From contig NZ_CP127247.1 in assembly GCF_030285785.1 (NCBI RefSeq), positions 3,247,501 through 3,311,500 of the forward strand: a stretch of 64,000 bases of DNA. The letters are read 5' to 3'. Both the position numbers and the translations under genes were made by a program. This document shows positions 1-64,000 of the stretch, in pieces. Positions within the stretch are counted from its first letter, which is position 1; each line of letters opens with the position of its first letter. The DNA is from Parasedimentitalea psychrophila (GTDB lineage Bacteria > Pseudomonadota > Alphaproteobacteria > Rhodobacterales > Rhodobacteraceae). The notes beneath the pieces were generated by a model. The model ran no database searches and had not been told where the DNA came from. It worked only from the letters and a program-made list of their open reading frames with translations.

Positions 1-236
1 GTGTTCGGATCGTTTGCGTCCAGCAGCAACATATCGGACGCCTTTATCCGGCTGAAATGCATCTGGTTTGGGTTCATCAGGAACTGCGAGCCATCGTCAT
101 TCACCGCCAGGCTAAAGTGGTTGGCAACCGCTTCGTGCATATTGAGCCGCGCTGTCCAGCGAAAGGTGGCGGCCAGGTCAACGCGTTCGTTCCAATGGGC
201 TAGGTTGGGTTGCGTGGTTGCGGAAGGTGTTGACAT
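1..236 (-). CDS. Class II aldolase/adducin family protein (N-terminal part, gene runs off the window)
   Basis: Reading leftwards from an ATG at 236, the first 78 codons are open and look like the start of a class II aldolase/adducin domain protein: a segment FRWTARLNMHEAVANHFSLA followed by an FLMNP...HFS...KASDMLLLDA stretch, which matches the opening helix and strands of that fold. A GAGAGAG run lies a few bases before the ATG and can serve as ribosome binding site. Family members are zinc-dependent aldolases or epimerases, but the metal-binding histidines and the substrate cannot be judged because the rest lies outside the window. The plus-strand frame over the same bases looks like a shadow. 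Confidence 0.75.
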   Translation of the reverse strand, partial: MSTPSATTQPNLAHWNERVDLAATFRWTARLNMHEAVANHFSLAVNDDGSQFLMNPNQMHFSRIKASDMLLLDANDPN

Positions 237-520
237 CAAAGCTCTCTCTCTGTCCGGCATTCCCCAAATGGAACGCCCTGTGCCCAAGTTGAAACTGATG
301 GAGGCTTGGAGCAAGCGAATTAGGCAGCCAGGGTATTGTTTTTTCAACCATTGCATTTGATCTTTGAGGGCAGGCCAGTAGGCACCGCCTTGGGCTGGCG
401 TTCTTCCTCAATCTCACCGGCATCGCCTGGGTCGCCTTGGTTGGTCATGTCCGATCCGGGATCGTGATGTTTGACGCATTGACCTTGCCGACCGGGGCGA
501 ACAATTATGCGGCCATGAAC

Positions 521-3313
521 ATGTCTTTGAAAATAACCCGCCTGCCGCGCGCCTTTGATGTCGACCTGGGGGCTGAAGCCAAAGCATTGGTTCCTGCGCT
601 GGGCGGCGAAATGGCGGCCCTCATCAGTGGTGCGGCCGGGTCCAGTCCTTTTCTGAAAGAGCTGATAGGGCGCGAATCGGGCTGGCTGGACCAGGCATTG
701 GCAGACCCCGAGGCGGCGATGGCACAGGTGTTTGACGTCTGCCGGACTTTGCCGTTCGATCAGATAAAGCCGGGATTGCGGCAAGCCAAGCGGCGGGTTG
801 CGCTGCTGACGGCGCTGGCCGATCTCAGCGGTGGGTGGAGCCTGGAGCAGGTCACCCGGGTTTTGGCCGAGTTTGGCGCCTTGGCGGCGGATGTGGCGAT
901 CAAGGCCGAAATCGCGGCTTTGATCCGGCGCAACAAATTGCCGGGAATGACTGAAGACGACATCGCCACTGCGGGCGGGCTGAGTATTCTGGCCATGGGC
1001 AAGATGGGGGCGTATGAGCTGAACTACAGCTCTGATATCGACCTGATATGCCTGTTTGATGAAACCCGGTTTGACCCGGATGATTTCCAACAGGCCCGGC
1101 AGGGCATGGTGCGTGCCACCCGCAATATGTGCGCGACGCTTAGCGACAGAACGGCCGATGGCTATGTATTTCGCACCGACCTTCGGCTGCGCCCCGATCC
1201 TTCGGTCACCCCGGTTTGCCTGGCGATGGAGGCGGCGGAACGGTATTATGAAAGTCTGGGGCGCACCTGGGAACGCACCGCCTATATCAAAGCACGCGCC
1301 TGTGCCGGTGATATCGCGGCCGGAGAGCGGTTTCTCAAAACTCTGAAACCTTTTGTCTGGCGTCGCCATCTGGACTTTGCCGCCATTCAGGACGCCCATG
1401 AAATGCGGCTCCGAATTCGCGAGAACAAGGGGGTCGGTGGCCCGATCGAAGTTCCCGGTCATGATATGAAACTGGGCCGTGGCGGCATTCGCGAGATTGA
1501 GTTTTTCACCCAGACCCGGCAGTTGATCGCCGGCGGTCGCGACGAGAGCCTGCGCTTGCGGGGCACCGTCGAGGGGCTGGCCGCTTTGGCAAATCGTAAC
1601 TGGGTCCCCAGCGACGCTGCGGCAAAACTGACTGAACATTACCGCGCCCACCGCGAGGTCGAGCATCGCATCCAGATGATCCATGATGCGCAGACCCATC
1701 GGATGCCAAAAACCGAGGAAGGCCTGGCGCGGGTCGCCTGCCTGATGGATCTTGAACCGGCGGCTCTGATCCGTCAGGTCAAATCGAGGCTGACCGAGGT
1801 CCATGAGCTGACCGAAGACTTCTTTGCGCCGGACAGTGGAACCGGCGCTGTGCCTGTGCTGTCGCAGGAGTTGGACGGTGATATCATTGCGCGCTGGCCA
1901 ACCTATCCGGCGTTGCGGTCGGTGCGGGGCGCGCGGATTTTTGAACGCCTTAAGCCTGAACTGCTGGCCCGGTTGAGCAAAACCGCAAAACCATCTGAGG
2001 CGCTGATGGCGCTGGATGGATTTCTGGCTGGCTTGCCTGCCGGGGTGCAACTGTTTTCCCTGCTCGAGGCCAATCCGCAACTGATTGATCTACTGGTGGA
2101 TATTGCCGGTACATCGCCGGCGCTGGCCAGTCACCTGTCGCGCAATTCGGGGGTGTTTGACGCGGTGATTGGCGGCTCTTTCTTTGATGACTGGCCGGGC
2201 ACGGCAAGCTTGCAGGCCGATCTGGCCTCCAGGCTGGCGCAAGAGATGGATTATGAGGCGCGGCTGGACGGTGCGCGGCGCTGGTGCAAGGAATGGCATT
2301 TTCGCATTGGTGTGCATTTTTTACGTGGCCTGACCAACGCCCAGGAGGCCGGCGTGCAATATGCGCAACTGGCCGAGGCGGTGATCGCTGCCTTATGCCC
2401 TGTGGTGATCGCTCAGTTTGGAACCAAGCACGGCCCGCCCCCGGGGCGCGGCGCTGCGGTATTGGCGATGGGATCGCTGGGCTCTGAGAGGATCAATGCG
2501 CAATCCGATCTGGACATTATTGTGATTTATGACCCGCTGGACGAGGACATGTCACAGGGCAAGCGACCACTGGCCACACGTCCCTATTATGCGCGTCTGA
2601 CCCAGGCTTTGATTACTGCACTGACCGCGCCGATGGCGCAGGGGCGTTTGTACGAGGTCGACATGCGGTTGCGACCTTCGGGATCAAAGGGGCCGGTGGC
2701 AACCAGCTGGTCCAGTTTCACCCATTATCAACAGAATGAGGCCTGGGTTTGGGAACATCTGGCCCTGACCCGCGCCCGGGTGGTGGCTGGGTCGGCGGAA
2801 TTGGCCCAGGATATCGAGGCGTTTCGCACCGAGGTTCTGACTGCCCCGCGCGACCGGCTCAAAATCCTGAGCGAGATGGCACAGATGCGGGTGCGGCTGG
2901 CGGCGGCAAAAACACCAGAGGGCGTTTGGGATGCCAAGGTTGGTGGCGGCCGGATGATGGATGTCGAGCTGACATCGCAAGTTGGTGCCTTGCTGGAAGG
3001 CAGCACAGCACAGAAAGTTGGGGCGGGTTTGCAGGCAACCGTCGCAAGTGGCTGGCTGGATGTCGCGGAGGCGACATATTTGCACAGTAGCTATGATTTA
3101 TTCTGGTCCGTACAGACCGCCGCAAGGCTGTTGTCCAGCACCGGGATAGAGATTGATAATCTGGGCGAGGGCGGTGCACAGTTTTTGTGCCGCAGCACCG
3201 GATTTGACCGTCTGGCGGACCTGCAGGATGATTTGGAACAAAGGTATGAGGCCTGCAATACACTGATTGCAAAGGCCCTGAAACGAGAAGGTGCAGATCG
3301 TGGCCAGGATTGA
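521..3313 (+). CDS. glnE: Bifunctional glutamine synthetase adenylyltransferase/deadenylase
   Basis: GlnE attaches AMP to glutamine synthetase and removes it, tuning ammonia assimilation to PII signals. Two nucleotidyltransferase domains are visible: the first (deadenylating half) has MGKMGAYELNYSSDIDLI near residues 157-175, the second (adenylylating half) has MGSLGSERINAQSDLDIIV near 646-666, each with the metal-binding SDxD. Length, about 930 residues, is normal for the family. The frame is open back to 437, but no start has a good ribosome binding site; I chose the ATG at 521 because family-like sequence (SLKITRLPRAFD) begins there, and 515 or 470 remain possible. The 3' end overlaps the next small gene. 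Bases 237-520 before it hold no evident gene. Confidence 0.95.
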   Translation: MSLKITRLPRAFDVDLGAEAKALVPALGGEMAALISGAAGSSPFLKELIGRESGWLDQALADPEAAMAQVFDVCRTLPFDQIKPGLRQAKRRVALLTALADLSGGWSLEQVTRVLAEFGALAADVAIKAEIAALIRRNKLPGMTEDDIATAGGLSILAMGKMGAYELNYSSDIDLICLFDETRFDPDDFQQARQGMVRATRNMCATLSDRTADGYVFRTDLRLRPDPSVTPVCLAMEAAERYYESLGRTWERTAYIKARACAGDIAAGERFLKTLKPFVWRRHLDFAAIQDAHEMRLRIRENKGVGGPIEVPGHDMKLGRGGIREIEFFTQTRQLIAGGRDESLRLRGTVEGLAALANRNWVPSDAAAKLTEHYRAHREVEHRIQMIHDAQTHRMPKTEEGLARVACLMDLEPAALIRQVKSRLTEVHELTEDFFAPDSGTGAVPVLSQELDGDIIARWPTYPALRSVRGARIFERLKPELLARLSKTAKPSEALMALDGFLAGLPAGVQLFSLLEANPQLIDLLVDIAGTSPALASHLSRNSGVFDAVIGGSFFDDWPGTASLQADLASRLAQEMDYEARLDGARRWCKEWHFRIGVHFLRGLTNAQEAGVQYAQLAEAVIAALCPVVIAQFGTKHGPPPGRGAAVLAMGSLGSERINAQSDLDIIVIYDPLDEDMSQGKRPLATRPYYARLTQALITALTAPMAQGRLYEVDMRLRPSGSKGPVATSWSSFTHYQQNEAWVWEHLALTRARVVAGSAELAQDIEAFRTEVLTAPRDRLKILSEMAQMRVRLAAAKTPEGVWDAKVGGGRMMDVELTSQVGALLEGSTAQKVGAGLQATVASGWLDVAEATYLHSSYDLFWSVQTAARLLSSTGIEIDNLGEGGAQFLCRSTGFDRLADLQDDLEQRYEACNTLIAKALKREGADRGQD

Positions 3314-3569
3314 ATTGGACCCAAAGTCTTTGATGTTTGAGGCTTATCACATCGACGGAATAAAGTCGGCCGAGTGTCGCAGCATCTTTCTTGACTGGGC
3401 CTTGAGCCTGCCAGGCGGCCAGGACAGTGCCACGGCGATCCAGGTCATCCTGGATATGTATGGCGCTGCGAACCCGGATCACCCGATGAGTGTGGTGTTG
3501 CAGCAGGGGCTGGAGGCTGTGGTCAATCCCAAGCGCCGTGGCGGTTGGCGCGGGCGCAAGCGGGACTGA
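3300..3569 (+). CDS. Conserved hypothetical protein, 89 residues
   Basis: This small acidic-to-basic protein starts inside the last codons of glnE (14-base overlap), so it is probably translationally coupled to it. I chose GTG 3300 because GAGAAG at 3284-3289 sits at a good distance; GTG 3291 is the alternative. The body (helical, with WALSLPGGQDSATAIQVILD) is followed by a basic tail KRRGGWRGRKRD that could contact nucleic acid, which is inference only. I do not recognise the family. A strong hairpin follows 16 bases after the stop codon. Confidence 0.7.
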   Translation: MARIELDPKSLMFEAYHIDGIKSAECRSIFLDWALSLPGGQDSATAIQVILDMYGAANPDHPMSVVLQQGLEAVVNPKRRGGWRGRKRD

Positions 3570-3585
3570 TGGCCCCCGCGAAACC

Positions 3586-3625
3586 CGGCAGCCGCCTGTT
3601 AACAAATGTAAACAGGCGGCTGCCG
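3586..3625 (+). terminator. Strong hairpin after glnE and the small downstream gene
   Basis: A perfect 15-bp inverted repeat, arms CGGCAGCCGCCTGTT (3586-3600) and its complement (3611-3625), encloses a 10-base loop. It lies just after the last gene of the glnE unit, which fits transcription termination, but no T-run follows, so it may be a Rho-assisted or mRNA 3'-end-stabilising structure. Confidence 0.6.
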
Positions 3626-3785
3626 AACCCCCTTAATTTAACAGCGATGGGGTGGGGGCCGCGTCAATATTCATTAACATATCGCGAAATTGAGCTAAAT
3701 TTGCCTAAATGCTGCCGCGTTTGGGCGCGACCTTGCAGAGGACCTCTCAGACCGGGACATTCCGGTCGCCGCAAGGAGCAACCCG

Positions 3786-4553
3786 ATGACTATCCTTCGT
3801 AAACTGATGCTGCTCACTCTTGGATTGACCGTTTCGGCCTGTGCCTCGGTGGAGGTGCCAACACGTAACGCGCCGTTTGAAGCCCTTCCCGATGGGCAGG
3901 TGAGCACGCCACAGGGATATGAGATCCGCGAGCAGACCGCGCCGCTGTGGAAGCCCACAGGGGGGAGGCCAGCGGTCACCGACGTGACCCCTGTTGTTGC
4001 GGTGGTTTCTTTTGGCGGCGCTGAATTTGCGGCGCGGCAGGTGCCTGTGCAAGTGACTTCGGTGCAGGTCCGCGTGCCCCGCGCGTTAAAGGTCTCCGAG
4101 GCCAATCGCTATCTTCCACATGGTGATATTGTCTGGCGTGAAGATCCACTTGGCGACCGCTACGCCCAGGTGCAAACAATTGTGCAGAGTGCAATGGACC
4201 GCGGCGTTGCCGGGCTTGACGGACCGGTGCCAGTGGTTGTGGACATAGAGATCACAAAGTTCCATGCTTTAACCGAAAAGGCCCGTTATACCACTGGTGG
4301 CCGCCATGGGATCTCATTTGAGATGGCTGTGAGACATGCGGAAACCGGCGCATTGCTGTTGCCCCTGCGCAGCGTCCGGGCAGACCTCAACGCCTTTGGC
4401 GGCCAGCAAGCCCTGGTCGCGATGGCCTCTGGCCAGACCCAAAAAGTGCGGATCACCGAGCATCTGGCAGCCGTGATTCGGCGCGAGCTGACCAAGCCCG
4501 AGGGCTACCAAAACGCCAGCGCAGAGTTTGTTCAGATGCTCTACAACTTCTAG
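3786..4553 (+). CDS. Predicted outer-membrane or periplasmic lipoprotein (DUF6778-like)
   Basis: The 255-residue product begins with a lipoprotein signal: basic N-region, hydrophobic core LMLLTLGLTV and lipobox VSAC, with Cys19 as the likely lipidated residue. The rest is a soluble alpha/beta domain without motifs I can assign; from memory proteins of this kind in Rhodobacteraceae carry the label DUF6778, which I cannot check. AAGGAG at 3774-3779 gives a clear ribosome binding site for the ATG at 3786. It stands alone between two transcription units in the same direction. Confidence 0.8.
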   Translation: MTILRKLMLLTLGLTVSACASVEVPTRNAPFEALPDGQVSTPQGYEIREQTAPLWKPTGGRPAVTDVTPVVAVVSFGGAEFAARQVPVQVTSVQVRVPRALKVSEANRYLPHGDIVWREDPLGDRYAQVQTIVQSAMDRGVAGLDGPVPVVVDIEITKFHALTEKARYTTGGRHGISFEMAVRHAETGALLLPLRSVRADLNAFGGQQALVAMASGQTQKVRITEHLAAVIRRELTKPEGYQNASAEFVQMLYNF

Positions 4554-4605
4554 CGCCCCCCATTGGGGCCTTTCCCTGAACCAGTGATACCGCTAAGAGG
4601 AGGCC

Positions 4606-5820
4606 ATGACAGCCTCCTCTTCTGCGTCCCAGCGCGCCCGCGTCCGTATGAAACCCAAATCCAATGCCCGCGCCATCCGGCACGGGTTTCCTTGGGTCTT
4701 TGCCAACGAGCTGGTCACTGACCGGCGCACCCGTAAGTTGGTCCCTGGTGCCCTGGCGGTGCTAGAGGACGAGGTGCAGACCCCGATGGGGCTGGTGACG
4801 GTGAACCCCGACAGCAAAATCATCGCCCGGATGCTGGACCGCAACCCCGATGCTGAGCTGAATCTGGCTTGGTTCGAAGCCCGCCTGACCCGTGCGCTGC
4901 AAATGCGCGAACAACTGTTCGACGCGCCGTTCTATCGCCTGGTCCATGCTGAATCCGACGGGCTGCCCGGTGTGGTGATCGACCGCTTTGGCTCGGCCTG
5001 CGTGCTGCAACCCAACGCCGCCTGGGCCGAGGCCCATCTGGAGCTGCTGACGCAGGCGCTGATCAATGTTACCGGCGTTGAGGTGGTGCTGAAAAATGCC
5101 GCCGGCCGCACCCGCAGCCTTGAGGGGCTGGATGATGTGAATATGGTGCTGCACGGCACCGCCCCCGAGGCTCCGGTTGTGGTGCAGATGAACGGCGCCA
5201 GCTATATGGCGGATCTCACCGGCGGTCAGAAAACCGGCCTGTTCTACGACCAGCGACCCAACCATGCCTTTGCCGCGCGACTGGCGTCGCCCGGTGCGCG
5301 GGTGCTGGATGTGTTTTCCCATGTTGGCGGCTTTGGTCTGGCGATGCTGGCCGCGGGTGCCGGTTCGGCGCTCTGTGTCGACGGCTCGGCCCCGGCTCTG
5401 GCGCTGGCTGAACAGGGCGCTGCCGCCAGTGGTTTGGGCGACCAGCTCACCACCCGTCAGGGCGATGCCTTCGACACGCTGGCCGCTCTGGCCACCGAGG
5501 GTGAGATGTTCGACGTGGTGATCTGTGATCCGCCCTCATTTGCGCCATCAAAACCGACGCTAGAGGCGGGCCTGCGCGCCTATGAACGCATCGCCAAACT
5601 GGCGGCACCGCTGGTCAAACCCGGCGGCTACCTTGGCCTGTGTTCCTGCAGCCATGCCGCCGACCTCAGCAAATTCCGCGGCGCATCGGCACGGGGCATC
5701 GGCCGCGCCGGTCGCTCGGCACAACTGATCCGCACCGGTTTTGCCGGACCGGATCATCCGCAATTGCCACAATTGGCCGAAAGCGGTTATCTGAAATCCG
5801 TGTTCTTCCGGCTCGACTAA
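4606..5820 (+). CDS. RlmI-type class I SAM-dependent RNA methyltransferase (RSP_2647-like)
   Basis: Layout matches the RlmI/YccW type: an N-terminal PUA-like region (RHGFPWVFANEL near residues 25-37), a central linker, then a Rossmann methyltransferase domain with SAM-binding motif VLDVFSHVGGFG near residue 232 and the substrate/catalytic motif DPPSFAPSK near 307, followed by CSCSH. Such enzymes methylate cytosine C5 in 23S rRNA; the exact target base here is not provable. It is followed 11 bases later by a PIN-domain gene, a pairing I recall as conserved in Rhodobacteraceae (RSP_2647/RSP_2648 families), which suggests linked RNA modification and RNA cleavage roles. Confidence 0.85.
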   Translation: MTASSSASQRARVRMKPKSNARAIRHGFPWVFANELVTDRRTRKLVPGALAVLEDEVQTPMGLVTVNPDSKIIARMLDRNPDAELNLAWFEARLTRALQMREQLFDAPFYRLVHAESDGLPGVVIDRFGSACVLQPNAAWAEAHLELLTQALINVTGVEVVLKNAAGRTRSLEGLDDVNMVLHGTAPEAPVVVQMNGASYMADLTGGQKTGLFYDQRPNHAFAARLASPGARVLDVFSHVGGFGLAMLAAGAGSALCVDGSAPALALAEQGAAASGLGDQLTTRQGDAFDTLAALATEGEMFDVVICDPPSFAPSKPTLEAGLRAYERIAKLAAPLVKPGGYLGLCSCSHAADLSKFRGASARGIGRAGRSAQLIRTGFAGPDHPQLPQLAESGYLKSVFFRLD

Positions 5821-5831
5821 GATAGGGCCCG

Positions 5832-6374
5832 GTGAAACTGCTGCTGGATACCTGTGTGCTTTACCCCACGGTGATGCGCGAGATGCTGTTGGGCGCGGCC
5901 CGGCTGGGGCATTTCGTGCCGCTGTGGTCGACCCGGATCTTGGGCGAGTGGGAGCGCGCAGCGGTGAAGCTGGGCCCCGCAGGCGCAGCGCAGGCCAGCG
6001 CCGAGATTGTCCTGATCCGGGCCAACTGGCCACAGGCGGAACTGCCCCCGGCGCCGGGGTTAGAGTCCCGCCTGTGGCTGCCGGACGCTGGGGATATTCA
6101 CGTGCTGGCAGTGGCAATCTCGGGCTCGGCGGATGCCATTGTGACGATGAACAACAAGGACTTCCCGCGCAATATTCTGGCCGACGAAGGTTTGAAGCGT
6201 CTTGGCCCCGACGCGCTGCTCTATGACCTATGGTTGAACGATAACAGCGGGCTAGAGCAATTGGGCCAGCGCGTGTTGGCAGTGGCAAATCGCCTGTCTG
6301 GCCAGAAATGGCAGATCCGCCCCTTGTTGAAAAAGGCCCGGTTGCCGCGCCTGGCCAAAGCACTGGCCGGCTAA
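5832..6374 (+). CDS. PIN-domain protein (RSP_2648-like putative RNase)
   Basis: The 180-residue protein opens with LLLDTCVLYP, placing the first PIN-domain acidic residue at Asp6, and has later acidic positions (GDIHVLAVAI; DAIVTMNNKDF) that fit the metal-binding quartet of PIN ribonucleases. The start is GTG at 5832, 11 bases after the methyltransferase stop, so the two genes are probably one unit. There is no antitoxin-sized gene next to it, so a VapBC toxin-antitoxin role is not supported; an RNA-processing role alongside the methyltransferase is more likely, by inference. Confidence 0.8.
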   Translation: MKLLLDTCVLYPTVMREMLLGAARLGHFVPLWSTRILGEWERAAVKLGPAGAAQASAEIVLIRANWPQAELPPAPGLESRLWLPDAGDIHVLAVAISGSADAIVTMNNKDFPRNILADEGLKRLGPDALLYDLWLNDNSGLEQLGQRVLAVANRLSGQKWQIRPLLKKARLPRLAKALAG

Positions 6375-6384
6375 AAAATCCGCT

Positions 6385-6450
6385 GGCTTCATCTGGCCAA
6401 AAATATCCCAGGGGTGAATTGGCCGTATGGCCAAGAGGGGGCAGCGCCCC
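6385..6450. repeat. Interspersed 66-bp intergenic repeat, copy 1
   Basis: This 66-bp block matches the reverse complement of 39312-39376 with one substitution and one single-base indel. It contains two small palindromes, GGCCGTATGGCC (6421-6432) and GGGGCAGCGCCCC (6438-6450). It sits in a convergent gap between the PIN-domain gene and the M48 protease, so it may act as a bidirectional 3'-end structure. Such dispersed intergenic palindromic blocks are common in bacteria; this one has no coding potential. Confidence 0.85.
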
Positions 6451-6472
6451 CAATTATCTCTCGCTGATGTCC

Positions 6473-7159
6473 CTAGGACCGGGTCCACTTTCCCTGCAAC
6501 CGATCCAAGGCCTCTATCCGGTCCTCGGTTTTTGGATGGCTCATCAGCCAGGCGGGGGCCATGCCGGCGCGGCTTTGCGTCAAAGCTTCCAGCTTGCGAA
6601 ACAGGGTCTTTTGCGGCTCAACCCCGATCCCCGACTTGATCAGCAGCGCCGCTGCATATTCATCCGCCTCATATTCATCGCCGCGCGACAGCCGGGCTGC
6701 AATCAGGGTTGTCAGCATGCCGGCAATCCAGGGGCCAATAAAGGGGATGTAGCGACCCAGAACCATCATCAGCGCCGTGCGCAGGGCGTTCTGGCCCGAA
6801 AAATCGATCATGCGTCGCTTGGCATGCCCCAGAGCCACATGGCCCAGCTCATGGGCAATCACCGATGCCAGCTCCTCGGCGCTGACCTCACCGTTCTGAT
6901 ATTTGCGATAAAATCCGCGGGTGATGAAAATCCGGCCATCCGGTGCGGCCAGCCCGTTGACCGGGTCAATCTCGTAGATAAACACCGGAATGCGCGAAAT
7001 CTCCAGCGCGGCGGCCATTCGGTCTGTCAGCGCTTTCATTTTACGGTCGGCCAGTTCGGTCGATTTTGCATCCAAATCCTTATGGGTGCGCCAGATTGAT
7101 ATCCGGTACATGACAAGGCCATAGGCAATGGCCAGTAGAATTGGGGCAAGACGCAACAT
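6473..7159 (-). CDS. M48 family membrane-associated metallopeptidase
   Basis: An N-terminal hydrophobic segment (residues 1-20) anchors the protein, followed by a peptidase domain with the zinc motif HELGH at 103-107 and a downstream glutamate in RGDEYEADEYAA, the usual M48 third ligand. A second hydrophobic stretch near 130-155 may be another membrane segment, as in HtpX-type enzymes. At 228 residues it is shorter than HtpX (about 290), so it is better described as an M48/Oma1-like protease. Substrates are unknown; quality control of membrane proteins is the usual role of the family. Confidence 0.85.
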   Translation of the reverse strand: MLRLAPILLAIAYGLVMYRISIWRTHKDLDAKSTELADRKMKALTDRMAAALEISRIPVFIYEIDPVNGLAAPDGRIFITRGFYRKYQNGEVSAEELASVIAHELGHVALGHAKRRMIDFSGQNALRTALMMVLGRYIPFIGPWIAGMLTTLIAARLSRGDEYEADEYAAALLIKSGIGVEPQKTLFRKLEALTQSRAGMAPAWLMSHPKTEDRIEALDRLQGKWTRS

Positions 7160-7282
7160 GGCTTAGATATGGGCTGTGGCCGCGCGTTGAACAAGAGAGA
7201 AAGACGCAGAGGTGATGCTGGGGGCGCCAAATATCTATCAACGGGTAGATCTAAGACCCTGCCGAGATCCTGGCATCGCGGG

Positions 7283-8467
7283 TCAGCGGGTCAGTTCTTT
7301 CATGCCCTTTTCCAGCCCTGACAGGGTCATCGGCACCATTTGGTCGGCAAAGATCTCGCGCATCATTTTGATCGAATGGGTGTGATCCCAATATTTCTCG
7401 GGCAGCGGATTGATCCACAGGTTGGAGGACCAGCGGTCGCGTGCGCGCTGTAGCCAGACCTGACCGGCCTCGGGGTTCCAGTGTTCATTGGCGCCGCCGG
7501 GATAGGCGATTTCATATGGGCTCATCGAGGCATCGCCGACAAAAATGCATTTGTAGTCTGGGCCATAGGTGCGCAGCACCTCGTGGGTCGGGATCTGCGC
7601 ATCCCAGCGCCGGGCATTATCGCGCCAGACACCTTCATACAGGCAATTGTGGAAATAGTAGTATTCCAGATGCTTGAACTCGCTACGCGCGGCGGAAAAC
7701 AACTCTTCCACCACCTTGATATGCGGATCCATCGAGCCACCTACGTCCAGGAACAGCAGCACTTTGACAGCGTTGTGGCGCTCGGGGCGGGTCTTGACGT
7801 CCAGGTACCCATGTTCAGCGGTGGAGCGAATGGTATTGTCGAGATCCAGCTCTTCATGGGCGCCCTGACGCACCCAGCGCCGCAGGCGTTTCAGCGCCAC
7901 CTTGATGTTGCGGGTGCCCAGTTCGACGTCGCCGTCCAGATTTCTGAATTCGCGTTTGTCCCAGACCTTGACCGCGCGTTGGTGGCGGCTTTCTTTCTGG
8001 CCGATGCGCACGCCCTCGGGGTTGTAGCCATAGGCGCCAAAGGGAGAGGTTCCGGCGGTGCCGACCCACTTGCTGCCGCCCTGATGGCGTCCTTCTTGTT
8101 CTTTAAGGCGCTGTTTCAGGGTTTCCATCAGCTTGTCAAAGCCACCCAGCGCCTCGATCTCGGCGCGCTCTTCCTCTGACATGTGTTTCTCCGCCATTTT
8201 GCGGAGCCACTCTTCGGGGATGTCGACAGCATCCATCACGGCCTGCGCCGGGATCGCCTCTAGCCCTTTAAACGTGGCGGAAAAGGCGCGGTCGAACTTG
8301 TCGATATTGCGCTCATCCTTGACCATGGATGCGCGGGCCAGGAAATAGAAGGCTTCGACGTCATAGGTGGCAAGGCCAGCCTTCAGGCATTCGAGAAACG
8401 TAAGGTATTCGCGCAGGGATACCGGCACTGATGCGTTGCGAAGGTTCTCAAAGAATGGCTGGAACAT
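7283..8467 (-). CDS. CoxE-like VWA-domain protein
   Basis: The C-terminal half carries a von Willebrand A fold with LLFLDVGGSMD near residue 240; the metal-binding motif reads DVGGS where the canonical form is DxSxS, so the first serine is replaced. The N-terminal half is helical and charged. VWA proteins of this group work with MoxR AAA+ ATPases to assemble or remodel protein complexes. Here the MoxR gene lies upstream in the same strand run (11387-10548), separated by three tightly packed genes. The gene starts 4 bases after the stop of the 55-residue membrane protein, so it is the last gene of that operon. Bases 7160-7282 show no gene. Confidence 0.88.
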   Translation of the reverse strand: MFQPFFENLRNASVPVSLREYLTFLECLKAGLATYDVEAFYFLARASMVKDERNIDKFDRAFSATFKGLEAIPAQAVMDAVDIPEEWLRKMAEKHMSEEERAEIEALGGFDKLMETLKQRLKEQEGRHQGGSKWVGTAGTSPFGAYGYNPEGVRIGQKESRHQRAVKVWDKREFRNLDGDVELGTRNIKVALKRLRRWVRQGAHEELDLDNTIRSTAEHGYLDVKTRPERHNAVKVLLFLDVGGSMDPHIKVVEELFSAARSEFKHLEYYYFHNCLYEGVWRDNARRWDAQIPTHEVLRTYGPDYKCIFVGDASMSPYEIAYPGGANEHWNPEAGQVWLQRARDRWSSNLWINPLPEKYWDHTHSIKMMREIFADQMVPMTLSGLEKGMKELTR

Positions 8468-8471
8468 GACC

Positions 8472-8639
8472 TCAGACCGCCAAACGATGCACCATCAGGG
8501 TCAGCAGCATACCGGCCAGGCCCAAAATGATACCATAGGCCGCAGCATATTGAAGAATGTCTCCAAGACCTCCGCCACGCTTTCGGGCCTTGTAGCCGCC
8601 CAGCAGGGCCCCAATAACCAAACCGCCAATTACGATCAT
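8472..8639 (-). CDS. Small membrane protein, 55 residues
   Basis: Translating leftwards from ATG 8639 gives a 55-residue protein with an N-terminal hydrophobic segment (IVIGGLVIGALLGGY), a very basic turn KARKRGGG, and a second hydrophobic segment (YGIILGLAGMLLTLMV). Two transmembrane helices with a positively charged cytoplasmic loop are predicted. The gene sits 3 bases after the DUF2927 gene and 4 bases before the CoxE-like gene, so the spacing strongly supports that it is translated. I do not recognise the family; it may anchor the MoxR/VWA machinery to the membrane, which is inference. Confidence 0.75.
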   Translation of the reverse strand: MIVIGGLVIGALLGGYKARKRGGGLGDILQYAAAYGIILGLAGMLLTLMVHRLAV

Positions 8640-8642
8640 TTT

Positions 8643-10010
8643 CTATCCGCCCGTCAAAGTATTGGGGTTCAGCGCGGCAATTTCATTCAGTCTTGCCCGC
8701 ACCGCCCAGTCTGAGCCGAACCCGTAGCGCGCCCATCCCAGGCTGTCCAGCCTGACGGCGCGTGCCGCGTCAAAATCACCACTCAGCGCCAGTGCTTCGG
8801 CCTGCAGCAGCATCAGGGTGGACAGCAATGTGGCATTTTCAAACCGCGCGGCGGTTGGGATGCTGGGTCGCAACAATGCCTGTGCGGCGCGACCGTTGCC
8901 ACGGGTGATTTCAAAGGCCGCCATACGGGCCGCGATTTGGGCGCGGTGTAATTGGGTGATCGGGGCGTTGCCAAGATGGCGCATTGCTGTCTTGAAGTGG
9001 TCTTGCGCCAGATCCGGGTCAGATCCCTGAACCATGCGGCCCAGAATGAAGTGGCTGAAAGACCGCCGGTGATCTTGCCACCCCAAACGCTTTGCAATAT
9101 CGGCGGCTTGGTTGGCGGCACGTCTGCGGGTTTGACCTGTGGCATTGGGGCCAATGGCGGTTTCCACCGCAGTCACCCATTCGCGCGGGGTTTCTTGCAG
9201 TGGTGCCGAGGGCCGGGACGCTCCCCGGGGATTGATGCGTCTCATAACTGCGGGCAGGCGGGCCGAGACCTCGGCGCGGGTCATCCCGGTTGCCAGCTCG
9301 GGCGCATAAGTGGCGCGCAGGATCAGCATGTCGAAGCCGGTGAGCACCGTATGGACATTGTCGTCGTTGAACACCGAATCCGGCAGTCGGTACAGATCGT
9401 TGAGCGGTCCGATTGCTTGCGCCAGTTCCTCGTGCAGGCAGTCGCGTACCTCTTGCGGGCTGACATCGTTGGGAATGAAAATCGCCAGCCTGGCGCGCTT
9501 GCGCAGCTGTGACCAGTTGGTTTTGGCGCGCCGTCTGTTGCGACGGTATTCGGCCAGTGAGCCGACGTTAGGAACCACAAAGCAGGCCGCCTTTGGCAAC
9601 ACCCGGCGGATCTGGGCGCTGCTGACGGATTCAATGGTGATGACAGCGTTGCTGCTGTCAACGCGGTGAATTTTGATGCCCGCTTCGCTTTGCAATCGCG
9701 ACAGCAGGCGGGTCAGGTCCGGGGTCAGGTTTTTGGCAGGGCGACCGGTGACGCGCAGCGTTATCGGCTGGTCAAACCGGGTGAATACCGGCAGAGAGCT
9801 GCCGCCCTCCAATTTGAAGTGCAGATCCAGAAAATCACGCGCCATATCGCTGTTTGAGCGCTGTGGCGGCAGCGGGCGTGTTGTCCCAAACCGTTTGACA
9901 GGCGGCAAGGCGCTGTCAGCGATGCGGGCGCGCGTCGGCGGCGGCTCCAGCGGAATGGTGTTGCAGCCACCCAGTAATAGGGTCGAGATCAAGACGGCGC
10001 GCCAGATCAT
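8643..10010 (-). CDS. DUF2927 domain lipoprotein
   Basis: The product (455 residues) has a lipoprotein signal with LLLGGCN, Cys16 being the likely lipidation site. The middle part has the DUF2927 signature: a conserved CLHEELAQAIGPLNDLYRLP segment followed by SVFNDDNVHTVLTGFDMLIL. The HEE pair resembles a metalloprotease-type motif but no activity is established. The C-terminal third is alpha-helical and repeat-like (TPR-type). Its start overlaps the GNAT gene's stop by 4 bases (ATGA), and the 55-residue membrane protein follows 3 bases later, so all are co-transcribed. Confidence 0.85.
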   Translation of the reverse strand: MIWRAVLISTLLLGGCNTIPLEPPPTRARIADSALPPVKRFGTTRPLPPQRSNSDMARDFLDLHFKLEGGSSLPVFTRFDQPITLRVTGRPAKNLTPDLTRLLSRLQSEAGIKIHRVDSSNAVITIESVSSAQIRRVLPKAACFVVPNVGSLAEYRRNRRRAKTNWSQLRKRARLAIFIPNDVSPQEVRDCLHEELAQAIGPLNDLYRLPDSVFNDDNVHTVLTGFDMLILRATYAPELATGMTRAEVSARLPAVMRRINPRGASRPSAPLQETPREWVTAVETAIGPNATGQTRRRAANQAADIAKRLGWQDHRRSFSHFILGRMVQGSDPDLAQDHFKTAMRHLGNAPITQLHRAQIAARMAAFEITRGNGRAAQALLRPSIPTAARFENATLLSTLMLLQAEALALSGDFDAARAVRLDSLGWARYGFGSDWAVRARLNEIAALNPNTLTGG

Positions 10011-10456
10011 TTGCGCTGATACCGGATAAACGGCGTTTGTTTTCCAACCCGGTCATAGAGCCTACGCGCGGTCTGGTTGAAATCCTGCGTCAGCCAGTAA
10101 ACAGAGCCATTGCCCTTCACATCGGCGGCGCCATAAACCGCCTCGATCAACGCGCGGCCAACACCGGTGCCGCGGCACTTGGGGCTGGCATATAGATCTT
10201 GCAGGTAGCAGGTGTTGTCCAGCGTCCAGCTGTGGCGATGGAACAAATAATGGGTCAAGCCGATGATTTCACCGTCCTGCTCGGCGATAAAGCAGGAGAA
10301 ATCCTGAGGATCCTCGCCGATCAAGCGGGCAAAGGTGCTGTCGTAGATCGCTTGCGACACCTCGGTTTCGTAAAAGGCCAGATAGTCGCACCACATCGCG
10401 GCCCAATCGGGGCGATCGTCGGCGCGCAGCGCGCGGATCAACACTTGTCCTGTCAT
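10007..10456 (-). CDS. GNAT family N-acetyltransferase
   Basis: The 149-residue protein shows the acetyl-CoA binding motif A region CRGTGVGRALIEAVY (R/Q-x-x-G-x-G/A) after a beta strand YLQDLYASP, and ends with the usual ARRLYDRVG. The frame is open to 10504, but sequence like the GNAT first strand (VLIRALRADDRPDW) begins at the ATG at 10456, which I prefer; its ribosome site is weak. It overlaps the downstream lipoprotein gene by 4 bases. The substrate cannot be told; its position inside the MoxR-CoxE operon is notable. Confidence 0.85.
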   Translation of the reverse strand: MTGQVLIRALRADDRPDWAAMWCDYLAFYETEVSQAIYDSTFARLIGEDPQDFSCFIAEQDGEIIGLTHYLFHRHSWTLDNTCYLQDLYASPKCRGTGVGRALIEAVYGAADVKGNGSVYWLTQDFNQTARRLYDRVGKQTPFIRYQRK

Positions 10457-10547
10457 ACTTAGCGGGTCCAATTCCCAAGAGATGAAATAGCGCGTCAGGT
10501 GCAATCATGGTGCCATTGCAATTGCGTGGTGGCAAGCGGATCTGAAA

Positions 10548-11387
10548 TCAGCGTTTGCCGCGCGCCATAAAGGCCAGACGCTCAAACAGATGCACGTCCT
10601 GCTCGTTCTTCAGCAGTGCCCCATGCAGGCGGGGCAGGGCGTCAGCGCCGTTGCGGGCCAGGTCCTCGGGGGTCAGGTCCTCGGCCAGTAACAGCTTCAG
10701 CCAATCCAGCACCTCAGATGTTGACGGCTTCTTTTTCAACCCGTCGGTGTTACGAATTTCGTAGAACTGGGTCAGCGCGGTGGTCAGCAGCGCCTGTTTG
10801 ATGCCGGGGTGGTGGACTTCGACAATCTGTTTCATCGTCTCGGCATCGGGGAAGCGGATGTAGTGAAAGAAACAGCGCCGTAAAAACGCGTCCGGCAGTT
10901 CTTTTTCGTTGTTCGAGGTGATGATCATGATCGGACGGTGCTTGGCCCGGATGGTCTCGCCGGTCTCGTAGACGTAGAACTCCATCTTGTCGAGTTCCTG
11001 CAGTAGGTCATTGGGGAACTCGATATCAGCCTTGTCGATCTCATCAATCAGTAGCACCAACCGTTCGTCGGCGTCGAAGGCTTCCCAGAGCTTGCCTTTT
11101 TTGATGTAGTTGCGCACGTCATGCACGCGCTCATCGCCCAGTTGGCTATCGCGCAGCCTTGAGACCGCATCATATTCATACAGGCCCTGCTGGGCGCGGG
11201 TGGTGGATTTGATATTCCACTCGATCATCCGCATCCCCAGCGAGCTCGCCACTTGCCGTGCCAATTCGGTCTTGCCGGTTCCAGGTTCCCCCTTGACCAG
11301 CAGCGGTCGTTCAAGGGTGACAGCCGCGTTCACCGCAATTTTCAGGTCGTCGGTCGCAATGTAGTCTTTAGTGCCCTGAAAACGCAT
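10548..11387 (-). CDS. MoxR family AAA+ ATPase
   Basis: Walker A GEPGTGKT lies near residues 37-44, Walker B LVLLIDEIDKAD near 110-121, sensor 1 ITSNNEKELP near 155, and arginine-finger region DAFLRRCFFHYI follows. Length 279 is typical of the MoxR branch. MoxR ATPases partner with VWA proteins to insert cofactors or assemble complexes; the partner here is the CoxE-like gene at the end of the same operon. A second AAA+/VWA pair, norQ-norD, lies at 51930-54640, so the window holds two such systems. Confidence 0.9.
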   Translation of the reverse strand: MRFQGTKDYIATDDLKIAVNAAVTLERPLLVKGEPGTGKTELARQVASSLGMRMIEWNIKSTTRAQQGLYEYDAVSRLRDSQLGDERVHDVRNYIKKGKLWEAFDADERLVLLIDEIDKADIEFPNDLLQELDKMEFYVYETGETIRAKHRPIMIITSNNEKELPDAFLRRCFFHYIRFPDAETMKQIVEVHHPGIKQALLTTALTQFYEIRNTDGLKKKPSTSEVLDWLKLLLAEDLTPEDLARNGADALPRLHGALLKNEQDVHLFERLAFMARGKR

Positions 11388-11572
11388 ATTTTTCCCACCT
11401 TGAGTGCGCAGAAGCCCGCGACGTGTTGCTGTTACGCTGCTTTTAACCCAGTACGGTTACTATTGTGTAGTGACAATCTCGGGTGGAGCAGATAAATGCT
11501 GCCCCAGAGGGGCGGCCAAATGTTTGGGAGTAGACTATGACCAGCATTGATGGCCTGACCGAAGGAGCCGAA

Positions 11573-11995
11573 ATGAAGCAAGAACTGTTTCTGCCGGATG
11601 ACTATCGACCGGCCGAAGATGAACCTTTCATGAATGAAAGGCAGTTGGAATTTTTCCGACGCAAACTATTGGACTGGAAGCAAGATCTTCTGGCGGACAG
11701 TCGTGACACGATTGAGGCACTGCAGGATAATACGCGTAATATTCCTGATGTTTCCGACCGTGCCAGCGAAGAGACCGATCGTGCACTGGAGCTGCGGACC
11801 CGTGACCGGCAGCGCAAATTGGTATCCAAGATCGACTCTGCAATCCGCCGTATCGTCGAAGGTGAATATGGCTATTGCAGCGTGACGGGTGATCCGATTT
11901 CGTTGAAGCGTCTGAATGCCCGGCCAATCGCTACGATGAGTCTCGAAGCGCAAGAACGTCATGAACGCCGCGAAAAAGTTCATCGCGACGATTGA
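11573..11995 (+). CDS. dksA: RNA polymerase-binding transcription factor DksA
   Basis: DksA binds the secondary channel of RNA polymerase and, with ppGpp, represses rRNA promoters. The 140-residue protein has the coiled-coil region with the acidic tip motif DVSDRAS (the DxxDxxA pattern) and a C-terminal globular domain where only one cysteine remains (YGYCSVTGDP), the other three zinc ligands being Thr, Thr or Ala/Ser. This low-cysteine type is usual in alphaproteobacteria. AAGGAG at 11560-11565 sets the start at ATG 11573 rather than the upstream 11537. A terminator follows at 12022. Bases 11388-11572 form the divergent promoter region shared with the MoxR operon. Confidence 0.93.
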   Translation: MKQELFLPDDYRPAEDEPFMNERQLEFFRRKLLDWKQDLLADSRDTIEALQDNTRNIPDVSDRASEETDRALELRTRDRQRKLVSKIDSAIRRIVEGEYGYCSVTGDPISLKRLNARPIATMSLEAQERHERREKVHRDD

Positions 11996-12021
11996 GGCCA
12001 GATCAATTATTTAACAAACTG

Positions 12022-12050
12022 ACGCCGGGGCCTGTTGTCCCGGCGTTTTT
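12022..12050 (+). terminator. Rho-independent terminator of dksA
   Basis: ACGCCGGG (12022-12029) pairs with CCCGGCGT (12039-12046) around a 9-base loop and runs into five Ts. It lies 26 bases after the dksA stop. Confidence 0.85.
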
Positions 12051-12087
12051 CGTTTATGGGTGAAGAACATAGGCGAAGCTGGGTGAT

Positions 12088-13263
12088 ATGGAACTCAAAG
12101 GTCAGAAGATCACGATAATTGGCGGCGGCATCGGTGGGCTGACCGCGGCGCTGGCTCTGCAGCGAAAAGGCGCCGAGGTCACGGTGCTGGAGCAGGCCGA
12201 GGCGATTTCCGAAGTTGGCGCCGGGCTGCAGATCACGCCCAACGGGGTGGCGGTACTGGCGGCTCTCGGACTGAACGATGATTTGGCCTGGTGCTCGCAG
12301 CGGGCAAGGGCTGTTTGTTTGCGGCACTATCGTCACGGCCGCCAAGTGGTGCGGCTCGACCTTGACCAATATGCCGGCGGTCAGAATTTCTATTTTGTGC
12401 ATCGCTCGGACCTGATTACGATGCTGGCTGATGCGGTGCGTCGGGCCGGAGTGCAGGTTCGATTGCTGCAAAAGGTCGAGCGGGTGGAGACGGGACCGTC
12501 TCCGGTGGTGCATCTGTCCCGCGGCGCCCAATGCGGCGGTGACCTGGTGATTGGTGCCGATGGATTGCACTCGAAAGCCAGAAAAGCCTTTAACAATCCA
12601 GGCCAGCCAGCGTTCACCGGTCAGGTGGCCTGGCGGGCGACAGTGCCCAATCTGATGCAACTGCCAGCCGAAGCGCAGGTGTTCATGGGGCCCAAGAAAC
12701 ATCTGGTTGCCTATCCCTTGCGGGACGGCAAACAGGTGAATTTGGTCGCGGTACAAGAGCGCAGTGCCTGGGCGAAAGAAGGCTGGAACCACAGCGATGA
12801 TCCGGCCAATCTGCGGGCGGCTTTTCGGGAATTTGGCGGCATCGCTGGTGGTCTGATATCGGCGGTCGATGATGTACGTCTTTGGGGGCTGTTCCGTCAT
12901 CCGGTGGCGAAAAACTGGTATCAGGGGCATGTCGCAATTCTGGGCGATGCCGCGCATCCAACGCTGCCGTTCATGGCGCAAGGGGCCAATATGGCGCTGG
13001 AAGACGCCTGGGTATTGACCGAATCTCTGATCGCAGCCGACACTATCGAGGCCGGACTAAAGCGCTATCAGCATCAACGATACACCCGCACGCTGCGCAT
13101 CGTTGAGGCGGCCAATCATAACGCCTGGAAGTACCACCTGCGGGCTCCGCTGGCATGGCCGGCGCATCAGGCTTTGAAGCTGGGAGGCCGGTTCGCGCCG
13201 CAGCGAATGGTCCGCCAGTTTGACTGGATATATGGGCATGACGTAACCGCCGAAGTTTCGTGA
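12088..13263 (+). CDS. FAD-dependent monooxygenase (salicylate hydroxylase-like)
   Basis: The 391-residue protein has the N-terminal FAD dinucleotide fold GGGIGGLTAALAL near residues 11-24, the DG-type motif VIGADGLHSKAR near 155 and the GDAAHP motif near 288, the three hallmarks of class A flavoprotein aromatic hydroxylases. The closest general type is salicylate/3-hydroxybenzoate hydroxylase, but neighbouring genes give no pathway and the substrate is open. It stands alone, convergent with exonuclease III. Confidence 0.85.
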   Translation: MELKGQKITIIGGGIGGLTAALALQRKGAEVTVLEQAEAISEVGAGLQITPNGVAVLAALGLNDDLAWCSQRARAVCLRHYRHGRQVVRLDLDQYAGGQNFYFVHRSDLITMLADAVRRAGVQVRLLQKVERVETGPSPVVHLSRGAQCGGDLVIGADGLHSKARKAFNNPGQPAFTGQVAWRATVPNLMQLPAEAQVFMGPKKHLVAYPLRDGKQVNLVAVQERSAWAKEGWNHSDDPANLRAAFREFGGIAGGLISAVDDVRLWGLFRHPVAKNWYQGHVAILGDAAHPTLPFMAQGANMALEDAWVLTESLIAADTIEAGLKRYQHQRYTRTLRIVEAANHNAWKYHLRAPLAWPAHQALKLGGRFAPQRMVRQFDWIYGHDVTAEVS

Positions 13264-13350
13264 ATTAGGCTCGGCGGCTACAGTCTTGCCCATGCAGTGA
13301 GACCGCGGGTGAACTGGTGTCAGTATAGGGCCGACCTCAGAGGTCCGGCC

Positions 13351-14157
13351 TCAGAGGTCCAGGTCGATCCAGATGGGCACATGGTCCGACGGTTTCTCGC
13401 CGGCCCGCACCTGTTTGTCGATTTGACAGTCCAGCAGCAAGTCTGCAGCCTGCGGTGTCAGCAGGAAATGATCAATTCGGATGCCGTCGTCCCGGTTCCA
13501 GGCGCCAGCCTGATAATCCCAGAATGAATAATGGCCAGGGCCCTGGTGGCGGGCGCGAAATGCTTCTGTAAAGCCCAAATTGACGATGCGCCGGTAGGCG
13601 GCGCGGCTTTCTGGCCGGTACAATGCGTCCTCCAGCCAGGCCTCTGGTCGCTTGGCATCTTCGGCCTGCGGTATGATGTTGTAGTCGCCAGCCATCAGCG
13701 CCGGGGTATCTCCTGACATCAGCTCGACGGCGCGCGCTTGCAATCGCTGCATCCAGCGCATTTTGTAATCATATTTGCCACCCGGTACCGGGGAGCCGTC
13801 GTCCTGTAGTTCCACGGGGTTGCCATTTGGCAGGTAGAGGCCGCAAATGCGCAGGGCCTGTTTGCCAATCACTGTCGCCTCAATCCAGCGCGCCTGAACA
13901 TCGTCGTCGTCGCCGGGCAATCCCCGCGTCACGTCCTCCAGCGGCAGCTTTGACAGGATCGCAACACCGTTAAAGCCCTTTTGGCCATGAGTTTCGACGT
14001 TATAGCCCCGGTCTTCGAACAGCGCGCGCGGGAAGGCCTCATCGACCGATTTGACCTCTTGCAGCAGCACCACGTCGGGCTGGGCGTCATCCAGCCAGGC
14101 CGGGAGAGCCAAAGCGCGGGCTTTGATGCCATTGATGTTAAAACTGGCGATTTTCAT
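13351..14157 (-). CDS. xthA: Exodeoxyribonuclease III
   Basis: The protein begins MKIASFNINGIKARA and shows the endonuclease/exonuclease/phosphatase fold motifs LLQEVKS (metal-binding Glu), GDYNIIP and, near the end, IRIDHFLLTP and SDHVPIW with the catalytic Asp-His. It repairs abasic sites and degrades DNA 3' ends. The frame extends to 14214, but AGGAGAC just upstream of 14157 and the family N-terminus fix the start there. Length of 268 is standard. Confidence 0.93.
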   Translation of the reverse strand: MKIASFNINGIKARALALPAWLDDAQPDVVLLQEVKSVDEAFPRALFEDRGYNVETHGQKGFNGVAILSKLPLEDVTRGLPGDDDDVQARWIEATVIGKQALRICGLYLPNGNPVELQDDGSPVPGGKYDYKMRWMQRLQARAVELMSGDTPALMAGDYNIIPQAEDAKRPEAWLEDALYRPESRAAYRRIVNLGFTEAFRARHQGPGHYSFWDYQAGAWNRDDGIRIDHFLLTPQAADLLLDCQIDKQVRAGEKPSDHVPIWIDLDL

Positions 14158-14508
14158 CTCAGGTCTCCTGTTGGGCTGAGTGAGATCTATTGCCGATGTT
14201 GGCGGCAGGGGCAAGCTGGCGATGTGAACATGGCGACCGAATCGGGCGCTGGGGCGATCAATTTGATAGTGAAATATCGCAAAATAAACCCTCGGTATGG
14301 TTAAGAAGTCTTGCAGTTTTGCGGTAGCGGGTGCTGGTGGTTGAATATTTTTTGATTATTTATTGAGCAATTATTTCATGGAGTTGTGACGCGAAGCTCT
14401 CTGAAATATGAGATATCATACAATTATGAGTATATTTTAGAAACAAATATCGCGTTAAGAGTGCAACTGCGATCTGTGCCCATTCAACCCGTTTAAGGAG
14501 TTTATTCC
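14158..14508. other. AT-rich intergenic region before the 21-residue-repeat gene
   Basis: This 351-base gap separates the divergent xthA and the repeat-protein gene. From about 14335 to 14460 it is distinctly AT-rich for this chromosome, with runs such as ATATTTTTTGATTATTTATTG and AGTATATTTTAGAAAC, so it probably holds the promoter of the repeat-protein unit, but I cannot assign a confident -35/-10 pair. AAGGAG lies just before the ATG at 14509. No gene seen. Confidence 0.5.
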
Positions 14509-14802
14509 ATGACCGCTCTTCGTAAAAATACAGCGTTTACCAGTGACCACGTATCCACAGTGTCCAGTCTTTTTGACGGTGATGACACCGCATTGTTTTC
14601 CTCTGGCTCCATTGCTGAGATGAGCGCCGATATTTTCAATGGAGAGGCAATCGGCGCCTTTTCTTCGGGATCGGCTCCGACCTCTGTATCCGCGTGTTTG
14701 GCAGGTGAGGGCACTCAATTGTTTTCCTCGGGCTCCGCGCCAACCCGGCTTCAGTTGACCACTTTGGGCGAGGGGACGCAGATGTTCTCGTCAGGCAGCT
14801 AA
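14509..14802 (+). CDS. Tandem-repeat protein, four 21-residue units each ending FSSGS
   Basis: The 97-residue product has a 13-residue head and then exactly four 21-residue units (residues 14-34, 35-55, 56-76, 77-97). Each unit has an invariant Gly at position 11, usually followed by an acid, and ends in the invariant FSSGS; the last unit ends at the stop codon. There is one cysteine (Cys63), no signal peptide and no membrane segment. AAGGAG before ATG 14509 makes translation credible, and a 356-residue gene of unknown function follows 64 bases later. I do not recognise it; it may match a roseobacter DUF (possibly DUF6749, unverified). It could be a modified peptide precursor, a scaffold or a self-assembling protein; none is shown. 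Confidence 0.8.
   Translation: MTALRKNTAFTSDHVSTVSSLFDGDDTALFSSGSIAEMSADIFNGEAIGAFSSGSAPTSVSACLAGEGTQLFSSGSAPTRLQLTTLGEGTQMFSSGS
14548..14799 (+). repeat. In-frame tandem repeat, 4 x 63 bp
   Basis: Four 63-bp coding units without any length variation. At DNA level the FSSGS codons differ among copies (TTTTCCTCTGGCTCC, TTTTCTTCGGGATCG, TTTTCCTCGGGCTCC, TTCTCGTCAGGCAGC), so the units have diverged at synonymous sites while the peptide end stayed fixed, which points to selection on the protein rather than a fresh duplication. Confidence 0.85.
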
Positions 14803-14866
14803 CAGCGCCTGCTCTTTGCCCCATCAGGGCGCCTTGTGATTACGTGGACTGAAAGAAAGTTATCGA

Positions 14867-15937
14867 ATGTCAAACGTCATTCCACTCAGGGCGCCAGGTG
14901 CGCAACCCAGTTTTGATCAGCAATGCACTGCGCTCATTGATAATTTTGCACAGCACCGGCGACAGCAAGGCGATGTGTTCTGGCTAAAGGAAAATGCCGA
15001 GCTGTTGAATATTTTGGAATGCACCGGGGCCAAGTTTAGCGAAGACCAGCTGCGGCCACTGATCAGTTTCTACCATCAGATCGAAGATCAGATATGCTTT
15101 TTCCAGCAATATTATCGCTTCATTTTGTCGATTTGCCTGGATCTTGAGGATCTGGGGCTGGCGGGACGCAAGGGTGAAGATATTGCCTATTGGGTGGCGC
15201 AGCAGGGGTTGGCCGAGGCCGAGTTGTCAGACCTTCAACGTGCTGAAGCGCACCGGCTGATGCAGCGGCGCGGCATCAAGGCCGTCGGCGATTATGCCGC
15301 CCTGGAACACCGCCTTCGCTGCTTCATCAATCGATCTGACACATTTGCGCTGCCCAATCGCAAAGCGGCCTATGAGTTGACCCATATCGTGTTCTACCTG
15401 TCGGAGTACGGTCGTCTTGATCCGCAGCTGGAGTCGAGCGCGCTGATCAGTCTCGAATATGCCGGGCTGCTGGCCTATCTGGATCAGAACTCGGACCTGC
15501 TGGCAGAGGTGTGTATCGCCTTGCACTATGCCGGAAAGCCGCCACCGGTGGAATGGATGGGCTGGCTTTTGCGGCAGACGGCTGGTTTTGTTCTGACCGG
15601 CGATGGCCCGGGGCAGACACCGGACGCATATCACCAGTATTTTGTGTGCAACTGGCTGATGGCGGCGACGCAGCACTCATATTTTGCGCAGCGGGTGCCG
15701 CCGGGAGCGATGCAGATCAGGCAAAGCGCCAGCCGAACCGGGCCGCTGCGGCAGATGTCACAGATGTTATATGAACTGCAGGATCACAGGAGCGCCGACT
15801 GGCCCTTGATGCGGCGGCATTTGCAATCCGGCCTGAGCCAGGAATTCCATGATATTTTGAGCGCCGCCGAAAGCAGTACCAGCAATTTTGAACGCTTCTT
15901 TGCTGGGTTCGCTCGGGCCGGCACGGCCTTTGCCTAG
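14867..15937 (+). CDS. Protein of unknown function next to the FSSGS repeat protein
   Basis: The 356-residue product is largely alpha-helical and soluble, with no signal peptide. Recognisable blocks are FYHQIEDQICFFQQYYRF near residues 66-83, and YELTHIVFYLSEYGRLDP near 168-185, whose His and acidic residues look like a possible active or binding site; CIALHYAG and HQYFVCNWLM follow. I do not recognise the family with confidence (possibly DUF6902, unverified). The gene sits 64 bases downstream of the repeat protein in the same direction and GAAAGAAAG precedes its ATG, so the two are likely co-expressed. A role in processing or binding the repeat protein is inference from adjacency only. Confidence 0.75.
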   Translation: MSNVIPLRAPGAQPSFDQQCTALIDNFAQHRRQQGDVFWLKENAELLNILECTGAKFSEDQLRPLISFYHQIEDQICFFQQYYRFILSICLDLEDLGLAGRKGEDIAYWVAQQGLAEAELSDLQRAEAHRLMQRRGIKAVGDYAALEHRLRCFINRSDTFALPNRKAAYELTHIVFYLSEYGRLDPQLESSALISLEYAGLLAYLDQNSDLLAEVCIALHYAGKPPPVEWMGWLLRQTAGFVLTGDGPGQTPDAYHQYFVCNWLMAATQHSYFAQRVPPGAMQIRQSASRTGPLRQMSQMLYELQDHRSADWPLMRRHLQSGLSQEFHDILSAAESSTSNFERFFAGFARAGTAFA

Positions 15938-15977
15938 CCGCAGTCGAAGCCTCTGAAAACACCAGCCAAAGCCTGAA

Positions 15978-16301
15978 TTACATTGAAAATGAAGTGCCGC
16001 AGCCGCAACTGGCGGTGGCATTGGGGTTTTCGATGGTGAAGCGCGCCCCGATCAGTTCCTCGGTGAAATCAATCACTGCGTTTTCCAGGAATGGCAGTGA
16101 CACGGAATCAACCACCACCTTTTCGCCCTGACCTTCCAGCACCAGATCGTCGGTCTTGGCGCTGTCCAGCTCAATTTCATACTGAAATCCGGAACAGCCA
16201 CCGCCTTCGACGGCAATCCGCAGGGCCTGACCCTGTCCGGCAGCGCCGATCTCTGCCAGCCGGGCAAAGGCACGGTCAGTTACTTTTGGTGGCAGTTGCA
16301 T
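15978..16301 (-). CDS. erpA: Iron-sulfur cluster insertion protein, HesB/IscA family
   Basis: The 107-residue A-type carrier has its three cluster-binding cysteines in GGGCSGFQY and SCGCGTSFSM at the C-terminus. A-type carriers pass Fe-S clusters to apo-enzymes. The frame is open to 16334, but GGAG six bases before ATG 16301 and a TATAAT box at 16337-16342, which would place the transcript start near 16330, make 16301 the better start. It is divergent from dgt. ErpA is the likely subtype from neighbourhood; IscA cannot be excluded. Confidence 0.88.
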   Translation of the reverse strand: MQLPPKVTDRAFARLAEIGAAGQGQALRIAVEGGGCSGFQYEIELDSAKTDDLVLEGQGEKVVVDSVSLPFLENAVIDFTEELIGARFTIENPNATASCGCGTSFSM

Positions 16302-16336
16302 GCCCGTCTCCACGATGTTCTGTTGCGGTGTCATCC

Positions 16337-16342
16337 ATTATA
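16337..16342 (-). promoter_or_regulatory. -10 box of erpA
   Basis: On the minus strand the bases read TATAAT, a perfect -10 hexamer. The best upstream -35 match is weak (TTGTCG about 19 bases upstream). Transcription would begin close to 16330, which rules out the longer erpA start at 16334. Confidence 0.55.
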
Positions 16343-16391
16343 TAGAAAGGTAGTGGCTGGGCGACAAGATTTGCAAAGGAAAAGATTTAAG

Positions 16392-17546
16392 ATGCATGCG
16401 CCTTATGCTTCAAAACCAGAAAACACTCGTGGGCGATTGGTCGAGGAGGACGAGAGCAGCTTTCGCTCGCCTTTTCAGCGCGACCGCGACCGGATCATTC
16501 ACGCCAGCGCCTTTCGGCGGCTCAAACATAAGACCCAGGTCTTTGTTGAGCATGAGGGCGACAATTACCGCACCCGGCTGACCCATACGATTGAGGTGGC
16601 GCAGGTCGGGCGAACCATTGCCAGGGTCTTGGGGTTGAACCAGGAACTGACCGAGGCGGTGGCCTTGGCGCATGATCTGGGACACACGCCCTTTGGCCAC
16701 ACAGGCGAGGACGCGCTGCATGCCCTGATGGCGCCCTATGGCGGTTTTGATCACAACGCGCAGGCGATCCGCATCGTGACCGCGCTGGAGCGTCATTATG
16801 CCGAATTCGACGGGTTGAACCTGACCTGGGAAACGCTGGAGGCGATTGCCAAGCACAACGGCCCGGTGGTGGGAGAGCTGCCCTATGCTCTGTCTGACTA
16901 TAACGCCAGGCATGACCTGGAGCTTCACACCCATGCCAGCGCCGAGGCGCAGGTGGCCGCGTTGGCCGATGATGTTGCCTACAACAATCACGATCTGCAT
17001 GACGGCTTGCGCGCCGGGCTGTTTAGCGATGCTGATATTTCTGAGCTGTCGATGATTGGGCCTGCCTACGCCCAGGTGGACCATCTGTATCCCGGATTGG
17101 ATCCCAGCCGTCGCAGACACGAGGCGCTTCGCCGGGTGTTTGGCGTCATGGTGGGCGATGTGATCGACACCTCACGTGGGTTGATTGCTCAGACCGGCGT
17201 CCAAGCCGTCGAAGCCGTGCGGGCCTTGGATCACCCGGTGGTTCAGTTCTCGGACCGGATCTGGAGTGAGTTGAAGGAAATCCGCGGCTTTCTGTTCACC
17301 CGCATGTATCGCGCGCCGTCGGTGATGGTGAAGCGCTCCGAGGTGAGCAAGGTGGTGGAGGCTCTGTTCCCCTATTACCAGCAGAACCCGCTGCAAATGC
17401 CGGACCGCTGGCACGCCGAGATAAAAGCGGCCAACAGTGAGACCGCGCTGGCGCGGATTGTGTCGGATTATATCGCCGGCATGACCGACCGCTTTGCCCT
17501 GCAGGAACATCAGCGATTGATCTTGGGGCTGGAGGTGACCAAGTAA
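16392..17546 (+). CDS. dgt: Deoxyguanosinetriphosphate triphosphohydrolase-like protein
   Basis: An HD-superfamily hydrolase that cleaves dNTPs to nucleoside and triphosphate. It shows FRRLKHKTQVF, RLTHTIEVAQ (first His) and AHDLGHTPFGHTGED (HD pair) in order within the first 115 residues, then NHDLHDG. The upstream frame extends to 16296, but AAAGGAAAAG before ATG 16392 and the family start (MHAPYASKPENTRGR) fix the start. Length 384 matches type 2 (non-E. coli) Dgt proteins. Confidence 0.92.
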   Translation: MHAPYASKPENTRGRLVEEDESSFRSPFQRDRDRIIHASAFRRLKHKTQVFVEHEGDNYRTRLTHTIEVAQVGRTIARVLGLNQELTEAVALAHDLGHTPFGHTGEDALHALMAPYGGFDHNAQAIRIVTALERHYAEFDGLNLTWETLEAIAKHNGPVVGELPYALSDYNARHDLELHTHASAEAQVAALADDVAYNNHDLHDGLRAGLFSDADISELSMIGPAYAQVDHLYPGLDPSRRRHEALRRVFGVMVGDVIDTSRGLIAQTGVQAVEAVRALDHPVVQFSDRIWSELKEIRGFLFTRMYRAPSVMVKRSEVSKVVEALFPYYQQNPLQMPDRWHAEIKAANSETALARIVSDYIAGMTDRFALQEHQRLILGLEVTK

Positions 17547-17660
17547 GGGCCCTGTGTTTGGGGCTGGAAATATGAGCGGTGTGAAACTGGCCCTATGAGC
17601 TTTGTGCATTATTCTTTCTTTGTGAGGGAGGCCGGCAGGGAGACTGGCAGGGAGACCAGA

Positions 17661-17960
17661 ATGACACATTGGACCGTTATTTTTCAGGATGCCCCTGAAA
17701 TGACCAAGATCCGGGCCGACAAGGCGCGCCGGGATGCCCATATTGCCTATGTGCGTGGGCGGCCGGGATTGCAGATTGGTGGCACTTTGGCGCTATGCCC
17801 GCAGCAGGATTTTCCGGGCGCAATCTGGACTGTCGAGGCCGAAACCCGTGCCGAGGTGGAGAGATTGGTGCTAAAGGATCCCTATTATGTCCCGTCGCTG
17901 CGCCGGTATTCCATTGATATCCAGGGTCAGACCTCTGTGGTGCAGGGCATGCTAGCCTAA
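17661..17960 (+). CDS. YciI-like protein
   Basis: A 99-residue ferredoxin-like-fold protein. It begins MTHWTVIFQDAPEM and has a conserved-type RRDAHIAYV (with the family's typical His after the Arg-Asp pair), a central GTLAL strand and a C-terminal VLKDPYYVPSLRRYSID, the pattern of YCII-related proteins. AGGGAGA before ATG 17661 favours that start over the 17595 one, whose leader repeats GRETGRET. Function of the family is poorly known. Confidence 0.8.
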   Translation: MTHWTVIFQDAPEMTKIRADKARRDAHIAYVRGRPGLQIGGTLALCPQQDFPGAIWTVEAETRAEVERLVLKDPYYVPSLRRYSIDIQGQTSVVQGMLA

Positions 17961-18093
17961 GCCGAATTTTGGGGGTGGGGGCGCCATATGGCCCGCGATT
18001 GCAGCCCAGCACTGCTGCTGATGCAGTCCATAAGATATTGACCCTTGGGCTGGGCGTGATACTTCGCGTGACTGAACCTATGGGACGCCAGAC

Positions 18094-19839
18094 ATGAACC
18101 TGTTTACAGATATCCGCTCGCTTGTGATTGAAAGCCTCGACACTATGGTGTCTGACGGCACACTTCCGGCAGGTTTGGACCTGCGAAATGTTGCGGTTGA
18201 GCCCCCCCGCGATGCGGCCCATGGCGACATGGCCACCAATGCGGCGATGGTGCTGGCCAAAGCGGCCAAGAAAAAGCCACGCGACATTGCTGATGCTCTG
18301 GCGGCCAAGCTGGTTGCGGATGACCGGATCACCTCGGCCGAAGTGGCGGGGCCGGGGTTTCTGAACATACGTCTGGCGACGTCAATCTGGCAAGACATCC
18401 CGAAATCAGTGCTTGATTCTGGCCTGGATTTTGGCCGCTCCGATATGGGGCAGGGGCTGAAGGTCAACGTCGAATATGTCTCGGCCAATCCCACCGGTCC
18501 GCTGCATGTGGGCCACACCCGGGGGGCGGTCTTTGGTGACGCGCTGGCCAGTCTGCTGGATTTTGCCGGCTATGACGTGACCCGCGAATATTACATCAAC
18601 GATGGTGGCGGCCAGGTCGATGTTTTGGCGCGGTCAGTGTACCTGCGCTATCTTGAGGCACACGGCCAAGAGGTTGCCTTTCCCGATGGCACCTATCCCG
18701 GCGATTACCTGATCGAGACCGGCAAGGCGCTGAAGGACAAGGTGGGCGACGCCTATGTTGACCAGCCCGAGGATGTCTGGCTGCAAGAGGTCCGGACCTT
18801 CTCCACCGACGCAATGATGGTGTTGATCCGCGCTGACCTGAAATCACTGGGCGTGGTGATGGATAAATTCTATTCCGAAAAGTCTCTCTATGGCACCGGC
18901 CGCATCGAAGCGGCTATTTCCGAGCTGGACGGCAAGGGGCTGATCTATCAGGGCGTGCTGGAGCCACCAAAAGGCAAAAAGCCCGAAGACTGGGAACCGC
19001 GCGAGCAGACTCTGTTCAAATCCACCGAGCACGGCGATGATGTTGATCGCCCGGTCAAGAAATCTGACGGTGCCTGGACCTATTTTGCCCCCGATATCGC
19101 CTATCACTATGACAAGGTTGACCGCGGCTTTGACATGCTGATCGACGTCTTTGGCGCCGATCACGGTGGCTATGTCAAGCGGATGAAGGCGGCGGTTTCG
19201 GCGTTGTCTGATGGCCGGGTGCCACTGGATATCAAGCTGACCCAGCTGGTCAAACTGTTCAAGGACGGCCAGGAATTCAAAATGTCCAAGCGGGCGGGCA
19301 CCTTTGTGACCCTGCGCGACGTGGTGGACCTGGTGGGGGCGGATGTTACCCGCTTTGTGATGCTGACCCGCAAGAACGATGCGCCGCTGGACTTTGATTT
19401 TGCCAAGGTGCTGGAGCAGTCGAAGGACAATCCGGTGTTCTATGTGCAATACGCCAATGCCCGGATCTGCTCAACCCTGCGTAAGGCGGTTGTCGAGGGA
19501 ATCGCCATTGACGATGCAACCCTTGGTGCTGCGGATCTGACGCTGCTGGCGGACGGCGCGCAGATCATGGTGGCCAAGAAGCTGGCAGAATGGCCGCGTC
19601 TGGTCGATATCGCCGCGCGCACCCATGAACCACACCGGGTGGCCTTCTACCTCTATGATCTGGCCTCAGACCTGCACGGGCTTTATCATATGGGCAAATC
19701 CAATGACAATTTACGATTTGTTAACACAAGCAACCAATCGGCAACACATGCGAATTTGGCACTGGCGCGGGCCGTTTCGATTGTTATTTCCGCTGGTTTG
19801 GGTATTCTGGGAGTGACTCCGGCGCAGGAGATGCGGTAA
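18094..19839 (+). CDS. argS: Arginine-tRNA ligase
   Basis: Class I aminoacyl-tRNA synthetase of 581 residues. The N-terminal Add-1 domain (about residues 1-100) is followed by the HIGH-type motif [12 protein letters not shown] near 133 and the KMSKS-type motif [10 protein letters not shown] near 394, then the C-terminal anticodon-binding helical domain with [11 protein letters not shown]. It leads a run of same-strand genes (SPOR protein, nagZ, scpA, scpB). Confidence 0.97.
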
Positions 19840-19924
19840 CAAAATCGCCCAAAGCGCTGGTCTGAGGCAGTTCAAGAGACCCTGAAAATGCGCGTTGACG
19901 CATCAGCTGGGCAGTGAGGCGGAC

Positions 19925-21031
19925 ATGGCGTTTAACGCGCAAGCTGGCGAGAGCCAGGCGTATTCTTTGCAAGGTGCATCCTCGTCCCGGGGTGCGCCCG
20001 ATGATGGCCGGTACCAGACACAATACCAGCAGCATGAACCGCAGGCCTATGGCCAGGCGGATCCTCTTGCGACGAATGAGGATGCCCCGATTGCCTTCTC
20101 GGGGGATGTCACCAGGACACTGGGTTTTTTGGGCGCTGTGGCCTCGCTGGCCCTGATCGTGGGCGTCGGCGTTTGGGGCTACAAACTGGTGGCGCGGGAC
20201 GTCAGTGGGGTGCCAGTTGTCCGGTCTCTGGAAGGCCCAATGAGGGTTCAGCCCGAAAATCCAGGTGGTCAGGCCGCCGTCAATCAGGGGCTGGCGGTCA
20301 ATGCGGTTGCCGCCAATGGTATTGCGTCGGATCCGGCGGACCGGTTGATTCTGGCGCCCAGCTCGCTGCGCCTGACCGAGGATGACGTTCCTGTGGCCGA
20401 AGTGGTCATTTCCGGATCTGCTGCACCGGTTCAGGCGCTGAACGATGCGGGCCAGGCAGCCGAATCCGCCGCCACTCAGCCCACTGAAATTGACGTGCTG
20501 GTTGCGGCGTTGACTGCTGGTGTTACACCTTTGAGCACCACGACAAACCGGGTGGGGGCAACCCTGGCCTCGGCTTCGGCAGCCTCGATCGTGCAACCCG
20601 CACCCCTGCTACCTGTCAGGTCTGAAACGGCGGTTACCGCTCCGGCTGTGCTCAATGCGCCCGGTGTCAAAGTGTCGTTGCGTCCGCTGGTGCGCCCCGC
20701 ACGGTTTTCACCCTCGTTGTATAGCGCCTCCGCCTCTCAGGGGCGGTCAACGCTGGAGGTTGATGCCGCCAGCCTGCCTGCGGGCACGCGTTTGGCCCAG
20801 CTGGGGGCCTATGAAAGCGCCGATGTGGCGCGGGCCGAGTGGGATCGTATTTACGGAAGGTTCGAAGATTATCTGGAGGGCAAAAAACGGGTGATCCAAA
20901 AAGCACAAAGCGGCGGCCGGACCTTTTACCGGCTTCGGGCCATGGGGTTCGCTGACCTGTCTGGCGCCCGGCGCTTCTGCGCAACGCTGGTGGCCGGCAA
21001 GGCCGATTGCATTCCTGTGACCACTCGCTGA
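19925..21031 (+). CDS. SPOR-domain protein with one membrane anchor
   Basis: The protein has a polar, Gln-rich cytoplasmic head, a single transmembrane segment (TLGFLGAVASLALIVGVGVW near residues 60-80), an Ala/Pro/Thr-rich periplasmic linker and a C-terminal SPOR domain (LAQLGAYESADVARAEWDRI...TFYRLRAMGF) that binds denuded peptidoglycan at division sites. GAGG before ATG 19925 favours that start; 19895 is also open. Its stop overlaps the nagZ start (TGATG), which couples two cell-wall genes. Confidence 0.88.
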   Translation: MAFNAQAGESQAYSLQGASSSRGAPDDGRYQTQYQQHEPQAYGQADPLATNEDAPIAFSGDVTRTLGFLGAVASLALIVGVGVWGYKLVARDVSGVPVVRSLEGPMRVQPENPGGQAAVNQGLAVNAVAANGIASDPADRLILAPSSLRLTEDDVPVAEVVISGSAAPVQALNDAGQAAESAATQPTEIDVLVAALTAGVTPLSTTTNRVGATLASASAASIVQPAPLLPVRSETAVTAPAVLNAPGVKVSLRPLVRPARFSPSLYSASASQGRSTLEVDAASLPAGTRLAQLGAYESADVARAEWDRIYGRFEDYLEGKKRVIQKAQSGGRTFYRLRAMGFADLSGARRFCATLVAGKADCIPVTTR

Positions 21032-22062
21032 TGCGGTTCGGGGCCACCATTCTGGACGCCGCAGGCCTGCGGCTGACAGCCGAGGAAGTGGCGCTGTTTC
21101 GCGATGCCAACCCGTTTGGCTTTATCCTGTTTGCCCGCAACATCGACACGGCGGACCAGATCCGCGCCCTGTGCGATGATTTCCGCAATGCGGTGGGGCG
21201 CAACTGTCTTATTACTATTGATCAAGAGGGTGGCCGGGTTCAACGCCTGCGCCCACCACTGGCCCGTCAGTGGCTGGCGCCGTTGGACCATGTTGCGCGG
21301 GCGCAGGCGACTGCGCCGCCCTGCGACGAGCCGACGGCTGTCGCCCGCGCCATGTATCTGCGCTATCGGCTGATCGCGGACGAGCTGCAGGGGCTCGGAA
21401 TCGATAGCAATTGCGCGCCAATGGTCGACTTGGCCGGCAACGACACCCATCCATTTCTGAAAAACCGCTGCTACGGCAGCGATGCGCAGACCGTCGCAGA
21501 CATTGGCCGCGCTTCGGCGCAAGGCTTGCTGGACGGAGGCGTTTTGCCGGTGTTGAAGCACCTGCCAGGGCACGGGCGTGCGACGGCAGACAGCCATCAC
21601 GATCTGCCGCATGTGGGCACCGATAGGGCCACCCTCAACCGCACTGACTTTGAGGCGTTCCGCGCCCTGAATGATCTGCCAATGGGGATGACCGCGCATT
21701 TGGTCTATGACGCTATAGATCCGAAGCCAGCCACGTTGTCCCCGGTGATGATGCGGCTGATCCGCGAGCAGATTGGCTTTGATGGGTTGGTCATGACCGA
21801 TGATATCTCGATGAAGGCGCTGAAAGGCGCTCCGGCTGACATGGCCCGCGCGTCGCTTGATGCCGGATGTGACGTCGCACTGTACTGCAACGGCCCAATT
21901 GCCGAGCGCTCGGCAGTGGCCCAGGCTGCTGGCGAAATGACCGAGGCAGCGCAAATTCGCGCCGAACGGGCCCTTGCGGCCCGCCAAACCCCCGTTGAAC
22001 TTGACATTGCTGCCGCCGAAGACGAACTATCTGCCCTCATGGGCGGACAGGTATATGGCTGA
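21031..22062 (+). CDS. nagZ: Beta-N-acetylhexosaminidase, glycoside hydrolase family 3
   Basis: NagZ removes N-acetylglucosamine from muropeptides during cell-wall recycling. The 343-residue protein contains the GH3 motifs ITIDQEGGRVQRL, KHLPGHGRATADSHHDLP (with the NagZ-specific His on the flexible loop) and the nucleophile segment MTDDISMKAL. It starts at the ATG overlapping the SPOR gene stop and itself overlaps scpA by 8 bases. Confidence 0.93.
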   Translation: MRFGATILDAAGLRLTAEEVALFRDANPFGFILFARNIDTADQIRALCDDFRNAVGRNCLITIDQEGGRVQRLRPPLARQWLAPLDHVARAQATAPPCDEPTAVARAMYLRYRLIADELQGLGIDSNCAPMVDLAGNDTHPFLKNRCYGSDAQTVADIGRASAQGLLDGGVLPVLKHLPGHGRATADSHHDLPHVGTDRATLNRTDFEAFRALNDLPMGMTAHLVYDAIDPKPATLSPVMMRLIREQIGFDGLVMTDDISMKALKGAPADMARASLDAGCDVALYCNGPIAERSAVAQAAGEMTEAAQIRAERALAARQTPVELDIAAAEDELSALMGGQVYG

Positions 22063-22846
22063 CGATCTGTTTCAGGAGACTGCGCAATCGGTGGCCGAAA
22101 GGCTGGCGGCTGAAGCACTGATTGTGGATGTTGACGGGTATGAGGGGCCGCTTGACGTGCTGCTCAGCCTGTCGCGCAGCCAAAAAGTCGACCTTCGCAA
22201 GATCTCTGTTTTGGAGCTGGCCCGACAATACCTGAGCTTTGTGGAACGTGCCAAGCTGCTGCGGATCGAACTGGCTGCGGATTATCTGGTGATGGCGGCC
22301 TGGCTGGCCTTCTTGAAATCGCGACTGCTGTTGCCCCCCGAACCGGGTGAAGAGGGGCCCAGCGGCGAAGAGCTGGCGGCACATCTGGCCTTTCAGCTGG
22401 AGAGGTTGCAGGCCATGCGCGACGCTGCCGCTCAGTTGATGGCGCAGGACCAGCTGGGGCGTGACTTCTTTGCCCGTGGTCAGGCGGAAGACATCACCCG
22501 GATCAAAACCGTGACCCACAGTGCCACGCTGCTGGATCTGATGCAGGGCTATGCCCGCATCCGCACCCGCGATGATTTTCGCCCCTTTGTGGTTGATCGT
22601 GACTCTGTGTTCACCATGGAGGAGGCGCTGGAGCGGATGCGCGGGTTGATCGGCTTTACCGGCAGCTGGACGGATATGCTCAGCTATCTGCCAGATGGCT
22701 GGCACAGTGACCCGGTGCGGCGCCGCTCGGCGACCGCTGCGACCTTTGCGGCGGCGTTGCAGCTGGTCAAAGAAGGTAAACTTGAACTGCGCCAGTCAGA
22801 GATCTACGCTCCGATTCAATTGCGCAGCTGCGGCGAGGGCCATTAA
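22055..22846 (+). CDS. scpA: Segregation and condensation protein A
   Basis: ScpA is the kleisin that bridges SMC heads. The N-terminal motif GYEGPLDVLLSLSRSQKVDL and ISVLELARQYLSFV near residues 27-70 are diagnostic, and the C-terminal winged-helix part ends TFAAALQLVKEGKLELRQ. I chose ATG 22055, overlapping nagZ by 8 bases, because the longer frame from 21974 is antithetic to family N-termini. Its stop shares a base with the scpB start (TAATG). Confidence 0.93.
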   Translation: MADDLFQETAQSVAERLAAEALIVDVDGYEGPLDVLLSLSRSQKVDLRKISVLELARQYLSFVERAKLLRIELAADYLVMAAWLAFLKSRLLLPPEPGEEGPSGEELAAHLAFQLERLQAMRDAAAQLMAQDQLGRDFFARGQAEDITRIKTVTHSATLLDLMQGYARIRTRDDFRPFVVDRDSVFTMEEALERMRGLIGFTGSWTDMLSYLPDGWHSDPVRRRSATAATFAAALQLVKEGKLELRQSEIYAPIQLRSCGEGH

Positions 22847-23493
22847 TGGAAGACCACAGTACAGTTTCTGACGGCGAAAGCCTGTTTGATGCGCCGCTGA
22901 TGGCCGAGCAGGAACGTATGGTCGAGGCGGTTCTGTTCGCCAGTGCCACGCCTGTCACCCTGCGGGATCTGCAAGCGCGGATGCCGCATGGCTGCAACCC
23001 GGCCGAGGCGCTGGCGCATCTTCGCAAGACATATGAGGGGCGTGGTGTGCAGGTGGTTCGGGTCGGCGACACCTGGGCGATGCGGACGGCGCGTGATCTG
23101 GGCTTTCTGATGCAGAAAGAGACTGTCGAGACCCGCAAGCTGAGCCGGGCTGCGATCGAGACCCTCGCCATCATCGCCTATCACCAGCCCGTCACCCGCG
23201 CCGAGATCGAGGAAATTCGCGGCGTCTCGGTGTCGCGGGGCACCATTGATCAACTGCTCGAAATGGAGTGGATCCGGCTGGGGCGGCGCAAAATGACGCC
23301 GGGGCGTCCGGTGACCTTTGTGGTGACACCGCATTTTCTCGATCATTTTGGGCTTGAGAGCGCCCGCGATCTACCGGGGCTGAAAGAGCTGCGGTCCGCC
23401 GGCTTGCTGGATAATCGCCCACCGCCCGGGGCCTTGGAACTTGGCGATCTGGATGAGGCAGACGAAGAGCAGCCGGAACTGTTTGAGGACTGA
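22846..23493 (+). CDS. scpB: Segregation and condensation protein B
   Basis: ScpB dimerises and binds the ScpA linker in the SMC complex. Visible motifs are MVEAVLFASATPVTLRDLQARM near residues 25-45 and LSRAAIETLAIIAYHQPVTRAEIEEIRGV near 95-125, the second winged helix. The tail is acidic (EADEEQPELFED). Directly coupled to scpA. Confidence 0.94.
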   Translation: MEDHSTVSDGESLFDAPLMAEQERMVEAVLFASATPVTLRDLQARMPHGCNPAEALAHLRKTYEGRGVQVVRVGDTWAMRTARDLGFLMQKETVETRKLSRAAIETLAIIAYHQPVTRAEIEEIRGVSVSRGTIDQLLEMEWIRLGRRKMTPGRPVTFVVTPHFLDHFGLESARDLPGLKELRSAGLLDNRPPPGALELGDLDEADEEQPELFED

Positions 23494-23570
23494 ATTCACC
23501 ACCGTTCTGACGCCTCTAAATGGACTTAATCCTCTGTTAAAAAATGCGACGGACTGCAGGGAGTACTGGT

Positions 23571-23783
23571 ATGAATCTAAATTCCATCATCAACATGGTC
23601 ATCAGGCAGGTTATGCGCCGGGCGGTTAATTTTGGCGTCGGTGCAGGTATCAAAGCGGCCACCAGGCTGGGCAAGAACTCCCGTGGAGGCGACAGTCGGG
23701 GATCGACAATGCCTGTCCCCGGATCAGATCGCAAGCGGGCTGCTAAACAGGCGCGTCTGACGCAACGGGGGCCATGGAAGTAG
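23571..23783 (+). CDS. Small basic conserved protein, 70 residues
   Basis: GGGAG before ATG 23571 supports the start. The first 35 residues form an amphipathic or weakly hydrophobic helix (NLNSIINMVIRQVMRRAVNFGVGAG split by arginines) and the rest is basic and Ser/Gly-rich. I recall similar short proteins in Rhodobacteraceae but know no function. Its 3' end overlaps the convergent MFS gene by 41 bases. Confidence 0.65.
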   Translation: MNLNSIINMVIRQVMRRAVNFGVGAGIKAATRLGKNSRGGDSRGSTMPVPGSDRKRAAKQARLTQRGPWK

Positions 23784-24903
23784 CGCGCCGCAGGCTAAGG
23801 GATTCGACCGCCTCGATCAGACATAACAGCGCCGAAATCGCCAGGCATCCAGCCAGCCCCCAGCGGGCATAGGCCTGATCTCCCAGAACCGGCACCGCAA
23901 AGATGCACAGATATGTAGCGGTGCTGTATAGCCCCATGATGGCGCCGCGTTGCGACGGATCCAGCGCGGTCAGGCGGGCCACCAGCAGGTTCAGGCCCAG
24001 ATGCTGAACAATCCCCCAGACAACCGCTATCATCAACATGGCGTGAAACGATTCCGTCAGGGTCGCCATGCCGAGGTATATCAGGGAAATGGCCAGAAAC
24101 ACCGGGGCGGTTGCCCGCGCCAGACCCAGCCGGTCCAGCAGCGGATCCAGCAGCACCGCGAGACCAAAGCCAACTCCATAGAACAGCGGGATCAACCCGG
24201 CCTTTGTGGTGCTGAGCCCCAGAGCCACGGTGACATGGGCGCCAATAAAGAAATAGGTGAGGTAAAAACCCAGCATCAGCATCACCGTCGCCAGCAAGCC
24301 ACGGGCCATGCCGGGCACTCTCAGCGCCGTCAGCGGCGATGTGCCTGGGTTTCCGCTGGTGCCCAACTGACGCAAGCCGGAACTGAGCAGCCAGAGAAGG
24401 GCAGTGCCAACAGCCAGCGCCGTGTAAACAGCCCGCCAGCCTGCCAGGTCGGTGAGCCAGGCTCCGGCGCTGACGCCCAGCACCAGCGACACCGTCCAGC
24501 CGGTCAGCACCGCCCCCATGGTCTGCGCCTCGCGCCCCTTTGGGGCGATGGTGATGGCCAATGTGTAGATCGAAGGCAGCGCCGCGCCGGCCGCCAATCC
24601 GCAAAGCGCTTGGGCAGCAATCAGGGCCGCAAGGTTTGGCGCCCAAGCGCTGGCCGCCAGTCCGAAGGTCAAAACGACCAGCGCCGCCCGCAGCAGGCGC
24701 CCGGCGCCAAACCGGTCACCCAGCGGCGCCAGCACCAAAGCGGCAGCCGCGACGCCCAGCCCATAGGCGCTGGCGGCCTGCATGACCTGCGCTGCGCTGA
24801 CCTGCAATTCACTACCCACGGCGGTCACCAGCGGCGACAGCAACAGGGAATTTGCACCGATGACACCAATGGCACTCAGCAGAATAAGAATGGATGCCAA
24901 CAT
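23743..24903 (-). CDS. MFS transporter
   Basis: A 386-residue membrane protein with about twelve hydrophobic helices. The loop after helix 2 reads LGDRFGAGRLLR, the major facilitator signature, and PKGREAQTMG marks a later loop. It resembles the drug/arabinose-efflux type (YdhP/AraJ-like), but the substrate is not readable. The gene is monocistronic; 24904-25017 shows no gene. Confidence 0.88.
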   Translation of the reverse strand: MLASILILLSAIGVIGANSLLLSPLVTAVGSELQVSAAQVMQAASAYGLGVAAAALVLAPLGDRFGAGRLLRAALVVLTFGLAASAWAPNLAALIAAQALCGLAAGAALPSIYTLAITIAPKGREAQTMGAVLTGWTVSLVLGVSAGAWLTDLAGWRAVYTALAVGTALLWLLSSGLRQLGTSGNPGTSPLTALRVPGMARGLLATVMLMLGFYLTYFFIGAHVTVALGLSTTKAGLIPLFYGVGFGLAVLLDPLLDRLGLARATAPVFLAISLIYLGMATLTESFHAMLMIAVVWGIVQHLGLNLLVARLTALDPSQRGAIMGLYSTATYLCIFAVPVLGDQAYARWGLAGCLAISALLCLIEAVESLSLRRATSMAPVASDAPV

Positions 24904-25017
24904 GGGCTTGCCCTCGAATTGTGTTCAGGAAGATCTCGTATTGGCTGAACCGTGTTCTGTGAAATGACGAAAGACCCGCTGCCGTAGATTTATGATACCC
25001 AGGGCGGGCTGCGGCGG

Positions 25018-25317
25018 CTATTCAATCATAATCGTCTGACGCAGGGCGCCGCTTTCGGCATCCAGAATCAGAATGCGGTTGTCGTCAGTGACCACGGCAA
25101 TCCAGCCCTTGCCAAAGGTGACGGCGGTGGGCGTGGTGCCATCGGGCAGGGTGATGCTGTCGGGTAATGTTACAGCTTTATCCGACAAGCGGATGACAAG
25201 CAGGCTAATTACCACTACAAGCCCGCCAATCATGACCGCGGTGAGCGTGGTCACCAGCCGTCTCAGGAACTTTAGCTGAGCTGGCTCTTGGATTTCGGGT
25301 TCGGAAGGACGTGTCAT
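25018..25317 (-). CDS. Small membrane-anchored protein (DUF6476-like)
   Basis: The 99-residue product has a Pro/Glu-rich head, one transmembrane helix (TTLTAVMIGGLVVVISLLVI near residues 23-42) and a periplasmic domain with beta strands (GWIAVVTDDNRILILDAESGALRQTI) resembling a single beta-propeller blade. ATG 25317 overlaps the ATG of the divergent pseudouridine synthase (CATG shared). The ribosome site is weak. The DUF6476 label is from memory. Confidence 0.75.
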   Translation of the reverse strand: MTRPSEPEIQEPAQLKFLRRLVTTLTAVMIGGLVVVISLLVIRLSDKAVTLPDSITLPDGTTPTAVTFGKGWIAVVTDDNRILILDAESGALRQTIMIE

Positions 25318-26365
25318 GGGCAGCCGCCAAATTGAGTTTGTCATTGCGGAAAATCCGCCTAACCGGCTTGATAAGGCGCTTTCGCGGAATGTGCCAGAGG
25401 AAGCAACCCTGTCGCGCACCCGGTTGGCCCGGTTGATCGCTGCCGGGTCGGTGACTGTGGACGGTGTGGTGGTCGTAGACCCCAAGGCCAAGATTGCTGA
25501 GGGTGCAATGATCCTGGTCACCGTGGAAGAGGCCGAGGACAGTCATATTGGCCCCGAAGACATCGCGCTGGATGTGATCTATGAAGACGATGATCTGATT
25601 GTGGTGAACAAACCGGTTGGCATGGTTGTGCACCCGGCGCCGGGCACCCCGTCGGGGACCTTGGTCAATGCGCTGTTGCACCACTGCGGTGACAATCTGT
25701 CCGGTGTGGGCGGCATAAAGCGCCCCGGTATCGTGCACCGTATCGATAAGGAAACCAGTGGCTTGCTGGTGGTGGCCAAGTCTGATGTGGCGCATCAGGG
25801 GCTGGCCAAGCAGTTCGAAAAACACACGGTTGAGCGCTATTACCGCGCCATTTGCTACGGTGTTCCAGATGCCAATGATCCGCGCCTGCGCGGTATCAGG
25901 GGCACCAGTTTTGAACCCGGCAACATTCTGAAACTGACCACCCAACTGGCGCGGCACAAGTTTGATCGCCAACGGCAAGCAGTGCTGTTTCAGGGCGGCC
26001 GCCATGCGGTGACACGGGCGCGGATTGTGGAGCCCTTTGGCAATCCCGGTGTTGTGGCACTGATTGAATGCTGGCTGGAAACCGGCCGCACCCATCAGAT
26101 CCGGGTCCATATGGCCCATGCTGGTCACGGGCTGGTGGGCGACCCGACCTATGGCGGGCGGCGCAAGCTGGCGGGTAAGTCACTGGCTCCAGTTGCACAT
26201 GACGCCTTGCGGGCCTTTCCGCGTCAGGCGCTGCATGCTGCGGTTCTGGGCTTCGTGCATCCGGTATCGGGCGAGGAAATGCGGTTCGAAGCACCGATGC
26301 CAAGCGACATGGAAGCGCTGATGGAGCAGTTGCGACTGCCGGCAGAGCAGTCCAGACCGGCTTGA
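25316..26365 (+). CDS. RluA-family 23S rRNA pseudouridine synthase (RluD-like)
   Basis: An N-terminal S4 RNA-binding domain (RLDKALSRNVPEE...SRTRLARLIAAG, residues about 17-75) precedes the catalytic domain with GIVHRIDKETSGLLVVAK near residue 141, where the Asp of HRIDKETSG is catalytic, and the C-terminal TGRTHQIRVHMAHAGHGLVGDPTYG. GGAAGGAC seven bases before ATG 25316 supports the start. Which uridines it modifies cannot be stated; RluD-type is the best guess. Confidence 0.92.
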   Translation: MGSRQIEFVIAENPPNRLDKALSRNVPEEATLSRTRLARLIAAGSVTVDGVVVVDPKAKIAEGAMILVTVEEAEDSHIGPEDIALDVIYEDDDLIVVNKPVGMVVHPAPGTPSGTLVNALLHHCGDNLSGVGGIKRPGIVHRIDKETSGLLVVAKSDVAHQGLAKQFEKHTVERYYRAICYGVPDANDPRLRGIRGTSFEPGNILKLTTQLARHKFDRQRQAVLFQGGRHAVTRARIVEPFGNPGVVALIECWLETGRTHQIRVHMAHAGHGLVGDPTYGGRRKLAGKSLAPVAHDALRAFPRQALHAAVLGFVHPVSGEEMRFEAPMPSDMEALMEQLRLPAEQSRPA

Positions 26366-26496
26366 GGGAGGGCCTGAGGGAGGGCCCGAGCGTTTGACCT
26401 GAGCGCACTATGTGGCCCGGCTGCAAGGCCGGGCGGCTGCAGTGCCGTTGCAGGCGGATAGCGGTCTTAACTTTTTGGCAACTTTTTGCACATCCC

Positions 26497-26512
26497 TGTG
26501 AAGCAGATCACA
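26497..26512. promoter_or_regulatory. Perfect Crp-type palindrome upstream of rpoH
   Basis: TGTGA-N6-TCACA with N6 = AGCAGA, identical to the classical Crp core. It lies 44 bases before the heat-shock-like -35 box at 26556 and 116 bases before the rpoH start. A Crp/Fnr-family protein may bind it; no such factor with a cAMP domain is encoded in the window apart from the denitrification regulator, whose expected boxes differ. Confidence 0.55.
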
Positions 26513-26555
26513 GACGCGCCTTCTCGTGTTAGTATATCAGAAAGTTGCAGCACCT

Positions 26556-26584
26556 CTTGAAAGGGAGACAATGCTGACCCATAT
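26556..26584 (+). promoter_or_regulatory. Heat-shock-sigma-type promoter of rpoH
   Basis: CTTGAAA (26556-26562), a 15-base spacer and CCCATAT (26578-26584) closely match the sigma-32 consensus CTTGAAA-N13-15-CCCCATNT. It would give a leader of about 37 bases. This predicts that RpoH drives its own gene or that a second RpoH does. Confidence 0.7.
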
Positions 26585-26627
26585 GCTGATATGTTAAGTC
26601 TTTATACATTAGGGAGGGGCACACTAC

Positions 26628-27524
26628 ATGGCGAATTTTAAGAACCTACCTGCACCAACACCAGAGGGCGGACTGAACCGCTATATGCAGGAAATCCGTA
26701 AGTTTCCGCTGCTGGAACCGGAAGAAGAATACATGCTGGCCAAGGCCTGGGTGGAAAAGGAAGACACCGGTGCCGCGCACCGTATGGTCACCTCGCACCT
26801 GCGGTTGGCGGCAAAGATTGCAATGGGCTATCGTGGCTACGGATTGCCTCAGGCTGAGGTGATTTCAGAGGCCAACGTTGGTTTGATGCAGGCGGTGAAG
26901 CGGTTTGACCCCGAGCGTGGGTTCCGGCTGGCAACCTATGCGATGTGGTGGATTAGGGCGTCTATTCAGGAATATATCCTGCGGTCCTGGTCGCTGGTGA
27001 AACTGGGCACGACCTCGGCGCAGAAGAAGCTGTTCTTCAATCTGCGCAAGGCCAAGGCCCGCATCGGTGCGCTGGAAGACGGCGACATGCACCCCGACAA
27101 CGTCAAGCGCATTGCCACTGATCTGGGCGTGACCGAGGCCGAGGTGATCTCGATGAACCGGCGGATGTCGGGCGGAGATGCTTCGCTGAATGCCACCGTG
27201 GGGTCCGAAGGCGAAGGCACCATGCAATGGCAGGACTGGCTGGAAGACGAAAGCGCTGATCAGGCTGGCGATTACGAAGAACGCAATGAGCTGGACGCCC
27301 GTCGTGAGTTGCTGGGGGAGGCGCTTGAAGTGTTGAATGACCGTGAAAAGGACATTCTGACCCAGCGCCGTCTTGCCGAAAAGGCCATGACCCTGGAGCA
27401 GTTGAGCGGCCAGTACAGTGTCAGCCGCGAGCGGATCCGTCAGATCGAGGTGCGGGCCTTTGAAAAGCTGCAAACGAAGATGCGGGAACTGGCGCTGGCC
27501 AAAGGTATGATGGCCACAGCGTAA
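26628..27524 (+). CDS. rpoH: RNA polymerase sigma factor RpoH (sigma-32)
   Basis: A 298-residue group 3 sigma factor. Region 2 is seen as VTSHLRLAAKIAMGYRGYGL and FDPERGFRLATYAMWWIRASI, with the RpoH-box-type sequence QKKLFFNLRKAKARI following, and region 4 as ERIRQIEVRAFEKLQ near the end. GGGAGGGG precedes the ATG. Alphaproteobacteria often have two RpoH paralogues; which one this is cannot be told from the window. It is followed by a clear terminator. Confidence 0.95.
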   Translation: MANFKNLPAPTPEGGLNRYMQEIRKFPLLEPEEEYMLAKAWVEKEDTGAAHRMVTSHLRLAAKIAMGYRGYGLPQAEVISEANVGLMQAVKRFDPERGFRLATYAMWWIRASIQEYILRSWSLVKLGTTSAQKKLFFNLRKAKARIGALEDGDMHPDNVKRIATDLGVTEAEVISMNRRMSGGDASLNATVGSEGEGTMQWQDWLEDESADQAGDYEERNELDARRELLGEALEVLNDREKDILTQRRLAEKAMTLEQLSGQYSVSRERIRQIEVRAFEKLQTKMRELALAKGMMATA

Positions 27525-27551
27525 CGCGATTTTTCGGGATTGAAATGCAAG

Positions 27552-27580
27552 AAAGGCGGTGCTTATGCGCCGCCTTTTTT
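27552..27580 (+). terminator. Rho-independent terminator of rpoH
   Basis: AAAGGCGG (27552-27559) pairs with CCGCCTTT and runs into six Ts ending at 27580; it lies 28 bases after the rpoH stop. Confidence 0.9.
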
Positions 27581-27946
27581 GATGCTGGCATCGTCCTGCA
27601 GGCGGGACCGGAAACCGGCTGGATTCGCTGGCAAAGGAATGCTGGCTGACAGGATGCGGCTGGCTGTTGGGGTCGTTTCAGCGACTGGCTAGGGCAGGGC
27701 CCTTGGCTGGCATGGCTGGCTGAACGCATTGGGGGGCTGGCGTGTCTGGCTATCTGGCGTGCCCTGCGGGCTGGCTGGATTGGCTCGATGCTTGCAGCCC
27801 AATGAGTTTGGCTGGCTGCATGTCTTGCCGCCTAGATAGGCCAGCACCAGCGCGGGGTCAATGTGGAAATGTAATAAAATCATATACTTGACAGTAATTG
27901 TCGGAATTGAATGGCCGGCAAAAACCATCAGATAGGCTGCGGCAAC
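27581..27946. other. Non-coding gap with many CTGGC words
   Basis: Between the two facing terminators of rpoH and the dipeptidase gene. About 27616-27818 is dense in CTGGC/GGCTGGC words (roughly a dozen in 200 bases), irregularly spaced and with no constant period. From 27860 the base composition turns AT-rich (GTAATAAAATCATATACTTGACAG). No convincing gene on either strand. Confidence 0.5.
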
Positions 27947-27979
27947 AAAAAACCCGCCCAGGCTGTCGCGGGCGGGTTT
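27947..27979 (-). terminator. Rho-independent terminator of the dipeptidase gene
   Basis: Read on the minus strand, AAACCCGCCC (27979-27970) pairs with GGGCGGGTTT (27959-27950) and continues into a T-run. It lies 28 bases after the dipeptidase stop. Confidence 0.88.
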
Positions 27980-28006
27980 GAGATGGTCCCCTTGCAGGGT
28001 CTGGGA

Positions 28007-29179
28007 TCAGTCCAGTCTGGCGCGCAGAACCCGGAGCATGTTTTCACCAGCGACCTTGCGGATCTGGGTCTCGCTCAGCCCAATGTCCATCATCGCCTGT
28101 GTCACTGCCGCCAGCTCGGAGGTGTCAAAGGATGTCGTCACTGAGCCGTCGAAATCCGAGCCCAGCGACACGGCATCTTCGCCCACAACGTCAATGGCAA
28201 CTTTGATGGCCCGGGCCACCCCGGCGGGGCTGTCGTCGCAGGTGACATCGGCCCAATAGCCAATGCCGATCACGCCGCCAGTGGCAGCGATCTGCTGCAT
28301 CAACGTGTCGGGGATATTGCGTTTGACCTGGCAGTTCTTGTGAATGCCGCTGTGCGACACCACCAGCGGCATGTCTGTCATTGCCAGCACGTCGCGCACC
28401 ACCTGGTGGCCCGAATGGGCCAGGTCCAGAATCAACCCTCGGGTCGCCACGGCCTCAACCACCTCGCGGCCAAAATCGGTTAGCCCGGTATTGCCGTCGC
28501 CGTGCAAAGACCCGCCCAGTTCGTTGTCAAAGAAATGCTGCAACGCAATCATTCGATAGCCGGCCTGCTGCAGGCCCAGTAGTTTGGCCAGATCGCCCTC
28601 AAGAGCATGGGCGCCTTCGATGCCCAGCAGCCCGCCGACCACAGGCTCCCCTGCCAGTTTCAGGGCCATCAATGCATCCAGATCGGCCTCGCTGCGGATG
28701 ATGCGTAGGTGCCGACCCGAGGCGGCCTGAGCGGCGTGCAGCTTCTCCGATTGATACAGCGCCCGCTGATACAGCGATCCCCAGGTGCGTGGCGGCCAGA
28801 GCTGACCAATGGCCAGCAGGGTGATATTATCCCGAGCATCCGCCGCGTTGTGGTCATAATTCATTCCTGCGGGGGTTTTTGTGACCGCCGTGAACATCTG
28901 CAACGCCACGTTTCCCTCGATGAGGCGTGGAATGTCGACCTGGCCCCGGGTGCCGCGCCTGTTCAGGTCGCGGTTCCACAGCAGGCTATCGGCGTGCCAG
29001 TCGCCAATCAGCAGATCCCTGTGCAGCGCGGTGGCTTCGGGGCTGATTGGGTAGGGCGCGTGTTCGCTCACCACATTGCGCTTTGTCTCCACATATTCCG
29101 GGCCGTAAACAAGAAATGTGATAACCGCAATTGCCAGCAGGATCAGCAACCGCCCCAGCCATTTTCCCAACCTGCGCAT
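28007..29179 (-). CDS. Membrane dipeptidase, peptidase family M19
   Basis: The protein has an N-terminal transmembrane anchor (GRLLILLAIAVITFLVYG) and a TIM-barrel M19 domain: GDWHADSLLW gives the first His-x-Asp zinc ligands, GIEGAHAL the bridging Glu, ALQHFFDNELGGS the next metal His region, DLAHSG and VVSHSG the later ligands, and LGSDFDGS the final Asp. M19 enzymes split dipeptides, including those with D-residues. I chose ATG 29179 because GGGAAAGGG precedes it; 29203 is possible. Confidence 0.9.
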   Translation of the reverse strand: MRRLGKWLGRLLILLAIAVITFLVYGPEYVETKRNVVSEHAPYPISPEATALHRDLLIGDWHADSLLWNRDLNRRGTRGQVDIPRLIEGNVALQMFTAVTKTPAGMNYDHNAADARDNITLLAIGQLWPPRTWGSLYQRALYQSEKLHAAQAASGRHLRIIRSEADLDALMALKLAGEPVVGGLLGIEGAHALEGDLAKLLGLQQAGYRMIALQHFFDNELGGSLHGDGNTGLTDFGREVVEAVATRGLILDLAHSGHQVVRDVLAMTDMPLVVSHSGIHKNCQVKRNIPDTLMQQIAATGGVIGIGYWADVTCDDSPAGVARAIKVAIDVVGEDAVSLGSDFDGSVTTSFDTSELAAVTQAMMDIGLSETQIRKVAGENMLRVLRARLD

Positions 29180-29318
29180 GTGAATACCCTTTCCCAGATC
29201 CATTTTTCCGGTAGCCTAGGGCAGGGCCATAGGGGCGCAAAGGGGAACGTCAGGGCAACACCCCTCTTGCCGGTGGCGGTAACATAGGTAAATTGCACGC
29301 ATAATCAGGAGAGTGATG

Positions 29319-30293
29319 ATGCAGAAACCAGTGAGATGGGGAATTCTGGGGGCCGCGCAGTTTGCGCGCCAGTTTATGGCGCCTGCGATCCACGCGGCTG
29401 AGGGCGCGCAATTGGTCGCGCTCGCCACCTCGAGTTCTGAGAAAGCGGAACCGTTTCGGGCGTTCTGCCCCGATTTGACGGTTTACGGCGATTATGACGC
29501 GCTATTGGCCGATCCCGATATCGATGCGGTCTATGTGCCGCTGCCCAATCATCTGCATGTGGAGTGGAGCCTGAAGGCCTTGGCTGCGGGCAAACATGTG
29601 CTGTGCGAAAAGCCGATGACCATGCAGGCGGAGCAGTTCGACCAGTTGATCGCTAAGCGAGACGAGACCGGTTTGCTGGCGGCTGAGGCCTATATGATCG
29701 TGCATCACCCTCAGTGGCAGATGGTGAAGCGGCTGATTGACGAGGGCGCAATTGGCAAGCTGGCCCATGTCAGCGGCAAGTTCTCATTTGATAACCGGGC
29801 GGATACCAATAATATTCGCAACAAGGCCGAGACCGGCGGCGGTGGCTTGCGCGACATTGGCGTCTATGTGTTTGGCGCAGCGCGTTATGCCACGGGTCAG
29901 GAGCCGGATGAGATTTCGGCGCGTATTCGCTGGGAAAACGGAGTGGATGCTCTGGCCGAGGTGCAGGCACAATTCCCGGGATTTTCCTATTCCGCCTATG
30001 TCAGCATTCGGATGCATCCGTATCAAGAGATGCTGTTCCATGGCGAGACCGGGGTAATACGGCTGACGGCACCGTTCAACGCGCGGGTCTTTGGCGAGGC
30101 GCGGGTGGAGCTGCACCTGTCGGGATTAGAGGTGCAGGTGACACGCTTTCCGGCGGATGATCACTACAAGCTGCAGGTTGAGGCCTTTGGCCGCTCGGTG
30201 CGCGACGGGGTCAGCTACCCCTGTCCGCTGGAATTCTCGCGCGGCACGCAAGAGATGATTGACCGGGTATTTGAGGTGGCGCAGCCCTTGTGA
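29319..30293 (+). CDS. Gfo/Idh/MocA family NAD(P)-dependent oxidoreductase
   Basis: The N-terminal Rossmann fold starts WGILGAAQFARQFMAPAI, followed by the family hallmark VYVPLPNHLHVEWSLKALAAGKHVLCEKPM with the EKP motif near residue 92. The C-terminal half is the usual substrate-binding beta-sheet. Members oxidise sugars or inositols or act as dihydrodiol dehydrogenases; no neighbouring pathway narrows this. AGGAG at 29307-29311 can serve ATG 29316 or 29319; both are in frame. Confidence 0.9.
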   Translation: MQKPVRWGILGAAQFARQFMAPAIHAAEGAQLVALATSSSEKAEPFRAFCPDLTVYGDYDALLADPDIDAVYVPLPNHLHVEWSLKALAAGKHVLCEKPMTMQAEQFDQLIAKRDETGLLAAEAYMIVHHPQWQMVKRLIDEGAIGKLAHVSGKFSFDNRADTNNIRNKAETGGGGLRDIGVYVFGAARYATGQEPDEISARIRWENGVDALAEVQAQFPGFSYSAYVSIRMHPYQEMLFHGETGVIRLTAPFNARVFGEARVELHLSGLEVQVTRFPADDHYKLQVEAFGRSVRDGVSYPCPLEFSRGTQEMIDRVFEVAQPL

Positions 30294-30324
30294 GGGCTGG
30301 GTCGAAACAACAGGAGATGGTGCC

Positions 30325-30594
30325 ATGGCAGGCGGATGGGCAAAGGACGGCGCGGTCAGCGAGCAGATCGAAGCCTCGATCAGTGACGAGCTGGCCCGGA
30401 TGCAGACCCGCAAGAAACCTGTGGGCGACAGTCTGACCCACTGTGCCGACTGCGAGGAACCGATCCCCGAGAGGCGCCAGATCGCCATCCCCGGTGTCAA
30501 ACTATGCGTTGATTGCCAGCAGGAGCGCGACGGGACCTATAAGGCCCGCGGCGGGTTCAACCGGCGTGGGTCCAAGGACAGCCAGTTGAAGTAG
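30325..30594 (+). CDS. DksA/TraR-type C4 zinc-finger protein
   Basis: An 89-residue protein with a helical first half and a C4 zinc finger HCADCEEPIPERRQ...KLCVDCQ (two CxxC pairs) near residues 45-70, as in TraR/YbiI. It lacks the long coiled coil of DksA. AGGAGATG before ATG 30325 fixes the start. Unlike the dksA product at 11573 it keeps all four cysteines. A role at RNA polymerase is possible by family analogy. Confidence 0.85.
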   Translation: MAGGWAKDGAVSEQIEASISDELARMQTRKKPVGDSLTHCADCEEPIPERRQIAIPGVKLCVDCQQERDGTYKARGGFNRRGSKDSQLK

Positions 30595-30609
30595 GTTTGC
30601 GGTGATTGA

Positions 30610-30671
30610 CCAGGGTCATATCTGACCCTGGGTGGCCGCGCCCGCCCCTCCCCCACAGGGGAGGGGCGGGC
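30610..30671. terminator. Two adjacent perfect hairpins between convergent genes
   Basis: The first is CCAGGGTCA (30610-30618) with TGACCCTGG (30623-30631), loop TATC. The second is a 14-bp perfect stem, GCCCGCCCCTCCCC (30640-30653) with its complement at 30658-30671, loop CACA. Neither has a T-run, yet they fill the gap between the zinc-finger gene and convergent pepF and likely end transcription from both sides. Confidence 0.6.
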
Positions 30672-30705
30672 ACCGCCGGGCCAAACAGAGAAATGTGGGG
30701 CCGGT

Positions 30706-32526
30706 TTAGTCTTCCATCGCTTCCAGCTCATCAATGAAGCCTGAAATCATGCTGAGGCCCTTGTCCCAGAACTTGGGATCGCTGGCATCCAGACCAAAGG
30801 GCGCCAGCAGTTCTTTGTGGTGCTTCGATCCACCGGCTTTCAGCATCTCGAAATACTTGTCCTCGAACCCCTCGTCGCCCTCGGCGTAAACCGAATAGAG
30901 CGCGTTCACCAAGCCATCGCCGAAGGCATAGGCATAGACGTAGAACGGTGAGTGCACGAAGTGGGGGATATAGGCCCAGAAGGTCTCGTAGCCGTCCATG
31001 AAGTCAAAACACTCGCCCAGGGATTCGGCCTGCACCGACATCCACAGGGCGTTGATGTCATCAGGTGTCAGCTCACCCTCGGCGCGTGCGGCGTGCAGTT
31101 TGCATTCAAAATCGTAGAACGCGATCTGGCGCACCACGGTGTTGATCATGTCCTCGACCTTGCCCGCCAGCAGGATTTTGCGCTGCTCTTTGGTTTCGGC
31201 CTTGTCCAGCATCTTGCGGAAGGTCAGCATTTCGCCAAACACCGAGGCCGTTTCAGCCAGGGTCAGCGGGGTGGAGGACAGCATTTCGCCCTGACCGGCG
31301 GCCAGCACCTGATGCACGCCGTGACCCAGTTCATGCGCCAGGGTCATCACATCGCGCGGTTTGCCCAAATAGTTGAGCATCACATAGGGGTGCACATCGG
31401 TGACGGTGGGATGGGCAAAGGCGCCGGGGGCCTTGCCGGGTTTGACGCCAGCGTCAATCCAGCCCTTGGAAAAGAACGGCGCGGCAAGTTCACCCATGCG
31501 CGGATCAAAGGCGGTATAGGCCTCCATCACCGTCTGTTCGGCCTCAGCCCAGCTGACGGTGCGGGTGTTTTCCATCGGCAGTGGCGCGTTGCGGTCCCAG
31601 ACCTGCATCCGCTCTAGCCCCAGCCATTTGCGTTTCAGATCGTAATAGCGGTGGCTCAGCTTGGGGTAGGCGGCGACAACAGCGCTGCGCAGGGCCTCGA
31701 CCACTTCGGGTTCGACATCGTTGGACAGGTGGCGACCCGCCTGCGCACTGGGCATGCCGCGCCAGCGATCGACGATCTCTTTTTCCTTGGCCTGGGTGTT
31801 GTGGACGCGGGCGAAGATCTTGATGTTGTCCTGGAACACTGCCGCCAATTCACGGCTGGCGGCCTCACGTTTGGAGCGGTCCTGCTCGGTGAGCAGGTTC
31901 AGGGTGCCCTCAATATTCAGCTCATCGCCGTCGATGCAAAAGGTGAGGCCAGCGATGGTCTCATCGAACAATCGCTCCCAGGCGTCGCCGACCACGCCGA
32001 GATCATGCAGGAATTTCTCCAGCTCGTCCGACAGCTGATAGGGCTTCATGGCGCGGATGCGATCAAAGACGGGCTTGTAGCGGGCCAGATCGGTGTTGGC
32101 CGCAAAGTGAGCGGTCAGAACGGCGTCGTCGATGCGGTTCAGTTCCAGTGTGAAGAACACCAGCGGGGTGGTAAAGACGGTGATGGCCTCTTGCATGTCC
32201 GACATGAACTTGGCGCGGTCGGCATCGGTGGTCAGCTGGTAATAGCGCAGACCGGCATAAGACATGATACGCCCGGCAATACCGTTGATCTTTTCGTTGC
32301 GCAGCACGCAGGTCAGCAAGCCGTCAGCGTCGATATCTGCCAGTTTGCCCTCGTAATCGCTGGCAAAACTGCTGCATTCGCTCTCCAGCCACTGCAGGTC
32401 GCGTTTCAGCTCGGGGGCGTCTTCGCCGGTGTAGAGATCACTGAGATCCCACTCTGGCAGGTTGCCGAATTGATCGGAACCAGAGGCGGCATTGGCGTCG
32501 CGAACGGGGAAGGGGAGTTGGAACAT
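30706..32526 (-). CDS. pepF: Oligoendopeptidase F, peptidase family M3
   Basis: A 606-residue cytoplasmic zinc peptidase with HELGHGVHQ near residue 390 and the downstream Glu in TLAETASVFGEMLT, the M3 metal ligands. N-terminal LPEWDLSDLY is typical of PepF. GAGGTG before ATG 32526 favours this start; a TTG at 32538 only extends the frame. Degrades short peptides. Bases 32527-32646 upstream hold no gene. Confidence 0.93.
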   Translation of the reverse strand: MFQLPFPVRDANAASGSDQFGNLPEWDLSDLYTGEDAPELKRDLQWLESECSSFASDYEGKLADIDADGLLTCVLRNEKINGIAGRIMSYAGLRYYQLTTDADRAKFMSDMQEAITVFTTPLVFFTLELNRIDDAVLTAHFAANTDLARYKPVFDRIRAMKPYQLSDELEKFLHDLGVVGDAWERLFDETIAGLTFCIDGDELNIEGTLNLLTEQDRSKREAASRELAAVFQDNIKIFARVHNTQAKEKEIVDRWRGMPSAQAGRHLSNDVEPEVVEALRSAVVAAYPKLSHRYYDLKRKWLGLERMQVWDRNAPLPMENTRTVSWAEAEQTVMEAYTAFDPRMGELAAPFFSKGWIDAGVKPGKAPGAFAHPTVTDVHPYVMLNYLGKPRDVMTLAHELGHGVHQVLAAGQGEMLSSTPLTLAETASVFGEMLTFRKMLDKAETKEQRKILLAGKVEDMINTVVRQIAFYDFECKLHAARAEGELTPDDINALWMSVQAESLGECFDFMDGYETFWAYIPHFVHSPFYVYAYAFGDGLVNALYSVYAEGDEGFEDKYFEMLKAGGSKHHKELLAPFGLDASDPKFWDKGLSMISGFIDELEAMED

Positions 32527-32646
32527 GGTGCACCTCAATATCTAGCGTTTGCAAAACATCTAAGCGGCGCGAAGGGGGATCACAAGCGGTACGAACCGCT
32601 TGAAACCGATACTGCCGCTACCCCGGGGGCAGGGGTAGCCCCGGGG

Positions 32647-33606
32647 TTAGCGGTATTGATCAAACAGGCTGCAGATGCGGTCAAAGACGCGGCTGCGAAC
32701 CTCAGCGGCTTCCATCATCACCTCGTGTTGGACGTTATCCAGCAAGACCAGCTCGCCACCGGGCCAGCGCGCCATGCGGTCATGAATGGCAGGGCAATCG
32801 ACGATCTGTTCCTGTTTGCCCAGAAAGGTGATGCAGGGCAGGGCTGGCGAGTCCAGTGCTGCCAGTGCGGCGCAGTCCTGCAAGCCCTGGCCCAGCCAGC
32901 CTATCGTTGGCCCGCCAAGCGCCAGACCCGGCTGTGCCTGCAGCTGGTCACGCATCAGTTGATACATTGCGGGATCATTGGTCAGAGTGTTGCCGTCAAA
33001 GGGATTTGCCAGCACATAGGTTTGCAGCTCCAATGTTGGTACAAGTTTGCCGCCCAATCCGATGGCGGGGCCAATCTTGCCCATCAGCCTGCTCAAGAGG
33101 CGCATTGCCGGGGCGATATCAATGCCCCACATGGGGCCGGTGAACACGCAGGCCTTGACCGGCAGCCCCTCTATCAGCGCCCGCAGACCAATAGCGCCGC
33201 CCATCGAGTGGCCGATCAGGAAATAGGGCTTTGGCAGGGCCAGCCGGTCGCCCAGATCCAGCGCTGCCGCGATATCCTTTTGGAAATCCTGAAAATCATC
33301 AATATGCCCCAGCCGGCGGTCTGGTAGCATCCGGTCGGCCAGACCCTGACCACGCCAGTCTATGGTCAGGGTGGCATAGCCGCGATTGGCCAGTTCCGCG
33401 GCGGCGGGGCCATATTTCTCGATATATTCCGTGCGGCCGGGGAACAGCAGCACTGTGCCCTTGGTCGCGGTCTCAGGCTGCCAATGGCCCACGCGGATGC
33501 GCAGGCCATCGCTGGTCTTTACCCAATGGGCCTGACCTCCCTCCGGTCCTTTGGCGATATCGGCAAAAAACGGAGCGGGCTGCAGGTCACCTGGGCGGGC
33601 ATCCAT
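32647..33606 (-). CDS. Alpha/beta hydrolase (lysophospholipase-like, S33 type)
   Basis: The 319-residue protein has the oxyanion region LLFPGRTEYIEKYG, strand TLTIDWRGQG, nucleophile elbow GHSMGG near residue 138 and, near the end, the acid/His region ITFLGKQEQIVD and NVQHEVMME. This pattern fits the PldB/monoglyceride lipase type. Its ATG overlaps the stop of the SCP2-domain gene, so the two are coupled and may act on the same lipid-like ligand. Confidence 0.87.
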   Translation of the reverse strand: MDARPGDLQPAPFFADIAKGPEGGQAHWVKTSDGLRIRVGHWQPETATKGTVLLFPGRTEYIEKYGPAAAELANRGYATLTIDWRGQGLADRMLPDRRLGHIDDFQDFQKDIAAALDLGDRLALPKPYFLIGHSMGGAIGLRALIEGLPVKACVFTGPMWGIDIAPAMRLLSRLMGKIGPAIGLGGKLVPTLELQTYVLANPFDGNTLTNDPAMYQLMRDQLQAQPGLALGGPTIGWLGQGLQDCAALAALDSPALPCITFLGKQEQIVDCPAIHDRMARWPGGELVLLDNVQHEVMMEAAEVRSRVFDRICSLFDQYR

Positions 33607-33896
33607 CAGGCCAGAACCGCCGCCAGCTTCATCGCGGTACCCATGTCGCCGTCAATGGTCAGCTTGCCGGACATAAAGGCGCTGGTTGGGTTCAGCTCGC
33701 CGCTAAGGATGTCCTGAAAGGTTTCGGTGTCAGCGGACAGGGTCACATCGGCCTCGTCATCGCTGACCCGTGCGCCATTGGCATCAATCACCACCGCCCC
33801 AAGGTCGGCAATCTCAAATTTTGCCGAGGCGTCGAAGTCTGCGCCGGTCAGTTTCTCGTTCAGCGCGTCTGCGGCCTGGGAAAGAATGTCGCTCAT
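33606..33896 (-). CDS. SCP2 sterol-binding domain protein
   Basis: A 96-residue protein that is entirely one SCP2 domain: KFEIADLGAVVIDA, a central DADVTL-type strand (EADVTLSADTETFQDILSGELNPTS) and the typical end FMSGKLTIDGDMGTAMKLAAVL. SCP2 domains bind lipids or acyl-CoA. First gene of a two-gene unit with the hydrolase. Confidence 0.9.
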   Translation of the reverse strand: MSDILSQAADALNEKLTGADFDASAKFEIADLGAVVIDANGARVSDDEADVTLSADTETFQDILSGELNPTSAFMSGKLTIDGDMGTAMKLAAVLA

Positions 33897-33994
33897 CTGG
33901 TGTCCTTATTTGATACTGTAGCCAGCACTTCTGCGTGACGGTCCGTCCGTCAGCACTGGAAATCATGGCCTGCGTCGTTACACTGCCTGACATC

Positions 33995-34564
33995 ATGATC
34001 ATAAACACGTCGAACCTCAAAGCTATCGTGGCGGCAACCCTGCTGTCAGTCACGATTATCTTACCATTTGCCGCGAATGCACAGGATTCAACGGATGAAC
34101 CGGCGCTGTTATCGGCGCTGGCCGGGGCAGAATCATCGCAAGCACGGCGGCTGGATCGCCAATTGCAGGCGCTCTGGAGCAAAAGCGGCTCAGCCGCGAT
34201 GGATCTGTTGCTGAAACGCGGTATCGATGGGATCGAACGCGGAGATCTGCCCGAGGCCATCGAGCATCTGACCGCCCTGACCGATCACGCGCCAGAATTC
34301 TCCTATGGCTGGTATCAACGGGCGCGGGCGTATTTCCTGATCGGACGCTACGGCCCGGCGGTCGCAGATCTGGAGCGGGCGCTGTTGCTGAACCCAAATG
34401 ATTACAACGCCATTTTTGCACTGGGCAATGTGTTTGAGCTTTTCCGGGACCCGGAGGCTGCGTATCAGGCCTATCTCAGGGCGCAGGCTATACATCCGCA
34501 TCACGAGGACGTATCCACGGCCCTGAATAGATTAAGACGCTCGGTTGTGGGCAAAGAACTGTAA
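33995..34564 (+). CDS. Periplasmic TPR-repeat protein
   Basis: From ATG 33995 the protein starts with a good signal peptide (NLKAIVAATLLSVTIILPFAANA, cleaved after AANA) and then has about three TPR units: the IERGDLPEAIEHLTALTDHAPEF, AYFLIGRYGPAVADLERALLLNP and VFELFRDPEAAYQAYLRAQAIHP stretches. The frame is open to 33935 and the ribosome site is unclear, so the start is the least certain part. It lies 14 bases before the helicase gene. Confidence 0.8.
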   Translation: MIINTSNLKAIVAATLLSVTIILPFAANAQDSTDEPALLSALAGAESSQARRLDRQLQALWSKSGSAAMDLLLKRGIDGIERGDLPEAIEHLTALTDHAPEFSYGWYQRARAYFLIGRYGPAVADLERALLLNPNDYNAIFALGNVFELFRDPEAAYQAYLRAQAIHPHHEDVSTALNRLRRSVVGKEL

Positions 34565-34578
34565 GTAGGGCTGACGCA

Positions 34579-37578
34579 ATGACTGGCGCATCTCGGGTTG
34601 TGGCCGTTCTGGGCCCGACCAACACTGGCAAAACCCATTACGCAATTGAACGTATGCTGGGGCATCGCACAGGGGTGATCGGGCTGCCGCTGCGGCTGCT
34701 GGCACGTGAGGTCTATGACAAGATCGTCGCGATTCGCGGCCCCTCGGTGGTGGCATTGATCACCGGTGAGGAGCGCATCGTTCCCCCTCGTACCAAATAC
34801 TACGTCTGCACAGTCGAGGCGATGCCCGAGGGCATGGGCTGTGATTTCCTGGCGATTGATGAAATCCAGCTCTGCGCTGATCCCGAGCGCGGCCATGTCT
34901 TTACCAACCGGCTGTTGCGGGCGCGCGGGTTGCATGAGACCCTTTTTCTGGGCTCAGACACCATGCGCGGCCCCATTTCGGCGCTGGTGCCCGAGGCACA
35001 GTTCATCCACCGAGAGCGGCTGTCGCAGCTGGTCTATAGTGGCTCGAAAAAGATCAGCCGGATGCCGCCGCGCAGCGCTATTGTCGGCTTCTCGGTGGAT
35101 AATGTCTATGCAATCGCCGAGCTGATTCGCCGCCAAAAAGGCGGTGCTGCCGTGGTGATGGGGGCGCTGTCGCCGCGCACCCGCAATGCTCAGGTCGAGA
35201 TGTACCAGAATGGCGAGGTGGATTATCTGGTCGCCACCGACGCCATCGGCATGGGGCTGAACCTGGATATTGACCATGTGGCGTTTTCCTCGGTTAGCAA
35301 ATTCGACGGCCAGAGGATGCGGCCGCTGGAGCCAAATGAGCTGGCGCAGATCGCCGGTCGGGCCGGGCGCGGCATGAGCCATGGCAGCTTTGGGGTCACC
35401 GGTGATGCCCGGCCATTGGACGATCATGTTGCGGGCGCGATCATGGACCACCAGTTTGCACCGCTGAAAAAACTGAACTGGCGCTCTGCCGATCTGCAAT
35501 TTGGCACGCCAGAGGCGCTTATCCGCTCATTGGAGGTTAGCCCGGTAGGCGAACAGCTGACTAGGGCCCGCGAGGCCGATGACCTGCGCACCCTGAAAAT
35601 GCTGTCGCAGGATGCGCTGATCGCGGCGCGTACCCGCTCGGGGCCAAGCGTGAAATTGCTTTGGGATGTGTGCCGAATCCCTGATTTTCGGGGCGTTTCT
35701 CACGGTGAACATGCCAATCTGCTGGGGTTGATTTTTGACCATTTGGTTGAACGCAACGTGGTGCCGGACGATTGGATTGCGCGTCAGATAAAGTTGATTG
35801 ACCGCACCGACGGCAATATTGATACTTTGTCCAAGCGATTGGCCTTTATCCGGACGTGGACATATGTTTCGCAAAGGAAAGGCTGGCTTCGTGACGAAAG
35901 CCATTGGCGTGGGGTAACCCGCGCTGTAGAAGACCGACTGTCGGACGCATTGCACGAGCGTCTGACTCAGCGATTTGTGGATCGGCGCACATCCGTGCTT
36001 TTGCGCCGGCTCAAACAGAAGGAGGCCCTCTTGGCCGAAGTGAATGACAAAGGTGATGTGACCATCGAAGGCGAATTCGTTGGTCGGCTGGAAGGGTTCC
36101 GGTTTTCACCGGACAAAAGCGCGCAGGGGGCCGAGGCGAAAGCCTTGAAAACCGCCTCGATGCAGGCTTTGGCGCCGCAATTCCATTTGCGCGCAGACCG
36201 GTTCTACAATGCACCCGATACCGAGATTGATTTTACCGAACAGGGTGGATTGATGTGGGGCGAACATGCGGTTGGCAAATTGACTGCCGGCGCTGACGCT
36301 TTGACACCAACGATCACAGTGTTTGTGGATGACGCTGCCGGTGCGGAGGTCGCCCAAAAGGTTGAACGCCGCCTGCAGCATTTCATCAGTCGCAAGGTTG
36401 CCGCTCTGTTTGAGCCGCTGATCGCCTTGCAACAAGACGAAGCGCTGACCGGCCTGGCGCGGGGCTTTGCCTTTCGCATGGTCGAATCGTTGGGCATCCT
36501 GCCACGCGCGGATGTGGCCCAGGAGGTCAAGGATCTGGACCAGGACTCTCGCGGGGCCCTGCGCAAGCACGGCATTCGGTTTGGTCAGTTCACCATCTTC
36601 ATGCCGCTGCTGCTGAAACCGGCTCCGACGCGCCTGCGTCTGGTGCTGTGGTCGCTGGTGCAGGGTCTGCAGGAATTCCCCGAGGCGCCGCCTCCGGGTC
36701 TGGTGACTGTGCCTGCTGACGCCACTGCACCAAAGGGCTATGACACCATGTGTGGCTATCGCTCTGCTGGCACCCGGGCAATCCGCATCGATATGCTGGA
36801 ACGTCTGGCTGATATGCTGCGCGGCGAAGACAGCCGCGGTGGCTTTGAGGCCAAGCCGGACATGCTGTCGATTACCGGTATGACGCTGGAGCAGTTTGCC
36901 GATCTGATGAGCGGCCTGGGCTATAAGGCTGAAAAGGGCGAGCGGCTTAAGGTCAAGGCCTCTGCCGAGCCAAAACCCGACGCCGCCAAGGCACGCGGGT
37001 CTGACGATGCGGTCGCAGATGCTGCGGTTGAACCTGCTCCGGCAGATGAAACTGCCGCCACCGCCGAGGCGGCAGCCGAGGCCACCGCAAGCACCGAGGC
37101 GGCAGCCGAGGCCAACGAAAGTACCGAGGCACCAGCCGAGGCTACCGAAAACACTGCGGTCAGTGAAACTGAGAGCACCGAAACTGCGGCCACTGAAGCT
37201 GCAGATGTGACGGCAGATCCTGTTGCAGAAGACGCGGCAGTCGCTGCAGAACCTGCGCCTGAAATGGAACAGTTTGTGACCTTCACCTGGGGCCGCAATC
37301 GCCAGGCTGGTGGCCAACGGGGCCAACGTCGCGAGCAGGGCACAGAGGGCGGCGCCGGTCGGGGTGGCAAGCCTCAGGGTAAACCCCAGGGCAAGGGCCG
37401 TGGTGGTAAGCCGCAGGGCAAAAGTGGCGCTGGTAAAGCTGCTGGTGCTGCCAAAAAGGGTGGTCGTCCTCAGCAGGGCGCCAAGACCTTCTCATCGCGG
37501 CCCACCAGGCCGGAGAAGAAGATCGATCCCGACAACCCATTTGCAGCAGCGCTGATGGGGATGAAGCAGGGCAAGTGA
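34579..37578 (+). CDS. SUV3-like superfamily 2 RNA helicase with Ala/Glu-rich linker and Gly/Lys tail
   Basis: The helicase core has Walker A LGPTNTGKTHYAIERML near residues 10-26, a DEIQ box (FLAIDEIQLCAD) near 92, and motif VI-like QIAGRAGRGMSHG near 258, as in mitochondrial SUV3, which works with RNase in RNA turnover. After about residue 790 comes a low-complexity Ala/Glu/Thr segment with repeated STEAAAEA-type units, then EQFVTFTWGRNRQ and a basic Gly/Lys/Gln tail with repeated GKPQGK. The tail probably binds RNA. An S4-domain gene follows after 4 bases. Confidence 0.9.
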   Translation: MTGASRVVAVLGPTNTGKTHYAIERMLGHRTGVIGLPLRLLAREVYDKIVAIRGPSVVALITGEERIVPPRTKYYVCTVEAMPEGMGCDFLAIDEIQLCADPERGHVFTNRLLRARGLHETLFLGSDTMRGPISALVPEAQFIHRERLSQLVYSGSKKISRMPPRSAIVGFSVDNVYAIAELIRRQKGGAAVVMGALSPRTRNAQVEMYQNGEVDYLVATDAIGMGLNLDIDHVAFSSVSKFDGQRMRPLEPNELAQIAGRAGRGMSHGSFGVTGDARPLDDHVAGAIMDHQFAPLKKLNWRSADLQFGTPEALIRSLEVSPVGEQLTRAREADDLRTLKMLSQDALIAARTRSGPSVKLLWDVCRIPDFRGVSHGEHANLLGLIFDHLVERNVVPDDWIARQIKLIDRTDGNIDTLSKRLAFIRTWTYVSQRKGWLRDESHWRGVTRAVEDRLSDALHERLTQRFVDRRTSVLLRRLKQKEALLAEVNDKGDVTIEGEFVGRLEGFRFSPDKSAQGAEAKALKTASMQALAPQFHLRADRFYNAPDTEIDFTEQGGLMWGEHAVGKLTAGADALTPTITVFVDDAAGAEVAQKVERRLQHFISRKVAALFEPLIALQQDEALTGLARGFAFRMVESLGILPRADVAQEVKDLDQDSRGALRKHGIRFGQFTIFMPLLLKPAPTRLRLVLWSLVQGLQEFPEAPPPGLVTVPADATAPKGYDTMCGYRSAGTRAIRIDMLERLADMLRGEDSRGGFEAKPDMLSITGMTLEQFADLMSGLGYKAEKGERLKVKASAEPKPDAAKARGSDDAVADAAVEPAPADETAATAEAAAEATASTEAAAEANESTEAPAEATENTAVSETESTETAATEAADVTADPVAEDAAVAAEPAPEMEQFVTFTWGRNRQAGGQRGQRREQGTEGGAGRGGKPQGKPQGKGRGGKPQGKSGAGKAAGAAKKGGRPQQGAKTFSSRPTRPEKKIDPDNPFAAALMGMKQGK

Positions 37579-37582
37579 TCTG

Positions 37583-37957
37583 ATGTCGGAACCGGCGGGC
37601 AGGATTCGAATTGACAAATGGTTGTGGCAGGCGCGGTTCTACAAGAGCCGCAGCCTGTCGGCCAAACAGGTCACTGCGGGTCATGTCCGCCTTAACGGCA
37701 ACAGGGTTCAGAAACCGGCTCAAATGGTGACCCCGGGGGATGTTTTGACCTTTCCCCAGGGTCGGCAGGTCCGGGTCGTGCGCATTGAGGCAATCGGCAG
37801 TCGGCGTGGACCGGCCCCCGAGGCGCAGGCGCTGTACTTTGATATGAGCGAAACGCAGGACGATGTTCCGCCTAATCCTCGGTTTGAAGGAAAAGGCCGT
37901 CCTGGCAAGAAGGAACGCCGTGAGCTTGACCTTAGCAGGCGCCGGGACGTGTATTGA
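37583..37957 (+). CDS. S4-domain RNA-binding protein, Hsp15-like
   Basis: The 124-residue protein opens with the S4 domain: RIDKWLWQARFYKSRSLSAK followed by GHVRLNGNRVQKPAQMVTPGDVL, the pattern of Hsp15/HslR, which binds stalled 50S subunits carrying peptidyl-tRNA. The C-terminal tail is strongly basic (GKGRPGKKERR). Coupled to the SUV3-like helicase gene, which suggests a shared RNA or ribosome task. Confidence 0.88.
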   Translation: MSEPAGRIRIDKWLWQARFYKSRSLSAKQVTAGHVRLNGNRVQKPAQMVTPGDVLTFPQGRQVRVVRIEAIGSRRGPAPEAQALYFDMSETQDDVPPNPRFEGKGRPGKKERRELDLSRRRDVY

Positions 37958-38019
37958 CACCTTGAAGTAGCGCTGGCTCTGATTTAGCTAGGCGGCATGA
38001 TACAAACTGGACCTGGCCT

Positions 38020-38358
38020 ATGACCTACATCGTTACGGACAACTGCATTGCATGCAAATACACCGACTGCGTCGAGGTTTGCCCGGTAGACTGTTTCTAT
38101 GAAGGTGAGAACTTTCTGGTCATTCATCCCGATGAATGTATCGATTGCGGTGTTTGCGAGCCGGAATGCCCGGCAGACGCAATCCGCCCGGATACTGAGC
38201 CAGACATGGACAAATGGGTTGAGTTCAACCGTAAATATGCTGAACTTTGGCCGGTGATCATCTCCAAAAAAGATCCGATGCCAAGTGCTGAGGAACGAGA
38301 CGGCGAAGCTGGCAAGCTGGAGAAATACTTCTCGGAAGCCCCGGGCGAGGGCGGCTAA
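38020..38358 (+). CDS. fdxA: 7Fe ferredoxin (3Fe-4S plus 4Fe-4S)
   Basis: The 112-residue ferredoxin begins [26 protein letters not shown]; the spacing of the first cysteines is that of a [3Fe-4S] site and the second set [16 protein letters not shown] supplies the [4Fe-4S] site. The long C-terminal extension is usual for FdxA of alphaproteobacteria. Electron partner unknown. It stands as a single gene 62 bases after the S4 gene. Confidence 0.93.
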
Positions 38359-38683
38359 ACAGGCCAGTCCTGGCACCGGATGATTCGCGAACAGGGTCCG
38401 GGCACCGGCCGTTTTCTGCAATATTCAGGCAGATTGGGGAAATTTTCACTATCCTTTGACGTGGCTCGACTGTTGGAGCGGTGAATTTTGTGGTATACTA
38501 ATGCCACCAACATACTCACATACCGGTCCCCATTCCGATAGCGTGCCTTTTGGTGTGCTCATTCGGGTGGATTTACCTACCCTGATTCTCTGATATGGGA
38601 CGCATTCTGCGGCCAGTTGAGATGATGAGATGGTTTGACCGGTTTTTGGCCCTGAGGCCGATAGACAGCAAGGAACGACATGA
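38359..38683. other. Intergenic region upstream of carD
   Basis: This 325-base gap between fdxA and carD has no convincing open frame. It contains the likely carD promoter (38471-38499) and thus a leader of about 180 bases before the carD start, long for a housekeeping gene. No known riboswitch pattern is evident by eye. Confidence 0.5.
38471..38499 (+). promoter_or_regulatory. Probable extended -10 promoter of carD
   Basis: TGG-TATACT (TG at 38491-38492, hexamer 38494-38499) is an extended -10 element. The -35 region 17 bases upstream, TGTTGG (38471-38476), is weak. Confidence 0.45.
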
Positions 38684-39205
38684 ATGAGTAAATCGAAGAA
38701 GCTCGACTTCCGCCCGAACGAGTTTGTGGTCTACCCGGCCCATGGCGTTGGCCAGATCATCTCGGTCGAAGAGCAGGAAGTGGCCGGCTTTTCGCTGGAG
38801 CTGTTCGTGATCACCTTTGAAAAGGACAAGATGACGCTGCGGGTGCCGACCAATAAGGCCATCGAGGTGGGGATGCGGTCGCTCAGCTCACCCGATGTGA
38901 TCGCCCATGCGATGAAGACACTGAAGGGCAAGGCCAAGGTCAAGCGGGCCATGTGGTCGCGCCGCGCTCAGGAATATGAGCAGAAGATCAACTCGGGCGA
39001 TCTGATCGCTATTGCCGAAGTGGTCCGGGATCTTCACCGCACCGATGATCAGCGGGAGCAGAGCTATTCTGAGCGTCAGCTGTATGAAGCGGCGCTGGAG
39101 CGGTTGACCCGCGAAGTGGCTGCTGTGGCTGGTGGGGACGAGATCCTGGCCGCCAAGCAGGTTGGCGATGTGTTGGCGTCCCGCGCCCCCGCAGCCGCAG
39201 CCTGA
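38684..39205 (+). CDS. carD: CarD family transcription regulator
   Basis: CarD binds the RNA polymerase beta subunit and stabilises open complexes at promoters poor in a T at -7, in Rhodobacter as in mycobacteria. The N-terminal RNAP-interaction domain FVVYPAHGVGQIISVEEQEV and the helical DNA-binding domain with SRRAQEYEQKINSGDLIAIAEVVRDLHR are clear. AAGGAA precedes ATG 38684. A terminator follows. Confidence 0.93.
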   Translation: MSKSKKLDFRPNEFVVYPAHGVGQIISVEEQEVAGFSLELFVITFEKDKMTLRVPTNKAIEVGMRSLSSPDVIAHAMKTLKGKAKVKRAMWSRRAQEYEQKINSGDLIAIAEVVRDLHRTDDQREQSYSERQLYEAALERLTREVAAVAGGDEILAAKQVGDVLASRAPAAAA

Positions 39206-39229
39206 GCCAGCGGTTGAAAAAGACGATTG

Positions 39230-39258
39230 GGGCCGTGCCGTAGGGTGCGGCCCTTTTT
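39230..39258 (+). terminator. Rho-independent terminator of carD
   Basis: GGGCCG (39230-39235) pairs with CGGCCC (39248-39253) with extra inner pairs, then five Ts. Confidence 0.85.
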
Positions 39259-39311
39259 CTTGGGAGGTGACAATTTGGGAGGATTTGGCAGGGGAAGGTT
39301 TGGGAAGGGAA

Positions 39312-39376
39312 GGGGCGCTGCCCCCTCTTGGCCTACGGCCAATTCACCCCTGGGATATTTTTAGCCAGATGAAGCC
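39312..39376. repeat. Interspersed intergenic repeat, copy 2 (inverted relative to copy 1)
   Basis: The reverse complement of this 65-bp block matches 6385-6450 with one mismatch and one missing base. It lies between carD and convergent cobS, again at the 3' ends of two facing genes, like copy 1. Confidence 0.85.
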
Positions 39377-39392
39377 GGGCGGTGGGCTGAGG

Positions 39393-40142
39393 TTAGGTCG
39401 CCAGCAGGACCAGCAGCCCGGTGAGTTCGGCGATATTTTGTCCGGCGCCCAAGACATCGCCGGTTTGGCCACCTATTTTGGCGCGGGCGAGCAGGGCTAT
39501 GCCGAGGGTGGTCAGGCCCATGGCCACTGCGACAGGGACGGTCGTGATGCCGATTATCAATATCGAAATCAGCAGAGCCAGCCCCAGGCCAATGGAGCTG
39601 GCTGCCGCACTGGGGCGACCCACCGATTGCGACAGACCTGAATTGCGCGCATGGGGCAGTGCCACCATCAACAGCGGCATTACAGCCCGGCTGAGGATGG
39701 CCAGGGCCAGCACCGGCCAAAGCCCGGCTTGCGGGATAAGCGCCGCCAGCGCCAGCCAGCGCAGGCTGATGCTCAGCAATAGCGCCAGCACCCCGTAGGT
39801 GCCGATCTGGCTGTCTTTCATGATCTCGAGACGACGTTCCACAGTGAAGCCACCCCAGAAGCCGTCAGCTGTATCGGCAAGACCATCTTCGTGCATGGCT
39901 CCGGTCAGTATGATTTGCACCGTCACCAGCAGCCCGGCGGCGATTGTTGCGGGCAGGCCCAGCCATAGGGCCAGTGCCGCTGCGGCGCAGGCAGGCAGGG
40001 TGACCGCCGCACCAGCCAGTGGAAACGCCCAGGCCGCCTGCGCCTGGTGCTGAAACCAGTGCTTGGGCAGGCTGGGCAGTGGCAGCCGGGTCAGCAGGAT
40101 CAGGGCCAGGGCAATATCCCGGATGATGTCGTTTTTTCGCAT
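39393..40142 (-). CDS. cobS: Adenosylcobinamide-GDP ribazoletransferase (cobalamin synthase)
   Basis: CobS joins adenosylcobinamide-GDP with alpha-ribazole (phosphate) in the membrane as the last step of B12 assembly. The 249-residue protein has the signature HEDGLADTADGFWGG near residue 84 and about six hydrophobic helices. It is divergent from cobT, which makes the activated lower ligand. The 99-base gap between them shows no B12 riboswitch. Confidence 0.94.
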   Translation of the reverse strand: MRKNDIIRDIALALILLTRLPLPSLPKHWFQHQAQAAWAFPLAGAAVTLPACAAAALALWLGLPATIAAGLLVTVQIILTGAMHEDGLADTADGFWGGFTVERRLEIMKDSQIGTYGVLALLLSISLRWLALAALIPQAGLWPVLALAILSRAVMPLLMVALPHARNSGLSQSVGRPSAAASSIGLGLALLISILIIGITTVPVAVAMGLTTLGIALLARAKIGGQTGDVLGAGQNIAELTGLLVLLAT

Positions 40143-40241
40143 TTGCGGGCCTCTTGCAGGGCTTGCGGTATGGTTTGCAGCGGTTAAACAGTTGCTACCC
40201 GCTTTACCCGCGACGTCCCCTTTAATGCAACGAGGCTTTTT

Positions 40242-41258
40242 ATGCTGCCAGTGCTGACTGATCTAGATCACTTCCGTTCCCTGCTGTCTCAAGCGCCTGC
40301 TGTCGATCTTGGGGCGCTGGCCGCTGCTGAGCAGCGCAATGGTCAGTTGACCAAGCCGCCAGGCGCTCTGGCCCGGCTGGAACAGCTGGCGATTTGGTAC
40401 GGCGGTTGGCGCCAAACCGGGCGTCCGGTTATTGAAAGCCCGCAGGTGGTCATTTTTGCGGGCAATCATGGGGTTTGCGAGCAGGGCGTGTCGGCGTTTC
40501 CGCCAGAAGTCACTGCTCAGATGGTGGGAAATTTTGAACATGGCGGGGCGGCGATCAATCAGCTTGCTGCTCTGGCCGGGGCGCGGTTGGATGTCCAGGC
40601 CCTGTGCTTGGATCACCCCACCAAGGATTTCACCCAAGGGGCCGCGCTGGATGAGGCCGGCCTGATGGCGGCGCTGCAGGCAGGCTGGGGCTCGGTGGAT
40701 CCGGCCTCGGATTTGCTGGTTGTTGGGGAAATGGGCATTGGCAATACCACCTCGGCTGCGGCTTTGGCGCATGCGTTGTTTGGCGGTGAGGCTGCGGATT
40801 GGACCGGACGGGGGACTGGCGTCGATGATGCCGGGCTGGAAAACAAGACCCGTGTGGTGCGCGAGGGCGTGGCTCTGCATCAATCGGCTATCCAAGACGG
40901 GTTGGATGCATTGAGATGTCTCGGCGGACGGGAGATTGTTGCGATGGCCGGGGCAATCGCCGCGGCGCGGATGTTGCGTATTCCGGTTATTCTCGACGGT
41001 TTCATCTGTTGCGCGGCGGCGGCCTGCCTGGCGCAGACTGCTGACGGGGCATTGGATCATTGCATTGCAGGTCACCAAAGCGCTGAAAACGCGCATGCAG
41101 CATTGTTGGCCAAGCTTGGAAAAGAGCCACTGTTGTCGCTGGGGCTGCGCCTGGGCGAAGGATCGGGCGCGGCATTGGCCATTCAGATTCTGAAGGGGGC
41201 GGTTGTTTGCCATAGTGGTATGGCAACATTCGCCGAGGCTGGCGTCAGTGACGGTTAG
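40242..41258 (+). CDS. cobT: Nicotinate-nucleotide-dimethylbenzimidazole phosphoribosyltransferase
   Basis: CobT makes alpha-ribazole phosphate, the lower ligand of B12. Motifs are [13 protein letters not shown] near residue 38, FAGNHGV near 73, [14 protein letters not shown] near 161, and [14 protein letters not shown] near 306 with the catalytic Glu. Length 338 is standard. A facing hairpin at 41291 ends the gene. Confidence 0.95.
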
Positions 41259-41290
41259 ATCCTGACACCGGATTTCGGACCAAAAAGCCA

Positions 41291-41319
41291 AAAATCAGGC
41301 GGCATTTACGCCTGATTTT
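41291..41319. terminator. Bidirectional hairpin between cobT and the Kef-type antiporter
   Basis: AAAATCAGGC (41291-41300) pairs with GCCTGATTTT (41310-41319). Each strand has a run of four T after the stem. The right arm lies inside the last codons of the convergent antiporter gene (stop at 41306-41308). Confidence 0.75.
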
Positions 41320-43183
41320 GATCCTTTTCCTCGTACAGTTCCAGCAGCGCCGTTTCCAAGTCTTTTTCCAACTCCCGGGCGCGGGCGATATAGGCTTTGT
41401 TCAGGCTGGAGGGCACTCCGGGTATCCAGTAATCGGCCAGATCGCGGACGGTCATCCGATCATGGGCATAAAAGGTCTGTTCTGCCCGGGCGGCCTCATA
41501 CTCGCTGAGACCGATGTTTTCCAAAACATAACGCCCGGCGCGCAGCGAGCTGTCGAATAATTCGCGGACGATGTCATTGGCGCCGGCCTTATATAGCTCG
41601 AACACATGGGTGCGGTCGTGGGCGCGGGCGATGATGTGCAGATCCGGTTGCATACGACGCACCTGGCGGACCATCTGAACGGTTTTCTTGGGGTCATCCA
41701 GCGCCACCACCAGTACCCGAGCCTTAGACAGGCCTGCAGCCTTGAGAAGTTCAGGGCGGGTGGGGTCGCCGAGGAAGCCTTTGACTCCATAGCGGCGCAT
41801 CAGTTGGATCGACTTCATATCATAGTCGAGCACCACGGTTTTAACACCGCTGGCCCGAACCAACCGGTTGACGATCTGACCAAAACGACCAATGCCAGCG
41901 ATGATAACCGGGCCTTCTTCATCGATTTCATCGGGTTCGAGTTCGGCTGCGGTGTCGCCAAGTCGTTTCGACAGCAGGTCGTAGGTGATGAAGAGCAACG
42001 GCGTGATCAGCATCGAGAGCGCCACGATCAACAGCAGTTTTTCAGTCAGGGCCGACGGGATGACGTCCAACTGGCGGGAAAACGACAGTAGCACAAAGCC
42101 AAATTCCCCGGCCTGAGCCAGCCCCAGGGTGAACAGCCAGCGATTGCGCCGCTTCAGACCAAAGGCACGGGCCACAAAATACAAGATGCTGCCTTTGGCC
42201 ACGATCACTAGTAGCGCAAGCCCTATCAAATCACCGGGATTGGACAAAAACAGCTGATAGTTGATGCCTGCGCCGACCGTGATAAAGAACAATCCCAGTA
42301 GCAGTCCTTTGAACGGGGTGAGATCGCTCTCCAGCTCGTGGCGGAATTCGGAGTTGGCCAGCACCACTCCGGCTAAGAACGCCCCAAGGGCAGGCGAAAG
42401 GCCCACCAATGTCATCAGAAAAGAGATGCCAACCACGATCAGCAAGGCCAGTGCGGTATACATTTCGCGCATATTGGCCGCGTGGATATAGCGGAAAACC
42501 GGACGGGTCAGGTAGATCCCTGCAAGCACAATCAGGGCAACCAGACCGATGGTGACCAAGGTGACGCCCCAGCCGGGCAGTCCATCCACCAGAGACAGAC
42601 GGCTGCCGTGTTCGGTGGCAACGCTGCTTGCCCGCTGAATGGAGCCATCATCGGACATCTGCAGAAGGTTCTTTGCCGCCAGAAGTGGCATGAAGGCCAG
42701 AATGGGAATGACTGCGATATCCTGAGTCAGCAATACCGAGAAGCTGGCGCGGCCGCCACCGGTCTGCATCAGGCCCTTCTCCGACAGGGTTTGCAGGACG
42801 ATGGCGGTTGATGACAGCGACAATGACAAGCCGATTGCCAATGATACCTGCCAGGGCTCACCGGCCACCATCGCCGCCCCCATCAGCGCCAGAGTGCTCA
42901 GGATTATTTGCAGGCCGCCCAGGCCGATCAGCTTGTGGCGCATGGCCCAAAGCGCCCGGGGCTCCAGTTCCAGCCCAATCAGGAACAGCATCATCACGAT
43001 GCCAAATTCAGCAAAATGCTGGAGGTCACGGGCTTCAGAGCCAACCAGCCCAAAAACCGGGCCGATCATGATGCCGGCCGCCAAATATCCCAACACGGAT
43101 CCCAACCCGAGCCGGGCAGCAATTGGAACCGCTATCACCGCGGCCGATAGATAGATCGTGGCTTGGTATAAAAAGGCTTCCAT
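41306..43183 (-). CDS. Monovalent cation:proton antiporter, CPA2/Kef type, with RCK domain
   Basis: The N-terminal two thirds is a CPA2 exchanger with about twelve helices and motifs such as GYLAAGIMIGP, GLELEPRALWAMR and ALGAFLAGVVLANSEFRHELESDL. The C-terminal third is a TrkA-N/RCK Rossmann domain (VIIAGIGRFGQIVNRLV, and VVLDYDMKSIQLMRRYG) near residue 410, so it is KefB/KefC-like: a ligand-gated K+ efflux system. I chose ATG 43183 since the frame upstream to 43303 lacks family features. No KefF/KefG partner is adjacent. Confidence 0.9.
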   Translation of the reverse strand: MEAFLYQATIYLSAAVIAVPIAARLGLGSVLGYLAAGIMIGPVFGLVGSEARDLQHFAEFGIVMMLFLIGLELEPRALWAMRHKLIGLGGLQIILSTLALMGAAMVAGEPWQVSLAIGLSLSLSSTAIVLQTLSEKGLMQTGGGRASFSVLLTQDIAVIPILAFMPLLAAKNLLQMSDDGSIQRASSVATEHGSRLSLVDGLPGWGVTLVTIGLVALIVLAGIYLTRPVFRYIHAANMREMYTALALLIVVGISFLMTLVGLSPALGAFLAGVVLANSEFRHELESDLTPFKGLLLGLFFITVGAGINYQLFLSNPGDLIGLALLVIVAKGSILYFVARAFGLKRRNRWLFTLGLAQAGEFGFVLLSFSRQLDVIPSALTEKLLLIVALSMLITPLLFITYDLLSKRLGDTAAELEPDEIDEEGPVIIAGIGRFGQIVNRLVRASGVKTVVLDYDMKSIQLMRRYGVKGFLGDPTRPELLKAAGLSKARVLVVALDDPKKTVQMVRQVRRMQPDLHIIARAHDRTHVFELYKAGANDIVRELFDSSLRAGRYVLENIGLSEYEAARAEQTFYAHDRMTVRDLADYWIPGVPSSLNKAYIARARELEKDLETALLELYEEKDQNQA

Positions 43184-43561
43184 ATTGTTGGTATCGCAAG
43201 GCGCAGTGGTCTTGGCAATGGGGTTGCCAAGACAGACCTCTCGATGGGGATGGTCCAATTGCAGTGGTGTTTTAGTGGATCCGTTAGGGTGCGGCGCTTG
43301 CAAACTTTGCCTCCCGCAGCCCTATGGGACTTGCCGAAATCATGCGAAGCTGGGGCGCAGAAGAGGCATTTTGCATCGTTTTGGTGCTGGCCGCAGACTG
43401 ATGTGTGTCCGGCAGCGGCGGTCGCGCCGGGGGATTTGATAAAAACAAGCAGCAAGATGATTTTTTCGCAGGCTACGCGGCGTAAAACTACCGCAATTAA
43501 GATCTGAAAAAGTTTGGTGTCTTAGAAATGACTACGAATCATTTTTATAACGGAAATTGCC
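43184..43561. other. Divergent intergenic region, antiporter versus PAS-domain protein
   Basis: A 378-base gap with no gene I can support; open frames on both strands here have no ribosome sites or family features. The last 110 bases are AT-rich, with AGATGATTTTTTCG and GAATCATTTTTATAACGG, and likely hold the promoter of the PAS gene. Confidence 0.45.
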
Positions 43562-44800
43562 ATGTCCTTTCACGACCAGCATATGGGAAACCAGGCCTCC
43601 AACGGCGAAGCTCCATTCCAGCTGCACGAGTGTTTTTTCTCAAGAACAGATGAACGCGGGATCATTCAGGCCGGAAACTACCTTTTCAAGCGGGTTGCAG
43701 GTTTTGAATGGGACGAATTGAAGGGGGCGCCGCATAAAATGGTGCGTCACCCCGATATGCCCAAGGGCCTGTTCTGGCTTTTATGGGACACGATCAAGCG
43801 CGGCCGCAGTATCGGGGCCTATGTAAAGAACCGCACCAAGGATGGGCTTTATTACTGGGTCTACGCTATGGTGGTCCCCTGCGAGGGCGGGTACCTCTCG
43901 GTTCGTTTTAAACCCAGCAGTCCTCTGCTCGCAACAATTCAAACTGAATATGAAGCGCTGCTTAAGGCCGAACAGACCGAAAATCTGACGCCGCAAGCCA
44001 GCGCCATGCGCTTACTGGCCCGGCTGCAAGAGTTGGGATTTGACAAATATCATCATTTTGCAGCCCATGCTGCCAGCGAAGAACTGTTGGCGCGCGATGT
44101 CGGTCTGAAGCGAACACAAAATGCAACGATCTCAAACATGCGCAAGATGCTGAACAATGCCCAGACGCTGAAGCAGGAAAGCCAAGGCCTGGTTAAAGAA
44201 TTTCAGGCGATGCGGACCATTCCGCATAATTTGCGGGTTATCGCCTCACGCATTGAACCTGCCGGTGGGCCGGTAACAGTTCTGTCGCAAAACTACAGCA
44301 CCATGTCTGAGAGCATGTCACAGTGGTTTGAAGCACATGTTCTGGGTGAGAAAAGCAATTTTTCCAGCATCAATGGCACCGTCAATAATAGCCTGTTCGC
44401 CGAGTGTATGGCCCTGGTCATAGGAGAGTGTGGCGAGATGTTTTCAGCCGAGGAACAAAGTCTCGACAATCAGGATGTGGATGCAGAACGTAAGATTCTG
44501 AGTAAGGTATCGGCGGACCGGGTTACCGAGGCCTATGCTGGATTACAGGATGTGAGAACCGAGGCCGACCGCATTTTGCAGGCCTGCAGTATCATGCATC
44601 GTCATTTGCTGGGGCTGAGTTCTACCCGTGTGCTGTGCAAAATCGAAAGTGCCCGGCTGCCAGACACCGGAGAAACACTGACCGATATCATAGATCAGCT
44701 TGCCGATTTTCAGTCTCGTATTTCCGAAAAACTGGATCACATCGTTCGGTTGAGTAACGAAATTCGATCGCAGGACTTCGAGACACAACGGGTTCGGTAA
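43562..44800 (+). CDS. Soluble Aer-type PAS-domain protein without chemoreceptor output
   Basis: The N-terminal ~125 residues are an Aer-like PAS domain: GIIQAGNYLFKRVAGFEWDE, then HKMVRHPDMPKGLFW and YVKNRTKDGLYYWVYA, the motifs of the FAD-binding redox sensor of aerotaxis receptors. The rest is helical, with PHNLRVIASRIEPAGGPVTV near residue 223 resembling the region after PAS in other alphaproteobacterial sensors, but there is no membrane segment and no canonical MCP signalling tip. A redox sensor with unknown output is the best call; it lies next to the denitrification genes. Confidence 0.8.
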   Translation: MSFHDQHMGNQASNGEAPFQLHECFFSRTDERGIIQAGNYLFKRVAGFEWDELKGAPHKMVRHPDMPKGLFWLLWDTIKRGRSIGAYVKNRTKDGLYYWVYAMVVPCEGGYLSVRFKPSSPLLATIQTEYEALLKAEQTENLTPQASAMRLLARLQELGFDKYHHFAAHAASEELLARDVGLKRTQNATISNMRKMLNNAQTLKQESQGLVKEFQAMRTIPHNLRVIASRIEPAGGPVTVLSQNYSTMSESMSQWFEAHVLGEKSNFSSINGTVNNSLFAECMALVIGECGEMFSAEEQSLDNQDVDAERKILSKVSADRVTEAYAGLQDVRTEADRILQACSIMHRHLLGLSSTRVLCKIESARLPDTGETLTDIIDQLADFQSRISEKLDHIVRLSNEIRSQDFETQRVR

Positions 44801-44805
44801 CAAAG

Positions 44806-44841
44806 CCCGCTTTGGCGCTTTGACCCGCTTTGGCGCTTTGA
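44806..44841 (+). repeat. Tandem duplication, 2 x 18 bp
   Basis: CCCGCTTTGGCGCTTTGA occurs twice back to back, directly after the PAS-protein stop codon. Confidence 0.85.
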
Positions 44842-44966
44842 ACTGACCAACTGGCAACGGCCATCTGCTGGCTCGTTCCAGCCCATCCGCGGTGGTTCTT
44901 CGATGGTTCTCGGTGGTTTCAAACTTATTTGGCCCACTCTTTTGTCAGGAAATTTGCCTGCATTTA

Positions 44967-45097
44967 CCAAGACCCCTGCGCCGCCGCTGCGGGGCGCAGG
45001 GGTCTTGGCGTGTCATTCGACGTCGGATTGACGGCAGCCTTTCCACGGTCTGATTTCGCCCTCCTCCATAGGAGGGCCGGGACGGGTGCTATCCCGT
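44967..45097. other. Cluster of three hairpins in the 529-base gap upstream of nirK
   Basis: Arms CCAAGACCCCTGCGCC (44967-44982) and its complement (44993-45008) form a perfect 16-bp stem; GCCCTCCT/AGGAGGGC (45058-45077) with loop CCAT and ACGGG/CCCGT (45082-45097) follow. The first could be the terminator of the PAS gene without T-run; the whole could be a structured RNA. The rest of 44801-45329 holds no gene, only the Fnr-type box at 45254 and the nirK leader. Confidence 0.5.
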
Positions 45098-45253
45098 GAT
45101 CCCGGAAAATCTGGCCGGGCCAATCAAGACATGCGGGGGCGTTTCTGGCGGTGCTGCCAGGGTCTGCCGACGAATCCAAACAAGTTAATCCCCACAATGT
45201 TTTACCGGCTCAGGCGCGAGGATATCCAATCGGCCAGAGTTTAGTTTTGAAGT

Positions 45254-45267
45254 TTGCGTTGGAACAA
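45254..45267. promoter_or_regulatory. Crp/Fnr-type box upstream of nirK
   Basis: TTGCG-TTGG-AACAA keeps the TTG...CAA frame of 14-bp Fnr/Nnr/Dnr sites. It lies 63 bases before the nirK start. The Crp/Fnr regulator at 48985 is the obvious candidate to bind it. Confidence 0.6.
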
Positions 45268-45329
45268 AGTTGAGCGGCAAAAACCGCAGTAGGTCAGTGG
45301 TGAAACAATGTCCTAATAGGAGAGAGCCA

Positions 45330-46481
45330 ATGCTGACACGTAGAGCCACACTGATGGGTGCTGTAGCGGTCGCAACCGCGCCGCTGGCAATCAAGGCCTC
45401 AGCTTCATCAGAGGAAGTCATGGACACTTCCGATGCGAAATCCGTTGATCTCAGCACTCTTCCCCGTCGCAAAGTCAAATTGGTCAGACCGCCGTTTGTG
45501 CATGAGCATGAACAGGTCGCGACCAGCGGTCCTGCGGTTATTCAGTTCGAAATGAAGATCATCGAGAAAGAAGTGCAAATTTCCGATGATGCCTATTTGC
45601 AGGCGATGACTTTCAATGGTTCGATGCCAGGGCCGATGATGGTGGTGCATGAAGGCGACTATGTTGAACTGACCCTCTACAATCCGCCAGAAAACATGTT
45701 TCAGCACAATATCGACTTCCACGCCGCCACCGGCGCGTTGGGTGGTGGTTCGCTGACCCTGGTCAATCCAGGTGAAAAGACAGTTCTGCGGTTCAAGGCA
45801 ACCCGTCCGGGCACCTTTGTCTATCACTGTGCGCCAGGTGGGCCGATGATCCCATGGCACGTCGTTTCCGGCATGTCAGGTGCCATTATGGTGCTGCCAC
45901 GCGACGGTCTGAAAGACCACGTAGGCAAGCCAGTCAGCTATGACCGCATCTATTACATCGGCGAGAATGACTTCTACATTCCCAAAGATGAAAATGGCGA
46001 ATACATGCGCTTTGAGGACGCCGGCGACAGTTATGGCGACACACTTGAGGTGATGAACGGACTGATCCCAAGCCACGTGACCTTTAACGGTAAAGTTGGC
46101 GGTTTGACTGGCGACAACGCGCTGACCGCAACTCAAGGTGAAAAGGTGCTGTTTGTACACTCGCAGGCCAACCGGGACAGTCGCCCACACCTGATTGGTG
46201 GCCACGGTGATTTGGTCTGGGAAACCGGGAAATTCAACAATGCGCCGGATCGCGATTTGGAAACATGGTTCATCCGGGGTGGCTCTGCCGGGGCCGCGTT
46301 GTATGAATTCCTGCAGCCTGGGGTCTATGCCTACGTCAACCACAACTTGATCGAGGCGGTCAATCTGGGCGCCACCGCGCACGTTCTGGTCGAGGGCGAA
46401 TGGAACAACGATCTGATGGAACAGGTCGTCGCCCCAAGTGAATACGACGTAATGCATGAGGGTAAGACTGCGTTGCCATAA
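45330..46481 (+). CDS. nirK: Copper-containing nitrite reductase (NO-forming)
   Basis: NirK reduces nitrite to NO in the periplasm. The 383-residue precursor has a Tat-type signal ([19 protein letters not shown]). Copper ligands are visible: [16 protein letters not shown] (two His shared by type 1 and type 2 sites), FVYHCAPGG with the His-Cys bridge, [14 protein letters not shown] with the type 1 His and Met, and a C-terminal type 2 His in [22 protein letters not shown] precedes ATG 45330. A terminator separates it from nirV; pseudoazurin, a known NirK donor, is encoded nearby. Confidence 0.97.
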
Positions 46482-46508
46482 TAAGGCCGCCTGTCTGCTG
46501 TGACGTTC

Positions 46509-46538
46509 AAGGGCGGCCGCTTTGCGGCTGCCCTTTTT
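46509..46538 (+). terminator. Hairpin and T-run between nirK and nirV
   Basis: AAGGGC-G-GCCGC pairs with GCGGC-T-GCCCTT around a TTT loop, running into six Ts. It should end most nirK transcripts, leaving nirV at lower level. Confidence 0.85.
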
Positions 46539-46559
46539 TACCCTTGATGAGGTGACGTG

Positions 46560-47369
46560 ATGCGACCTTTTGTTACTCTTTCTGCCATCTGCGCAGCTGG
46601 TGCCGTAATGACTGCGGTGGCTGTGATGTGGTGGCCCGCAGTGCCACAGATAACGGACTTGCCAGAAACCGTGGTCATCCCTGCCGGGTCTTACAGCTAT
46701 CGCCCGTCCGGTGATTTTCGCATCGGCACCCGCGCGGTGGATGCGCCGCGTGAGCTGCGCCGCGCAAATTCAGATTTCCAAATCATGAAATACCCGGTCA
46801 GCGAGGCGCAATATGGGCTCTGTGTTGCTGCTGGCGCCTGTAACCCGACAGCTATGTCCGGCCAGGTGGATGCGCCGCAAGTTGATATTAGTTATGTGGA
46901 CGCCACTGGTTTTGCCCGCTGGTTTTCGCAGATGACTCTGGAAACCTGGCGTTTGCCGACTGACGATGAATGGGTGCGCGCCGCTGGTGAGCGCTACGTG
47001 GATGCCGGGCTTGAGATCAGCAAGGATGAGGATGACCCCGCCAAACGCTGGCTGGCCAATTATCGCAAATTGCTGACGGTCCGGGGCGACACTGATATTG
47101 AAATTCATCCACGGGGGTATTTTGGCGACAACGAGTTTGGCGTCTCCGACATGGCTGGCAATGTCTGGGAATGGACTGAAAGCTGCTTTGTGAATGGGCA
47201 GCTGTCGGCGGACGGCAGCGAAATCACCAAACAAACCAGTTATTGCGGTGTGCGCGCGGTGCAAGGGAAACACCGGGCTTTTATCATCGACTTCGTTCGG
47301 GACGCCAAAGTGGGAGGCTGCGCTGTTGGCATTCCCCCAGACCATCTTGGCTTTCGACTGGTTCGTTAG
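46560..47369 (+). CDS. nirV: NirV-like formylglycine-generating-enzyme-family protein
   Basis: An N-terminal hydrophobic segment (signal anchor) is followed by an SUMF1/FGE-sulfatase-type domain: MKYPVSEAQYGLCVAAG, TWRLPTDDEWVRAAGERY, FGVSDMAGNVWEWTESC and the end DHLGFRLVR. Proteins of this type sit next to nirK in many denitrifiers and are called NirV; their function is unproved, maturation or stability of NirK being suggested. GAGGTG precedes ATG 46560. The stop is 9 bases from the end of the transposase remnant. Confidence 0.88.
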   Translation: MRPFVTLSAICAAGAVMTAVAVMWWPAVPQITDLPETVVIPAGSYSYRPSGDFRIGTRAVDAPRELRRANSDFQIMKYPVSEAQYGLCVAAGACNPTAMSGQVDAPQVDISYVDATGFARWFSQMTLETWRLPTDDEWVRAAGERYVDAGLEISKDEDDPAKRWLANYRKLLTVRGDTDIEIHPRGYFGDNEFGVSDMAGNVWEWTESCFVNGQLSADGSEITKQTSYCGVRAVQGKHRAFIIDFVRDAKVGGCAVGIPPDHLGFRLVR

Positions 47370-47378
47370 CGTGATTGA

Positions 47379-47790
47379 TTATGCGGCTTGTTTTTGATGT
47401 TGCAAGCGGCGGTTTTGGATTGTCGGCTTCTTGATCTTTGCCGTTTCTCTGATGATGGCTTTGTCGCGCCCAAAATAGACGTCTGCCGGTGTGACGTTGT
47501 TCAGGCTCTCATGGTAGCGTTCGTTATTGTAGTCATTGACGAATGTGTCGATCTGGCGTTCGAGATCGCCGGGCAGATAGTCGTTTTCCAGCAGAACCCG
47601 GTTCTTCATGGATTGATGCCAGTGTTCCACTGCCCGGCAGGGCATTGTGCAGCAATGTCCCGAGAGGGATCTTGCCTTGGCTCTGCGGCCTCTCGGCGAT
47701 GCGGGCATCGCCTGCCGGGCAACGGGACAGATGGGACCATTCAACGGTGCGGATGATTTCCAGTTTCTCTGACCCGCCTCATACCTGACG
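47379..47790 (-). pseudogene. IS3-family transposase orfB remnant
   Basis: The C-terminal part of the DDE transposase is intact from about 47624 down to the stop at 47379: HWHQSMKNRVLLENDYLPGD, then NDYNNERYHESLNNVTPADVYFGR with the catalytic-domain end. The beginning appears in another frame as SEKLEIIRTVEWSHL near 47770, and between them only scrambled sequence with SQGKI is left, so most of the catalytic core (the first two acidic residues) is deleted. Confidence 0.8.
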
Positions 47791-47872
47791 GGCCGTATCA
47801 CCGGACAAACGACGCGTCCCAGCTTCGAGGAACTTCCCTCTCATGCATATAAATATGCACTGCCGGGCAGTG

Positions 47873-47974
47873 CTTGGACCAACTGTAATACAGCCCCTCA
47901 GAAATTCCTTCGCGGCGGCACAGTGCCGAAATGCTTTCCTTGCCACGCAAGCCCGCTAAAACAATGCGGATCTT
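47873..47974 (-). pseudogene. IS3-family orfA remnant (helix-turn-helix part)
   Basis: NKIRIVLAGLRGKESISALC continues into RREGISEGLYYSWSK, the typical DNA-binding start of IS3-type OrfA proteins. The frame then runs into unrelated sequence, and the part upstream of 47974 has lost the start region through a frame break. Not functional. Confidence 0.75.
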
Positions 47975-48118
47975 GTTCGCCCAATTTCTCGAACCAATGG
48001 CGTTCCCGGGCTCACTCGGATGAGTAGGTTTGCCAGGTCTTGCTGCGGACGTCGCGGAACATTTTCCGCCGGAGCGCCGCGCTGGCAAGAGTGCGATCCA
48101 CAAATGGTGGCAGAACAA

Positions 48119-48405
48119 TGCCTGACATCAGGCGTCGTCCGCAGTTACGAAGTGAGTTGCGGACGGTCCGGGATAACCCCGAGGACTGCCCGCTTCTTCC
48201 GGAATCAAACCCACTGAAATGGGGGTATCAAACCTAGTGAATACTAACAGCTGTTCAGCCCGCCCCCCGTTGGGGCGCCGATTCCGCCCATGGGGCTGCC
48301 GCCTATGGGCATGGTGCGATTGGCGGAACGGCTGTTTTGCCCGATCCCGCCATCCTCCGTTTGAGATGTCATTTGTCGCAGGATTATCACAGGATTATCG
48401 CAGTC
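48119..48405. other. Gap between the IS remnant and the pseudoazurin gene
   Basis: No gene is supported here. Seen are a direct repeat CAGGATTATC at 48379 and 48390 and an inverted pair GTCCGCA...TGCGGAC near 48137-48166. The sequence may include further decayed IS material. Confidence 0.4.
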
Positions 48406-48439
48406 AAAAAAGGGGCAGCATGTTTACACATGCCGCCCC
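48406..48439 (-). terminator. Rho-independent terminator of the pseudoazurin gene
   Basis: On the minus strand GGGGC-G-GCATGT pairs with ACATGC-T-GCCCC around a 4-base loop and then six Ts; it lies about 40 bases after the stop codon. Confidence 0.88.
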
Positions 48440-48476
48440 GGTCCAACATCAGCGGATGACTTTGGATAAAGCTAGT

Positions 48477-48944
48477 TTAGTTCGATGCCGCGATTTCGGA
48501 GGTGACCTGTTCGAACAGCGGCGCAAAACGTTTCCGGGCTTTGCCTTTCTGCTTGACGGCTGCGGCCAGTTCCAAATTGACGGGCTCCCCAACCTGGATC
48601 AGCGCCACCATACCCATGCCATAGTGGGGGCTGCATTTGATACCATAGAGACCCTCTAGATCCAGAGTGATCGAGAACTCCTTGCCGATTTTGCTTTTAA
48701 ATTTGTCAAACCCTTCTGGGAACATGCCTTTGATGGTTTCGGCATTGTGGCCCTTGTCGGACGGAATGAAGGTGACGGTATCGCCCGGCTGTGCGGCAAC
48801 AAAGGCGGGTTCAAAGACCATGGATCCGTCTTCCCCTTTGTTGAGCATCCGAACTTCAAAGGTTTCGGCGGCTGCGACACTGGCAAATAATGCGGCGGCG
48901 GCAGTCATCACGGTGAGTTTTGCAAACATGTTGATTTCTTTCAT
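48477..48944 (-). CDS. Pseudoazurin (type 1 blue copper protein)
   Basis: A periplasmic electron carrier that passes electrons to NirK and, in some bacteria, to N2O reductase. After a signal peptide ([20 protein letters not shown]) the mature part has the copper ligands: His in DKGHNAETI, then Cys, His and Met in [15 protein letters not shown] near residue 103. It starts MKEINMFAK at 48944; the internal ATG at 48929 is equally possible. Divergent from the Crp/Fnr regulator, with only 40 bases between them. Confidence 0.94.
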
Positions 48945-48984
48945 TGCGAAATTAGAAGCCCTTGTCTTGCTTTGATATTAGGGT

Positions 48985-49728
48985 ATGGGGGATTGGGGGT
49001 CTTTGTTCTTCAGCAAACTTGGGGTTGGGATATTGAGAAAACTGGATGAAAGCCTGTTGGGTCATATTCCACCGTTTCGGAAACTGGGGCGCCCTGAGAT
49101 CCGTGCGATACTGGATTTGGCTGAGCCGAAACGTTATGCCGCTGGCACGGCGATATTTGAAGAGGGGCTGGCGGCGGAGCGGTTTTACCTGCTGCTGGAT
49201 GGCCATATCCGGGTGATCCGAACCACCGAAGGCGGCGATCAGGTGATTGCGCTGCATATTGTGGCGGGGCAATTGTTTGGCATTGCGGCGGCCATCGGCC
49301 GTGACACCTATCCGGCGACCGCGATGGCGGTGGATGACTGTCTGGTGCTGTCCTGGCCGACCAGCCAGTGGTCGAATTTCACCGCCAATTACGATGGCTT
49401 TGCAACTGAGAGTTACAAGGTTGTCGGCGAGCGGATGGGGGAGATGAACAATCGTCTGGTGGAAATGGCCACCCAGCAGGTGGAACAACGGGTGGCGCGG
49501 GCGGTGCTGCGGCTGATCAGCCAGTCGGGCCGCAAAGTGGCGGGCGGCATTGAAATCGATTTCCCGATCACCCGGCAAAACCTGTCCGACATGACCGGCA
49601 CCACCCTGCACACGGTCAGCCGGCTGATGAGCGGCTGGGAGAAAGTTGGCCTAGTCAAAAGCACCCGGCGCCATATCGTGGTGACCGACGCGCATCGGTT
49701 GGTGGTGTTGAGCGAGAAGTCAGGCTGA
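48985..49728 (+). CDS. Crp/Fnr family regulator, Nnr/Dnr type
   Basis: The N-terminal cyclic-nucleotide-binding-like domain (FEEGLAAERFYLLLDGHIRV, GQLFGIAAAIG) is followed by the dimer helix and a winged helix-turn-helix TRQNLSDMTGTTLHTVSRLM near residue 200. There are no N-terminal cysteines for an Fnr-type Fe-S cluster, as in NO-sensing Nnr/Dnr regulators. Its place between nir and nor genes, with two matching boxes at 45254 and 50018, strongly suggests it controls denitrification. The start at 48985 has a weak ribosome site. Confidence 0.88.
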   Translation: MGDWGSLFFSKLGVGILRKLDESLLGHIPPFRKLGRPEIRAILDLAEPKRYAAGTAIFEEGLAAERFYLLLDGHIRVIRTTEGGDQVIALHIVAGQLFGIAAAIGRDTYPATAMAVDDCLVLSWPTSQWSNFTANYDGFATESYKVVGERMGEMNNRLVEMATQQVEQRVARAVLRLISQSGRKVAGGIEIDFPITRQNLSDMTGTTLHTVSRLMSGWEKVGLVKSTRRHIVVTDAHRLVVLSEKSG

Positions 49729-49944
49729 TTTGTCGGTTTGGGTTGCTTGGGCGATTGCAGTGGTCAGATCGGCGCGAAACGCATCCTCGTCCAGGTCGTG
49801 TTCCAGGCAGGCGTCCTCGATTGAGTGAAACGGCGCCACCAGGCAGCCGACACAGAGCATCTGGTATTTGAGAAAGACCGGCACCGTCTGCGGGTATCGT
49901 GCCAGGATCTCGGAGACGAGAAGGGTCTTGTCTATCAACACCAT
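49720..49944 (-). CDS. DUF1858 domain protein
   Basis: A 74-residue protein that is a single DUF1858 domain: LVSEILARYPQTVPVFLKYQ followed by CVGCLVAPFHSIEDAC, where the CxxC pair is the hallmark of this putative redox-disulfide domain, often linked to hybrid-cluster or NO-detoxification proteins. The frame is open to 50046, but family sequence begins at ATG 49944. Its end overlaps the regulator gene by 9 bases, convergently, and it faces away from norC, so the 149-base gap holds both promoters. Confidence 0.82.
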   Translation of the reverse strand: MVLIDKTLLVSEILARYPQTVPVFLKYQMLCVGCLVAPFHSIEDACLEHDLDEDAFRADLTTAIAQATQTDKSA

Positions 49945-50017
49945 GCGATCCTGATCCCTGGTTCTGCGCAGGCAGCCTGCGGTATATTTGACGATAGCGC
50001 CAAAAACCCCGGCGACT

Positions 50018-50031
50018 TTGTTCTGTATCAA
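50018..50031. promoter_or_regulatory. Crp/Fnr-type box upstream of norC
   Basis: TTGTT-CTGT-ATCAA matches the Fnr/Nnr consensus (TTGAT-N4-ATCAA) at nine of ten half-site positions. It lies 62 bases before the norC start, a position fit for activation, and could also serve the divergent DUF1858 gene. Confidence 0.7.
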
Positions 50032-50092
50032 ACTCGGCGTGGTCAATTGCCTCTAGGTCTGACGCACCCGAAACCACGACTGGATTCCCCAA

Positions 50093-50545
50093 ATGTCTGA
50101 GATCCTAACGAAGTCACGGGCCCGCAACATATTCTACGGAGGATCGCTATTCTTTGTAGTGATCTTTGGGGTCCTGTCCGTTCAAAGCCACCGATATGTG
50201 GTGGACACATCAACCGCTGGAATGCCGCTGAGTGAAGCGGTCATTCTGGGCAAACATGTCTGGGAGCGGAACAGCTGCATCAACTGCCATACGCTGCACG
50301 GCGAGGGCGCTTATTTTGCCCCGGAGCTGGGCAATGTGATGACCCGCTGGGACACGCTGGATGACCCGGAAGGCGCTTATGAAATCCTCGATGGCTGGAT
50401 GCAGGCGCAGCCCAGCGGCATTGAGGGCCGCCGTCAGATGCCTCATTTTGAGATCAACGAAGAAGAAATGCGCGGTCTCGCGGAGTTTCTGCGTTGGGCC
50501 GACCAGACCGACACTCAGGGCTGGCCGCCCAATGATGCGGGTTAA
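50093..50545 (+). CDS. norC: Nitric oxide reductase subunit C (cytochrome c)
   Basis: NorC hands electrons to NorB. The 150-residue protein has one N-terminal membrane anchor (FYGGSLFFVVIFGVLSV, residues 14-30) and a heme c site CINCH at 62-66, with RRQMPHF providing the likely axial Met. First gene of norCBQD; norB starts 11 bases after its stop. Confidence 0.96.
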   Translation: MSEILTKSRARNIFYGGSLFFVVIFGVLSVQSHRYVVDTSTAGMPLSEAVILGKHVWERNSCINCHTLHGEGAYFAPELGNVMTRWDTLDDPEGAYEILDGWMQAQPSGIEGRRQMPHFEINEEEMRGLAEFLRWADQTDTQGWPPNDAG

Positions 50546-50556
50546 GGAGACACGCT

Positions 50557-51927
50557 ATGAAATATAAATCACAAAAAGTGGCCTATGCCTATTTCCTGGT
50601 GGCGATGGGTCTGTTCGCCATTCAGGTTCTGGGCGGGCTTATCGCCGGCTGGATCTACGTCTCGCCAAACTTTCTGTCTGAACTGCTGCCGTTCAACGTG
50701 GTGCGCATGCTGCACACCAACGCGCTTGTTGTCTGGCTGCTGCTGGGCTTCTTTGGGGCGGCGTATTACCTGATCCCCGAGGAAAGCGAGCGCGAGATCT
50801 ACTCGGTCAATCTGGCCTATCTGCAGTTGATCATTCTGGTGATCGGCACCCTGGGCGCGGTTCTCACTTACGTGTTTAACCCGTTTCCGGGCAACTATCT
50901 GCTGGGCATGCAGGGGCGCGAGTTCCTGGAGCAGCCCACCTGGGTCAAACTGGGCATTCTGGTGGCGGCGCTGATCTTCCTGTTCAACATCTCGATGACG
51001 GTGCTGGCGGGACGTAAAACGGCCATTACCAATGTGCTGTTGACCGGTCTGTGGCTGCTGTCGCTGCTGTGGATCTTTGCCTTTATCAACCCTGACAACC
51101 TGAGCCTGGACAAAATGTACTGGTGGTTCGTGATCCATCTCTGGGTCGAAGCGACTTGGGAACTGGTGATGGCGTCGATCCTGGCCTTCCTGCTGCTGAA
51201 GCTGACAGGTGTGGACCGTGAAATCGTTGAGAAATGGCTCTATGTCATTGTATCCACTGCACTGTTCTCGGGCATTCTGGGCACCGGTCACCACTTTTAC
51301 TGGATTGGTCTGCCGGGCTACTGGCAGTGGATCGGCTCGATCTTCTCGACTTTGGAAGTCATTCCGTTCTTCCTGATGATGAGCTTTGCCTTTGTCATGG
51401 TCTGGAAGGGCCGTCGCAATCACCCCAATAAGGCCGCGTTGCTTTGGTCGCTTGGGGCATCGACTGTCGCCTTCTTTGGCGCTGGTGTCTGGGGCTTCCT
51501 GCATACTTTGCACGGGGTGAACTTCTACAGCCACGGAACGCAAATCACTGCGGCCCACGGTCACCTGGCCTTTTACGGTGCCTATGTGGCGACCAACCTT
51601 GCGATCATGAGCTATGCGATCCCGCATCTGCGTGGACGTGATCCCTATAATCAGGTGCTGAACATGGTCTCGTTCTGGCTGATGACCGGTGGCATGGCCT
51701 TCATGACCTTTGTTCTGACCTTTGCCGGCACCATTCAAACCCACATGCAGCGGGTGCTGGGAGAGAACTTCATGGAGGTGCAGGACAGTCTGAGCCTGTT
51801 CTACATGATGCGCTTTGGTTCTGGTCTGGCTGTGGTGATTGGCGCGCTGTTGTTCATCTATTCGATGATGGTGCCGCGTCGTGAACTGTTTGCAAAACGC
51901 TCTGATGCACCTGTGGCTGGAGAGTGA
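50557..51927 (+). CDS. norB: Nitric oxide reductase subunit B
   Basis: The catalytic heme-copper-oxidase-family subunit that reduces two NO to N2O. About twelve membrane helices are seen in 456 residues. Diagnostic blocks are MLHTNALVVWLLLGFFGAAYYL (heme-ligand His), HLWVEATWELVMASI (FeB-site His and Glu), GTGHHFYWIG (two FeB His) and GHLAFYGAYVATNLA (proximal heme His pair). Overlaps norQ's ribosome binding region. Confidence 0.97.
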   Translation: MKYKSQKVAYAYFLVAMGLFAIQVLGGLIAGWIYVSPNFLSELLPFNVVRMLHTNALVVWLLLGFFGAAYYLIPEESEREIYSVNLAYLQLIILVIGTLGAVLTYVFNPFPGNYLLGMQGREFLEQPTWVKLGILVAALIFLFNISMTVLAGRKTAITNVLLTGLWLLSLLWIFAFINPDNLSLDKMYWWFVIHLWVEATWELVMASILAFLLLKLTGVDREIVEKWLYVIVSTALFSGILGTGHHFYWIGLPGYWQWIGSIFSTLEVIPFFLMMSFAFVMVWKGRRNHPNKAALLWSLGASTVAFFGAGVWGFLHTLHGVNFYSHGTQITAAHGHLAFYGAYVATNLAIMSYAIPHLRGRDPYNQVLNMVSFWLMTGGMAFMTFVLTFAGTIQTHMQRVLGENFMEVQDSLSLFYMMRFGSGLAVVIGALLFIYSMMVPRRELFAKRSDAPVAGE

Positions 51928-51929
51928 TT

Positions 51930-52727
51930 ATGAACGCCCAAAGCACTGATTTTGACGTGCCATTCTATCAGCCGGTTGGCAATGAATGTGCCTTGTTTGA
52001 AACAGCCCATACCAACGGTTTGCCCCTTCTTTTGAAGGGGCCGACCGGCTGCGGCAAAACCCGGTTTGTCGAACACATGGCGGCGCGCAGCGGCCGCAAG
52101 CTATACACTGTCGCCTGCCACGATGATCTGTCGGCGGCGGATCTGATTGGCCGCTATCTGTTGCGCGGCGGCGAAACCGAATGGGTTGACGGGCCATTGA
52201 CCCGGGCGGTGCGCGAAGGCGCCATCTGTTACCTGGACGAGGTGGTCGAGGCGCGCAAGGATGTCACCGTGGTGTTGCATCCGCTGACCGACAACCGCCG
52301 CACCCTGATGGTGGATCGCACCGGCGAAGAACTGCAGGCGCCCAAAGGCTTTATGCTGGTTGCCAGCTATAACCCCGGCTATCAGAGCGTGCTGAAGCGG
52401 ATGAAACCCTCAACCCGGCAGCGCTTCCTGTCGGTGTCGTTTACCTTTCCGGATGCCGCAACCGAAACGGTTGTTGTCACCCGCGAAAGCGGTCTGGACG
52501 AGGCGCGTGTCAAGCCTCTGATCCGGCTGGCGGGCCATATCCGGGCGCTGTCTGGCATGGATCTGGAGGAGGGGGTCTCGACCCGGCTGCTGATCTATGC
52601 GGCACAGCTGATCGCCAGCGGCATGGGTCTTGAGCAGGCGCTGCAGGCGGCGATTGTTGAACCACTGACAGATGAGCCGGATGTTCAGACCGCCCTGCGC
52701 GATCTGATCTCCGTGGTATACGGATAG
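51930..52727 (+). CDS. norQ: NorQ/CbbQ family AAA+ ATPase
   Basis: An ATPase that, with NorD, inserts the non-heme iron into or otherwise activates NorB. Walker A is LLLKGPTGCGKTRF near residue 34 and Walker B AICYLDEVVEAR near 98; SYNPGYQ is the sensor segment. GGAGAG ahead of ATG 51930 favours it over GTG 51924. Related in function to the MoxR gene at 10548. Confidence 0.94.
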   Translation: MNAQSTDFDVPFYQPVGNECALFETAHTNGLPLLLKGPTGCGKTRFVEHMAARSGRKLYTVACHDDLSAADLIGRYLLRGGETEWVDGPLTRAVREGAICYLDEVVEARKDVTVVLHPLTDNRRTLMVDRTGEELQAPKGFMLVASYNPGYQSVLKRMKPSTRQRFLSVSFTFPDAATETVVVTRESGLDEARVKPLIRLAGHIRALSGMDLEEGVSTRLLIYAAQLIASGMGLEQALQAAIVEPLTDEPDVQTALRDLISVVYG

Positions 52728-52732
52728 CATAA

Positions 52733-54640
52733 ATGGCCCTTCACCCGCTTGATCTGATGGACCCCGAGGAAGCAATCGGCAACCTCTGGCATGATTACGC
52801 CAGCTCCATGGGGGCGCAGCCGCGCTTTGCGCAGGCGGCGGTGCAATTGTCCGATCTCCGGCCCAGCCTGGTGCTGTTGTTCCGGGCGCTTGGCGGCGAG
52901 GCCTCGGTGGAGATCGGCGAGGCCGCCGCCCTGCGCTCACATCACCGGCAATCGGTGGCGCGCAAGCTGGGCAACCGGGGCGAGCTGCTGTTTGTGCCGC
53001 GCTTTGACGGCGAACGCCTTAGCCTGCCGCCGGTGATGGATGTCTTTCCGGAAGCTGCGATGAACCGGGCGGCCTATTTCTGGCTGGTCGCGCTGGCCGC
53101 GACCCGGCCCAACCTGCCTGCGGTATCTGGCTGCGGCTGTCTGCACGATCACGCCCAGATCGAGGCGATGGCGCAGGCCGCCGATCTGGCGTTTCAACGC
53201 TGCCCGGGCTTGCGCGGCGCCTATCAGCGGATGTGCAGCTTTATTCTGGTGACCCGGCCCAAACTGATGTTGCCCCGCGAAGAGGCCCGGCTTGAAGCTG
53301 CCATTCGTGACCAGCTGAACAGTCCGCAGGCGCAGGTGATAGATATTCCCGCACCGCAGCAGAGCCCCAAAAGCTATCTGCCCTTTACGCCGGTGCCGAT
53401 CTGGTTGTCGTTGTCGGCGCCCGGATCCGGTGCCAGTGCGGGCGAGGAAGAAGAGGCGAATAATTCTGGCCCGCCGCCCGTTGCCGCGACCAGCAACCGC
53501 AAAATGGCGGCGCGCGAGGACCGCGACGAGGCCAACCGCAAGGACAGTCTGATCTTCCACCGGTTTGAATCGATCCTGTCCTGGGTCGAAAGCATGAACC
53601 TGAACCGCTCGATCGATGACGACAAGAACCCGGACGCGCAAAAGGCGGCGGATGATATGGACAAGATCATCCTGTCGCGCCACGACGACAAAAAGGCCGC
53701 CACCCGGCTGCGGATGCACCTGGATCTGGCGCCGGCGGATGCCGACCACGAGCGCCTGTCCGGGGTGTTTACATATCCCGAATGGGACCACCGCAAACGT
53801 CTCTATATGCCGGACCACACCCGGGTGCTGGAGGCGGATGCCGATGCGGACGCGCCGCAGGCGCTTACCCCGGATCCGCGCCAGATGCGGGCGGTGCGCC
53901 GCCAGTTTGAGGCGCTGCGGCCGCGCCGGATTCTGCGGCCACGCCAGATTGAGGGCAGCGAGCTGGACCTGGATGCGCTGATCTCGGCGCGGGTGGACCT
54001 AAAGGCGGATGGCACCGCCAGCGATAGGATCTACCAAAGCATGCGCCAGATAGAGCGCGATCTTTCGGTGGGCTTTCTGTTGGATACCTCACGCTCGACC
54101 GAGGCCTCGGTGGGCGATGCCACGGTGCTTGATATCGCCCGCGAGAGTCTGGTGGCGCTGGCAGGTGGCATTGATGCCAGCGGTGACCGGCTGGGCATCT
54201 GGGGCTTTTCCTCGCTGCGCCGCGACCGGGTTTTTGTGAAGAAATGCAAGGGCTTTGATGCGCCGATGTCGCCAGAGGTCAGCCGCAAGATCTGCGGGCT
54301 GACCCCCTGCCACTACACCCGGCTTGGCGCCGCCATCCGCCACAGCACCGCGATGCTGGAGCAGGAACCCTCGAGCCGCAAACTGCTGCTGGTGCTGACC
54401 GATGGCAAACCCAATGATCTGGACCACTACGAGGGCATCCACGGCATTGAGGACAGCCATATGGCAGTGCGCGAGGCGCGCAGCCTGGGCCATGTTGTGC
54501 ATGGAATTGTCATAGATCAAGACGGCCAGGACTGGTTTGCGCGTATCTTTGGGCGGGCCGGGTTCACACTGCTGCCCGATCCAACCCGGTTAAGCCGGGC
54601 ACTGCCGCAAATCTATCGTTGCCTCACTCAGGAGACCTGA
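52733..54640 (+). CDS. norD: NorD, VWA-domain activator of nitric oxide reductase
   Basis: The 635-residue protein has a helical N-terminal half, a Ser/Gly/acidic linker near residue 230, and a C-terminal VWA domain with an intact metal motif VGFLLDTSRSTEA (DxSxS) near residue 450 and LVLTDGKPND near 555. It partners NorQ. A 59-residue gene follows one base after its stop. Confidence 0.94.
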   Translation: MALHPLDLMDPEEAIGNLWHDYASSMGAQPRFAQAAVQLSDLRPSLVLLFRALGGEASVEIGEAAALRSHHRQSVARKLGNRGELLFVPRFDGERLSLPPVMDVFPEAAMNRAAYFWLVALAATRPNLPAVSGCGCLHDHAQIEAMAQAADLAFQRCPGLRGAYQRMCSFILVTRPKLMLPREEARLEAAIRDQLNSPQAQVIDIPAPQQSPKSYLPFTPVPIWLSLSAPGSGASAGEEEEANNSGPPPVAATSNRKMAAREDRDEANRKDSLIFHRFESILSWVESMNLNRSIDDDKNPDAQKAADDMDKIILSRHDDKKAATRLRMHLDLAPADADHERLSGVFTYPEWDHRKRLYMPDHTRVLEADADADAPQALTPDPRQMRAVRRQFEALRPRRILRPRQIEGSELDLDALISARVDLKADGTASDRIYQSMRQIERDLSVGFLLDTSRSTEASVGDATVLDIARESLVALAGGIDASGDRLGIWGFSSLRRDRVFVKKCKGFDAPMSPEVSRKICGLTPCHYTRLGAAIRHSTAMLEQEPSSRKLLLVLTDGKPNDLDHYEGIHGIEDSHMAVREARSLGHVVHGIVIDQDGQDWFARIFGRAGFTLLPDPTRLSRALPQIYRCLTQET

Positions 54641-54641
54641 A

Positions 54642-54821
54642 ATGATCCGCCTTTATACCCTTATCGCAGCGTTCCTGCTGCCCGCCCAGGTCTGGGCCGA
54701 GGCCTATAACCGGCCCGTGCCGCAGGCCCAAAGCGCCACCGCCGAGTTCTGGTTCTTCATGGCCTCGCTACTGCTGGTCGGCGCCCTGGTCACCGTGGGC
54801 TGGCTGGTCCACAAAAGATGA
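54642..54821 (+). CDS. Small signal-anchored protein at the end of the nor operon (NnrT/NorF-like)
   Basis: Translation from ATG 54642 gives 59 residues: a signal-peptide-like start (LYTLIAAFLLPAQVWAEA), a short polar stretch NRPVPQAQSATAE, and a C-terminal membrane helix FWFFMASLLLVGALVTVGWL ending VHKR. GGAGA lies just before the ATG inside the norD end. Its place at the end of norCBQD resembles the small NorF or NnrT genes of other denitrifiers; I favour NnrT-like but cannot confirm it. Confidence 0.75.
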   Translation: MIRLYTLIAAFLLPAQVWAEAYNRPVPQAQSATAEFWFFMASLLLVGALVTVGWLVHKR

Positions 54822-54861
54822 CCCGTGGGCTGTCCGAATGCGGATATGATAATGCGGGGCC

Positions 54862-55344
54862 TTATGTCGTTTCCCAAGGTGGTATATAAAACGACGCCTT
54901 TATCCGGTCCATCACCACAGTGGTTTTGAAGCCTTTGATATCTGGGTTATTGTATAGAAAACTACGGGTGAATTCCTCGTATTCTTCCATGTCTTTGACA
55001 CTGACGATGAGGATGAAATCATTGTCTCCGGTCACGTAATAGGCGCTCATCACGACCGGCTCTCGGCGGACGGATTTCTTGAAATGATCTATGATGTCAG
55101 AGCGTTCGCGCTCCAATGTGACGGCGATCATCATCGTCAGAGAGCGGCCAACGGCGGCGCCGGAAACGATAGCGACCTCAGCCTCGATCACCTTTTCACT
55201 GCGCAGCCGGTTTAGCCGCCGCTGTGTCGAGGTGGGCGAGAGGCCGATTTTCTCGGAGAGTTGGGCGGATGTCAGCTGATTGTTGAGCTGCACTTCATGG
55301 AGAATTTTTCGATCGAAATCGTCCAGCTTGAACATAATCTTCAT
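54862..55344 (-). CDS. Lrp/AsnC family regulator (DoeX-like)
   Basis: An N-terminal helix-turn-helix (LTSAQLSEKIGLSPTSTQRR, residues about 22-41) precedes a RAM ligand-binding domain (PVVMSAYYVTGDNDFILIVSV). Divergently placed 153 bases from doeA, it matches DoeX, which controls ectoine breakdown and senses pathway intermediates in other bacteria. ATG 55344 chosen over 55374; 55335 is also possible. Confidence 0.88.
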   Translation of the reverse strand: MKIMFKLDDFDRKILHEVQLNNQLTSAQLSEKIGLSPTSTQRRLNRLRSEKVIEAEVAIVSGAAVGRSLTMMIAVTLERERSDIIDHFKKSVRREPVVMSAYYVTGDNDFILIVSVKDMEEYEEFTRSFLYNNPDIKGFKTTVVMDRIKASFYIPPWETT

Positions 55345-55497
55345 GGCTCGTTGTTTTTTGCATATTTTACCCACGTCTTTCGAGCGTTTGCGTTATTTTT
55401 GCAAGCCGTATCGGTACGATGCGGGACTGAATCCATTTGCATCACGGCCTGAACGTTGCAGTGTTAAATGTGAAAACAACGACTTGGAGATCGCCTG

Positions 55498-56679
55498 ATG
55501 ACCACTTCTAATCTTCCCTTCGGGCTGGACGAATATGACGCCCGATTGGCCAAGGTCCGTGCCGCGATGGAACAAGCCGACTGCGATGTCCTGGTGGTGA
55601 CTGACCCGGCCAATATGGCCTGGTTGACCGGCTATGACGGTTGGTCGTTTTACGTGCATCAAGCGGTCATTGTTGGCCCCTCCGGCCCGCCGCTCTGGTG
55701 GGGGCGCGCGATGGATGCATTGGGGGCGTTGCGGACGGTCTATATGCAGTCTGAGGCGGTCTTTGGCTATGAAGACACTTTCGTCCAGAACCCGGACAAG
55801 CATCCGATGGAAGATCTGGCGCGGCTGTTGGCGGCGCAGGGCTGGGCAGGTGCGCGCATCGGGCTGGAGATGGATAATTACTATTTCACCGCCGCTGCCT
55901 ACATGTCACTGGTGCAAGAACTACCCGATGCCAAATGGGTGAATGCCAATGTGTTGGTGAACTGGCAGCGGGCGGTCAAAAGCCCGACTGAGATCACCTA
56001 TATGCGTCGTGCGGCAAAAATCGTCGAGAATATGCACGCCACAATTCTGGACCGTGCAGAACCCGGCATGAAGAAGAACCACCTGATCGCGGAAATTTAT
56101 CACGCGGCGATAACCGGTGTTGACGGGCATTGGGGGGATTATCCTTCGATTGTGCCGCTGGCCCCCTCGGGCAAGGATGCCACGGCGCCGCATCTGACCT
56201 GGGATGACAGTGAGTTGCAGGCGGGCGAGGCGACGTTCTTTGAAATCGCTGGCGTCCACCGGCGCTATCACGCTCCGCAATCGCGCACCCTGTTCTTTGG
56301 CGAGCCACCTGCGAAATACCGCGCCGCCGAGGCGGCGGTGATCGAGGCAGTGGCAGCTGGAATGGAGCAGGCAAAACCGGGGAATTTTGCCGAAGACATT
56401 TCCAATGCGTTTAACGCCACGCTGAACAAGCTGGGGTTTGAGAAAGACAGTCGCTGTGGCTATCCCATTGGCCTGTCCTATCCGCCGGACTGGGGCGAGC
56501 ATACTTTTTCGCTGCGCCGCGATGACAAGACGGTTCTTGAACCGGGGATGACTTTTCACTTCATGCCTGCGCTTTGGCTGGATGATGGCGGCATTGAGAT
56601 AACTGAGCCGGTTCTGATCACTGAAACCGGGGCGGAAAACCTGTGCTCAACCCCGCACGGGTTGATGGTGAAAGGCTAA
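55498..56679 (+). CDS. doeA: Ectoine hydrolase
   Basis: DoeA opens the ectoine ring to N-acetyl-diaminobutyrate. The 393-residue protein has the creatinase/M24 two-domain layout: an N-terminal domain with DVLVVTDPANMAWLTGYDGW and a pita-bread C-terminal domain with GHWGDYPSIVPLAPSGKDATAPHL and YPPDWGEHTFSLRRDD. It is followed by doeB after 3 bases. The Lrp-type regulator lies divergently upstream. Confidence 0.93.
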   Translation: MTTSNLPFGLDEYDARLAKVRAAMEQADCDVLVVTDPANMAWLTGYDGWSFYVHQAVIVGPSGPPLWWGRAMDALGALRTVYMQSEAVFGYEDTFVQNPDKHPMEDLARLLAAQGWAGARIGLEMDNYYFTAAAYMSLVQELPDAKWVNANVLVNWQRAVKSPTEITYMRRAAKIVENMHATILDRAEPGMKKNHLIAEIYHAAITGVDGHWGDYPSIVPLAPSGKDATAPHLTWDDSELQAGEATFFEIAGVHRRYHAPQSRTLFFGEPPAKYRAAEAAVIEAVAAGMEQAKPGNFAEDISNAFNATLNKLGFEKDSRCGYPIGLSYPPDWGEHTFSLRRDDKTVLEPGMTFHFMPALWLDDGGIEITEPVLITETGAENLCSTPHGLMVKG

Positions 56680-56682
56680 GTC

Positions 56683-57699
56683 ATGCGGGATTCATCCATA
56701 TCATTGACGGTTGATTTGAATGCGGATGGCGTTTCGCATGGCTTCATGCGCTTGCCCTACAGCCGCGACGACAGTGCCTGGGGATCGGTGATGATCCCCA
56801 TTACTGTGGCGAAAAATGGCGATGGCCCCACAGCCTTGTTGACCGGGGCCAATCACGGCGACGAGTATGAAGGGCCCTTGGCGCTGACCGCGTTGGCCTC
56901 GACCATTGACGTGGCTGAGTTGACCGGGCGCGTCATCATTGTGCCGTTCATGAACATGCCTGCTTTTTCGGCAGGCACGCGCACCTCGCCGATAGATGCG
57001 GGCAATATGAACCGGGTGTTTCCCGGGCGGCCAGATGGCACGGTGACGGAAAAGATCGCGGATTATTTCCAGCGGTATCTGTTGCCGCTGGCCGATGTTG
57101 TGCTGGATTTCCATTCCGGCGGAAAAACCCTGAACTTCCTGCCATTTGCGGCGTCACATGTGTTGGCGGACAAGGAGCAGGAGGCGCGCTGTAGTGCCGC
57201 CCGGGATGCGTTCAATGCTCCGTACTCGATGCTCATGCTCGAGATAGACAGCGCCGGAATGTATGACGACGCAGTTGAAGCCCTGGGCAAAACCTTTGTC
57301 ACCACAGAACTGGGCGGGGCAGGGACCAGCACCCCTGAAACTGTTGCCATCGCCCGTAAGGGCCTGCGCAACCTGTTGATCCATGCCGGCATTATGCAGG
57401 GCGAAATGCAGCTGTCGCCCAGCAGGCATCTGGTTCAGGATGATGACAACTGTTTTCACTTTTCGCCGATTGGCGGAATGATCGAATACACCACAAACCT
57501 TGGTGGCCCCGTTGCAAAGGGCGATGTGCTTGCACGTATTTGGGACACCACCCGTACCGGGGTGCCCCCCTTGGACATTTACTCAAAAATGGATGGCCTA
57601 CTGGCGGTCCGGCACACTTATGGCCTGATCCAGCCCGGCGATTGTTTGGCGGTTCTGGCACAGGAAGACAAAAAGGAAAATAAACTTGCTGACCAATGA
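56683..57699 (+). CDS. doeB: N-acetyl-L-2,4-diaminobutyrate deacetylase
   Basis: DoeB removes the acetyl group left after ectoine ring opening. It belongs to the aspartoacylase/AstE zinc family: GANHGDEYEGPLAL near residue 50 gives the His-x-x-Glu ligands, DFHSGG near 142 the third His, and TELGGAGTSTPE a later catalytic Glu region. It overlaps the aminotransferase gene by 14 bases. Confidence 0.92.
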   Translation: MRDSSISLTVDLNADGVSHGFMRLPYSRDDSAWGSVMIPITVAKNGDGPTALLTGANHGDEYEGPLALTALASTIDVAELTGRVIIVPFMNMPAFSAGTRTSPIDAGNMNRVFPGRPDGTVTEKIADYFQRYLLPLADVVLDFHSGGKTLNFLPFAASHVLADKEQEARCSAARDAFNAPYSMLMLEIDSAGMYDDAVEALGKTFVTTELGGAGTSTPETVAIARKGLRNLLIHAGIMQGEMQLSPSRHLVQDDDNCFHFSPIGGMIEYTTNLGGPVAKGDVLARIWDTTRTGVPPLDIYSKMDGLLAVRHTYGLIQPGDCLAVLAQEDKKENKLADQ

Positions 57700-59056
57700 T
57701 CAACTTGCCCAATGGGATCGTGAAAACTTCTTTCATTCCTCCACTCACCTTGCCCAACACGCCCGCGGTGAGACCCCGACACGGGTGATCAAAAGCGGCG
57801 AGGGTGTTTATATCGTCGATCGGGATGATCGCAAAATGCTGGATGCATTTGCCGGGCTGTATTGCGTCAATGTGGGCTACGGCCGCACTGAAATCGCCGA
57901 GGCGATCTCAAAGCAGGCGCACGAGTTGGCCTATTATCATTCCTATGTGGGTCACGGCACCGAGGCATCCATCACCCTGTCGAAAATGATTTTGGACCGC
58001 GCCCCGGACAACATGTCCAAGGTCTATTTTGGTCAAAGCGGCTCGGATGCCAATGAAACCAACATCAAGCTGGTCTGGTATTACAACAACATTCTGGGTC
58101 GGCCAAAAAAGAAGAAAATCATCTCGCGCTGGCGTGGCTATCATGGCTCGGGCCTGATGACCGGATCCCTGACCGGGCTGGAGCTGTTCCACAACAAATT
58201 CGACCTGCCGCTGTCTCAGGTGGTACATACCGAAGCGCCGTATTACCTGCGCGGTGCCAAGCCGGGCATGTCCGAGGAAGAGTTCTCGGCCGATTGTGCG
58301 ACCAAGCTGGAAGAGATGATCCTTGCTGAAGGGCCAGATACCGTTGCGGCATTCATTGGTGAACCGGTGCTGGGAACGGGTGGCATTGTGCCGCCTCCGG
58401 CTGGCTATTGGGCTGCCATTCAGGCGGTTTTGAAGAAGTATGACATCCTGTTGATTGCCGATGAAGTGGTGTCCGGGTTTGGCCGCCTTGGCTCGATGTT
58501 TGGCGCAACTCACTATGGGATCGAAGCTGATCTGATCACCATTGCCAAGGGTCTGACCTCGGCCTATGCGCCGCTGTCTGGTTCGATTGTGTCCGACAAA
58601 ATGTGGAAAGTGCTAGAGCAGGGCACCGACGAAAATGGTCCCATTGGCCATGGCTGGACCTATTCGGCCCACCCAATCGGTGCGGCGGCTGGTGTTGCCA
58701 ACCTGAAGCTGATTGATGAAATGGGGCTGGTTGAGAACTCTGCCACCACAGGGGCCTATCTGTTGGAGCAACTAACGGCGGCCTTTGGCGATCATCCATA
58801 TGTGGCGCAGGTGCGCGGCGAAGGTCTGATGTGTGCGATCGAATTTGCCGAGACCAAGTCGCCTCTGGGGTTCTTTGATCCGGCCAAAAAGGTTGGCTAT
58901 GCCATTTCGGCGGCGATGGCCAAGCGCAATGTGATCGCCCGCGCGATGCCCCAGGGCGACATCATCGGATTTGCCCCGCCGCTGTGCATTACCCCGGCAG
59001 AAGTGGATCAGGTGGTATCTGTCTGCAAAGAGGCCGTGTCCGAAGTGCTCGGCTAA
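57686..59056 (+). CDS. doeD: Class III aminotransferase of ectoine catabolism (diaminobutyrate transaminase)
   Basis: A PLP-dependent class III transaminase; the Schiff-base lysine is Lys288 in TIAKGLTSAYAPLSG, and the phosphate-binding part is FGQSGSDANETNIKL. In the Doe pathway it converts 2,4-diaminobutyrate to aspartate semialdehyde. The start is a TTG at 57686 behind AAGGAAAA, overlapping doeB; family-like MLTNDQLAQWDRENFFH begins there. The semialdehyde dehydrogenase (doeC) is not adjacent. Confidence 0.88.
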   Translation: MLTNDQLAQWDRENFFHSSTHLAQHARGETPTRVIKSGEGVYIVDRDDRKMLDAFAGLYCVNVGYGRTEIAEAISKQAHELAYYHSYVGHGTEASITLSKMILDRAPDNMSKVYFGQSGSDANETNIKLVWYYNNILGRPKKKKIISRWRGYHGSGLMTGSLTGLELFHNKFDLPLSQVVHTEAPYYLRGAKPGMSEEEFSADCATKLEEMILAEGPDTVAAFIGEPVLGTGGIVPPPAGYWAAIQAVLKKYDILLIADEVVSGFGRLGSMFGATHYGIEADLITIAKGLTSAYAPLSGSIVSDKMWKVLEQGTDENGPIGHGWTYSAHPIGAAAGVANLKLIDEMGLVENSATTGAYLLEQLTAAFGDHPYVAQVRGEGLMCAIEFAETKSPLGFFDPAKKVGYAISAAMAKRNVIARAMPQGDIIGFAPPLCITPAEVDQVVSVCKEAVSEVLG

Positions 59057-59062
59057 CCGTGC

Positions 59063-59099
59063 AACGGCCCATGTCAGAACCAGTCTGATTTGGGCCGTT
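59063..59099. terminator. Long hairpin after doeD
   Basis: AACGGCCCA (59063-59071) pairs with TGGGCCGTT (59091-59099), and an inner TCAGA/TCTGA continues the stem around a short loop. It sits between convergent doeD and the response regulator; a T-run is lacking. Confidence 0.65.
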
Positions 59100-59151
59100 C
59101 ACCATCGTAGTGGTGATACATAGAAGACTGAAACCTGGAATATTGACTGAG

Positions 59152-59877
59152 TCAGGCAATTTTGGTTGTCGTGGCTGCCAGTTTGTAGCCTGATCCATGC
59201 ACCGTCAAAATGACGCTGGATGTATCGTCATCAGCCATTAATTTGCGCCGCAGCCGTGCGATATGGGCATCAATGGCGCGGTCGGTGGCGGTGAGTGAGT
59301 TGCCGTAGATCAGGTCCATGATCCGGTCGCGCGTCAAGACGTCGCCTGCGGCGTCCGCCAGCGCCTTGGCCAGCGCAAATTCGGTGCTGGTCAGCCCCAG
59401 ATCCAAGCCATCCGATATCCGCTTGGCTTTGGACTTCAGAATGTCCAATTCGATGTTCTCAAACCTGAGCCAGCGTGCCGCGGCGGTGTCCCTGGCCGGG
59501 CTTGCCGTCAGACTGACCCGGCGCCGCAGCACAGAGCGAACCCGGGCCAGAAGTTCGCGCGGCTCATAGGGTTTGGTCATGTAATCGTCGGCGCCGACTT
59601 CCAAGCCGATGATCTTGTCAAACACCTCATCCCGCGCCGTCAGCATGATGATTGGCACTGCCGAGCTCTTGCGGATCTCACGGGTGACATCCAGCCCGTC
59701 ATCGTCCGGCAGGTTCAGGTCCAGAATAATCAGGTCAAATTGGTGTTTTTGAAGTTCAGCAAAAACGCGCTTGGCGGTATTGGCGATGGTTGCGCGATAG
59801 CCGTGCTTTCTGAAGAACCGTTCCAGAAATGCGGTCAGCTGGCTGTCGTCATCGACAACGAGAACGTGCTCGGTCAT
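59152..59877 (-). CDS. OmpR-family response regulator
   Basis: The receiver domain has the acidic pocket VVDDDSQ near residue 8, phospho-acceptor Asp53 in LIILDLNLP, and the conserved Lys in YMTKPYEPRELLARV; the C-terminal winged helix ends DRAIDAHIARLRRKLM and VHGSGYKLA. AGGAG before ATG 59877 fixes the start. It is divergent from the hybrid kinase, 72 bases apart, and likely its partner. Confidence 0.92.
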   Translation of the reverse strand: MTEHVLVVDDDSQLTAFLERFFRKHGYRATIANTAKRVFAELQKHQFDLIILDLNLPDDDGLDVTREIRKSSAVPIIMLTARDEVFDKIIGLEVGADDYMTKPYEPRELLARVRSVLRRRVSLTASPARDTAAARWLRFENIELDILKSKAKRISDGLDLGLTSTEFALAKALADAAGDVLTRDRIMDLIYGNSLTATDRAIDAHIARLRRKLMADDDTSSVILTVHGSGYKLAATTTKIA

Positions 59878-59949
59878 GCGCGGCTCCTGATTGCTACAGA
59901 GGTGATAACGGGCCTTGTAGTGAGTGACAATGACATCCAAAACTATACC

Positions 59950-62160
59950 ATGGATACAGAGATATATCTCTCTCGGCAGATCTGGCCCCGTATGATCGCC
60001 GGTGCCGCTGTGGTTCTGATCTTGGGAACCGTTGTCTTGGGCGGGGTGCTGGGGCTGCAGAGCCGGCGGCAGTTTGTTGAGATCCATTCCAGTTGGGGCA
60101 CCTATTCCGGCGCTGCCGAGCGCAAGGGGATACTGATTGGCTCATTGCGCGCCCATTTGGGATTCGGTGGCATCATCCACAATTTCAAGAATTACGTATT
60201 GCGTCAGGACCGGGTTTATCTGGTCGAGGCGCGCGCCCAGATTGGCCAGTTTTACGCGGTGGTCGAAGAGTTCAAGCAACTGGAGATTGATGCCGAGGAA
60301 AAGGCGGCGCTGGCTGTCGTTTTGAGCACCATACGGGTGTATGAAGCGCGACTGGATATTGCGACCCATGCCGCTGGCAAAGGTTGGAGTGCGGCGCAGA
60401 TTGATACTTTGGTGCGGGTTGATGACCGGGCGGCCATTGCGGCGCTGGCCACATTGGAGGCCAACTGGGAGGCGATCCAGCTGGCGTCGCGCAGCCGCAT
60501 CGAAGCGGCTGTGCTGCAGGGGCAGCAATTGATCCAGATTGGCTTTGTCTCGATTTTGGCGCTGTCACTGGCCTCGGTCATTATTGCCGGAATGATATAC
60601 TTTCTGGTGCAGAATCTACATAGGGCGCAGTCGCTGCTGGCGCTGGAACTGGGTGAACGCCGCCGGTTGCAACGCTCTGAAAGCCAGTTGACCACTGCGG
60701 TTGAACAAAGCCCTGCAACAATCGTGATCACCGACACCGATGCGCGCATTCAATATGTGAACCGGAAGTTTGAAACCCTGTCCGGCTGGAACCGGGATGA
60801 GGTTCTGGGAGAGACACCGGGTTTTTTGCAATCGGGCAGAACCTCCAATGGGACCTATGCCAACCTGCGGCAGCGATTGTTGGCCGGAGACAGCTGGTCC
60901 GGGGTGTTTCTGAACCGAAAGAAAAATGGCTTGGAGTATTGGATTGATACGACAATATTACCGCTGATGGCGGCGGATGGCACCATTCAGAGCTTTATCG
61001 CCACCGGCGAAGATGTCACCGAGCAACGCCATGCAAGGGATCAGGTGGTGCGGGCGCAAAAGCTGGAGGCGGTGGGGCAGCTGTCGGGCGGTATTGCGCA
61101 TGATTTCAACAATATTCTAACGACAATCATTGGCTCGGCTCATCTGGCTGGCTTGGATGCCGACGAAGGCAGTGATCTGGCTGGCGAGATCGAACAGATA
61201 GATATTGCGGCGCGCCGGGCGCAGAATCTGGTGCGCGAGTTGCTGACTTTTGCGCGGCGCGAGCCCGGCCAGCTGAAAGCCGTCGATCTGAGTGAGATTG
61301 CCCGCGAGGTGACGCGGTTGATGCGGGCCTCTATGCCGCCGACAATTAAGCTCAACTGCGCCAGATCCGCGCCCGTCGTGGTGCTGGGCGACCCGACCCA
61401 CCTGCATCAAATTGTGATGAACCTGTGCCGGAATGCGCTAGAGGCCATCGGAGCAGACGACGGCATAATTACAGTTTCATTTTCGTCCGTTGACACCCCG
61501 ACTGGCTTGCCTCAACGCGACGGCGGTTGGGTGCAGCTGCAAGTGCATGACAACGGCTCGGGGATGAGTGAGGAAACCCGGTCACATTTGTTCGAGCCGT
61601 TCTTCACCACCAAACCACTGGGCAAAGGCTCGGGGCTTGGTCTGGCGGTGGTCTACGGGCTGGTGCAGGACATGGGCGGGCAGATCTCGGTCGACAGTCA
61701 GCGGGGAGACGGAAGCTGTTTTTCGATCCTGTTGCCCGGCAGCTCGGAACAGGCCCTGTCCGAAGCGAAGGCACGTGGGGATTTGCCGCGTGGCAGTGAA
61801 ACCATCATGCTGGTGGACGATGATATCGAGATTTCCGGAACCTTCCGGCGGGTATTGTTGCGGTTGGGCTACCGGGTCGAGGCATTTTCATCGCCGGTTG
61901 TCGCATTGGAGCGATTCAAGCAGAAGCCAGACCGGTTCGATATCATTCTGTCGGACCTGATGATGCCCGAGTTGAGTGGAGAGGCGCTGGCGACCTCAAT
62001 CCGTGGGATTCGGCCTGACATTCCGATCCTGTTTTGCTCAAGCTATAAGCTGGATGGGATTTCGGTTCCGGGGGGGCTGCCACAGGTGCTGGACAAGCCG
62101 GTCGATCCCGCACAGCTGGCGCATTTCCTGCGCCAACTTCTGGATGATGTGAATAGTTGA
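59950..62160 (+). CDS. Membrane-bound hybrid sensor histidine kinase with PAS and C-terminal receiver
   Basis: Order of domains: transmembrane helix 1 ([20 protein letters not shown], about 17-36), a helical periplasmic sensor, helix 2 ([20 protein letters not shown], about 197-217), a PAS domain ([20 protein letters not shown]), a HisKA domain with His384 in [11 protein letters not shown], an ATPase domain ([26 protein letters not shown]) and a receiver with Asp669 in [10 protein letters not shown]. The C-terminal receiver and the separate regulator suggest two outputs. A GTG at 59920 is an alternative start. Confidence 0.9.
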
Positions 62161-62207
62161 CGCCCCAGTTAACCGTCCAGTTATCCGTCCGGCGATCCGG
62201 GGTGGTC

Positions 62208-62239
62208 ACATTCCGTCACATCTCAGAACATTTCGTCAC
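62208..62239. promoter_or_regulatory. Direct repeat upstream of the diheme peroxidase genes
   Basis: ACATTCCGTCAC (62208-62219) and ACATTTCGTCAC (62228-62239) are repeated with a start-to-start spacing of 20 bases, about two helical turns, in the 265-base gap after the kinase gene. OmpR-type regulators often bind such direct repeats, so the regulator at 59152 is a candidate. Confidence 0.5.
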
Positions 62240-62425
62240 CTTGCTCACAACATCTTGAGGGCGGGAATCGGTTAGCGTCACGGCGAGCAGCCGGAGGGCC
62301 ACTCCTGTTTCTGTGGGCCGGTGGGCCCCGGTTGGCTTGGACGCCGGACCCGGCAAGGGCCGCGCTGATCAACAGAGACCTTCGGTCGGGATCGCCCCCT
62401 TTGCAAGGTCGATACGGGAAAGGCG

Positions 62426-63508
62426 ATGCCGATGCTGTTTAGAACCCTGGTTGCGGGCGCGTTGATTACTGGCAGTTCTGTATGGGCGCAAGAGGCTGTG
62501 ACGCCATTGCCGCCCTTTGAGGTGAACCCTGCGCAGGCTGAGCTGGGCAAGCGATTGTTTTACGATGCGCGCCTATCTGGGGATACCAGCCTGTCATGTT
62601 CCAGTTGTCATCAGGCTGATAAGGCCTTTGCCGACGGCGAGGCGCTGTCGCAGGCCTATAGCGGCGGCGCCCATTTCCGCAATGCACCGGGTCTGGCCAA
62701 TGTCGGCTACCGGGCTGCCTGGCTGCATGACGGCAAACTGGGCACCAATCTGAACGATGTGGCGCGGGAGATGATCACTGAGACCTTCCTGATGAACATG
62801 GATATGCGCATCATGCAGGAGCGGTTCAAACAGGATCCGGTCTATGTCGATATGTTCGCGGCTGCCGGCTATGGTGAGCCATCCAATGGCGGGGCCCGCA
62901 ATGCCCTGCAGGAATTTCTGAAAACCATCATATCGCGCAATGCGCCTGTGGATACGGGTGAAATGTCAGAGTCGGCGCAGCGCGGTCAGGTCTTGTTCCA
63001 GGGCAAGGGGCAATGCGCGACTTGCCACAGCGGTGAACGGTTCACCGATGACAGGCCACATAACATTGGCGTGCCGAACAATCCGGAAATCTGGTCCGAC
63101 CCCATGCGCCATTCAGTGTTTGTCACTTATGCCAAGTTCATGGGGGTCGAGAACTACATGAACATCCGCGAAGACCTGGGCGCCTATGTGCGGACCCACC
63201 AGGAAGAAACCAAGCGCAGCTTTCTGACGCCCAGCCTGCGCGAGCTGACCTATACCGCGCCCTACATGCACAATGGGATGATTGCGACGCTGCAAGATGT
63301 GGTGGACTTCTACGATGGCGGCGGCGGAGAGGACCTCAACAAAGACCGCATTCTGCAACCGCTGGGCCTGATTTCGGGTGAAAAGGATGATCTGGTGGCC
63401 TTCCTGCAGGCGCTCAGCGGCGACAGTTTTGAGACTGAGGCCTATGTCTGGCCGGATGCCGACTTTGGCTACCAGCTGATCGAAGACTGGCGCAACGTGA
63501 ACAATTGA
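62426..63508 (+). CDS. Diheme cytochrome c peroxidase/MauG family protein
   Basis: A 360-residue periplasmic protein. After a signal peptide (FRTLVAGALITGSSVWA) come two heme c sites, CSSCH near residue 55 and CATCH near 200, with typical family blocks GKRLFYDARLSGDTSLSC, FRNAPGLANVGY and LRELTYTAPYMHNG. Members reduce H2O2 or oxidise proteins or cofactors. GGGAAAGG before ATG 62426 supports the start; ATG 62432 is possible. A second family member follows 13 bases later. Confidence 0.9.
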   Translation: MPMLFRTLVAGALITGSSVWAQEAVTPLPPFEVNPAQAELGKRLFYDARLSGDTSLSCSSCHQADKAFADGEALSQAYSGGAHFRNAPGLANVGYRAAWLHDGKLGTNLNDVAREMITETFLMNMDMRIMQERFKQDPVYVDMFAAAGYGEPSNGGARNALQEFLKTIISRNAPVDTGEMSESAQRGQVLFQGKGQCATCHSGERFTDDRPHNIGVPNNPEIWSDPMRHSVFVTYAKFMGVENYMNIREDLGAYVRTHQEETKRSFLTPSLRELTYTAPYMHNGMIATLQDVVDFYDGGGGEDLNKDRILQPLGLISGEKDDLVAFLQALSGDSFETEAYVWPDADFGYQLIEDWRNVNN

Positions 63509-63521
63509 AGGAGGCCGGGAC

Positions 63522-64000
63522 ATGAAACGCATTCAGACGCTTATGGCAGGCCTTGCTGTCATCGGGGCAACAACCGCTCTGGCCGAGGGCGAGCGGCCGG
63601 CCCAATTGGCACCGCTTGGCCCGCCGCCGATCCCTGCGGATAACCCGCAGACCCCCGAAAAGATCGCATTGGGTGAAATGCTGTTCTTTGATCCGATCCT
63701 GTCGGGCAATTTTGCGATGCCCTGCGTCTCTTGCCACATGCCTGATTCAGGCTGGGCGGTGCAGGAGAAGATCAGCTTTGGCTATCCCGGCACCACCCAT
63801 TGGCGCAACAGCCAGACCATCATCAACTCGGCCTATTACGGCAAACTGTTCCTGGCTGGCTCCTCCAAGTCGCTTGAGGCGCAGGCCCGGTCGGCGGCGC
63901 GCGGCGGTGTGGCCGGCAATGGTGAAGACGACATGATGGAGGCGCGACTGGCCTTTGTGCCCGAATACCGCGCGGCCTTTGCCGAGGTGTTTGGCGACGA
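63522..64000 (+). CDS. Second diheme cytochrome c peroxidase-family protein (cut by window end)
   Basis: From ATG 63522, with GAAGGAGG shortly before it, the frame stays open to the window end. It encodes a signal peptide (LMAGLAVIGATTALAEG), then KIALGEMLFFDPILSGNFAM and the first heme site CVSCH, then HWRNSQTIINSAYYGKLF. It resembles its upstream neighbour in layout but differs in sequence, so the two are paralogues. The second heme site would lie outside the window. Confidence 0.88.
   Translation, partial: MKRIQTLMAGLAVIGATTALAEGERPAQLAPLGPPPIPADNPQTPEKIALGEMLFFDPILSGNFAMPCVSCHMPDSGWAVQEKISFGYPGTTHWRNSQTIINSAYYGKLFLAGSSKSLEAQARSAARGGVAGNGEDDMMEARLAFVPEYRAAFAEVFGD

Follow-up and report, generated by a model that had tools for sequence, protein, structure and literature searches.

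A putative multicore RiPP locus of Rhodobacteraceae pairing short repeat proteins with DUF6902, a probable peptide epimerase

The window analysed here, a stretch of 64,000 nucleotides from Parasedimentitalea psychrophila, carries two adjoining genes on its forward strand. The first (14509..14802, with an ATG start) is preceded by a ribosome-binding site, AAGGAG, at 14495..14500 and encodes a putative multicore precursor protein of 97 aa. Its leader and first spacer occupy residues 1-29 (14509..14595); a start of the MTA(L/Q)xK type is frequent among relatives. Four FSSGS cores follow at 14596..14610, 14659..14673, 14722..14736 and 14785..14799. Unit-by-unit alignment of the ORF bore out the original prediction of four units of exactly 21 residues (residues 14-34, 35-55, 56-76 and 77-97), in which Gly at position 11 and FSSGS at positions 17-21, and nothing else, are invariant; core 4, and with it the last unit, reaches the stop codon. 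The codons for FSSGS had been said to differ between copies, and the four cores were indeed written in four distinct codon strings, while the units had pairwise 18-39 of their 63 bases in common. Among 20,000 shuffled versions of the protein, 1 contained some 5-mer at least four times. The cores of the window contain no Cys, and no family was found for the precursor in Pfam, NCBIfam or PADLOC.

The second gene (14867..15937, same strand) begins 64 bases past the precursor stop and encodes a protein of 356 aa, as predicted. Pfam assigned it over its full length (residues 1-351) to DUF6902 (PF21843; E=2.2e-152, 507.5 bits versus a cut-off of 27), and it also matched DUF6895 (PF21836; E=8.9e-21, 74.9 bits versus a cut-off of 23.8); NCBIfam and PADLOC held no family for it. 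Alignment of 13 proteins from three phyla, 7 of them of the DUF6895 type, left eight invariant residues (start Met not counted): W39, Y169, H173, G182, D210, E214, Y255 and H256. Most of these fall into three conserved segments, Y169-xx-TH173-xx-F-Y...G182 (15371..15412), D210-L-L-A-E214 (15494..15508) and Y255-H256 (15629..15634), and three of the eight, Y169, H173 and G182, lie within the His/acid-rich block YELTHIVFYLSEYG. The predicted structure was a confident toroid-like model (pLDDT 92), with a helical arrangement that may be akin to that of the beta subunits of protein prenyltransferases and of terpene cyclases, at 7% identity; a common arrangement of this kind shows no function. A PDB sequence search with the enzyme family yielded no convincing relative, the single match having an E-value of 0.6. 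The protein, related to DUF6895 and modelled as an alpha/alpha toroid, is a putative peptide-modifying enzyme.

Distribution of the gene pair was evaluated in several collections. DUF6902 was detected in 23 of 121 genomes including that of the window, 22 of them above the cut-off; among the 22 other genomes matched, repeats were present in G002 and the match of G075 was the one below the cut-off. Of 394 genomes sampled from the family of the window, 108 carried it; a collection of named genomes gave 335 confirmed stretches, some from named strains of Ruegeria, Leisingera and Roseovarius, and no DUF6902 was found on the plasmids searched. The best 80 of these 335 stretches served as named loci, and all were labelled Rhodobacteraceae or Paracoccaceae, their genera, or else simply Rhodobacterales or alphaproteobacterial. 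A tandem-repeat ORF lay just upstream of DUF6902 on the same strand in 80/80 of these best-scoring named loci, a count that rests on the sequences themselves, the upstream ORF being chosen by a motif rule, and such an ORF also preceded DUF6902 in 19 of 20 further loci, read from wide stretches of 20 of the 22 other genomes matched. The co-occurrence expected across genomes thus held in 99 of 100 loci, or in 93 of 94 distinct ones, since six loci occur in both sets, and the lack of co-occurrence that would speak against the pair was not encountered. The lone exception (L045, around 8001-8981) is a decayed or repurposed copy, a divergent DUF6902 devoid of the His motif and with no precursor nearby.

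The typical neighbourhood comprised an exonuclease III gene (xth) upstream and a pair of genes for an Fe-S protein (erpA) and an HD hydrolase (dgt) downstream. Among the 99 loci matched by the DUF6902 query, each of these three genes was found in 92; of the remaining loci, some end early and others carry different genes. The erpA-adjacent site was also inspected in genomes without DUF6902, the sample being 40 of the 49 family genomes that lacked DUF6902 and had an ErpA match. At this site, the repeat ORF being sought by the motif rule, none of the 40 stretches held DUF6902, a repeat ORF or an EamA gene, and xth was found in 36 of them. DUF6902, precursor and EamA being all absent from 40/40 empty sites, the genes therefore appear to come and go as a unit, a reading that applies to the erpA-adjacent site. 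The precursor gene adjoins that of the modifying enzyme and the two are inherited together, as is characteristic of RiPPs.

Of 99 loci long enough to show it, 67 have a gene for an EamA-type permease that starts just after DUF6902; Pfam, run on one copy, that of Ruegeria pomeroyi (L096), gave EamA with E=1.7e-13. This gene is missing in the genus of the window and in several others, and no orthologue of the operon type was found elsewhere in the genome of the window, where the best identity was 32%. Among the 8 ORFs of the window between 11.5 and 21 kb, Pfam recognised no lasso cyclase and no peptidase; these ORFs corresponded to DksA, an FAD monooxygenase, an exonuclease, an Fe-S protein, an HD hydrolase, ArgRS, SPOR and one protein without family.

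Core sequences varied with lineage and included FSSGS, FTSGS, FTSGL, FTSSL, FTSSM, FTSSI, FTTSL, FTSAS, FSSAS and FCSAS, as well as FSSCS, FSTSC, FVSGL, FMSGS, FPSGS, FTSWS, FVSWS, FTNWC, IMSAS, YIAGL and others. Among 657 exact cores, position 1 was F in 648 and position 3 was S in 614, and a Gly stood six residues ahead in 623. A G-(D/E)-x-(V/T)-x-(M/L/A) stretch usually precedes each core, and the variable spacer that follows it mostly begins with A-P. Several cores alike within one protein and separated by variable spacers are what defines a multicore RiPP. The number of units per precursor, which had been expected to vary among homologues, ranged from 2 to 16 by automatic count. The period was also expected to stay fixed at 21 residues; a regular period did persist in relatives, but at 20-21 or 8 residues and not at 21 alone. 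Spacings between cores were 21 (325 cases), 20 (209), 8 (39), 17 (8) and rarer values, six loci whose same DNA lies in two collections being included twice in these counts as in the core-pair counts below. The 8-residue period, with three residues between cores, was found in Shimia-type loci (L100, L104, L113, L122 and L132) and in L071 and L075. Since some cores are only three residues apart, the long spacer must be dispensable, and these short periods argue against a beta-solenoid reading of the precursor. Pfam matches on the repetitive precursors (palmitoyl thioesterase, S1, UBA and others) were taken for artefacts of the repeats: three of them score above the curated whole-protein cut-off, but no individual stretch does so alone.

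The regular spacing of 20-21 residues, together with the lack of a recognised peptidase alongside in the window, could also suit a stable structural or binding protein, i.e. a scaffold or an array of linear motifs with DUF6902 as its binding partner and no peptide product. This explanation is quite unlikely, as the period falls to 8 residues in the Shimia-type proteins and in L075, cores switch together between relatives, and the DUF6895 kin of the enzyme adjoin ordinary short peptide genes (see below). Between the two options originally raised, multi-core modified peptides and a scaffold/adaptor pair, the former was favoured by co-occurrence, variable unit number, an epimerase-related partner and cores kept alike, whereas positive evidence for the latter was not found.

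The cores of a given protein are remarkably uniform in residues and not in DNA. Within proteins, 2309 of 2513 core pairs were identical in residues, and only 205 of these 2309 were also identical in DNA; between proteins, a common core was found in 810 of 4851 pairs. Codon identity at core positions 2-5 (0.40-0.50) was no higher than in spacers (0.42-0.71), and reached 0.79 at position 1, where Phe has two codons. Gene conversion would make codons alike, and we infer from these sequences that selection, rather than gene conversion, maintains one exact core per protein. Uniform cores could in principle be the mere outcome of recent tandem duplication without selection, and near-identical units do exist in some proteins (L028/L073 and L037). 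This explanation was rejected as highly improbable, owing to the codon divergence of cores just described and to parallel switches between L092 and L124. These two proteins have four units each with the same spacings; in all four orthologous pairs of units, core positions 2 and 5 have changed, with codons that vary, while outside the cores the two proteins agree at 44 of 68 residues. A comparable case is offered by L062, with six FSSGS cores, and L063, with seven FTSGS cores, whose first 71 bases are exactly the same: core position 2 is encoded by TCC and ACG in the first unit, TCG and ACG in the second, and TCT and ACT in the last, the middle units having no certain pairing. Such switching of all cores together between related species is unusual. 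Uniformity was broken by one unit each in L092 (FMSCS) and L058 (FSSGA), as intermediates would be. Mapped on a DUF6902 tree of 90 rows, the core label required 34 changes (minimum 24, shuffled mean 58). Co-variation between enzyme and core is suggestive only, with no more than 6 independent pairs counted along supported branches, columns 339 and 267 scoring about as well as column 259.

DUF6895 genes outside the family of the window were found in similar company. A short peptide gene accompanied DUF6895 in 6/6 loci examined in Pseudomonadota, Actinomycetota and Bacillota. It was directly upstream in five of them (L134 and L135 of Pseudomonadota, a Kitasatospora, a Pseudalkalibacillus and a Streptomyces) and one gene further off in S. 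fungicidicus, beside two DUF6895 genes, a P450 and a beta-lactamase-type hydrolase; matches below the cut-off, in G192 and G203, stand outside the six loci counted. A leader-like (A/S)G(I/L)(V/I)D stretch recurs in the peptides of L134, L182 and L184, as does a C-terminal part of aromatic character. Within the order of G221, the DUF6895 search retrieved G221 alone (1/199). Peptide genes beside DUF6895 in other lineages therefore support, at the level of gene neighbourhoods, a general role of DUF6895 in peptide maturation, independently of any published title. As a separate observation, positions 4833-8688 of L185, a Streptomyces fungicidicus plasmid, bring together the P450, a 62-aa peptide, a 231-aa protein, two adjacent DUF6895 and the beta-lactamase-type hydrolase, and are likely a RiPP cluster.

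The only text naming DUF6895 that was found in open-licence PubMed Central is an entry in the reference list of a 2026 review (PMC13352647), for a paper by Shi et al. (ACS Catal. 2026) whose title makes DUF6895 a lasso-peptide epimerase. DUF6902 is probably an epimerase because its DUF6895 relative is reported as such by this title. It matches the DUF6895 profile and has the eight invariant residues in common with seven proteins of the DUF6895 type, and both families adjoin short peptide genes; in contrast to the lasso clusters of the title, the precursor of the window has many short cores and its neighbours include no lasso cyclase or peptidase. A RiPP maturase other than an epimerase, in which the toroid scaffold performs another core chemistry (e.g. 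crosslinking, hydrolysis or group transfer), is the more serious alternative, albeit an unlikely one. It would agree with the identity of only 16-18% between DUF6902 and DUF6895 proteins, with a modelled fold that may resemble prenyltransferase beta subunits and terpene cyclases, and with an epimerase claim for DUF6895 that comes from a title. Against it, eight invariant positions are common to DUF6902 and seven DUF6895 proteins, and most core types lack the Cys, Lys or acidic residues that common crosslinks would use.

Taken together, the data argue strongly for a RiPP, and the locus as a whole is best read, with a probability of roughly 60%, as a multicore RiPP locus in which an alpha/alpha-toroid maturase, probably a peptide epimerase, acts on the short cores. 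In the small protein, a short leader would be followed by one short core (FSSGS in the window) in several copies. DUF6902 would bind the units, recognising the G-(D/E)-x-(V/T)-x-(M/L/A) stretch together with the core, and would alter one residue per core, most likely by inverting its alpha carbon as titled for the DUF6895 relative. Catalysis may be performed by the invariant set H173/D210/E214/H256, with Y169 and Y255, perhaps with a metal. The short peptides might then be freed by host proteases and, in the two thirds of loci that have it, exported by the EamA permease, the gene of which is missing from the genus of the window.

Several known systems invite comparison. Cyanobactins, dikaritins and graspetides are multicore RiPPs with several cores per precursor, separated by spacers; they use other modifying enzymes, whereas here the cores within a protein stay alike and switch jointly from one species to another. 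Pheromone precursors of the yeast alpha-factor type hold several copies of one short peptide, the sequence of which differs by species; unlike these, the present system has no identified signal sequence or receptor, and modification would be intracellular. The lasso-peptide epimerase MslH has a different, metallophosphatase-like fold. According to its title, the work on MslH deals with metal-dependent acid/base catalysis (PMC10406935), and this enzyme resembles the proposed DUF6902 in epimerising a residue of a ribosomal peptide.

No text naming DUF6902 or PF21843 was found in open-licence PubMed Central, and among the matches listed there for peptide epimerases and for roseobacter or multicore RiPPs none dealt with the DUF6902 locus. 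To judge from these searches, this two- or three-gene locus of marine Roseobacter is not previously described, and the one published member found for its maturase family is a lasso epimerase by title. A function and a substrate can be proposed for an uncharacterised family that recurs among relatives of the window. The loci also offer naturally matched enzymes and cores with which substrate choice by peptide-modifying enzymes can be studied, and simultaneous core switching between related species is directly testable. If the product is exported, these marine bacteria make a peptide so far not known.

The intergenic gap (14803-14866) and its counterpart in relatives display, by eye, a recurrent GC-rich potential hairpin (GGGGCG...CGCC). 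RNAalifold predicted no pairs between precursor and DUF6902, and 9 of 10 single folds of the gap were not clearly better than shuffles, the exception being L122; a hairpin is therefore not claimed.

The scan of upstream regions covered 76 named loci, all of the 80 except L073, L110, L124 and L128. The motif TGTGGATAA, which is the DnaA box TTATCCACA read on the opposite strand, occurred exactly within 300 bases upstream of the precursor in 41/76 loci (0.25 in shuffles). With at most one mismatch in 450 bases, at least one copy was present in 52/76 loci and at least two in 46/76; two or more copies occurred in 9 of 380 random windows drawn from these loci and in none of 36 empty sites. Paired copies (e.g. 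in L096 and L060) are direct repeats, most often 76 bases apart. An exact same-strand pair was found in 6 of the 121 genomes; within the family of the window these were G012 and G038 only, both at the precursor/DUF6902 locus. The genus of the window has no such paired repeats upstream of the precursor. A speculative and rather doubtful extension of the multicore RiPP reading is that the multi-copy precursors release a species-specific short peptide with a D-residue, acting as a family-wide Gram-negative signal. The need for one exact signal per species would then make the cores switch with the enzyme pocket, and in many species a promoter with flanking DnaA-box-like repeats would link production to chromosome replication. 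Apart from these repeats, a GTGCAAGCGT-like motif lies some 45-50 bases ahead of the precursor start (loci L054-L133), and was present within one mismatch, as a raw count, in 43 of the 76 loci.
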